37,194 nucleotides of DNA from Kosmotogales bacterium (GCA_030156385.1 JASGMR010000012.1:1-37194), one strand, 5' to 3'. Shown: positions 1-37,194, counted from the stretch's first letter. Translations and numbers: made by a program. The notes: generated from the letters alone by a model not told the origin.

Positions 1-1535
1 TCCTTCATGACTTCTATCATTTCTTCACCATCGTATTCATTCATTGCAGCATAGAAAAGTACCGTTTTTCCTTCGATGTCCTTAAAATTCACGTCCGCGC
101 CACCGTCGAGAAGAGCCTTTATAGATTCCGGATACTCCTCTTCAACAGCGAAGAACAATGCCGTTTTTCCTTCCTTATTGACGTGATTGGGATCTGCACC
201 CCCCTGTATAAGTGCTGTGATTCCTTCTGTAAAATTGTCTTCCGCTGCTATGAAAAGAGCGGTTTCCCCGGCTTCATTTTCAATGTCCGGATTCAATCCC
301 TTCGAAATGAGGAAAGAGATAACTTCAGGGTTTCCGTAACGATTTGAAGCAGCATATATAGCCGAATCATTTTTTGAATCGACAGCATTTATATCCGCTC
401 CCTTTTCATAGAGATATTCAACCATTTCCATATTTCCTGCGGCGCATACATACAAAAATGGAGTTATTTTATATTCATTTTCATTTTGATCTATATCCAC
501 TCCCTTCGAAAGCAACAGATCAACTTTTTCTTTATCCGCTTTGTAAACCGCAAGATGTATATGCATCGGCAGATAACCATCGTTGTCCGCTATGAAGAGA
601 TCCGCCCCGTTTGATATCAGTAGAAATACGATATCTATGTAACCCTTTTCAGAAGCAATATAAAGAGGAGTTTGTCCTTCGTTATTCTTCGCATTGATAT
701 CCAGACCCTTTGAAATGATATAGTTGTTGACACTTTTGGAATTTCTTCTGGCCGAATCGTGTAAGGCGGTATTTCCATTTTCGTCGATGTAATTGATGTT
801 CGCTCCGGCGTTCACCAACGCCTCTATTATTTCAACCGCGGAGCCACTAACGGCTTTTTCGATGACTGATCCGTATTCATAACTGAAATCAACATCCGCA
901 CCTGCATCTATGAGCAACTGCACCGCTTCAACCGGTGATCTTTCCGATAGTGCCCTGAACAGGGGAGATCTGCTATCTTTGGCGGAATTGTTTGGATCAG
1001 CTCCGTTTTTGAGAAGAAGTTCGAGCATCTGCACATCCTTATTCAGAATCGCCTGAACGATCGGTGATTGTGAAGAAAATTCTGCTCCGTCCGCATCCGC
1101 CCCGTTATCTATAAGATATTGCACAACCTCATATTTTGACTGCCTTGCCGCCAGATTTAAGGGAGTAACACCGGCATAAAATTTCGTTTCATCGGGACAC
1201 TGGTCTACATCCAACCCCATTTCAACGAGGATTTTAACGATATTCATGAACCCTTTTCTTGCAGCAAAATGTAATGCGGAATATCCGTCATCGTCCAGGA
1301 GGGTTATGTCCGCTCCGTTCTGAATTAAGTATTCGGCAATTTCAGGATAGCCATAATCCAGAGCGATCATGAGTGGTGTTTTATTGTTGTATCCGCGAAA
1401 GTTTATGTCCTCACCTTTGTTAATGGCTTCTTTTACACCTTCAAAATCGTTATTTCCCACCGCGTTGTAAACATTTCCGAACATGAAACAGATTAATAGA
1501 ATTACTGCGAAAAGTAAAACGAGCTTCTTAGACAT
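1..1535 (-). CDS. Secreted ankyrin-repeat protein (C-terminus beyond window)
   Basis: The minus strand stays open from an ATG at 1535-1533 to the window edge, giving 511 codons with no stop. The ATG follows a GGGGGGAG Shine-Dalgarno site. Residues 1-20 (MSKKLVLLFAVILLICFMFG) look like a signal peptide with no lipobox. From about residue 24 the protein is a solenoid of roughly 14 ankyrin repeats of about 33 residues. The typical units are seen again and again, for example GADINAVDSKNDSAIYAAS and GLDINAKNNEGQTPLYIAS. Ankyrin repeats bind proteins, so an extracytoplasmic binding or scaffold role is inferred; no catalytic domain is visible in this part. The next gene lies divergently at 1682, and a minus-strand TATAAT (1575-1570) may be the promoter -10. 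The rest of the gene lies to the left of the window. Confidence 0.9.
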   Translation of the reverse strand, partial: MSKKLVLLFAVILLICFMFGNVYNAVGNNDFEGVKEAINKGEDINFRGYNNKTPLMIALDYGYPEIAEYLIQNGADITLLDDDGYSALHFAARKGFMNIVKILVEMGLDVDQCPDETKFYAGVTPLNLAARQSKYEVVQYLIDNGADADGAEFSSQSPIVQAILNKDVQMLELLLKNGADPNNSAKDSRSPLFRALSERSPVEAVQLLIDAGADVDFSYEYGSVIEKAVSGSAVEIIEALVNAGANINYIDENGNTALHDSARRNSKSVNNYIISKGLDINAKNNEGQTPLYIASEKGYIDIVFLLISNGADLFIADNDGYLPMHIHLAVYKADKEKVDLLLSKGVDIDQNENEYKITPFLYVCAAGNMEMVEYLYEKGADINAVDSKNDSAIYAASNRYGNPEVISFLISKGLNPDIENEAGETALFIAAEDNFTEGITALIQGGADPNHVNKEGKTALFFAVEEEYPESIKALLDGGADVNFKDIEGKTVLFYAAMNEYDGEEMIEVMK

Positions 1536-1612
1536 GTATTATCTCCCCCCCATATATATTCAGTAGTAAATTATACCTTATTTAATGGTTGAATTTTGAC
1601 ATTTATCTCATA

Positions 1613-1640
1613 TTGTATATTTCATAATTAGCGTTATAAT
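1613..1640 (+). promoter_or_regulatory. Candidate promoter for the pRiA4b ORF-3-like gene
   Basis: A -35-like TTGTAT (1613-1618), a 16-base spacer and a perfect -10 TATAAT (1635-1640) end about 40 bases before the ATG at 1682. A TTGACA at 1596-1601 has no well-spaced -10 and is probably coincidental. Confidence 0.5.
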
Positions 1641-1681
1641 AGGGTAGAAGATTATTATTTCTTTATTTTGGGTGATAAAAC

Positions 1682-2281
1682 ATGAAAAAATTTATTTTCA
1701 AAATAGTTTTAAAGGATACCAGGCCGTTAATCTGGCGTAAATTTGAGGTCAGGGAAAATATAACTTTCTTTAAATTTCATGAAATCATTCAGATTGTCAT
1801 GGGATGGGGTAATTTTCATTTCTTTAAGTTCGAATCTCCGGATCTGATAATAGATGGAGAAAATGAGGAAGAATTTGGAGATATAGAAGAGAAGAAATTG
1901 CTGAATTCAAAAAAGATAAAAATAAATAATTATTTTTCTTCGATAGGAAAAACGATAGAGTACATATACGATTTTGGCGATTACTGGGAACACGATATTA
2001 TTCTGGAGAGCATGATTGAATCAAAAGAATATCTGACGCTTTGTCACGATGGCGAGGGTGCGTGTCCTCCCGAGGATTGCGGAGGAACAATAGGGCTTGA
2101 AGACTGTTTGCTGGCTTATAAACTTAAAAATGAGGGGATTAAATCGCTGAAAAAAGAAGTGTTACTGGACAATGCTTATATTGAAAATCTTCAGGAAATT
2201 TCCGAATGGATAGGTGACTGGAAACCGGAGCTTTTCGATCTTGTTCTGATAAATTCCCAATTAAAAAAGAAAAGAGCGTAA
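1682..2281 (+). CDS. Plasmid pRiA4b ORF-3 family protein
   Basis: The 199-residue protein matches the pRiA4b ORF-3-like family (Pfam PRiA4_ORF3). Its opening, with VLKDTRPLIWRKFEV, and the middle motif YDFGDYWEHDIILE are the family's hallmarks. So is the cysteine-containing stretch with DGEGACPPEDCGG at about residues 120-132. The family is widespread, compact and of unknown biochemical function. The Cys/Asp/Glu-rich motif could bind a metal, but that is inference. The ATG at 1682 follows GGGTGA, and a promoter-like pair lies just upstream. The gene appears monocistronic, divergent from the ankyrin gene and followed by about 300 non-coding bases before guaB. Confidence 0.88.
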   Translation: MKKFIFKIVLKDTRPLIWRKFEVRENITFFKFHEIIQIVMGWGNFHFFKFESPDLIIDGENEEEFGDIEEKKLLNSKKIKINNYFSSIGKTIEYIYDFGDYWEHDIILESMIESKEYLTLCHDGEGACPPEDCGGTIGLEDCLLAYKLKNEGIKSLKKEVLLDNAYIENLQEISEWIGDWKPELFDLVLINSQLKKKRA

Positions 2282-2307
2282 AAAGCAATTCATCACTATA
2301 GATATGT

Positions 2308-2387
2308 TGTACCGATAAGCAGGGAGAAGATTCTGCTATCCGGAAAGTTAGTGAGTATTTTATGTGTGAATAAAATATCCCGGTACA
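2308..2387 (+). other. Nested inverted repeats, possible structured RNA
   Basis: An outer pair TGTACCG (2308-2314) and CGGTACA (2381-2387) encloses two hairpins. The first is AGCAG/CTGCT (2318-2322 with 2333-2337). The second is the 8-bp TATTTTAT/ATAAAATA (2356-2363 with 2370-2377) around a six-base loop. The CCG at 2312-2314 can also pair with the nearer CGG at 2341-2343, which would extend the first hairpin, so two folds compete. There is no U-run directly after it, so it is not an ordinary terminator. Function is unknown. Confidence 0.3.
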
Positions 2388-2523
2388 GAATGACTAATTA
2401 AAAATATTATTCAAAAAGTTTTCAGAAATGTACGGATGTAATGAGTCCATACGCTCTTTATTTAAAAAAATATTCATTTTTTTGATCTTACTGTAATTGA
2501 AAGTTATTAAAATTCATTCTTGA

Positions 2524-4033
<1,510 letters not shown>

Positions 4034-4035
<2 letters not shown>

Positions 4036-4078
4036 AAATCACCGATTGATTTTTTTGTTCGATTCAAAAAAGTGATTT
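4034..4078 (+). other. Bulged A/T-rich hairpin after guaB
   Basis: AAATCAC (4036-4042) pairs with GTGATTT (4072-4078), and TTTTTTG (4051-4057) pairs with CAAAAAA (4065-4071) around a seven-base loop. An eight-base bulge (4043-4050) sits on the 5' side. It starts at the guaB stop codon and sits just before the main terminator. It may act as an RNA 3'-end stabiliser or be a decayed terminator. Confidence 0.3.
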
Positions 4079-4087
4079 CAAGTAGAA

Positions 4088-4130
4088 ATATCACAGAATT
4101 TCTTGAAAGTAGGATTCTGTGATTTTTTTT
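4088..4130 (+). terminator. Rho-independent terminator of guaB
   Basis: A perfect 10-bp stem, ATCACAGAAT (4090-4099) with ATTCTGTGAT (4114-4123), closes a 14-base loop and is followed by a run of eight T (4123-4130). Confidence 0.85.
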
Positions 4131-4131
4131 A

Positions 4132-4160
4132 TTGACATACTATTTTATATATAGTATAAT
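4132..4160 (+). promoter_or_regulatory. Consensus promoter with overlapping dyad operator of padR
   Basis: TTGACA (4132-4137), exactly 17 bases, then TATAAT (4155-4160) is a perfect sigma-A type promoter. The inverted repeat ATACTAT (4137-4143) / ATAGTAT (4151-4157) fills the spacer and overlaps both promoter elements. A further AGTATAA half-like site lies at about 4170-4176. PadR regulators commonly repress their own promoter at such AT-rich dyads, so autorepression is the natural reading. Confidence 0.75.
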
Positions 4161-4190
4161 TTTTTATAAAGTATAAGGTGGGTATGTAGT

Positions 4191-4511
4191 ATGAATGATA
4201 GTAAAGTATTTTCAGAAATGAACAGAGGTTTTCTTCAATTACTCGTTTTGCTGGTTTTAAACGAACCGGCATATGGATACGACATTTTGAAACTTCTTGA
4301 CTCTAAGGGATACGGTATAGAGGAGCAGACTCTTTATCCACTTCTCAGAAGAATGGAAGAGAGGGGATTCCTGACCAGTGAATGGAAGATAATTCAGAAT
4401 AAGCCGAGAAAATATTACGTTATTTCGGAAGAAGGGAAAAGAATCAGAAAAGAACTGATAGTGATTTGGAAAAACCAGAATAAAATCATAAATGAATTTT
4501 GGGGGGGATGA
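4191..4511 (+). CDS. PadR family transcriptional regulator (short type)
   Basis: The 106-residue winged-helix protein has the PadR signature: GYDILKLL (about residues 29-36) and the recognition segment EQTLYPLLRRMEERGFLTSEW. It then has the wing with KPRKYYVISEEGKR. Its length fits the short PadR type, with one C-terminal helix for dimerisation. It is followed one base later by a HAAS-type membrane protein, a pairing that recurs widely in bacteria. It probably represses this two-gene operon at the dyad between -35 and -10. The inducing signal is not evident. The start ATG is close to the promoter (30 bases), with GGTGGG as a plausible ribosome site. Confidence 0.9.
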   Translation: MNDSKVFSEMNRGFLQLLVLLVLNEPAYGYDILKLLDSKGYGIEEQTLYPLLRRMEERGFLTSEWKIIQNKPRKYYVISEEGKRIRKELIVIWKNQNKIINEFWGG

Positions 4512-4512
4512 T

Positions 4513-5463
4513 ATGAGTAAATATCTTAAAGAGTATCTGGATAATATCGACAGCTTCATATTTGGTAAGACTTCTGCTGAAAGAAAGGAGATATTGGCAG
4601 AGATCGAAAGTTATGTATTGAATAACGCCGAAAGGGATTACGGGAATCAAGATGAAGAATCGATAAGAAAAGCCATCAACGATTTTGGAAAACCCGAGGA
4701 AGTGGCAGAAAAATACGTTGCGGAAGAACAAATAATCGCTCCCATCTTTAAAAATTATCTCTTCATGTACTCCTTCATAGTTTTTTCCGTTCATATGGGT
4801 CTTTTAATTGTGGGAATGATTGCCGGTAATACGGTAATAAACAGGGATATAAATTCATTTATTCCGCTTCTGGAATTTTTTGGAAGGCTCCCCGTAACGT
4901 TCATCTTTGATTTCGGTGTGGTAACTCTTATATTTATGATACTTACAAGACATAGAAAAAAATTGAGGTTGCCTTATCTTGGAGGATTTCTTAAGAGAAG
5001 GGCCAAAAAGAAAAGTGCAACGAAAAAAGGCTTGATGATAGAATTGATATTTTCGATCATAGGAACCTTCGCTCTTTTATTCGCATTTATTTATGGACCG
5101 GTGTTCATATCAACCACACCCGATGCGACGGTTATTTCAAGCAACATAATCAACATGTTAAAAACAGCATTTTTTATTGGCTTTGTACTCATGAGCATAA
5201 ATACCGCAACGATTGTTTTTAATTTTCTTTTTCAGAGCAGATTAACGGATATAATTTCGGGGATAGTCGTATTGGGAATACTGTATACTATTGCTTATCC
5301 AAATAATTTGAAGAAATTCAGTGATTTTATAAATATTCAGATGACAGTTGAAGCATATGATATCCTCAAGGGAATAATAATCCTCATAACTTTGTTAACT
5401 GTTTTTATATTCTCTTTGAATGTTATTGATTATACCGCCTATATAACTGAAAAAAGAAGGTGA
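4513..5463 (+). CDS. Multi-pass membrane protein with N-terminal HAAS/DUF1700-like domain
   Basis: The likely start is ATG 4513, giving 316 residues. An in-frame ATG at 4492 lies inside padR without a ribosome site, while the GGGGGGG at the end of padR is well placed for 4513. Residues 1-75 form the helical HAAS/DUF1700-like domain, with a long amphipathic segment and NDFGKPEEVAEKYV near its end. About six hydrophobic segments follow (around 82-105, 117-145, 174-198, 214-240, 246-262 and 284-303). A basic loop at about 146-172 should be cytoplasmic. The family is the usual partner of PadR regulators and its biochemical role is unclear. Translation is probably coupled to padR. Confidence 0.8.
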   Translation: MSKYLKEYLDNIDSFIFGKTSAERKEILAEIESYVLNNAERDYGNQDEESIRKAINDFGKPEEVAEKYVAEEQIIAPIFKNYLFMYSFIVFSVHMGLLIVGMIAGNTVINRDINSFIPLLEFFGRLPVTFIFDFGVVTLIFMILTRHRKKLRLPYLGGFLKRRAKKKSATKKGLMIELIFSIIGTFALLFAFIYGPVFISTTPDATVISSNIINMLKTAFFIGFVLMSINTATIVFNFLFQSRLTDIISGIVVLGILYTIAYPNNLKKFSDFINIQMTVEAYDILKGIIILITLLTVFIFSLNVIDYTAYITEKRR

Positions 5464-5482
5464 TCATTCCCCTTCTTTTTTC
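5449..5482. terminator. Bidirectional terminator between convergent genes
   Basis: GAAAAAAGAAGG (5449-5460) pairs perfectly over 12 bp with CCTTCTTTTTTC (5471-5482), around a ten-base loop. Both flanking stop codons (TGA of the plus gene, TCA for the minus gene) sit back to back in the loop as the palindrome TGATCA. The A/T-rich stem base gives a U-run in either direction. Confidence 0.8.
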
Positions 5483-7305
5483 TTTACACTATAATAGTTT
5501 ACCTGTCTGCCGTCCTCTTTGAACGTAACTTTTTTATCAAGTTCGATGGCCTCCGTGGAGATCTTTGCCATCCAGCATCCTCTGCGGGGAATATCAATTC
5601 TCTCTCCGTTGTTTTCAAGTCCGATCCATTTGCAACCCTTTACGGATTTTTTCTTATTTCTGTTTTTGTCATTTAAATTTATTTCTATTAGGGTGTTGTA
5701 TTTTTTACCACCCTTGATTCCAATCGCATAAACCGCATTCGATCCATCCATAAAGGTTCTGGAATTACCACCTTTTATTTCAAGAACATTCTTGAGTAAC
5801 TCGAGATTCTCATCATCAACGAGTTCCATGTTGTCACTTGTCAGGACCATTGAATCCATTACTCCGACGGAGTAAGCGAAGAGTTCTCTTTCGGAATCGG
5901 TTAATTTTATGTCCCTGTTTCTCAGGAAAATTACATCCGGATCGTTCAACCAGAGTTTTTTATTCATGAAATTTCTGGTAATTGAATTTCTCAAAGCTTC
6001 TTTTAATCCGAAGGAAGCGAAAGGTTTATCCTTTTCTTCCCAGAAAGGAGCGGTATCGCAGGAAATTCTCATGCCGTCGACATATCCCAAAGACGGCCAG
6101 AGAGGCGCACCACATCCTAATATAAAGGAATCGTTGCCAACGGCCTTTCTAATCGTTTTCATACCCTTAATATAAGATTCTATGGGAGTTATTTTTTTAT
6201 TGAATCTGTCACCCGGTATTGCACCTGCAAACAGGAAATCTATCTTGAAGTAATCGAAACCCATTTTTTTAAGTGTTCTGAATGTTTCGGTTAAATAATC
6301 GAGTACCTCGCTGTTTGAAAGGTCGAGGGAGTATATATTTTTCTTCCAGTTTATGAATGAAAGTTTATGTTCGCCATTTTTATTTTTTACGAACCAATCC
6401 GGATTACTTTTGAAAAGATCTGATGTTTCCGATGCGCAAAAGGGTGCGAGCCATATTCCAGCAGAAAAACCCTTTGATTTGATATAATCTGCCACTTCTT
6501 CTAAATTGTTAAATTTATCGTTTGTTGTTAACCAGTCCCCAATATCTTTTTCGTATCCATCATCGAGTTGTATCAGATTGTAAGGTATATCCTTTTCCTT
6601 TTTTATGTTGAAGATTAAATCCGTATTCTTTTTTATGTCGTCAAAACTGACATCGGTAAAGTATTGATACCAGCTACACCAGCCAACTATATCGTCTTTT
6701 TTTATCTTTATGTCGTTTTCCTTTTTTACCTGTAGTACGTAGTTGTCGAGTAATGTCGGAAGCGGGTCGTGATATAGAATTATGAAAGGTTCAATCTCAA
6801 TTGATTCCTTTGGATTGAGGGATTTTCCGAAAAATTCATTGTATGCTCTGACTGTCATTCCTTCTTCGTCCCATATGAAATATGGGTGAGATACTGTAGA
6901 TTTCAATGCACCTATAACCATATGATTTGTCGCTATGAAATAATCACTAGGAAATTCTCCCATTCTCAGCACTTCAGGAACAGGAGTGTAAAGATTTGTG
7001 CTTTTGTTTTCATCGAGATAATCAATGAGTTCATCAACAGCAGGTTTTTCCCAGAACGACATAAAGGGTGTCCAGCTCTGCCAGGAATTTATATGCACCG
7101 GTTCACTCACTTCTTCCACTGAGAATAAGTCTATCAGTGATAACTTTTTTTCTTCTGAAGAACTATTTTTCAATGTACAAAAAATTTTTGTTTTATTATT
7201 CTGAACTTCAAATTTATAAACAATATCCATATCACCCCTGGTAATGGTCAGTTCCAGACCATTGAGCGGTGTTATGGATTCTATTCCCCTTATTTTTATT
7301 TTCAA
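5464..7305 (-). CDS. galA: GH36 family alpha-galactosidase
   Basis: The 613-residue protein is a clan-D glycoside hydrolase of family 36, which removes terminal alpha-1,6-linked galactose from raffinose-type oligosaccharides or galactomannan. An N-terminal beta-sandwich (to about residue 190) precedes the catalytic barrel, which opens with DIVGWCSWYQYF (205-216). LDDGYEKDIGDW follows at 248-259. The nucleophile is Asp356 in YFKIDF, and the acid/base is Asp417 in RISCDTAPFW. There is no signal peptide, so it should act in the cytosol on imported sugars. The start is TTG 7305-7303, supported by GGGGGTGGAG just upstream; no ATG is available nearby. It has its own TATAAT (7334-7329). No sugar transporter lies beside it. 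Confidence 0.92.
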   Translation of the reverse strand: MKIKIRGIESITPLNGLELTITRGDMDIVYKFEVQNNKTKIFCTLKNSSSEEKKLSLIDLFSVEEVSEPVHINSWQSWTPFMSFWEKPAVDELIDYLDENKSTNLYTPVPEVLRMGEFPSDYFIATNHMVIGALKSTVSHPYFIWDEEGMTVRAYNEFFGKSLNPKESIEIEPFIILYHDPLPTLLDNYVLQVKKENDIKIKKDDIVGWCSWYQYFTDVSFDDIKKNTDLIFNIKKEKDIPYNLIQLDDGYEKDIGDWLTTNDKFNNLEEVADYIKSKGFSAGIWLAPFCASETSDLFKSNPDWFVKNKNGEHKLSFINWKKNIYSLDLSNSEVLDYLTETFRTLKKMGFDYFKIDFLFAGAIPGDRFNKKITPIESYIKGMKTIRKAVGNDSFILGCGAPLWPSLGYVDGMRISCDTAPFWEEKDKPFASFGLKEALRNSITRNFMNKKLWLNDPDVIFLRNRDIKLTDSERELFAYSVGVMDSMVLTSDNMELVDDENLELLKNVLEIKGGNSRTFMDGSNAVYAIGIKGGKKYNTLIEINLNDKNRNKKKSVKGCKWIGLENNGERIDIPRRGCWMAKISTEAIELDKKVTFKEDGRQVNYYSVKKKEGE

Positions 7306-7328
7306 AACTCCACCCCCTACTTCTAGAA

Positions 7329-7334
7329 ATTATA
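7329..7334 (-). promoter_or_regulatory. -10 element of galA
   Basis: TATAAT on the minus strand lies 24 bases before the TTG start. The -35 position carries only a weak match (TTTCAA at 17 bases). Confidence 0.4.
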
Positions 7335-7368
7335 AAACATTTTTAGAGTTTTTGAAATTCTGATATTT

Positions 7369-7403
7369 AAAAAAAGGGAGACTTTACAGGCCCATTATTC
7401 CCT
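7369..7403 (-). terminator. Weak possible terminator of nrdDG
   Basis: On the minus strand AGGGA (7403-7399) can pair with TCCCT (7379-7375), followed by a T-run (7375-7369). The 19-base loop makes it a weak candidate. Confidence 0.3.
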
Positions 7404-8060
7404 GATATCTACATATTTTACATAATCTTTTAAAATATAAGAGAATTTAGACAGTATCTCCTTTTTGTATGGCTCCGGATCGGAATCGTTATTTTTTCTG
7501 TATTGTTGAATTATTACCCTTTTTTTCCCTTTCAAGAGTTCCGCGATTTTTAAAAAATCTTCTTCTTTCACGTAATCCGGATACATCGTTATTCTTATTT
7601 CGTAGTTATCGTGACCGTAATCGTCCAGTAATGCGATATTTTCGAGAATGATTTCCGTGTCGTATTCCGAAAAAATTCTGTAATCAGTTCCCTTGAAATC
7701 TATCGCTATAAAATCTACGATTGGTATGATTTCTTTTATGAATTTTTTTGAACTTCCATTTGTATCCACTTTGATTGAAAAGGAGGGAAATTCTTTCTTT
7801 ATTTTTTTTATGAACTTTATCAATTCATTCATATGAAGAGAAGGCTCTCCTCCTGTGATGACTATTCCATCGAGAACCTTCTTTTTTTCCCTTATATAAT
7901 TTATTATTTCACTTTCATGTATTGTACCCTCTTTCATAATTTTCAACTCATAATTGTGACAGTAAGTACAATCCATATTACAGCCTGAAGTGAATACCAC
8001 AGTGGAAATCTTCTCCGGGTAATCTACGAGACTCACCCGCTGCCATCCGGTGAATTTCAT
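7395..8060 (-). CDS. nrdG: Anaerobic ribonucleotide reductase activating protein (radical SAM)
   Basis: NrdG uses a [4Fe-4S] cluster and S-adenosylmethionine to create the glycyl radical on NrdD. The cluster motif CNMDCTYC (Cys27, 31, 34) sits in VFTSGCNMDCTYCHNYE, and the SAM-binding GGEPSL follows at about residues 69-74. At 221 residues it is longer than E. coli NrdG (about 154) and resembles the longer activases of the Thermotoga/Clostridia type, which start FTGWQRVSLVDYPEK. Its ATG abuts the nrdD stop codon (TAG at 8063-8061) without a clear separate ribosome site, so translation is probably coupled to nrdD. Confidence 0.93.
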   Translation of the reverse strand: MKFTGWQRVSLVDYPEKISTVVFTSGCNMDCTYCHNYELKIMKEGTIHESEIINYIREKKKVLDGIVITGGEPSLHMNELIKFIKKIKKEFPSFSIKVDTNGSSKKFIKEIIPIVDFIAIDFKGTDYRIFSEYDTEIILENIALLDDYGHDNYEIRITMYPDYVKEEDFLKIAELLKGKKRVIIQQYRKNNDSDPEPYKKEILSKFSYILKDYVKYVDIRE

Positions 8061-10199
8061 CTATATTTTTAAATAGAGTTCTTCCTCTACTTCTGGAGTT
8101 TCGGGCTCTACTTTTCTATTAAGGTTTGATATTTTCAAATCGTCAACGATGTATGTTTTTCTATGTCTGAACTCCTCTTTTTTTCCTTTGTTCCAATTCT
8201 GTACCGGTCTGTAGTAACCGGTTATTCTGGAATAAACTTCAGTTTCATCCCCACATTCGGGACATACGTAGTACTCGCCCGAAATGTAACCGTGATTATG
8301 ACAGATGGAATATGTGGGTGAAATGGTGAAAGATGGAATGTGGTAATTTTCGGCGATCTTTTTCACGAGGTTTCTGGTGGTGTGCCAGTCGTTGATTTTT
8401 TCACCTAGGAACGTGTGAAATATTGTGCCACCCGTGTATTTTTGCTGCAAACTTTCCTGATGATCCAGGGCGGAAAACGGATCAACTGAAAAATCTACAG
8501 GCAGGTGACTCGAATTGGTATAGTATGGAGTATCATCCCCGGCTGTATGTATATTCTTAAGTCTTTCTTTGTCTATTTTTGCCAGTCTGTATGAGGCCGA
8601 TTCTGCGGGGGATGCCTCGAGATTGTAGAGATGACCGGTCTTTTCCTGGTAATCGGCCAGTTTTTCCCTCATAAAATCGAGTGTTTCCAAGGCAAATTGT
8701 TTTCCCTTATTTCCATATATTGGCTCGTTAACCCACGATGCATTTATCGCAGCCTCGTTCATTCCGATTACTCCTATCGTAGAAAAATGATTATCGAAGT
8801 TTTTCAGATATCTCTTTGTATATGGGAAAAGTCCGGCGTCGTTCAGTTTTTCGATCACTTCTCTTTTTCTCTCCAGGCTCCTTTTTGCGATATCCATCAT
8901 TTCAATTAATTTTTTCTGGAAAGACTCTTTATCTTTGCTCAAATAGGCTATTCTCGGCATATTCAAGGTTACCACTCCGATGGATCCTGTGAATTCATCG
9001 GATCCAAAAAGGGTTCCGCCTCTTCTTCTTAAGATTCGTTTATCAAGTTGGAGTCTGCAACACATGCTTCTGACATCATCGGGATTCAGATCAGAATTGA
9101 TGAAGTTTTGAAAGTTTGGTGTCCCGTATTTGGAAGTTATTTGAAAAAGCCTCTCAACATTTTCGTTTTCCCAGTCAAAATCCTTCGTCAGGTTATATGT
9201 GGGAATTGGATATTGAAAGCCCCTGCCATTGGCGTCGCCCTCGTCGAATAATTCAAGTAAAGCTTCGTTTATCAGATTCATTTCTTTCTGACAGTCACCA
9301 TAAGTGAAGTCGAGCTCTTTTCCTCCGACTATTGCTTTCTGGTTTTTTAATTTTTTTGGTACAACCCAGTCCAGGGTAATGTTTGAAAATGGAGCCTGTG
9401 TTCCCCAACGGCTTGGGGTATTCACTCCAAACAGGAAGGATTGTATATATTGCTTCACCTGGCCGAATGACAGGTTATCGATCTTTACAAATGGTGCCAG
9501 ATAAGTATCAAAGGATGAGAAGGCCTGAGCTCCCGCCCATTCGTTCTGGAGTATGCCGAGAAAATTTACCATCTGATTGGCCAGAGTGGAGAGGTGTTTA
9601 GCCGGTTGTGAAGTGATTTTTCCATTCACACCACCCAGGCCCTCTTCAATCAGTTGCTTTAAACTCCAGCCGGCACAGTAACCCGAAAGCATGGACAGAT
9701 CATGAATATGCATCCAACCGTTTTTATGTGCCCTTCCTATTTGTTCATCGTAAACTTCATTCAACCAGTAATTGGCGGTTATCGTTCCGCTGTTATGTAA
9801 AATTAATCCGCCGATGGAGTAGGTTACAGTGCTGTTTTCATTCACTCTCCAATCCAGTTTCGACAGATAATTATTGACAGTTTTGGAAAAATCAAGCATG
9901 GATTTGTTTATTTCTCTCAGCTTTTCTCTTTGCTTTCTGTAAAGTATGTAAGCCTTGGCTACATCAGCGAATCCCGTTTGCTCCAGAACTACTTCTACCG
10001 AGTCCTGGATATCTTCTATGTATATGATATTTTCACTGATCTTTTGATTGAAATTCGCCACAGTTCTTAATGCCAACATTTCTAAAACATCTTCGGTGTA
10101 GCTTTTTTCGGTGGCGGTGAAGGAGGACCTTATGGCCTTGATGATTTTGGTTACATCAAAATCTACAACACTTCCGTCTCGTTTTTTTACTAATATCAA
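8061..10199 (-). CDS. nrdD: Anaerobic (class III) ribonucleoside-triphosphate reductase
   Basis: The 712-residue enzyme makes dNTPs from NTPs under anoxia using a glycyl radical. The first 90 residues are an ATP-cone regulatory domain (VKKRDGSVVDFDVTKI). Candidate active-site cysteines are Cys175 (SGYCAGW) and Cys380/Cys381 (SMCCRL). The C-terminal zinc ribbon shows C633, C646 and C649 (CPEC). The radical glycine is Gly661 in RITGYYRPV. The start is TTG 10199-10197 after a GGGGGG ribosome site, which places the canonical ATP-cone opening at residue 3. nrdG follows directly. A promoter with an NrdR-like box precedes the gene, so repression by NrdR is plausible. Confidence 0.96.
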   Translation of the reverse strand: MILVKKRDGSVVDFDVTKIIKAIRSSFTATEKSYTEDVLEMLALRTVANFNQKISENIIYIEDIQDSVEVVLEQTGFADVAKAYILYRKQREKLREINKSMLDFSKTVNNYLSKLDWRVNENSTVTYSIGGLILHNSGTITANYWLNEVYDEQIGRAHKNGWMHIHDLSMLSGYCAGWSLKQLIEEGLGGVNGKITSQPAKHLSTLANQMVNFLGILQNEWAGAQAFSSFDTYLAPFVKIDNLSFGQVKQYIQSFLFGVNTPSRWGTQAPFSNITLDWVVPKKLKNQKAIVGGKELDFTYGDCQKEMNLINEALLELFDEGDANGRGFQYPIPTYNLTKDFDWENENVERLFQITSKYGTPNFQNFINSDLNPDDVRSMCCRLQLDKRILRRRGGTLFGSDEFTGSIGVVTLNMPRIAYLSKDKESFQKKLIEMMDIAKRSLERKREVIEKLNDAGLFPYTKRYLKNFDNHFSTIGVIGMNEAAINASWVNEPIYGNKGKQFALETLDFMREKLADYQEKTGHLYNLEASPAESASYRLAKIDKERLKNIHTAGDDTPYYTNSSHLPVDFSVDPFSALDHQESLQQKYTGGTIFHTFLGEKINDWHTTRNLVKKIAENYHIPSFTISPTYSICHNHGYISGEYYVCPECGDETEVYSRITGYYRPVQNWNKGKKEEFRHRKTYIVDDLKISNLNRKVEPETPEVEEELYLKI

Positions 10200-10234
10200 G
10201 TTTGAAACCCCCTATAAGTAGTAATTGCTTCAAT

Positions 10235-10263
10235 ATTAGCACAATATATGGAACATTTTTCAA
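10235..10263 (-). promoter_or_regulatory. Candidate nrdD promoter with NrdR-like box
   Basis: On the minus strand TTGAAA (10263-10258), 17 bases, then GCTAAT (10240-10235) form a promoter-like pair with TG two bases before the -10. On the plus strand CACAATATATGG (10240-10251) matches one side and the centre of the NrdR box (CACAATATATTGTG type) within the spacer. The other side is degenerate, and no second box was found. Confidence 0.4.
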
Positions 10264-10359
10264 AAAAATAACTCTCTTTTTTAGAAGTTTTTTCCTTTTT
10301 TATATCGATACCATTTATAAAGATGATTTTATGGAGCACAGAGCAATTGTTAAGATTTT

Positions 10360-10902
10360 TCATTCTCTTTTTTTAATAAATTCTTTCAAATTTTCCTTTC
10401 CGATTTTTTCCGTCATTTTTATGAAAGCTTTTCCCGTGGCTATGACATCACCAAGGGCTCTGTGTCTGTCTTTAGCGATAATATTTAATCTGGCGAGTAT
10501 CATATCGAGGTTGTGATGACCCGTGAACAGATATCTTGAAAGGCTTATTGTATCAACGTATGAATTCCTGATTGTTTCAAGCGAGTAATAATCCGCGTAG
10601 TAATCCAGGAATGATAAATCGAAACCTGCATTTTGAATGATCAGAGTTCTGTCCTGTATAAAATCCAAAAATCTTTTATATACTTCATCAAATCTTGGTT
10701 TTCCCTTCACCATTCTCGAATTTATACCGGTCAGTTGGGTTATAAAAATGGGAATCGGTCTTTCCGGATCTATCAATTCGTTGAATGTTTCCATTTCAGA
10801 AATTTCAAAATCCCTTATGACAACGGCAGCGATTTCAATCAATCTGCAGCCCTTATACGGGCTCAAACCAGTGGTCTCGGTATCCAGTACTACGAATTCC
10901 AT
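10360..10902 (-). CDS. DnaQ-type 3'-5' exonuclease (DEDDh)
   Basis: The 180-residue protein is a stand-alone exonuclease domain like the epsilon subunit of DNA polymerase III. ExoI is VVLDTETTG with Asp7 and Glu9. ExoII includes NAGFDLSFL, near residue 94. ExoIII is HRALGDVIATGKAF with His147 and Asp152. This gives the DEDDh set for two-metal hydrolysis of 3' ends. It could proofread, or trim RNA or DNA ends; the sequence does not decide. The ATG follows GGTGA. It starts four bases after the stop of the upstream M20 gene, so the two are probably one operon, though no functional link is obvious. Confidence 0.88.
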   Translation of the reverse strand: MEFVVLDTETTGLSPYKGCRLIEIAAVVIRDFEISEMETFNELIDPERPIPIFITQLTGINSRMVKGKPRFDEVYKRFLDFIQDRTLIIQNAGFDLSFLDYYADYYSLETIRNSYVDTISLSRYLFTGHHNLDMILARLNIIAKDRHRALGDVIATGKAFIKMTEKIGKENLKEFIKKRE

Positions 10903-10906
10903 TTTT

Positions 10907-12031
10907 TCACCAGATTTTTTTCATGAATGAAAGGCTCGCTTTTACACCCACATCTATACATCCCTCATCGGGTAAAAAGAGACCGTCGTGAAGAGGTCTT
11001 CTCATTTTTTCCGTTCCACATCCCAGCCAGAAAAATATTGACGGATATATTTGAGAGAAAAAAGCGAAATCTTCACCGGTGTAATTTTTTTCTGCCTCGA
11101 TGAACTTTATATTCATTTGTTCAACAGTTTCTTTGAATTCACCGTAGAGATTTGCGTCGTTCAAAAGGACTGGATAGGATGCACCGTAGGTGACAGAGCT
11201 TTTCAGGTCGAAGAGCCCGGCTATGTTTTTTGAATTGCTTTCAATTATCTTCCTGATTTTTTTATCCGTTTCATTGTCAAATACTCTGTAAGATCCTTCT
11301 AAGACCGCTTCTTCCGCAATCACGTTTCTTCTGGTACCTCCCCTGAGAACACCTATTGTGAATGCAAATTCTTCGTAATTTGGAATTTCTCTGAAGATTC
11401 TTTCGTAAGTTATGTTCAGATAATTTACTGCAGCGATTATCGCGTCTTTTCCAAGATGCGGCATGGCACCATGAGAAGAAATCCCGTTGAACTGAACATC
11501 GAATTCAGTGGGACTGGCGAAAAAGGGGCCGGGACGTGTTGAAATTTCGCCGACGTTGTAAAATCCGCTTACATGCAATCCCATACAGGCTTTAATATTA
11601 TATTCCTTTAAAAAACCGGTTTTTATGAATGGGTCCGCTCCGCCCGGTCCTTCTTCAGCCGGTTGATAGAAAAATAATATATTCATTTTTTCATTTGATG
11701 CAATAACGCTTTCAAGAATTCCCATGAGAATGGTCATGTGGACGTCATGACCGCATGCGTGCATCCAGCCATTTCTTTGAGATTCAAACTGCGCATTAGT
11801 TTTTTCGGTTATGGGGAGAGCATCCATATCCGCGCGATAAAAAATAAAATCTTCTCTGGATGGATCGCCGGTGTACTTGATGACCAATCCTGTTCCCAGT
11901 ACTTCCGTTATTTCAATTTGATTTTCAAATTTTTCCAGATAGTTTAAAATGATTTTTTTGGTTTCAAATTCCTCGAATCCTTTTTCCGGATTTTTGTGCA
12001 ATTCTTTTCTTAAATCATAAATGGTTTTCAT
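10907..12031 (-). CDS. M20 family amidohydrolase (N-acyl amino acid deacylase-like)
   Basis: The 374-residue metallohydrolase belongs to the M20D group (aminoacylase/hippurate hydrolase/IAA-amino acid hydrolase-like). Seen are the opening LRKELHKNPEKGFEEFET, the metal-binding ACGHDVHMT with Cys93, His95 and His98, and QPAEEGPGGA with Glu127/Glu128. GLHVSG (His153) and the late DGLFLPDEG follow. The family cleaves N-acyl or N-acetyl groups from amino acids; in some Gram-positives a close relative is N-acetyldiaminopimelate deacetylase. No lysine-pathway genes are adjacent, so the substrate is open. GGAGGCC precedes the ATG well. It shares a divergent upstream region with the gene at 12139. Confidence 0.85.
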   Translation of the reverse strand: MKTIYDLRKELHKNPEKGFEEFETKKIILNYLEKFENQIEITEVLGTGLVIKYTGDPSREDFIFYRADMDALPITEKTNAQFESQRNGWMHACGHDVHMTILMGILESVIASNEKMNILFFYQPAEEGPGGADPFIKTGFLKEYNIKACMGLHVSGFYNVGEISTRPGPFFASPTEFDVQFNGISSHGAMPHLGKDAIIAAVNYLNITYERIFREIPNYEEFAFTIGVLRGGTRRNVIAEEAVLEGSYRVFDNETDKKIRKIIESNSKNIAGLFDLKSSVTYGASYPVLLNDANLYGEFKETVEQMNIKFIEAEKNYTGEDFAFFSQIYPSIFFWLGCGTEKMRRPLHDGLFLPDEGCIDVGVKASLSFMKKIW

Positions 12032-12093
12032 AAAAAGGCCTCCGCAATTGATAAAAACAAAAATAGTATATAATATTAGAACACGGTTTTTGA

Positions 12094-12099
12094 TATAAT
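12094..12099 (+). promoter_or_regulatory. -10 element of the small gene-glpK-tsaE-lon operon
   Basis: TATAAT lies 40 bases before the ATG at 12139 in the divergent region. No good -35 is visible. A minus-strand TATACT (12070-12065) may serve the M20 gene. Confidence 0.35.
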
Positions 12100-12138
12100 A
12101 TTTTTGAATATATTCTTAAATTTTTTGAGGTGTTTTAA

Positions 12139-12405
12139 ATGGCAGAACGCGACAAAATAGATGAAAGCAACAATGAAGACAATAATGAAAGATATATAAA
12201 GGCTATTCAATCCAGTATAAATACGGCTCCGATAAGAAACAACAGTAAAATTTTCATTTCAGATTTATGGGTCATTTCTTCCATTCCTGAGAATATGATT
12301 ATTTCCTTTTTAAAGGCAGCTGAATACGACTTACCTGATGAGGTCAATGAAATAATAGACGATTCAAAGAAAAAAGATAATGTGATATATAGAAAGAAAA
12401 AATAA
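12139..12405 (+). CDS. Small hypothetical protein, unrecognised
   Basis: I do not recognise this 88-residue protein. It starts after a good GAGGTG site. Residues 1-20 are very acidic and asparagine-rich (DESNNEDNNE), and the C-terminus is lysine-rich (last six residues YRKKKK-like). The middle, with KIFISDLWVISSIPENMIISFLKAAEYDLP, could form a short helical domain. There is no signal peptide or clear membrane helix. It leads the operon with glpK 26 bases downstream. That position might suggest a regulatory or adaptor role, but nothing in the sequence shows one. Confidence 0.7.
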   Translation: MAERDKIDESNNEDNNERYIKAIQSSINTAPIRNNSKIFISDLWVISSIPENMIISFLKAAEYDLPDEVNEIIDDSKKKDNVIYRKKK

Positions 12406-12431
12406 AAAATGAATGTACTGGAGGGGTAAGA

Positions 12432-13889
12432 GTGAGCTATATTTTGTCCTTGGACCAGGGAACAAGCAGTTCAAAGGCCATCATTTTCGATGAAAATTTT
12501 GTTCAGATAGCTGTTCAGCAGGAAGAATTTCAGCAGATTTATCCTGAACAGGGGTGGGTGGAACATAATCCTGCCGATCTGGTTCTCTCAATGATGAATT
12601 GCATCGACAGAGTTCTGGAACAGGCCAAATTATCCTTTAGAGACATAACCAGCATAGGAATTACGAATCAGAGAGAAACGATCGTTGCCTGGGATTCGAA
12701 CACGGGGAAATCACTTTGCAATGCCATTGTGTGGCAGGACAGAAGAACAACAGAAAGATGTAAAGAGTTGATGAAATATAAGGATGTGATTCATGAAAAA
12801 ACAGGGCTTTTTCCGGATCCTTACTTTTCTGCCACAAAAATGGAATGGATGTTGAAAAATTGTTATGAAGTTGAAAGGGCAGCGGAGAAAGGAACTTTGA
12901 GATTTGGGACGGTAGACAGCTGGCTGATCTGGAATCTGACGAAAGAGAAGGTTTTTGTTACAGATTATTCAAATGCTTCGAGAACGATGTTGTTTAACAT
13001 AAACGAAAAAAAATGGGATAAAGATCTTCTTGAATTGTTTGGAATAGACGAATTGTTTTTGCCCGATGTGGTTGACAGCTCAAAACTCATCGCCTCATCC
13101 ATATATGGTCCGGTCATTTCGGGGATAGCCGGTGATCAACAGGCGTCCTTGTTCGGTCAGACCGCTTTCAACAGGGGAGATTCAAAATGCACGTATGGAA
13201 CGGGGTCTTTCTTGCTCATGAATACAGGTGACAAGCCTTACTTCAGCGAAAACAGACTGTTAACGACTATTGGCTGGAAAATTGATAAAGAGATCGTTTA
13301 TGCGCTTGAGGGCTCGATTTTTAATACCGGTGCCCTGATAACATGGTTGAAAGATGGTTTGAATCTTATAAATAATGCTTCGGAAACTGAAAAGTTGGCC
13401 AGAGAAGCCGGTGATAATGGGGGAGTTTACTTTTCAGGTGCATTGACCGGTTTGGGCGCTCCTTACTGGGACCCGAGCGCCAGAGGATTGTTTGTGGGAA
13501 TGACGAGAGGTACGAAGAAAAATCATCTGGTGAGAGCGGTTCTTGAGTCGATAGCATACAGTACGAAGGATTTGATCGATTTATTCGTTGAAGATACTAA
13601 AATAGATTTGAAAAAACTTCTGGTTGATGGAGGAGTTACGAAAAATAATTTTCTGATGGACTTTCAGGCAAATCTGCTTGGAGTCAGTGTTGACAGATCA
13701 TTGATAAAGGAAACTACGGCACTCGGTGCAGCTATGCTTGCAGGATTGGCGGTTGGAGTCTGGACAAAGAAAGATCTGGAAGGAAGGCGGCTGAGCGAAA
13801 TAGAATTTAAACCCAATGGAAAGGATTTAAGCGGATCATTCGAAAAATGGAAAGAAGCTACAAAAAGATCATTAGATTGGAAAATGTAA
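12432..13889 (+). CDS. glpK: Glycerol kinase
   Basis: GlpK phosphorylates glycerol to sn-glycerol-3-phosphate with ATP, feeding glycolysis or phospholipid synthesis. The 485-residue protein is a complete FGGY kinase. It has SLDQGTSSSKAIIFD at residues 5-19, WQDRRT near 100 and AGDQQASLFGQ near 235. It also has GTGSFLLMNTG, and LVDGGVTKNNFLMDFQA near 400. The start is GTG 12432 behind GGAGGGG. No glpF or glpD is adjacent, so glycerol may enter by diffusion or another locus. A cardiolipin synthase lies later in the same operon, which loosely ties glycerol-3-phosphate supply to phospholipid synthesis. Confidence 0.96.
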   Translation: MSYILSLDQGTSSSKAIIFDENFVQIAVQQEEFQQIYPEQGWVEHNPADLVLSMMNCIDRVLEQAKLSFRDITSIGITNQRETIVAWDSNTGKSLCNAIVWQDRRTTERCKELMKYKDVIHEKTGLFPDPYFSATKMEWMLKNCYEVERAAEKGTLRFGTVDSWLIWNLTKEKVFVTDYSNASRTMLFNINEKKWDKDLLELFGIDELFLPDVVDSSKLIASSIYGPVISGIAGDQQASLFGQTAFNRGDSKCTYGTGSFLLMNTGDKPYFSENRLLTTIGWKIDKEIVYALEGSIFNTGALITWLKDGLNLINNASETEKLAREAGDNGGVYFSGALTGLGAPYWDPSARGLFVGMTRGTKKNHLVRAVLESIAYSTKDLIDLFVEDTKIDLKKLLVDGGVTKNNFLMDFQANLLGVSVDRSLIKETTALGAAMLAGLAVGVWTKKDLEGRRLSEIEFKPNGKDLSGSFEKWKEATKRSLDWKM

Positions 13890-14290
13890 ACGAAGAAAAA
13901 TTAATAAGTGTCTCAAAAAATATAGCGAAGAATCTGAAAGGAGGAGAAAAGCTCCTCCTTTTTGGAGAACTCGGTACAGGAAAAACAACATTTGTGAAGG
14001 GGTTGGCAGAGGCGATGAAAATTGACAGAGATATAGTCAGGAGTCCTACATTCACCCTTGTCAACGTTTATCCGGGAGAGAAGATGACGCTTGTTCATGC
14101 CGATCTCTACAGATTGGAATCTCTGGATGAAATATATGAGCTTGATTTTTTTGAAGAGGGTCGAAGCGATTGTATATACGCCATTGAATGGCCGGAATTA
14201 TTGATTGAAGAATTTAAAGAAAATGTTATAATAATTGAATTGAAATATTGTGACGAATTCAATCGAAACATAACGATAAAATACATTTAA
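13847..14290 (+). CDS. tsaE: tRNA threonylcarbamoyladenosine biosynthesis ATPase TsaE
   Basis: TsaE is the P-loop ATPase that works with TsaB-TsaD to place t6A37 on ANN-decoding tRNAs. The 147-residue protein has the Walker A GELGTGKTTF (residues 40-49), the switch SPTFTLVNVY, HADLYRLE and the closing IEWPE. All are family landmarks. The ATG at 13847 makes a 43-base overlap with glpK and has no clear ribosome site. An in-frame TTG at 13877 would reduce the overlap to 13 bases and also lacks a strong site, so the start is uncertain. Translation is probably coupled to glpK. TsaB and TsaD are not in the window. Confidence 0.92.
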   Translation: MERSYKKIIRLENVNEEKLISVSKNIAKNLKGGEKLLLFGELGTGKTTFVKGLAEAMKIDRDIVRSPTFTLVNVYPGEKMTLVHADLYRLESLDEIYELDFFEEGRSDCIYAIEWPELLIEEFKENVIIIELKYCDEFNRNITIKYI

Positions 14291-14305
14291 ATTAGGAGGA
14301 AGAAT

Positions 14306-16681
14306 ATGGAGAAAAAATTTGAATTATTAGACAAAATATCCGCAAGCGAAATAGACAAAAAAGTTGAAATACCCGAAACCTTACCTGTTATTGCCACCAG
14401 AACTAACATGATTGTTTTTCCTTCTTCAGTTTTGCCCCTCTACATCGGTAGAGAAAAATCTTTATCAGCCCTTGAAGAATCGATAAATAAATATAATCAG
14501 TTAATTTTATTCGTTTCTCAGAAGGATTTTGCAAAGGACAATGTTGATAAAAACGACCTGTTTACATATGGAACTGTGGGAAAGATAATTCAACTTGTAA
14601 AAATGCCTGATGGTAATTATAAAGTGTTGGTTGAAGGATTGGAAAGAGCGGAAATTACCGATTTTTTAGAAACTGAAGATTTGTTTTTAGTGAAAACAAA
14701 GGTGAATAAGTCAAAATATAAGAGAACAAAAATTCTTGAGGCTCTTATTAGAAAGGTAAAAAAACTCTCTTTGAATTATGTGGGCAAGAGTAAAAAATAT
14801 CCCGATGAAATTATGATACCACTCGATGAAACGAGCAGTCCGGATAAATTCTCGGATTTTGTTTCTTCCATGTTTCCCTTTAAGTTTGAGGACAAACAAT
14901 ACCTTTTGGAAGAATTGCTGGTGAAAAAAAGACTGGAAAAACTTCTGGATCTATTGACCAATGAAGTAGAACTTCTGGATCTTGAAGAAAAAATTGACGA
15001 AAGGGTAAAATCAAGAATCGAGGAAAATCAAAGAGAATACTATCTGAGAGAGAAAATGAAAGCCATTCAGGATGAGCTTGAGGATGACGATGAAGATATT
15101 CTGAATTTTAAAAAAATAATCGATGAAAAGGATCTTCCTGAAGAGGTCAAGGATAAAGCCGAGAAAGAAATCGCAAGGCTTGAAAAATCCTCTTCGTTTT
15201 CTCCGGAAGCAGCGGTGATAAGAAATTATGTGGATTGGTTGCTGGGATTGCCCTGGAACGAGTATACGAAGGATGAAAAATCCTTAAAAAAGGTCAGGAA
15301 GGTTCTGAACGATAATCATTACGGGTTGGAAGATGTGAAAGACAGAATAATCGAATTTCTCGCAGCCAGGAGTTTTTCAAAGAATCTCAGAGCACCTATA
15401 CTCTGTTTGGTGGGGCCCCCGGGAGTTGGAAAAACTTCTCTGGGAAAATCGATCTCTGAAGCCATGAATAGAAATTTTGGAAGAGTTTCACTCGGAGGAA
15501 TGAGAGATGAAGCCGAAATCAGGGGACACAGGAGAACCTATGTGGGTGCCCTTCCGGGAAGAATCATTCAGACTTTAAAGAAGATGGAATCCAGAAATCC
15601 AGTGATAGTTCTCGATGAAGTCGATAAAATGGGCGTTAGCTTTCAGGGAGATCCCGCTGCTGCGTTGTTGGAAGTTCTTGATCCTGAGCAAAACAAAGAT
15701 TTTACCGATAATTTTCTTGAAATTCCTTTCGATCTTTCGGATATTCTTTTTGTGACAACTGCAAATGTTCTCAACACGATACATCCCGCGTTGAGAGACA
15801 GGATGGAAATAATTGAAATTTCCGGTTATACCGGAATCGAAAAACTTCATATAGCGAAAGAACACATCATACCTAAGACTTATGTGGAATATTCTGTAGA
15901 TAAAAATCAATTGAAAATAACAGATTCGGCTTTGAGAAAACTTATCAGAGAATATACGAGAGAATCCGGGGTTCGAAATCTGGACAGAATGATAAACAAG
16001 GCCTTCAGAGGGGCCATTGCAAAAATAGCCGAGGGTGAAGCCGAGAGCATAAAGATCGGTGTTAAGGAATTGAAAGAGTTTTTGGGTTCTCCCAGATATA
16101 AAGAGGATGATTATAAAAGAAAAGAAGAAGTTGGAATGGCCAACGGTCTGGCGTGGACCTCGGTTGGAGGAGAGTTGATGTATATTGAAGTTCTCCCGAT
16201 TCCCGGAAAGGGGAAAACTATTTTCACCGGCCAACTTGGAGAAGTTATGAAAGAATCCGCTCAGATTGCAATGTCTCTTTCCAGAAGTATTTGTAGTGGT
16301 ATTATCGATGCCGAAACCTTTGAAAAAAGTGATTTTCATATACATGCACCCGAAGGAGCGGTTCCAAAGGATGGTCCGTCGGCGGGAGTTACCTTGACAA
16401 CGGCGATAATTTCCTCCGTTTTAAAAGTTCCGGTCAGACCTGACATAGCCATGACGGGAGAAATCACTTTAACCGGAAGAGTTTTACCTATAGGCGGATT
16501 GAAAGAAAAGCTAATGGCGGCTTTCAGATTAAAAATGAAGGAAGTCATAATTCCTGCCCAAAATGAGGCCGATCTTGAAAAGGTTCCTGATGAAATCAAA
16601 AACAATTTGAAAATAAACTTCGCGGAAAAAATTGATGATGTTTTAAAAATCGCACTGGTAAAAAATGATAAACTCGGTTAG
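14306..16681 (+). CDS. lon: ATP-dependent protease Lon
   Basis: Lon is a hexameric cytosolic AAA+ protease that degrades misfolded and regulatory proteins. The 791-residue protein has the N-terminal substrate domain (about 25-220) and a coiled-coil linker (220-300). The AAA+ module has Walker A GPPGVGKTS (Lys376) and Walker B VIVLDEVDK (433-441). The C-terminal protease domain carries the Ser-Lys dyad Ser692 (KDGPSAGVT) and Lys735 (GGLKEK). It is a complete LonA. GGAGGAAG precedes the ATG. It sits between tsaE and engB in one operon, and the engB start overlaps its end. No HrcA-type operator is seen directly upstream. Confidence 0.98.
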   Translation: MEKKFELLDKISASEIDKKVEIPETLPVIATRTNMIVFPSSVLPLYIGREKSLSALEESINKYNQLILFVSQKDFAKDNVDKNDLFTYGTVGKIIQLVKMPDGNYKVLVEGLERAEITDFLETEDLFLVKTKVNKSKYKRTKILEALIRKVKKLSLNYVGKSKKYPDEIMIPLDETSSPDKFSDFVSSMFPFKFEDKQYLLEELLVKKRLEKLLDLLTNEVELLDLEEKIDERVKSRIEENQREYYLREKMKAIQDELEDDDEDILNFKKIIDEKDLPEEVKDKAEKEIARLEKSSSFSPEAAVIRNYVDWLLGLPWNEYTKDEKSLKKVRKVLNDNHYGLEDVKDRIIEFLAARSFSKNLRAPILCLVGPPGVGKTSLGKSISEAMNRNFGRVSLGGMRDEAEIRGHRRTYVGALPGRIIQTLKKMESRNPVIVLDEVDKMGVSFQGDPAAALLEVLDPEQNKDFTDNFLEIPFDLSDILFVTTANVLNTIHPALRDRMEIIEISGYTGIEKLHIAKEHIIPKTYVEYSVDKNQLKITDSALRKLIREYTRESGVRNLDRMINKAFRGAIAKIAEGEAESIKIGVKELKEFLGSPRYKEDDYKRKEEVGMANGLAWTSVGGELMYIEVLPIPGKGKTIFTGQLGEVMKESAQIAMSLSRSICSGIIDAETFEKSDFHIHAPEGAVPKDGPSAGVTLTTAIISSVLKVPVRPDIAMTGEITLTGRVLPIGGLKEKLMAAFRLKMKEVIIPAQNEADLEKVPDEIKNNLKINFAEKIDDVLKIALVKNDKLG

Positions 16682-17231
16682 TCTTTATAAAACTTGCTAT
16701 ACGGAAAATCAATTTCCAAAAAAAGATAGAAAAGAGATAGCATTTGCCGGCAGATCCAATGTTGGCAAATCTTCTCTGTTGAATGCCATGTTCAATAAAA
16801 AACTCGCCAAAACGAGTTCAAAGCCGGGGAAAACCCAATCCGTGAATTTCTTTCTTGTGAATGATTCCATATATTTTGTAGATTTACCAGGTTACGGATT
16901 TGCCAAAGTATCGAAATCTGAAAAAGAAAAATGGAACAGGCTCATCGAAGACTATTTTAAAAACAGACCTGATTTAGATCTGGTTGTTCTACTGATTGAT
17001 TCCAGACATCCGCTTCAAAAAAATGATCAAAAAATGATAGAATGGATCAATTACTATGAAATTCCATTTATAATAGCTTTGACGAAGACCGATAAGCTGT
17101 CAAAAAATGGTATTAATAAAGCGATTACTTATTTTAAAAAAACATTGAAACCGGTGGGGCCTCCTGCGGTTTTTCCGGTTTCATCCTTAAAAAAAGAAGG
17201 TCTGGAAGATTTAACAAGGGTTATTTTTTAA
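16665..17231 (+). CDS. engB: Ribosome biogenesis GTP-binding protein EngB/YsxC
   Basis: EngB is an essential TRAFAC GTPase that assists assembly of the large ribosomal subunit. The 188-residue protein has G1 AGRSNVGKSS (28-37) and the G2 threonine in GKTQ (Thr57). It also has G3 DLPGYGFA (73-80), G4 TKTD (140-143) and a G5-like VSSLKKEG. Its ATG lies 17 bases inside lon, with only a weak ribosome site, so it is probably translated by coupling. lon-engB adjacency is common in bacteria, which supports the call. Confidence 0.95.
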   Translation: MINSVSLYKTCYTENQFPKKDRKEIAFAGRSNVGKSSLLNAMFNKKLAKTSSKPGKTQSVNFFLVNDSIYFVDLPGYGFAKVSKSEKEKWNRLIEDYFKNRPDLDLVVLLIDSRHPLQKNDQKMIEWINYYEIPFIIALTKTDKLSKNGINKAITYFKKTLKPVGPPAVFPVSSLKKEGLEDLTRVIF

Positions 17232-17254
17232 AATAAAAACAGTAGAGGTGACTT

Positions 17255-18679
17255 ATGACATTTTTCCATTGGTTTTGGATTTTCAATGCCGCAGTGGTTA
17301 TTTTGCTGGTTGTGAACGATAGAAAAAGGCCTGAAAAAACTCTCGCATGGATTTTTATTCTTCTTTTGCTACCCGTTGTGGGAATCCTCTTTTATTTTTT
17401 CCTGGGAATCGAATGGAAAAAATACAGATTATCTTCGGAAATAAAGGTCAGCAAATATCTGAAGGAACGTTATCATAATAGAGAATCCAGGCTTCCGGAA
17501 GGCAATCAGTTAGTCGATTTTTTGTATAATAGAAATGATTCCGTTCTCTTCAAAAGAAACGATGTGGAGGTTTTTTTTGATGGGGAAGAATTATTTGAGG
17601 ACATAAAAGATGAAATTAAAAAGGCCAGGCATCATATTCATATGGAATATTTTATCTGGCAGAATGATAAACTTGGCAATGAAATAAAAGATTTGTTGAT
17701 TCAGAAAGCCGGGGAAGGAATTGTAATAAGGATAATAATCGATAAAGTCGGGTCCGGGGGCATCGATAAAAAATTTGAGAATGAGATGAAAAATGCCGGA
17801 ATCGAACTGTTATTTTATTCGTATTTTTTGAGACCTTTTCTTAAAATCTTTAATCTTCAGCTCAACAACAGGGACCACAGAAAGTTAATTATAATCGATG
17901 GCAATATTGGGTATATAGGTGGATACAACATAGGCGACGAATATCTGGGAAAGGGAAAGCTCGGATACTGGCGTGATACGCATCTTAAAATAAAAGGTGA
18001 TTATGTTTACAGTTTACAGGCGGTTTTTTCGGATGATTTCTACAGAACTATGAAGGTTGAAAATATCCCGGATGCCTTTGATGGTAAATATGAAAAATAT
18101 TTTCCCGCAGTTTCGGAAAAAATGAACGGTGTTCCTTTACAGACAGCAAAAAGCGGACCGAGATCCATCAGTCCTTCGATAATGCAGGCCGTTGTGAAGC
18201 TCATCGAGTCGGCAGAGGATCATATCTATATAATAACTCCGTATTTTGTCCCGACCGAATCTGTCACGAATGCACTCATTACGGCGGCTTATTCAGGTGT
18301 TGATATCAGGATAATTTTTCCCGGAAAGCCGGATCATCCAGGTGTATACAACGCTTCGCAGACTTATTTAAATGAAGTGATAGGACATGGCATAAAAATA
18401 TATTTTTATACACCCGATGCTTTTATTCATGCAAAATCGCTCACAGTTGACGGAAAGATCGGTACCGTGGGTACCGCAAACATGGATGTTCGGAGTTACA
18501 AGTTGAATTATGAAATCAACACAGTTATTTATGATGAAAAAGTTATCAAAAAAATCGAAGATCAATTCGAAAAAGACCTGTCAAAATCAAAATTGATCAG
18601 CGATGATTATTTTAATAAACTCCCATTTTATGTGAAAATATGGCAATCTATCATGAGAATTTTCTCCGGAATGTATTAA
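17255..18679 (+). CDS. cls: Cardiolipin synthase (phospholipase D family)
   Basis: The enzyme condenses two phosphatidylglycerols into cardiolipin and glycerol at the inner membrane. The 474-residue protein has two N-terminal membrane helices (about 4-21 and 29-50), as in ClsA. It also has two HKD motifs: His208-Lys210-Asp215 in HRKLIIIDG and His392-Lys394-Asp399 in HAKSLTVDG. The start ATG follows GAGGTG. It ends the plus-strand operon. Its stop codon overlaps the stop of the convergent Hsp70-like gene, and no terminator hairpin is visible. Thermotogota membranes contain unusual lipids, so the exact substrate may differ. Confidence 0.93.
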   Translation: MTFFHWFWIFNAAVVILLVVNDRKRPEKTLAWIFILLLLPVVGILFYFFLGIEWKKYRLSSEIKVSKYLKERYHNRESRLPEGNQLVDFLYNRNDSVLFKRNDVEVFFDGEELFEDIKDEIKKARHHIHMEYFIWQNDKLGNEIKDLLIQKAGEGIVIRIIIDKVGSGGIDKKFENEMKNAGIELLFYSYFLRPFLKIFNLQLNNRDHRKLIIIDGNIGYIGGYNIGDEYLGKGKLGYWRDTHLKIKGDYVYSLQAVFSDDFYRTMKVENIPDAFDGKYEKYFPAVSEKMNGVPLQTAKSGPRSISPSIMQAVVKLIESAEDHIYIITPYFVPTESVTNALITAAYSGVDIRIIFPGKPDHPGVYNASQTYLNEVIGHGIKIYFYTPDAFIHAKSLTVDGKIGTVGTANMDVRSYKLNYEINTVIYDEKVIKKIEDQFEKDLSKSKLISDDYFNKLPFYVKIWQSIMRIFSGMY

Positions 18680-20406
18680 TTTCCTATTCCGTATTTTTTC
18701 AATTCTTTTTCCGCCTCTTCCGCCAGATATCTGTTGCCGGTATTGAGGGACCTTTCTATTTGATCTTTCAGTTTTTGTAATTGTGTTACTTCTTCATCAC
18801 TCAATTCGTTGTTGTTTATATATTTCTGGATATTGTGGATTATTTTCGTGTAATAATTCAGAAGATTGTTTTTCATCCACATATCTTCTATTCTCTCAAT
18901 GGCGATTTTCTTTTCTTCCTCACTCATAGAAATCTCGCTGTCATTGAATTTTATATCCAGTTTCTGGTTGGTCGTGGGAATGTAAGCGGATAGTTTTATC
19001 ATCCCATTGTTGTCGTAAATAAAGTTTATTTTAAAGGGGTGAGGCTCGCCTGTTTTTGAGGTCGGTATAGATTTTATCTTTCCCATTATTCCGGTGTCGA
19101 TCACATTGCTTAAAAGTTGTGAACCACTGTAGTGGGACTGTAAAACCTTTATTTCAACATTTTTCTGATCTGAGGTTATCAGATTGTATGTTTTACTGAC
19201 CGAGTATGGAAGGGAAGTGTTAGGCTCAATGAGTGGATCGTAAAAAGCCATTATCTGTCTCCCCATTGATTCCAAAACCGGAACTCCCAACCCATAAGGG
19301 GAAACATCTTTTATATTTATGGCCTCATTTTTATTTATCAGTCCCTTTATATATGCTGCCTGTAGAGATGCACCTATGGAAACCGCCAGATCGGGGTCAA
19401 CATCAAAACTCACTTTGTTGTGAAAAACGCTGTCCAGCATTTCTCTGACATACGGAATATAGGAAGTACCACCAATTGCGAGCACTTTGTTTATTTTTTC
19501 AACTCTTATCGCTTTGGTTGCGAGTGCTTCAACAACGACATCTTTCGCCTCAAGAACGAGGGGTTTGATTATCTTCTGGAATTCTTCACGGGTTATTATC
19601 GTGTCCAGATCTATATCTTCTCCCGCTTTATTGATTGCGTATGAAGGTACATAAATTTCTATTTCTTCCTGAGAGGAAAGGATTTCCTTGCCTCTTTTTA
19701 CCTCCTGCTTTAATGCTGCGGATGCTATGACGGTACATTCGCCATTCAGCCTTATGAATTCATCGTGCAATTTCTGTGCGAACAGATCGTCAATATCCTT
19801 ACCACCAAGATTCGGATTTCCGAAACTCGCTATGACGTTCATCTGATTGTCAATCATTTCGAGAATAGAAACATCCAGAGTACCACCACCCCAGTCGAAA
19901 ATCAGCAGATCTTCGGTAGTATTGAACTTTTTTATTCCATAAGCCAGGGCAGCGGCGGTTGGCTCGTTTATGAGCCTCAGCACTTTTATTCCGGCCAATT
20001 CTGCGGCAAGGAGAGTCGCTTTCCTTGCAGGTTCCGGAAAATTTGCCGGAACGGTGATGACCGCCTCATCTATCTTTGTACTGTATACCGATTCAACCAG
20101 TTCCTTGATTTTTTTCAGGATGATGGCACTTATTTCCTCCGGTTTGAAATCTCTGTCCCCCAATTTTATCGTTTCTTTTTTCCCCATGGATCTTTTAACT
20201 TCCTGACAGAATCTCTTTTTTGAACCAACGTATCTCAGGGCCTGATCGCCGACCACTATTCTGTTCTTTTTATCTATAGCCACCACCGAAGGTATTATGG
20301 GACTTCTGGCTATAGGGTCTCTGAGAGTGTTGGTTTCATTGTTTATGTATACGGTTACTTCCGATGTGGAAGTTCCCAGGTCAATTCCAACTGCTATGTT
20401 ATTCAT
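18676..20406 (-). CDS. Divergent Hsp70 (DnaK-like) chaperone
   Basis: The 576-residue protein has a full Hsp70 ATPase domain. Phosphate-1 is GIDLGTSTSEVTVY (7-20), phosphate-2 is IFDWGGGTLDVS (169-180), LINEPTAAALAYG spans 145-157 and the adenosine loop is AIGGTSYIP (310-318). A DnaK-like beta substrate domain follows (DVSPYGLGV, 367-375), then a short helical lid. There are clear departures from DnaK. The conserved DTHLGG segment with the catalytic-site threonine reads NPNLGG (197-202). The hydrophobic VLLL interdomain linker reads INIK. The lid is short and lacks the usual disordered tail. It starts 17 bases after a membrane-anchored GrpE-like gene behind GGAGGACC. It is probably a paralogue, with the housekeeping dnaK elsewhere. 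Confidence 0.88.
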   Translation of the reverse strand: MNNIAVGIDLGTSTSEVTVYINNETNTLRDPIARSPIIPSVVAIDKKNRIVVGDQALRYVGSKKRFCQEVKRSMGKKETIKLGDRDFKPEEISAIILKKIKELVESVYSTKIDEAVITVPANFPEPARKATLLAAELAGIKVLRLINEPTAAALAYGIKKFNTTEDLLIFDWGGGTLDVSILEMIDNQMNVIASFGNPNLGGKDIDDLFAQKLHDEFIRLNGECTVIASAALKQEVKRGKEILSSQEEIEIYVPSYAINKAGEDIDLDTIITREEFQKIIKPLVLEAKDVVVEALATKAIRVEKINKVLAIGGTSYIPYVREMLDSVFHNKVSFDVDPDLAVSIGASLQAAYIKGLINKNEAINIKDVSPYGLGVPVLESMGRQIMAFYDPLIEPNTSLPYSVSKTYNLITSDQKNVEIKVLQSHYSGSQLLSNVIDTGIMGKIKSIPTSKTGEPHPFKINFIYDNNGMIKLSAYIPTTNQKLDIKFNDSEISMSEEEKKIAIERIEDMWMKNNLLNYYTKIIHNIQKYINNNELSDEEVTQLQKLKDQIERSLNTGNRYLAEEAEKELKKYGIGN

Positions 20407-20423
20407 TTTTGGTCCTCCTGTTT

Positions 20424-21164
20424 CTAATCTTTTTTTGACACAACAACTGATGCCGGTTTTAAGACGTCGTCCATGAATCTGTATCCAGGTGTTATAACTT
20501 CAACAACCACACCTTCCGTTTCTCCTTTGACTTCATCAGCCACACTACTGGTTACAGGATCAAAAATATCCCCAATTTCGGGTAATAATATGTAAAAACC
20601 TGCCCCCGATAACCTTCTTGAGAGAATTTTCATTATTTTAATATATATCGATTTTTTTTCAGATGTCGTATTAACAGAAATCCTGTAAACATCATCAAAA
20701 GCATGTTGTATCTCATCTATTAGATCTTCCATTATTTTATTGTTTCGTATGTTTTCTTCATTACTCTTTTTTAACATTTCATCGTTCAGAAAATTACCTT
20801 TGTTAAAAATTTTCGCGAGCATTTTTCTGTTACTATCAAGAATTTTAGCCAGATCATCGGCAAAAACATCAATTCTATCGAAAGAATTATTTTTTAACAT
20901 GACGGGAATGGAATCAAATTTCTCACTCAATTTAACAAGTTCATTTGCCACTTCATTTTTCCTTGAAAGAGAGAGAACATTGAATATGTATAAAAAAATT
21001 CCAAAAGCAAAAATTATTGCTCCCGAAGAGATAACGAGTAGTTCTTTATCAAAACTGAATTTTTCAGAAAAAATAATCATGAATAAAGAAATTATTATTA
21101 TCGCCAGTCCCAGATATATCAATAATTCAGATAAAATTTTACTTCTTTTTTCACCCTTTGACAT
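20424..21164 (-). CDS. Membrane-anchored GrpE-like nucleotide exchange factor
   Basis: The start is ATG 21164 behind a GGAGG site; an earlier in-frame start at 21221 has none. That gives 246 residues. Two membrane helices (about 12-32 and 42-64) form an N-terminal hairpin, followed by a long helical or coiled-coil region (65-180). The last 60 residues look like the GrpE beta-wing. IGDIFDPV, then EGVVVEVITPGYRF and VLKPASVVVSKK (about 197-245), align by eye with the GrpE pattern GxxFDP...GxVxxVxxxGY...VLRPAxVxVxK. Both termini should lie in the cytosol. The partner Hsp70 is 17 bases downstream, so this is inferred to be its dedicated, membrane-tethered exchange factor. Ordinary GrpE has no membrane segment. 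Confidence 0.75.
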   Translation of the reverse strand: MSKGEKRSKILSELLIYLGLAIIIISLFMIIFSEKFSFDKELLVISSGAIIFAFGIFLYIFNVLSLSRKNEVANELVKLSEKFDSIPVMLKNNSFDRIDVFADDLAKILDSNRKMLAKIFNKGNFLNDEMLKKSNEENIRNNKIMEDLIDEIQHAFDDVYRISVNTTSEKKSIYIKIMKILSRRLSGAGFYILLPEIGDIFDPVTSSVADEVKGETEGVVVEVITPGYRFMDDVLKPASVVVSKKD

Positions 21165-21255
21165 AATATTCCTCCAAACGATAGATACAAATATTATAAT
21201 ACTCTTAGTTAAAGATATCATAAACGCTTAATTTTTTTAATATTGAGGTTGAAAT

Positions 21256-22935
21256 ATGTTTTTACCTATGACTGAAAAAGAAATGAAAAAAAGAGGATGG
21301 AAAGAACTCGATGTGATTTTAATAACCGGGGATGCCTATGTAGATCATCCGTCCTTCGGAATATCCATTATTGGCCGTGTTCTCGAAAACGCCGGCTTTA
21401 AAGTCGGGATTATATCACAGCCCGACTGGAAAAAAGAGGATGCTTTGCTTGAACTTGGAAAACCGAATCTATTCTTCGGCATTTCCGCAGGAAATGTGGA
21501 TTCCATGGTGTCTAACTACACCGCGTCCGGGAAGAAACGCAAAACGGATGTTTATTCCCCGAAATACGGCACGATCAAAAGACCGGATAGAGCAACTATC
21601 GTGTACAGCAATTATGTCAAATCCGTTTATAAAGATTCGAAAATAATACTCGGTGGAATTGAGGCGAGTTTAAGGCGATTTGCTCATTACGATTGGTGGC
21701 AGAATAAAATCAGAAAGTCTATTCTTCTGGATTCCAAAGCTGATCTTATTTGTTACGGAATGTCGGAAAAATCCATTTTAAAAGTTGCTGAGGAAATTCG
21801 AAGAACGGGAGAAATTCCCAGGAATGTTCCGGGAACACTTTTTTGGGACTCAAAAAAACCTGAAGAGGGAACAGAGCTTCCTTCATATGAGACAATTCTC
21901 AGTGAGAAGGAGAAATACCTGGCTTTTTTTGATGTTTTTTATAAAGGCACCGATCCGTTCGTTAAAAAACGATTGTTTCAAAAACAGGACAACAGATATG
22001 TAGTGCAGAATCCGCCTGAGTTATACAATACTGAAGATCTTGATTCCATTTACTCTATCGGGTTTGAAAAAAAGGTTCATCCCGATTGTCTCAAATACGG
22101 AGAGGTGAAAGCGTTTGAAACGATAAAAAATTCCATCACAACTCACAGGGGATGCTATGGTGAATGCAATTTTTGTTCGATAGGATTACATCAGGGAAGA
22201 TATGTCGTTTCAAGAAGCAAGGAAAATATAATGAATGAAGTCGAAGCGCTGACGAAAAAATCTTACTTCAGAGGAACTGTTTCCGATCTCGGTGGACCGA
22301 CAGCGAACATGTATGGTTATGAATGTTCAAAGAAATTTGATACCGGTGCGTGTAAAGAGAAAAAGTGTCTTTTCCCGGATGTTTGTAAAAATTTGCCTGT
22401 GAACCATTCAAAGTATTTGGATTTACTAGAATCCGTCAATAGAATTAAGGGTGTAAACAATGTTTTTATAGGATCAGGATTGAGATATGATCTAATATTG
22501 AAAGATGCAAATGCGGGAAATGTTCTCAAAAGGATTTTAAAAAAACACATATCCGGAAAAATGAAAATTGCCCCGGAGCATGTGAATCGAACTGTTCTCA
22601 CTCTCATGTCTAAACCGGAGGAGAAGATACTTCTGGATTTTATAAGGTTGTTCAGGATGGTCAGAAACAGAAATCAATTTCTTGCCTGTTATTTTATAGC
22701 TGCCCATCCGGGATCTGATCTGAATGCTATGAATGAACTGCGGGATTTCATCAAAAAGTACCTGGAAATTCCACAGAATCAAATTCAGATATTCACTCCC
22801 TCTCCTTCTACATATTCTACCGCGATGTATTATGTTGAAAGAGATATGAAAGGCAAAGATATTTTTGTTGAAAAATCATTCAAGGGAAGAGAAAAACAAA
22901 AAAATGTGCTTATAAATAAAAAGGAGAATCGTTGA
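21256..22935 (+). CDS. YgiQ family radical SAM protein
   Basis: The 559-residue protein belongs to the UPF0313/YgiQ radical SAM family. An N-terminal B12-binding-like region (about 1-200; DAYVDHPSFG, then GGIEASLRRFAHYDWW) precedes the radical SAM barrel. The barrel's cluster motif is CYGECNFC (Cys300, 304, 307) in THRGCYGECNFCSIG. More cysteines at about 355-378 (ACKEKKCLFPDVCKN) may bind a second metal site. The reaction is not established for the family. The ATG follows GAGGTTG. At 559 residues it is somewhat shorter than E. coli YgiQ at the C-terminus. It stands alone, with a terminator around its stop codon. Confidence 0.88.
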   Translation: MFLPMTEKEMKKRGWKELDVILITGDAYVDHPSFGISIIGRVLENAGFKVGIISQPDWKKEDALLELGKPNLFFGISAGNVDSMVSNYTASGKKRKTDVYSPKYGTIKRPDRATIVYSNYVKSVYKDSKIILGGIEASLRRFAHYDWWQNKIRKSILLDSKADLICYGMSEKSILKVAEEIRRTGEIPRNVPGTLFWDSKKPEEGTELPSYETILSEKEKYLAFFDVFYKGTDPFVKKRLFQKQDNRYVVQNPPELYNTEDLDSIYSIGFEKKVHPDCLKYGEVKAFETIKNSITTHRGCYGECNFCSIGLHQGRYVVSRSKENIMNEVEALTKKSYFRGTVSDLGGPTANMYGYECSKKFDTGACKEKKCLFPDVCKNLPVNHSKYLDLLESVNRIKGVNNVFIGSGLRYDLILKDANAGNVLKRILKKHISGKMKIAPEHVNRTVLTLMSKPEEKILLDFIRLFRMVRNRNQFLACYFIAAHPGSDLNAMNELRDFIKKYLEIPQNQIQIFTPSPSTYSTAMYYVERDMKGKDIFVEKSFKGREKQKNVLINKKENR

Positions 22936-22950
22936 GATTCTCCTCTTTTT
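22921..22950. terminator. Terminator at the ygiQ-like stop codon
   Basis: GGAGAATC (22923-22930) pairs perfectly with GATTCTCC (22936-22943) around GTTGA, followed by TCTTTTTT. The TGA stop codon lies in the loop. With A-runs on its left, it may also act on the opposite TetR gene. Confidence 0.8.
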
Positions 22951-22964
22951 TATAAAAGTTTCTT

Positions 22965-23531
22965 TTAAATTTCCTTTTTTGAAATTAAGCCTCTGAGAAT
23001 TATTTCTTCTACCGTTTTCATTTCTTCAACACTGCTGAAAGGGTTAAAACCATTCAATATCAATTCGGCAGCTCCCTTTGGATCTACATCATCAGCCACA
23101 ACGTCCGCCTCTTTGGCTCTTAAGATCAACTCTGAAATCCTTTTTTTCAAATCGTCGTATCTTTTACTAGCTTTTATCCAGGTGTTCTCATCAATTCTTG
23201 AGAGATTTCCCTTTTCCATAAGAATTATCTTTTTTACTTCATTTCTGCTAGTCAAAAAATCAATGTATGATTTCAGCACTTTCTTTATCTTACCTAAGTA
23301 TTTACTCTCGCCTTCGATATCTCCAAAGAGATGACCTTCAAGTTCATCGATTGAAAATTCCCATACATCGAAAAACAGATCTTCTTTACTCGGAAAGTAA
23401 TAATAAATAAGGGATTTTTTTACACCTGCAATCTGGGCGATTTCAGACATGCTAACTCCATCATGACCCTTTTCTGCAAAAGCCTTACGTGCTGCATTTA
23501 TTATCTTTAGTCTCGAATCATTTTGAGTCAT
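22965..23531 (-). CDS. TetR family transcriptional regulator
   Basis: The 188-residue protein has the TetR helix-turn-helix at residues 10-55: NAARKAFAEKG, then VSMSEIAQIAGVKKSLIYYYF and PSKEDLF. The ligand-binding C-terminal half is divergent, as usual. It is the second gene of an operon, 20 bases after the radical SAM gene. A near-perfect 22-bp palindrome lies at that operon's promoter. The simplest reading is that it represses its own operon and is released by a small molecule made or consumed by the radical SAM enzyme. The ATG follows GGGGTGA. Confidence 0.92.
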   Translation of the reverse strand: MTQNDSRLKIINAARKAFAEKGHDGVSMSEIAQIAGVKKSLIYYYFPSKEDLFFDVWEFSIDELEGHLFGDIEGESKYLGKIKKVLKSYIDFLTSRNEVKKIILMEKGNLSRIDENTWIKASKRYDDLKKRISELILRAKEADVVADDVDPKGAAELILNGFNPFSSVEEMKTVEEIILRGLISKKEI

Positions 23532-23551
23532 AATTCACCCCTTTAATTTTT

Positions 23552-24997
23552 TTATCCCTTTTTATCCAGAGCTAACTTTCCTTCTTTGTCGCCGTATCTT
23601 TTCATTCTTGTATGATAGTCGTAAACGCCTCTCTTTGAAGGGTGACTTTCATTGTATCCCTTTTCATACCAGAGTTCGTCCGCGTATTTCTTCCAGCCTT
23701 CGGCAAGTTGATCGAGTTCAGGTGCTAACTCTGTTACAACTCTTTCACTTCCGTCATGCTGAGGAATCGCGTTGAATTTCTTTACCATGGCCCTCAAAAC
23801 CTTTGGGTTATCGATGATTGGACAGGGTCTGAACAAATTCTCACTGTATGGAACCATTCTTTTATAAGCTGTGAAGAAAGGAGATTTGAGTATTTCCAAT
23901 AATGATTTTTCCCTTATGCTGTCAACGGCAAACTGCTGAAAAACGCATGGTTCAGCGTATCCCTTTGCGTTGATGTGTAAATATTTTGATCCTGCGGCTA
24001 GACAGCCGTGAGTGAGAAAACCGTGATTCCAGAAATCGGCGACGAATGCAAAATCACCGTTCAATCTCTCTTCTTCAGTCTTCCAGAATCTTTCATATCT
24101 CTGTTCCGGAGTAGGAACGAGGTCCATGGACGGGTTCATTCCAACCGGCATGAACTGGAAAACCCACGCATAAGCGAGTTTTTCATCTTTCAGGAATTGC
24201 CAGAACTCGTCTGTTATTATTACATCATGATTCAATTTTGTTGCCGTGACTGAAGTTCCGTAAATGACTCCGGCCTCTCTCATATTTTTCCAGGCTTCAA
24301 GAATCTTCTTGAAAGTTCCTCTTCCTCTTCTCCAGTCTGTTTCTTCGTCAAACCCTTCAACAGAAACTGCAAATGTCGCGTTCCCGAGTTCTGCTAATCT
24401 TTTTGCAACTTCAGGTGTGATAAATGTTCCGTTGGTATAAACCTGGAAGTAACTGTCATTGAATTCTTCAAGGAGTTCGAAGAAATGTGGCCATACAAAG
24501 GGTTCTCCGCCAGTGATGATGAAGAAGTAAATACCGAGATCGTTGGCCTCTCTCATAATTTTCCAGACTTCTTCTTTCGATAACTGGTATTTTCTTCCGT
24601 AAAGACCTGCATAACATCCAACACAATTCAGGTTACAGGCATAGGTCGGACTCAAAACTAGTAATTTTGGAAGGACTACCTCGTGTTCAATCATTTTTTC
24701 CTGTCTTATTTTTTCTCCAAGAGCAAATTCATTAATTACTAAATTATTCATTACTTTTTCTACACTTTTAGGACTTGCATTTTCAAAAACTCTTTTCCAT
24801 GATGTTATCATTGGATGTTTTTCTTTAGCCATTTGAGCGATTTTTTTCAGTCCACTCTTAGCGGGTTCTTTACTCAAAGCAGCGACAGTAGCGAATAGTT
24901 TATACATTGAATCTTCGGATGAATTTCTAACTACGTTTGCAACAAACTTCGCAGCCTGACTCCACATAGCTTTCTTCATGTTACCTATTGCCGACAT
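23552..24997 (-). CDS. Radical SAM protein with SPASM-like C-terminus
   Basis: The 481-residue protein carries a helical N-terminal region of about 110 residues, then the radical SAM domain with CNLNCVGC (Cys121, 125, 128) in PTYACNLNCVGCYAG. The SAM site FIITGGEPFVWP is at about 156-167. The C-terminal part has scattered cysteines: THGCLAAGS (a helix-capping Cys), GYAEPCVFQQ and RPCPIIDN. This arrangement resembles SPASM/Twitch enzymes with extra clusters. Such proteins act in peptide modification, cofactor maturation or lipid chemistry; the substrate here is not evident and no precursor peptide was seen. It starts behind GGAGGTG and leads an operon with a TetR regulator. Confidence 0.85.
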   Translation of the reverse strand: MSAIGNMKKAMWSQAAKFVANVVRNSSEDSMYKLFATVAALSKEPAKSGLKKIAQMAKEKHPMITSWKRVFENASPKSVEKVMNNLVINEFALGEKIRQEKMIEHEVVLPKLLVLSPTYACNLNCVGCYAGLYGRKYQLSKEEVWKIMREANDLGIYFFIITGGEPFVWPHFFELLEEFNDSYFQVYTNGTFITPEVAKRLAELGNATFAVSVEGFDEETDWRRGRGTFKKILEAWKNMREAGVIYGTSVTATKLNHDVIITDEFWQFLKDEKLAYAWVFQFMPVGMNPSMDLVPTPEQRYERFWKTEEERLNGDFAFVADFWNHGFLTHGCLAAGSKYLHINAKGYAEPCVFQQFAVDSIREKSLLEILKSPFFTAYKRMVPYSENLFRPCPIIDNPKVLRAMVKKFNAIPQHDGSERVVTELAPELDQLAEGWKKYADELWYEKGYNESHPSKRGVYDYHTRMKRYGDKEGKLALDKKG

Positions 24998-25011
24998 AAT
25001 ACACCTCCATT

Positions 25012-25061
25012 TTTTACCTACCGGTCAGTAAAATATTACATATTTTATTTTAATTTATGAA
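25012..25061 (-). promoter_or_regulatory. TetR-type operator and promoter of the radical SAM operon
   Basis: Positions 25012-25033 form a 22-bp palindrome, TTTTAC-N10-GTAAAA, centred on A-CCGG-T. Nine of its eleven base pairs are symmetric. Just upstream on the minus strand lie -10 TAATAT (25038-25033) and -35 TTCATA (25061-25056) with a 17-base spacer. The palindrome would cover the start point. Its size and centre suit a TetR-family dimer, most likely the regulator encoded at 22965-23531. Confidence 0.7.
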
Positions 25062-25094
25062 TACTTTTTTGTAAATAAATGGTTAAATGCTCAT

Positions 25095-25128
25095 ATAGAA
25101 AAGAAAACGGGCTGATTTCTCAGCCCTT
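25095..25128 (-). terminator. Terminator of tRNA-Thr
   Basis: On the minus strand GGGCTGA (25126-25120) and TCAGCCC (25115-25109) form a perfect 7-bp stem with a GAAA loop, followed by GTTTTCTTTT. Confidence 0.8.
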
Positions 25129-25129
25129 A

Positions 25130-25206
25130 TGGAGCAGGAGAAGAGATTCGAACTCTCAACCTCCGCCTTACCAAGGCGGCGCTCGACCGCTTGAAGCTAC
25201 TCCTGC
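25130..25206 (-). tRNA. tRNA-Thr (anticodon GGT)
   Basis: The minus strand folds into a cloverleaf. The acceptor GCAGGAG/CTCCTGC ends with T73 and an encoded CCA (25132-25130). The D arm is GCTT/GAGC with a GG-containing loop. The anticodon stem CCGCC/GGCGG has loop TTGGTAA, giving anticodon GGT for ACC and ACT codons. The variable loop AGGTT and the T arm GAGAG-TTCGAAT-CTCTT complete it. It has a strong promoter and a terminator of its own. As an ANN-decoding tRNA it is a client of the t6A pathway that includes TsaE. Confidence 0.96.
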
Positions 25207-25218
25207 TCAGCAAGAAAA

Positions 25219-25247
25219 ATAATATCACGTGTTAATCTTTTTTTCAA
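25219..25247 (-). promoter_or_regulatory. Promoter of tRNA-Thr
   Basis: TTGAAA (25247-25242), 17 bases, then TATTAT (25224-25219) with an upstream TG (extended -10) ends about a dozen bases before the mature tRNA. The -35 overlaps the gcvPB stop codon. Confidence 0.7.
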
Positions 25248-26689
25248 CTACTTTTGTTCCATCTTACCTTAGGTTTTCTAGATGCCTTCGCTTCGTCCAA
25301 TTTTCTGACGTATGTATTATGAGGTGAATCTATCACTATCTGAGGATCTGTTTTGGCTTCCTGGACAATTTTTTTGGTAATTTCGATGAAATTATCCAGA
25401 GTTTCTTTACTCTCGGTTTCTGTTGGTTCTATCATGAGTGCCTCATGAACGATGAGTGGAAAATAAATGGTCGGTGGATGTATACCATAATCCAGCATTC
25501 TTTTGGCTATATTCAATGTTTTTACGTTGTATTCCTTCGGTAAATTTCCGGGATATCCCACGTATTCATGTTTACATACGCCTTCAAAAGCAGGTGGAAT
25601 TATCTCCCTGAGATTGCATTTGATGTAGTTAGCGTTTAAAACAGCCAGTTCGGAAGCTTTTTTCAATCCGTCGTTTCCCATCGAAAGGATGTATGCGTAT
25701 GCTCTGATCAGTACACCGAAATTTCCATAATAAGATCTCATTTTACCTATCGAATTTTTTAAATCGTAATCAAAATAGAATTTTTCATCATTTCTGTTCA
25801 CAATAGGAACGGGCAAAAATTCCCTCAACTCTTTTTTTACTCCTACTGGACCGCTTCCAGGACCACCCATACCGTGAGGGGTTGAGAAAGTCTTATGTAG
25901 ATTCAGATGAATGATATCAAATCCCATGTCGCCAGGGCGGATCTTTCCCATTATGGCATTTAAATTTGCACCGTCATAATACAGGAGCGTTCCGTTTTCA
26001 TGCGCGATCCTGGCGATTTTAACTATATCTTTTTCAAATAATCCCAATGTGTTGGGATTAGTCATCATTATTGCAGCAACATCTTTATCCAGGGCATTTT
26101 TTACAGTTTCGAAAGGTAAAATGCCATTTTCGTCCGATTTTAGTTCCACAACATCAAATCCTGCCATGATAGCTGACGCGGGATTTGTCCCATGAGCGGA
26201 ATCCGGAATCAAAACTTTTTTTCTTTTTTCATTTTTACTTTGAAAATATTTTTTTACTATCAGCATTCCTGTAAGTTCGCCATGAGCTCCCGCCGCCGGT
26301 TGAAGTGTTATTTCATCCATTCCGGTGATTTTCGATAAATAATTTTGCAGATCGAACATCAATTCGAGAGCACCCTGAATATCATCTTCTTCCATCAAAG
26401 GATGAAGATTTGCGAATCCGCTTAAAGAAGCCACATTTTCATTTATTTTTGGATTATATTTCATAGTACAGGAGCCCAGTGGATAGAACCCATGATCCAC
26501 CGAATAGTTTATTTTAGCTAAATTTGAATAATGTCTGACAATATCTAATTCCGAACACTCGGGCAAGTCGGTGGAACTTTTTTTGATATATTTTTCTGAA
26601 AGAGTTGATTCGGGATCAAAACCATAAGATTTTTCCTCAGGAAGACTGAATGCTATTTTACCTTCAACCGATTTATCAAAAATTGTCAT
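25244..26689 (-). CDS. gcvPB: Glycine dehydrogenase (decarboxylating) subunit 2
   Basis: This is the PLP-binding half of the split P-protein of the glycine cleavage system. It decarboxylates glycine and passes the aminomethyl group to the lipoyl arm of GcvH. The 481-residue protein has the PLP lysine Lys266 in [17 protein letters not shown]. It also has [15 protein letters not shown] (66-80) and [12 protein letters not shown] (162-173), both characteristic of the subunit. Its ATG overlaps the gcvPA stop as ATGA, so the two halves should be made in equal amounts. It ends the operon; tRNA-Thr starts 37 bases later from its own promoter. Confidence 0.97.
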
Positions 26690-28035
26690 AATAATTCCTC
26701 CAGAGTGGCGATTAAATATTCTATATCTTCATTTCTATTCATTTCAGTGACAGCAAAAAGAGCACAGTTACCCATATTTCTGAAATATTTTGATACGTCA
26801 ACAGGTCCCAGAATATTTCTTTTCAGCAATTCTCTGTTGAGAGAGGAAATGTCTTCGTCTATTCTAACTACGAATTCGTTGAAAAACGGACCGTTGAATA
26901 CCGGATAAATTTTTTCGTTTTTGAGTAATTTTTCATAAAGATAATGGGCTTTTGAGAAGGATCTTCTGGCTATTTCCCGGAATCCCCATTTTCCTATTAA
27001 AGATAGATATATAGTCGCTCTCAGTGCGTTGTGTGCGTGGTTTGAACAGATATTTGAAGTTGCCTTGTCTCTTCTTATGTGCTGTTCCCTGGTCTGCAGA
27101 ACCATTACATATCCTTTTTTGCCATCTATATCGTCAGTTTCGCCGATTATTCTTCCCGGCATTTTTCTTATATATTTTTCTTTTGAAGAAAAGAAACCAA
27201 AATTGGGGCCGCCAAGATATGGTCGGTTGCCCAGTGGTTGACCCTCACCTACAACTATGTCAACTCCGAGGGTTCCGGGCTTTTCTAAAATTCCAAGCGT
27301 AAAGGGTTCGGCACATACTATTAAAAGAACTTTTTCAGGTAACATTTTTTTGATTTTTTCCAGATCTTCGATTATTCCGAAGAAATTCGTATATCCTACG
27401 ACGACTGCGGATATATCGTCCGATAGTTTGTTTTTTAATTCATTATAATCTGTCTGGCCTGATATACTGTCAAAAGAAAATTTTTCAATACCTATCTCTT
27501 CCCCGAAACAGTATGTTTGGGTTACGTGGAAATACTCGGGATTCAGACTTTCTGAAAACAGAACTTTCGATCTCTTGTTTATTCTACATGCCATTAAAAC
27601 GGCTTCTGCCAGTGCCGTTGCTCCATCGTACATTGAAGAGTTTGAGACCTCCATACCAGTGATTTCACTGATCATTGTCTGAAATTCGAAAAGAGTCTGT
27701 AAGGATCCCTGAGATACTTCGGGTTGATATGGTGTATAGGCTGTTAAAAAATTTCCCATGGATGAAAGAGTGTCAACTACCGAAGGAATGAAATGATAGT
27801 AAATTCCTCCGCCTTTATACACTGCCATCCTTGAGGGATCGGTATTTTTAAGCGATAGGTTTTCCAGATCTCTGTATACTGAAAATTCGTCTTTGCTGTC
27901 GGGAATGTCGAGAGTGTCAACTTTCAGATTTTCAGGAAGATCCATGAAAAGATCATCGATTTTATTTACGCCAACACAGGAAAGCATCTGAGAAATTTCT
28001 TCCTCAGTATGCGGCAAATATGGATATTTTTTCAT
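26686..28035 (-). CDS. gcvPA: Glycine dehydrogenase (decarboxylating) subunit 1
   Basis: This is the non-PLP half of the split P-protein, which pairs with GcvPB to form the active site. The 449-residue protein begins [13 protein letters not shown] and shows [18 protein letters not shown] and [20 protein letters not shown] (about 97-135), both typical. It also has [20 protein letters not shown], and later [14 protein letters not shown]. The split P-protein is the form found in Thermotoga, archaea and many Gram-positives. The gene starts three bases after gcvH, with only a weak ribosome site, and overlaps gcvPB by four bases. Confidence 0.97.
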
Positions 28036-28037
28036 TT

Positions 28038-28403
28038 TTAATCGCCTGTAATTTCGTTATAAGCCTTTTCTTCCAGTAAATCTTCGACTTCTTCCTGTCT
28101 GTTCATTTCTATTTTGAACAACCAGCCTTTATTTTCGGGATCTTCACTTACTAATTCCGGACTGTCCTCGAGTTCTTCATTCACTGATCTTACAATTCCT
28201 GAAACGGGTGCGAAAACTTCACTTGCGGATTTTGTCGATTCCACATTACATATACTTTCGCCTTTTTCGACTTCCTGTCCCTCTTCCGGTAGTTCTACGA
28301 AAACCACTTCTCCCAATTGACTGACGGCATATTTTGTGATCCCTACTATCGCGAGTTCACCTTCCACAGTTACCCATTCGTGAGTCTTTGTATATTTTGC
28401 CAT
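28038..28403 (-). CDS. gcvH: Glycine cleavage system H protein
   Basis: GcvH is the lipoyl carrier that shuttles the aminomethyl group from the P-protein to the T-protein, and electrons to the L-protein. At 121 residues it is of usual size. The lipoylated lysine is Lys58 in VESTKSASEVFAPVSG. The opening YTKTHEWVTVEGELAIVGIT and the later NKGWLFKI are family marks. AGGAGGT precedes the ATG. The gene lies between gcvT and gcvPA. No lipoyl ligase or lpd gene is in the window. Confidence 0.97.
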   Translation of the reverse strand: MAKYTKTHEWVTVEGELAIVGITKYAVSQLGEVVFVELPEEGQEVEKGESICNVESTKSASEVFAPVSGIVRSVNEELEDSPELVSEDPENKGWLFKIEMNRQEEVEDLLEEKAYNEITGD

Positions 28404-28416
28404 AATGTTTACCTCC

Positions 28417-29517
28417 TTATCGTTTTACTGAACCTTTATAAAATGGTGTTTTGATAATTTTGGCTTTGATTTTTTTGTTTCTTACAGCCACAACTATTTC
28501 CGTACCTATTTTTCTGTATCCCGGTTTTAAAAAACCCAGTGCAATAGATTTCTGAAGCGTTGGCGAAAGATATCCGGTGGAAATCCAACCAATATTTTCC
28601 CCATTTTCGTCCAGCACTTCACTTCCGTGTCGTGCTATACCTTTTTCCAGTAGCTCTATTCCTCTTAATCTGTATGGTAATCCTTCCTCGTTCTGTTTTA
28701 GTAATGAAGATTTTCCTATAAAATTCTTGTCGGATTTCATGGTCCACTTTAAACCCGCTTCTAAAGGTGAAATGTTATCCGATAATTCGTTTCCGTAAAG
28801 ACAAAGAGCGGCTTCAAATCTCAATGTATCTCTACAACCGAGTCCCGCAGGCTTAATTCCCATGAATTTACCAACTTCAAGCAATTTTCTCCAGAGATAT
28901 ACCGAGGAACCGTTTTTTAAATACAGTTCAAATCCATCCTCACCTGTGTATCCCGTTCTGGAAACGATACATTCAATTCCGTCGACAGGGCCTTTTTCAA
29001 AGTGATAATATTTTATGTTATGTAAATCCACTCCTGAGATTTCATTTAGAATCTCCTGTGCTTTGGGTCCCTGAAGGGCTATTTGAGTATAAGAATCGGA
29101 TTCGTTTCTTATTTCTACGTTAAATCCTCCGGAATTTTTTAAAATCCATTCATAGTCTTTTTCGGTGTTTGAAGCGTTAACGACCAGAAGAATTTTATTA
29201 TGGTAAAACTTGTAAACTAGGATATCATCAACAACGCCGCCTTCATAATTACACATCGGCGTGTAACATATTTGATAGGGAACCAATCCCGTTACATCGT
29301 TAGTTACAAGATAATCAACAAATTTTTCCGCGTCTTTCCCTTCGATGAATATTTCTCCCATGTGTGAAACATCGAACATCCCGGCATTATTTCTGACCGA
29401 AAGATGCTCTTCCTTCAGTGTTGAATATTGAATAGGCATAGTCCAACCGGCGAACTCTACCATTCTTGCTCCTAAATCAATGTGTTCCTGATATAGAGGA
29501 GTTCTTTTTAAATTCAA
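28417..29517 (-). CDS. gcvT: Glycine cleavage system T protein (aminomethyltransferase)
   Basis: GcvT releases ammonia from the aminomethyl-lipoyl arm of GcvH and makes 5,10-methylene-tetrahydrofolate. I choose the TTG at 29517-29515 (366 residues, N-terminus NLKRTPLYQEH). AGGGGTGG then sits eight bases upstream, and the protein begins as other GcvT proteins do. The in-frame GTG at 29526 would leave no room for a ribosome site. Seen are GMFDVSHMGE (about 47-56), GGVVDDILVYKF with the key aspartate, GYTGEDGFE and GLGCRDTLRFE. It is first in gcvT-gcvH-gcvPA-gcvPB, preceded by TTGATT-16-TATAAT. No glycine riboswitch is apparent. Confidence 0.95.
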   Translation of the reverse strand: MNLKRTPLYQEHIDLGARMVEFAGWTMPIQYSTLKEEHLSVRNNAGMFDVSHMGEIFIEGKDAEKFVDYLVTNDVTGLVPYQICYTPMCNYEGGVVDDILVYKFYHNKILLVVNASNTEKDYEWILKNSGGFNVEIRNESDSYTQIALQGPKAQEILNEISGVDLHNIKYYHFEKGPVDGIECIVSRTGYTGEDGFELYLKNGSSVYLWRKLLEVGKFMGIKPAGLGCRDTLRFEAALCLYGNELSDNISPLEAGLKWTMKSDKNFIGKSSLLKQNEEGLPYRLRGIELLEKGIARHGSEVLDENGENIGWISTGYLSPTLQKSIALGFLKPGYRKIGTEIVVAVRNKKIKAKIIKTPFYKGSVKR

Positions 29518-29553
29518 ACTTACCACCCCTTTTTTCGTTCATCTTTCAAAGAA

Positions 29554-29581
29554 ATTATACAACTATTATTATATTAATCAA
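29554..29581 (-). promoter_or_regulatory. Promoter of the gcv operon
   Basis: On the minus strand TTGATT (29581-29576), a 16-base spacer and TATAAT (29559-29554) lie about 37 bases before the gcvT start. The leader is too short for a glycine riboswitch. Confidence 0.6.
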
Positions 29582-29661
29582 CTGCATTTTTAAGTATTTA
29601 TAAGCGTTTAGATTCAATTCTTAAGCCTATATTTTGATTAGCTTTATTTATTTTATTTTAG

Positions 29662-29683
29662 AAAAAAGGCCTGCCGCTCTTTT
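29662..29683 (-). terminator. Possible terminator after the DUF2007-like gene
   Basis: On the minus strand AAAAG-A-GC (29683-29676) pairs with GC-CTTTT (29669-29664 region) around GGCAG, with one bulged A, and runs into T residues. It is weak but placed 30 bases after the stop. Confidence 0.35.
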
Positions 29684-29712
29684 AAAACTGTTTCATGAAT
29701 CATCAACATTGT

Positions 29713-29943
29713 CTATTCAACGTCGTTTTCTTTTGAAGAATCCTGATACAGTTCGATAGTATCGAGGGCTTTTTGAAATTGTTCGTCATCGACCAGCAAA
29801 TTGTAAAGAGCACCCTGGCCCATATACACTTCCGGTAAAATATCGGGTAAAGGGACGATTTCACAGGAAATTCCTTCGTGCTTTAAAATATCCCTGATCA
29901 TTTCTGCCATAGGTTGATGAAGTCCCGATCTCAATAGTTTCAT
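29713..29943 (-). CDS. Small DUF2007-like protein
   Basis: The likely start is ATG 29943 behind AAGGTGG (76 residues); an in-frame GTG at 29955 would overlap that ribosome site. The sequence MKLLRSGLHQPMAEMIRDIL, then HEGISCEIVPLPDILPE and LLVDDEQFQKALDTIEL, has the compact alternating fold of DUF2007 proteins, which are called putative signal-transducing on thin evidence. The C-terminus is acidic. It lies between the gcv operon and the divergent pfkA, where I recall a short gene (TM0210) in T. maritima. Function is unknown. Confidence 0.7.
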   Translation of the reverse strand: MKLLRSGLHQPMAEMIRDILKHEGISCEIVPLPDILPEVYMGQGALYNLLVDDEQFQKALDTIELYQDSSKENDVE

Positions 29944-30039
29944 AAAAACCACCACCTTTTAGAATAATTATACATATTATTTCAATTAAATAAAATAGCG
30001 GGAGGTTTCTTCAGAGATAAATTTAGGATCATATATGTG

Positions 30040-30048
30040 TGCTATAAT
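30040..30048 (+). promoter_or_regulatory. Extended -10 promoter of pfkA-pyk
   Basis: TG-C-TATAAT (TG at 30040-30041, -10 at 30043-30048) lies 33 bases before the pfkA ATG. There is no convincing -35. Confidence 0.55.
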
Positions 30049-30081
30049 TTTGGAGTTGAAATTTTATTAGGAGGATTTTTT

Positions 30082-31044
30082 ATGATAAAAAAGATAGCTA
30101 TAATGACCAGCGGAGGAGATTCTCCTGGAATGAACGCAGCGGTAAGGGCAGCAGTCAGAACTGCCGTAACAGAGGGAATTGAGATATACGGAATCAATAG
30201 AGGTTACTCAGGATTACTCGATGAGGATTTTTCAAAAATGGATTACTCTTCCGTAGGCGGAATAATGGAAAGAGGGGGAACTGTTTTAAGAAGTTCCAGG
30301 TGTAAAGAATTTCAGTTAAAACCGACCAGGGAAAATGCAGTGGACATATTGAAAGAACACGAATTCGACGGCTTGATAGTAGTTGGTGGTGATGGAAGTC
30401 TGACGGGAGCTCACCTACTGAATGAAGAATTTGATTTTCCGGTAGTTGGAATTCCAGGATCGATAGATAATGATATAGGATATACCGACACCTGCATAGG
30501 TGTCGACACGTGTTTAAACACATGTATGGAAAATATTCAGAAATTAAAGGATACCGCCAGTTCCCATGAGAGAGCGTTTATCGTTGAAGTGATGGGAAGA
30601 GGTTCGGGATACATCGCATTATGTTCAGGGATCGCCACGGGCGCGGAGGCGGTTATCATTCCCGAGATACCTGTGGATTACGATAAATTGACTGATAAAT
30701 TATGGCATGAAAGACAGAGAGGTAAGATCAATTGCATTATCGTCGTTGCTGAAGGTGCGGCCTCGGCTTACACCGTTGCAAGACATATTGAGCACAGGAT
30801 AGGGTACGATACAAGAATAACGATATTGGGTCATGTGCAAAGAGGAGGTTCTCCAACCGCATACGACAGGTTGCTCGCCTCAAGAATGGGTTATGAAGCT
30901 GTAAAAGCTTTTCAGGATAACGATACTGACGTCATGATTTCTCTCATTTCCGGTAGAATGGAAAGGGTCCCCCTGGGTGATGTTTTAGCTAACAAGAAGG
31001 GTCTGGATCCGAAGCTTATCGAAATGATAAAGATTCTTTCTTAG
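30082..31044 (+). CDS. pfkA: ATP-dependent 6-phosphofructokinase
   Basis: PfkA phosphorylates fructose-6-phosphate to the 1,6-bisphosphate, the committed step of glycolysis. The start is ATG 30082 behind AGGAGG; an in-frame ATG at 30037 precedes the -10 and is not used. The 320-residue length is typical of the bacterial allosteric enzyme. [15 protein letters not shown] (9-23) and GGDGSLTGA (102-110) bind ATP. The glycine after the aspartate in GGDGS marks ATP rather than pyrophosphate use. The catalytic base is Asp129 in PGSIDNDI, where Ser replaces the usual Thr. [12 protein letters not shown] is also present. It forms an operon with pyk, 11 bases downstream. Confidence 0.97.
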
Positions 31045-31055
31045 GTGTTGATTAT

Positions 31056-32474
31056 ATGAGAAAAACAAAAATTGTCTGCACGATAGGACCATCTACAAAC
31101 TCCGAAGAAAAGCTCAAAGAACTTATCTGTGCGGGAATGAATGTCGCAAGACTGAATACTTCACATGAGGGTGTGGAAGTCCATTCTGCTGTGATAGACC
31201 GTATAAAAAAAGTGAGAAAAGAATTGAACAGGCCCGTTTCAATACTCATGGATTTATCGGGACCCAAGATAAGAACTGGCACCTTCAGTGAGGAACATGT
31301 TACTCTGAACGAAGGTGATGAATTCGTTTTGACCACCGAAAAAATAGTGGGAAACGAAAAACGTGTGTCGATAAATTATTCTCTGTTACCCAGAGAAGTC
31401 AAAAAGGGAAATATTATCCTCGTTGATGATGGGAAACTGGAATTAGAAGTGCTGTCGAGTGATGATAAAAATATATATACGAAGATTATCAACGGTGGCA
31501 CCATAACACACAGAAGAGGAGTAAATATACCGGGTACAGAGATAAGTATCCCCGCCATCACCGAAAAAGATAAGCTTTTCATAAAACTTGGAATAGATAA
31601 AGATGTCGATTACTTTGCAATGTCTTTTGTCAGAACCTCAAAGGATGTAAAACTGGCGAAGGATACGATTTCAGAAATGGGATCGGATATTCCATTGATT
31701 TCAAAAATTGAAACTAAGCAGGCGCTGGAATATCTTGAAGAAATATGCGAACTCTCTGATGGAATAATGGTTGCGAGAGGAGACCTGGGTGTAGAGATAA
31801 ATGTTGAGGAAGTTCCCATGGCACAGCGAAAGATCATTTACTGTGCAAACAGAGAAAGAATTCCGGTTATTACCGCGACGCAAATGCTCGAATCTATGAT
31901 AGATAATCCTGTACCAACAAGAGCCGAGATAACGGATATTTCCAACGCAATAATCGAAGGAACGGATGCGATAATGCTTTCCGGAGAAACATCAATAGGA
32001 AAATACCCTGTTGAGGCTGTCAAAGTAATGGTCAAAACCTCTCTGGCGACCGAAAAATATCTAATCAGGAGAAACGATCTGCAAAGCTGGGTAAGAGAAG
32101 GACATAAAGCTGAAAATATAACGGAGGCCATTTGTGAGGCGGTCTGGAAAACTTCGGAAAAACTGAATATAAAGATCATTATCAGTAGTACATATTCAGG
32201 ATACACGGCAATAAACGTTTCGGGATTCAAGCCGAATATGCCGATCCTGGCTATAACCCCAAATGAAAGAACATATTACAGACTTCCTTTGATCTGGGGT
32301 GTTTTTCCAATGCTGCATGATATAGGATTGAAAACCGATGAAATATTATCGAAGGTAAAAGAAAAAGCCATACAGGAGAATTTGCTTCAAAAGGGAGATC
32401 TGTACATATTTACCGCGGGAATTCCTTTCGGGAAAACAAAATCGACGAATTTATTGACAATAGAATCAGCTTAG
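31056..32474 (+). CDS. pyk: Pyruvate kinase
   Basis: Pyk converts phosphoenolpyruvate and ADP to pyruvate and ATP. The 472-residue protein has the N-terminal TKIVCTIGPST and the substrate loop RLNTSH, the Thermotoga-like variant of RLNFSH. It also has LDLSGPKIRTG-like residues near 68 and SKIETKQAL with the catalytic lysine. The metal site is DGIMVARGDLGVEI, and ATQMLESMIDNPVPTRAE is present. The C-terminal domain ends without an extra PEP-utiliser domain. TAGGTG provides the ribosome site. It is cotranscribed with pfkA, pairing the two regulated kinases of glycolysis, and is followed by a terminator. Confidence 0.97.
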   Translation: MRKTKIVCTIGPSTNSEEKLKELICAGMNVARLNTSHEGVEVHSAVIDRIKKVRKELNRPVSILMDLSGPKIRTGTFSEEHVTLNEGDEFVLTTEKIVGNEKRVSINYSLLPREVKKGNIILVDDGKLELEVLSSDDKNIYTKIINGGTITHRRGVNIPGTEISIPAITEKDKLFIKLGIDKDVDYFAMSFVRTSKDVKLAKDTISEMGSDIPLISKIETKQALEYLEEICELSDGIMVARGDLGVEINVEEVPMAQRKIIYCANRERIPVITATQMLESMIDNPVPTRAEITDISNAIIEGTDAIMLSGETSIGKYPVEAVKVMVKTSLATEKYLIRRNDLQSWVREGHKAENITEAICEAVWKTSEKLNIKIIISSTYSGYTAINVSGFKPNMPILAITPNERTYYRLPLIWGVFPMLHDIGLKTDEILSKVKEKAIQENLLQKGDLYIFTAGIPFGKTKSTNLLTIESA

Positions 32475-32497
32475 GGAGGCATTGCCTTCCTTTTTTA
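32474..32497 (+). terminator. Terminator of pfkA-pyk
   Basis: GGGAGGC (32474-32480) pairs with GCCTTCC (32484-32490), with one G-U pair and a three-base loop, followed by TTTTTT. It begins at the last base of the pyk stop codon. Confidence 0.8.
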
Positions 32498-32531
32498 ATT
32501 TATCATTAACATAGTCTTCTTTTTTTTGTAG

Positions 32532-32563
32532 TTGAACTATAACCGAAAATGTATTATTATAAT
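32532..32563 (+). promoter_or_regulatory. groESL promoter
   Basis: TTGAAC (32532-32537), 17 bases, then TATTAT (32555-32560), with an overlapping TATAAT at 32558-32563. Transcription would start at or next to the CIRCE element. Confidence 0.65.
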
Positions 32564-32564
32564 T

Positions 32565-32591
32565 TTAGCAGACTCAATAAAAGAGTGCTAA
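32565..32591 (+). promoter_or_regulatory. CIRCE element (HrcA operator)
   Basis: TTAGCAGAC-N9-GAGTGCTAA matches the CIRCE consensus TTAGCACTC-N9-GAGTGCTAA. The right arm is perfect and the left arm has two mismatches. The spacing is exactly nine. HrcA repression of groESL, relieved by heat or unfolded protein, is therefore expected. hrcA is not in the window. Confidence 0.88.
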
Positions 32592-32612
32592 ATTGAAAGG
32601 AGGATTTATTTG

Positions 32613-32879
32613 ATGAAAGTTATACCATTAGGAACAAGGTTGTTAATTAAACCATGCGTTGAAGAAAAAAAGACAGCAGGAGGAATTGTACTTCCTGATA
32701 CAGCAAAGGAAAAACCTATGAAAGCAGAGGTTGTTGAAGTTGGTAAGCTTGATGGTGTAGAGCTAAAAGCTGGTGATAAAGTATTATTCTCCAAATACGC
32801 AGGAACCGAAATAAAAATTGATGACGTGGATTATATCGTTTTGGATCAGGACGATATTCTTGCAAAGTTAGAGGATTAA
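32613..32879 (+). CDS. groES: Co-chaperonin GroES
   Basis: GroES caps the GroEL ring during protein folding. The 88-residue protein starts [14 protein letters not shown] and includes the mobile loop [18 protein letters not shown] (17-34). It ends with [16 protein letters not shown] choose ATG 32613, nine bases after GGAGG; a TTG directly before it is possible but less likely. It follows a promoter and a CIRCE and is 14 bases from groEL. Confidence 0.97.
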
Positions 32880-32893
32880 AGGGGGAAAAATAG

Positions 32894-34537
<1,644 letters not shown>

Positions 34538-34564
34538 TAAGCCCATTTTAGATAGATGACATGA

Positions 34565-34600
34565 ATGACCCCTTGTATAGGGGTCATTTTTATTTTTTAT
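34565..34600 (+). terminator. Terminator of groESL
   Basis: AATGACCCCT (34565-34574 region) pairs with AGGGGTCATT over about 10 bp with a five-base loop, followed by TTTATTTTTT. Confidence 0.88.
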
Positions 34601-35270
34601 ATCATTTCATTTATATGTTTACCTGGTTCTCAGTTTTTGTGTAATATTTTATTGTGATTTTTGATGTTTCGCTTCTTCAAAACGAATAGAATCTTTCAGT
34701 TTTTCAGTTCCGCTATTTAATATTTGTAAATATATATAACGTATTCATTGAATTCAGGACTTTTCTGTCGTATGGGGTTTTTGGCGTAAACTGCGCATCA
34801 AGAAATGTAAAGAATAATGAGGTTGAAGTTAAATATCGAAATTTAAGTTCTGCAACGAATAACTGTTTATTTTATAAAACTGACTGTGTTTTGCATAATA
34901 TTTTTTGCATGCGCTACCCCTGTTCTTAAGGATATGAAACATGTTAAATCAAACAGAATGGCGAAATTGTCTGTGAATGCAGATGAATAGCAACATCAAA
35001 TCTTCAGTTAATATTATTGAAAATTACTATGTATTTAATTTATCAGTAAAATTAGGTTAATATTAAATTCGATCAGAATAATTGTGCTATAATGAATTAT
35101 ATATAACTAATTTTTGTATAATGAAAATATATGTGAAAAATATGTTGACGATAGTAATAATAGTTTTTTGGTTGTTGTTTCATCATTTTTTTGTAGTGAG
35201 TTTCAGATGAGCAGACGATCCAAGTTGAAAAAACATATTCGTGTTTTTTAATCACAAGGAGGGGAGTTAA
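34601..35270 (+). other. 670-base AT-rich intergenic region
   Basis: I see no gene of normal size here on either strand. The tract contains promoter-like -10 elements, an extended TG-C-TATAAT (35085-35093) and TATAAT (35117-35122), plus one tiny hydrophobic frame (35121-35210) listed separately. The secreted-protein gene follows with a strong ribosome site. The TG-C-TATAAT may be its promoter with a leader of about 175 bases. No clear repeats or decayed protein similarity were recognised. Confidence 0.5.
35121..35210 (+). CDS. Possible 29-residue hydrophobic peptide (doubtful)
   Basis: An open frame of 29 codons starts MKIYVKNMLTIVIIVF and continues hydrophobic with WLL and FHHFFVV, ending in SFR. 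It has a basic start, one membrane-spanning stretch and a basic end, the build of small membrane peptides and type I toxins. The first ATG lies on a TATAAT and has no ribosome site; an internal ATG at 35142 is preceded by only a weak one. It may be chance in AT-rich DNA. Confidence 0.2.
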   Translation: MKIYVKNMLTIVIIVFWLLFHHFFVVSFR

Positions 35271-36497
35271 ATGAAATTATTCAAGAGTTTCATAATAGTA
35301 CTTTTTTTACTGGTTCCGTTTATCATATTTGGAACACCTATAAACGGTTATTTGCCGGTGACAATAGATTGGAGCATAGGCTCATATGTCGAAACCGTTA
35401 AACTCGGTGGGGAACTGACCGATGGATTCTTAACCGGGAACCTTCAGATCGCTGATAGTACCATTCCGGTGAGATTTGTGGGAGGGACTGATCCTGTTTT
35501 AATTGTTGATTCTGATGGTGATGGGATTTTTGAAAACGAGGGAGCAGCAGAATTATATCTCAGGGAAACGAACGGTGAACAGGATACGAGGTTCTGGAAG
35601 CAAAAAGTGAAGGTTTCATATGTTGAAAATGGAAGAGAAACAGAAAAAGAAATTCTCCTGAGATTTTTTGCAACGAAATACGGCTTATACGGGGATTACA
35701 GTCTGGAATACTGGATTTCGAGCCACCAGGAGGGTGTTTTATATTATAATGACATGGGGTATAAAATAATACTGTTCACTTCCGGAAGCGATGGAAACTA
35801 CAGCGTATTATCTGATGTTCACTTTGGAATCGACAGAAATCTCGACGGGAATATAGAATTTAGCGTATTGTCTCCGGAAATCTATTCGGCGGAAGATGTG
35901 ATAGGTTTTGGCGGGACAAATTTTAAAATAAATGATATATCCCGGAGTGGTGATTTAATATCCCTGATTCCAGTGAAAGAGGAAGCAACGTACAAACCTT
36001 TTTTGACCTCTGGGAACAAAGCACCCGAGGTAGAAGCAGAGGATGTGTTGGGAAATTCTGTTAAAATACCGGAGAATATTATTACCATTCTGATATTGAG
36101 TCCGGATGTACCCTATGGTACAGAAGAATCTGATTATGATAGTGATTCGTATTATATGGGTAATATCCGGCTTAGTGAAATTCTTTCTCTTCCCGAAAAC
36201 TGGAGTGCTTTTAATTCCAAACTCACCAGAATAATATGGTTGTTGAGTGGTGATGGATGTTCGGAGGCCTGTTACGAAGAAATGAAAAATGTAAATGTAG
36301 TACAGAATGAAGATATGCTGAAAATATACGGTTATAAAAACGCTGAAGAAGTATTTGTTATAGATTCCTCCGGGGTTATTAAAGCTACGGATGAGTATTG
36401 GGTCGATGAAAAATCCATGCTCACTGATCATCCGCAGGGAGGACAACTGATGTTGAGTGCGGCCGATATAAAAAAAATACTACTTGATTTATATTAA
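35271..36497 (+). CDS. Secreted protein with Ca-loop-like motifs and degenerate thioredoxin-like domain
   Basis: I do not recognise this 408-residue protein as a named family. It starts behind AAGGAGGGG. Residues 1-20 form a signal peptide (MKLFKSFIIVLFLLVPFIIF), with cleavage likely near GTP. The N-terminal half is beta-rich and has two EF-hand or dockerin-like loops: DSDGDGIFE (80-88) and DRNLDGNIE (188-196). From about 247 it resembles AhpC/TSA-redoxin folds: GNKAPEVEAEDVLGNSVKI, then EEVFVIDSSGVIKATD (359-374). The only cysteines there are Cys330 and Cys334 (CSEAC), a CxxxC instead of CxxC, so ordinary thioredoxin activity is doubtful. A periplasmic or surface redox or binding role is inferred only. 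Confidence 0.8.
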   Translation: MKLFKSFIIVLFLLVPFIIFGTPINGYLPVTIDWSIGSYVETVKLGGELTDGFLTGNLQIADSTIPVRFVGGTDPVLIVDSDGDGIFENEGAAELYLRETNGEQDTRFWKQKVKVSYVENGRETEKEILLRFFATKYGLYGDYSLEYWISSHQEGVLYYNDMGYKIILFTSGSDGNYSVLSDVHFGIDRNLDGNIEFSVLSPEIYSAEDVIGFGGTNFKINDISRSGDLISLIPVKEEATYKPFLTSGNKAPEVEAEDVLGNSVKIPENIITILILSPDVPYGTEESDYDSDSYYMGNIRLSEILSLPENWSAFNSKLTRIIWLLSGDGCSEACYEEMKNVNVVQNEDMLKIYGYKNAEEVFVIDSSGVIKATDEYWVDEKSMLTDHPQGGQLMLSAADIKKILLDLY

Positions 36498-36543
36498 TAA
36501 GGTAAAATTTATCTCCTGAAAATCGATTTTTAACATAAGATGG

Positions 36544-36576
36544 AGGCCGTGAGAAGTAATTTTTCTCATGGCCTTT
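36544..36576 (+). terminator. Hairpin terminator after the secreted-protein gene
   Basis: AGGCCGTGAGAA (36544-36555) pairs with TTCTCATGGCCT (36563-36574), a 12-bp stem with one G-U pair and a seven-base loop. Only a short T-run follows, so termination may be partial. Confidence 0.55.
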
Positions 36577-36637
36577 GTCATGAAAAAGACGGCCACATAA
36601 ATTGAGGTGCGATAGATAATTGTACGAAAGGATGAAA

Positions 36638-36684
36638 GGGGGTAAAGGGTGAATTTAGGGTGCAGGGTCTAGGGTACAGGGTGT
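36638..36684 (+). repeat. AGGGTNN heptad array with G-quadruplex potential
   Basis: Six G-runs occur at 36638-36642, 36647-36649, 36658-36660, 36665-36667, 36672-36674 and 36679-36681. The last four are spaced at exactly seven bases as AGGGTGC, AGGGTCT, AGGGTAC, AGGGTGT. Three of the loops are four bases long, which fits a three-tetrad G-quadruplex on the plus strand. A more degenerate purine-rich stretch continues to about 36740. Confidence 0.75.
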
Positions 36685-36811
36685 AGAGCATAAGATAATA
36701 GAGAAATAGAAAATTAGACAACAGATAAAAAGAGTTAGTAATTGTCATTTTTAAAAACTCAATTTTTTTAATCCCATTTTATGAATATTTTTCAAGTTTA
36801 CATCGTTTTCT

Positions 36812-36997
36812 TGACAGACCTGACCCCTAAATATGGGAAAGAAATAAAACAAATCAAGCTCTAACGTAGGTATACTGTAAATTACTGCAAATATCATAAA
36901 AACCGTCGGGTGATTCATAATTCAGAGAACCATGAGGTCTTAAATTATTATAAAAAGACAAGTAAACTTTCAGTTTTGAACAAACATCATTTCGATT
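36812..36997 (-). mobile_element. Right-end remnant of an IS3-family insertion sequence
   Basis: The fragment holds the transposase C-terminus on the minus strand. After its stop comes an outer end beginning TGACAGACCTGACCCC (36812-36827), which has the TG terminus expected for an IS3-type inverted repeat. No matching left end was found up to 37194. The element is therefore truncated, or its other end lies outside the window. Confidence 0.6.
36854..36997 (-). pseudogene. IS3-family transposase (OrfB) C-terminal fragment
   Basis: The minus strand from 36997 to the TGA at 36856-36854 encodes 47 residues including YNNLRPHGSLNYESPDGF. That matches the C-terminal end of the integrase catalytic domain of IS3/IS150-type OrfB (pattern YNxxRPHxSLxYxSPxxF). 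A TAA lies directly upstream in frame (37000-36998), and no further transposase sequence is seen beyond it. It cannot be active. Confidence 0.75.
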
Positions 36998-37000
36998 TTA

Positions 37001-37194
37001 AATTTTTATATTATTATATGTTTCCCTGTTATCCGTTTACTGTTCTCAGTTCTCTGTCCTAAGGCACCAAATCCTAAACGCTATATACTGCCGTTTTCCT
37101 GTTCGCTATTTGCCAATTCTCTGTTTTCTAAGCTGCTTTTCATCTTTTAGGTTTTTCTTTTAAGCTCTTTGGTCCTTTAGCACTTGAACTTTTT
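37001..37194. repeat. Pyrimidine-rich degenerate word-repeat tract
   Basis: Loosely repeated words such as CCTGTT, CTGTTCTC, TCTCTGTCCT, CCTGTTCGC and TCTCTGTTTTC recur without a fixed period, with pyrimidines on the plus strand. There is no open frame of note. The tract runs to the window edge and mirrors the purine-rich tract on the other side of the IS remnant. Confidence 0.45.

Follow-up and report, generated by a model that had tools for sequence, protein, structure and literature searches.

A predicted membrane-anchored GrpE-like protein paired with a divergent Hsp70 in Kosmotogaceae

Where in the cell does nucleotide exchange on Hsp70 take place? In eukaryotes, exchange factors are known that act locally. 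Bacteria, according to a review, have one Hsp70 exchange factor, the soluble GrpE (PMC4753570), and because the E. coli protein is evenly distributed in the cell, localised exchange has been held refuted for GrpE (PMC8215388). The yeast protein Snl1 was, as stated in 2014, the sole known membrane-associated Hsp70 exchange factor (PMC3962485). Many plasmids carry a second dnaK-grpE cassette, and in Nostoc a divergent Hsp70 comes with a GrpE and a J-protein of its own; thus, the rule of one exchange factor per bacterium (PMC4753570) is already too simple. Since second soluble GrpE-Hsp70 cassettes are common, the new element in the locus described here is the predicted membrane anchor. None of the separate second GrpEs that we checked has a clear membrane helix, the sole hydrophobic stretch lying in the Hsp70 part of a Halocatena fusion protein, and we found no description of a membrane-bound GrpE among open-licence papers, which leaves its absence from the literature unproven.

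The window, a stretch of 37,194 nucleotides (GCA_030156385.1 JASGMR010000012.1:1-37194), belongs to a 2.3-Mb, 91%-complete Kosmotogaceae MAG, which bears out the original placement in the phylum Thermotogota. We propose, with a probability of about 0.6 and on the strength of sequence comparison, that two of its genes encode a dedicated membrane-anchored GrpE-type exchange factor, which would double as a dock, and the Hsp70 that it serves. Both open reading frames lie where they were first placed, each behind a Shine-Dalgarno-type GGAGG or AGGAGG, and the layout of the unit is as follows.

21193..21221, minus strand: putative sigma-70-like promoter, ATGATA-17-TATAAT (10/12 positions matched; weak evidence)
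21171-21175, minus strand: GGAGG, 7 bases before the grpE-like ATG (21164)
20424..21164, minus strand: gene for the putative membrane GrpE-like protein, 246 aa (ORF; Pfam GrpE, 40.2 bits)
21069..21125, minus strand: predicted transmembrane helix 1, residues 14-32 (mean Kyte-Doolittle 3.02)
20985..21041, minus strand: predicted transmembrane helix 2, residues 42-60 (mean Kyte-Doolittle 2.44)
20433..20849, minus strand: GrpE domain, residues 106-244, with lower stalk, helix bundle and beta-wing (PF01025 profile positions 28-165 and alignment with canonical GrpEs)
20414-20419, minus strand: AGGAGG, 7 bases before the hsp70 start
18676..20406, minus strand: divergent Hsp70 gene, downstream member of the two-gene unit, 576 aa (ORF; PF00012, E=2.9e-93)
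19801..19818, minus strand: NPNLGG, residues 197-202 (E. coli DnaK: DTHLGG; sequence)
19306..19320, minus strand: interdomain linker INIKD, residues 363-367 (E. coli DnaK: VLLLD; alignment)

The two genes are separated by 17 bases. In the window, hsp70 runs convergently, tail to tail, with cls, and the grpE-like gene is divergent from a radical-SAM gene. The region holds 13 sigma-70-like sites of the quality of the putative promoter, against 9.7 expected by chance.

What identifies the upstream product as a GrpE? The reading first made from its C-terminal motifs is sustained by profile search: the match to PF01025 (Pfam) covers residues 106-244 and exceeds the cut-off of 25.8 bits (E=3.6e-10), all three members of the family pass the same cut-off, and the family profile matches solved GrpE structures (3a6m, E=1.9e-5). 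A chance resemblance is ruled out by the Pfam score together with the matches of all three members. Alignment with nine other GrpEs (canonical Thermotogota proteins and that of E. coli) spans the stalk, the DDLxRx bundle helix and the beta-wing, and the window protein contains both the beta-wing core with its GY and the C-terminal PAxVxV strand (VVVEVITPGYRF...VLKPASVVVS). The protein falls below every NCBIfam GrpE equivalog cut-off, the best score being 25.9 bits against 164 ('nucleotide exchange factor GrpE'), and hhalign of the family against E. coli GrpE alone returns a probability of 7.9, a weak value because both sides are nearly without diversity. AlphaFold2 models, each built on three sequences, reach a pLDDT of 44 for this protein and 60 for the Hsp70, too low to lend structural support.

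Two N-terminal hydrophobic helices had been predicted, and hydropathy locates them at residues 14-32 and 42-60. A strong pair of such helices is present in all three members, whereas canonical Thermotogota GrpEs reach at most 1.56 on the same scale. The N-termini of the three proteins are basic (4, 2 and 4 Lys or Arg residues) and the loop between the helices has no net positive charge; both ends of the hairpin are thus predicted to be cytosolic, on the same side as the Hsp70. Hydropathy therefore gives good reason to regard the GrpE-like protein as anchored in the membrane.

The downstream gene was described at the outset as a divergent Hsp70, and so it is: the PF00012 match covers the ATPase domain and SBD-beta, while the NCBIfam DnaK equivalog is far out of reach (308 bits against a cut-off of 822.55). 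We are confident of the homology of both proteins and of their pairing. The N-terminus of the Hsp70 is free of hydrophobic segments. Its lid is short, and the lid is absent in the orthologues (510-513 aa). Loop L1,2 of the substrate-binding domain carries a 7-aa insertion, as in HscC (4-8 aa insertion). By alignment, the protein keeps the equivalents of the catalytic residues K70, E171, D194 and T199 of DnaK and of R167 and D393, which contact the J-domain. The letters INIK and NPNLGG, to which the original prediction drew attention, are confirmed by the alignment, but they form no conserved signature, the orthologues reading VITS and DLFLGG. The linker is VILT in E. coli HscC and VLV in the same organism's own DnaK. 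Judged by these alignments, the letters are lineage divergence.

Would this Hsp70 need an exchange factor? Two features of its ATPase domain point in opposite directions. The GrpE-signature loop (E. coli 290-295), which is deleted in HscA and HscC, is retained in length in all three members and argues for a GrpE-type partner; the latch salt bridges K55-E267 and R56-E264 are both gone (position 55 is Leu, 56 Arg or Lys, 264 Gln or Lys and 267 Lys or Arg), which argues for fast, factor-free exit of ADP (loop and salt-bridge criteria from PMC8215388). In HscA, loss of the latch salt bridges accompanies 700-fold faster ADP release (PMC8215388). Exchange may thus need no factor here, and the GrpE-like protein could be a membrane dock that holds and orients an Hsp70 which, like HscA, sheds ADP unaided. 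That account also draws on the FDP loop of the GrpE-like protein, preserved in the window protein but changed to PDM in both orthologues. It has to contend with the retained signature loop and with the beta-wing core, V-V-E-V-x-x-P-G-Y-R, whose VVEVxxPGYR stretch is the best kept among the three members. Since the loop and latch evidence conflict, we keep docking without exchange as an unlikely but serious contender. Our preferred reading, a dock that is also an exchange factor, would have the beta-wing still entering the ATPase cleft, for which conservation of its core is expected. The degraded FDP loop of the two orthologues counts against exchange, as do the fast evolution and rarity of the pair; the sequences permit moderate confidence that the GrpE-like protein would promote nucleotide exchange on its paired Hsp70.

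The three Hsp70s stand apart in the tree as a long clade of their own, outside that of DnaK (100/100). A recent duplication of the Kosmotogaceae DnaK is rejected as their origin (AU p=0.002). Grouping with HscC gave p=0.43, so that a common clade is neither supported nor rejected; grouping with chemosensory Hsp70s was not rejected (p=0.15), and grouping with all Thermotogota DnaKs was borderline (p=0.055). Long branches limit both the tree and these AU outcomes. The chemosensory proteins are lidless Hsp70s of about 470-500 aa that form a clade of their own in the tree. They occur in several Thermotogota families (L101 6403-13674, L102, L103, L104), in operons that encode a ParA-like ATPase, a small TPR protein, the Hsp70, a HEAT-repeat or MCP-like protein, CheR, a CheY-like protein and CheA.

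The source genome also holds a separate canonical dnaK and grpE, for which the original prediction had proposed a survey: grpE lies on contig C126 within a CIRCE-hrcA-grpE-dnaJ cluster, and dnaK on contig C135, followed by hsp20 and clpB genes. The copy on C126 rules out the membrane GrpE-like gene as the genome's sole grpE. The CIRCE-hrcA-grpE-dnaJ cluster is found in all three pair-bearing genomes. No CIRCE was found at the GrpE-like/Hsp70 pair, which by that criterion lies outside the HrcA heat-shock set; elsewhere in the window, a CIRCE with two mismatches lies 5' of groESL at 32565-32591 (chance expectation 0.01). As first noted, no J-domain gene stands beside the pair in the window, and the one J-domain protein of the source genome is that of the hrcA-grpE-dnaJ cluster. 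Could the GrpE-like protein also, or mainly, recruit the general DnaK to the membrane, the divergent Hsp70 being a co-regulated relative? One GrpE fold broadly resembles another, and this protein still scores above the GrpE cut-off, but it strictly co-occurs with, and adjoins, the divergent Hsp70 only, in genomes that have a canonical grpE, and two members have lost the intact FDP loop. We consider this role improbable.

Both genes are found in three of 103 Thermotogota genomes, and no genome has only one of them. The two further occurrences, L037 (8605-10864) and L038 (6938-9209), are in MAGs of a second genus. The adjacency anticipated for relatives is therefore conserved: the same two genes stand in the same order in two genera amid unrelated flanks, tpi/pgk/gap in L037 and L038 and cls/radical-SAM in the window. 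Among the 103 genomes, second-locus GrpE matches above the cut-off are confined to these three plus a frame-broken one (G035) and a marginal one (G039), and close relatives of the divergent Hsp70 to the three alone. No orthologues of the pair were found in viral contigs or plasmids. A GTDB-wide scan with two degenerate narrow patterns, which distant membrane GrpEs of other phyla may escape, returned only the two known relatives. In L037 (7531-8475) and L038 (9339-10280) the gene divergent from the pair encodes a protein of 314 aa that has a single N-terminal membrane helix and matches nothing in Pfam; in the window genome it does not adjoin the pair.

The GrpE-like proteins of the two genera are 25-27% identical and the Hsp70s 45%, compared with 39-41% for canonical GrpE and 73% for canonical DnaK. 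So rare and fast-evolving a pair might be a relict, an ordinary second dnaK-grpE cassette of the kind common, for example, on plasmids, which acquired a hairpin and now drifts, without any particular function at the membrane. Several observations make this very improbable. Neither reading frame is interrupted in any of the three genomes, and despite the low identity just given the two genera have both retained the hairpin and the GrpE core. For the two MAGs closest to each other, dN of the pair is 0.26 and 0.16 and dS is beyond estimation; saturation is the simplest reading of this, and it would imply purifying selection on the pair.

How might a dedicated, membrane-anchored exchange factor work? 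From these comparisons we infer membrane insertion, topology, dimerization, binding, exchange, the J-protein partner and the orientation of the pair, as follows. The hairpin of two membrane helices, with both ends cytosolic, would replace the usual soluble N-terminal tail of GrpE, and the second gene would supply a cytosolic divergent Hsp70. The J-contact residues being retained, the single DnaJ of the cell would trigger ATP hydrolysis. A GrpE-like dimer, standing on the membrane by its stalk, would bind ADP-bound Hsp70 carrying a client; its beta-wing would wedge into the ATPase cleft, so that ADP and then the client would leave at the membrane. The disordered N-terminal tail of ordinary GrpE contacts the Hsp70 substrate domain (PMC12915176; PMC8215388), and the end of the GrpE stalk normally adjoins that domain; the client-binding side of the Hsp70 would accordingly face the membrane. 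An Hsp70 cycle fixed to the membrane by its GrpE-like protein, as originally envisaged, is compatible with this scheme. We give even odds to the further idea that exchange is spatially restricted, clients of this one Hsp70 being freed solely at the membrane, apart from the heat-shock DnaK system. Neither the neighbourhood nor the sequence lends backing to the suggestion of membrane or secreted clients.

Other Hsp70 and GrpE architectures were met along the way. On a Halocatena marina plasmid (NZ_CP109982.1; L135 839-2815), an Hsp70 ATPase domain and SBD-beta are followed by a GrpE domain in the place of the lid (HSP70 7.8e-99, GrpE 2.2e-20), in a protein annotated as GrpE only. H. salina has the fusion as well, and Halomicrobium plasmids carry related matches annotated 'grpE'; the Halocatena fusions show that such pairs occur as natural units. 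A Halomonas plasmid (NZ_CP040453.1; L136 1775-2875) encodes a DnaJ C-terminal domain, with no Pfam J-domain match, fused to GrpE. Finally, three Thermotogota genomes (L107 4097-9207, L108 6223-10762, L111) combine a metallo-beta-lactamase-fold protein, a weakly GrpE-like protein and an Hsp70-like protein of 880-900 aa. The GrpE-like region scores 20.5 bits in L107, below the Pfam cut-off, and has no match in L108; these operons perhaps encode another dedicated Hsp70-GrpE-like pair.

How, then, does the pair compare with known systems? It shares with bacterial GrpE (PF01025; E. coli, 1DKG) the stalk, with its LDDLxRA-type bundle helix, and the beta-wing VxEVxxxGYxxxxxVLxPAxVxV; it differs in that two predicted membrane helices replace the disordered tail and in that the partner is a non-DnaK Hsp70. 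E. coli HscC, which works with the J-proteins DjlB and DjlC, is likewise a short divergent Hsp70 (550-580 aa) with an L1,2 insertion, a divergent linker (VILT) and lost latches, but its GrpE-signature loop is deleted and no use of GrpE is expected of it, whereas the partner here is of GrpE type. The plasmid dnaK-grpE-J-clpB cassettes of Rhodococcus and Arthrobacter and the TPR-J-GrpE-Hsp70-TPR cluster of Nostoc also equip a second Hsp70 with its own GrpE; in these, however, GrpE has no membrane helix, a J-protein is adjacent and the order is often dnaK-grpE. The mitochondrial import motor is similar in that its Hsp70 cycle is tied to a membrane, but there the docks are Tim44 and the J-protein Pam18, and the GrpE, Mge1/GrpEL1, is soluble. 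A membrane GrpE beside its own Hsp70 would make localised exchange testable in bacteria: is the client released where the exchange factor sits? Snl1 of the yeast ER, a membrane-anchored exchange factor serving cytosolic Hsp70, is alike in arrangement and unlike in being eukaryotic and in having an unrelated BAG fold and one N-terminal transmembrane region; a membrane GrpE would be its GrpE-fold counterpart.
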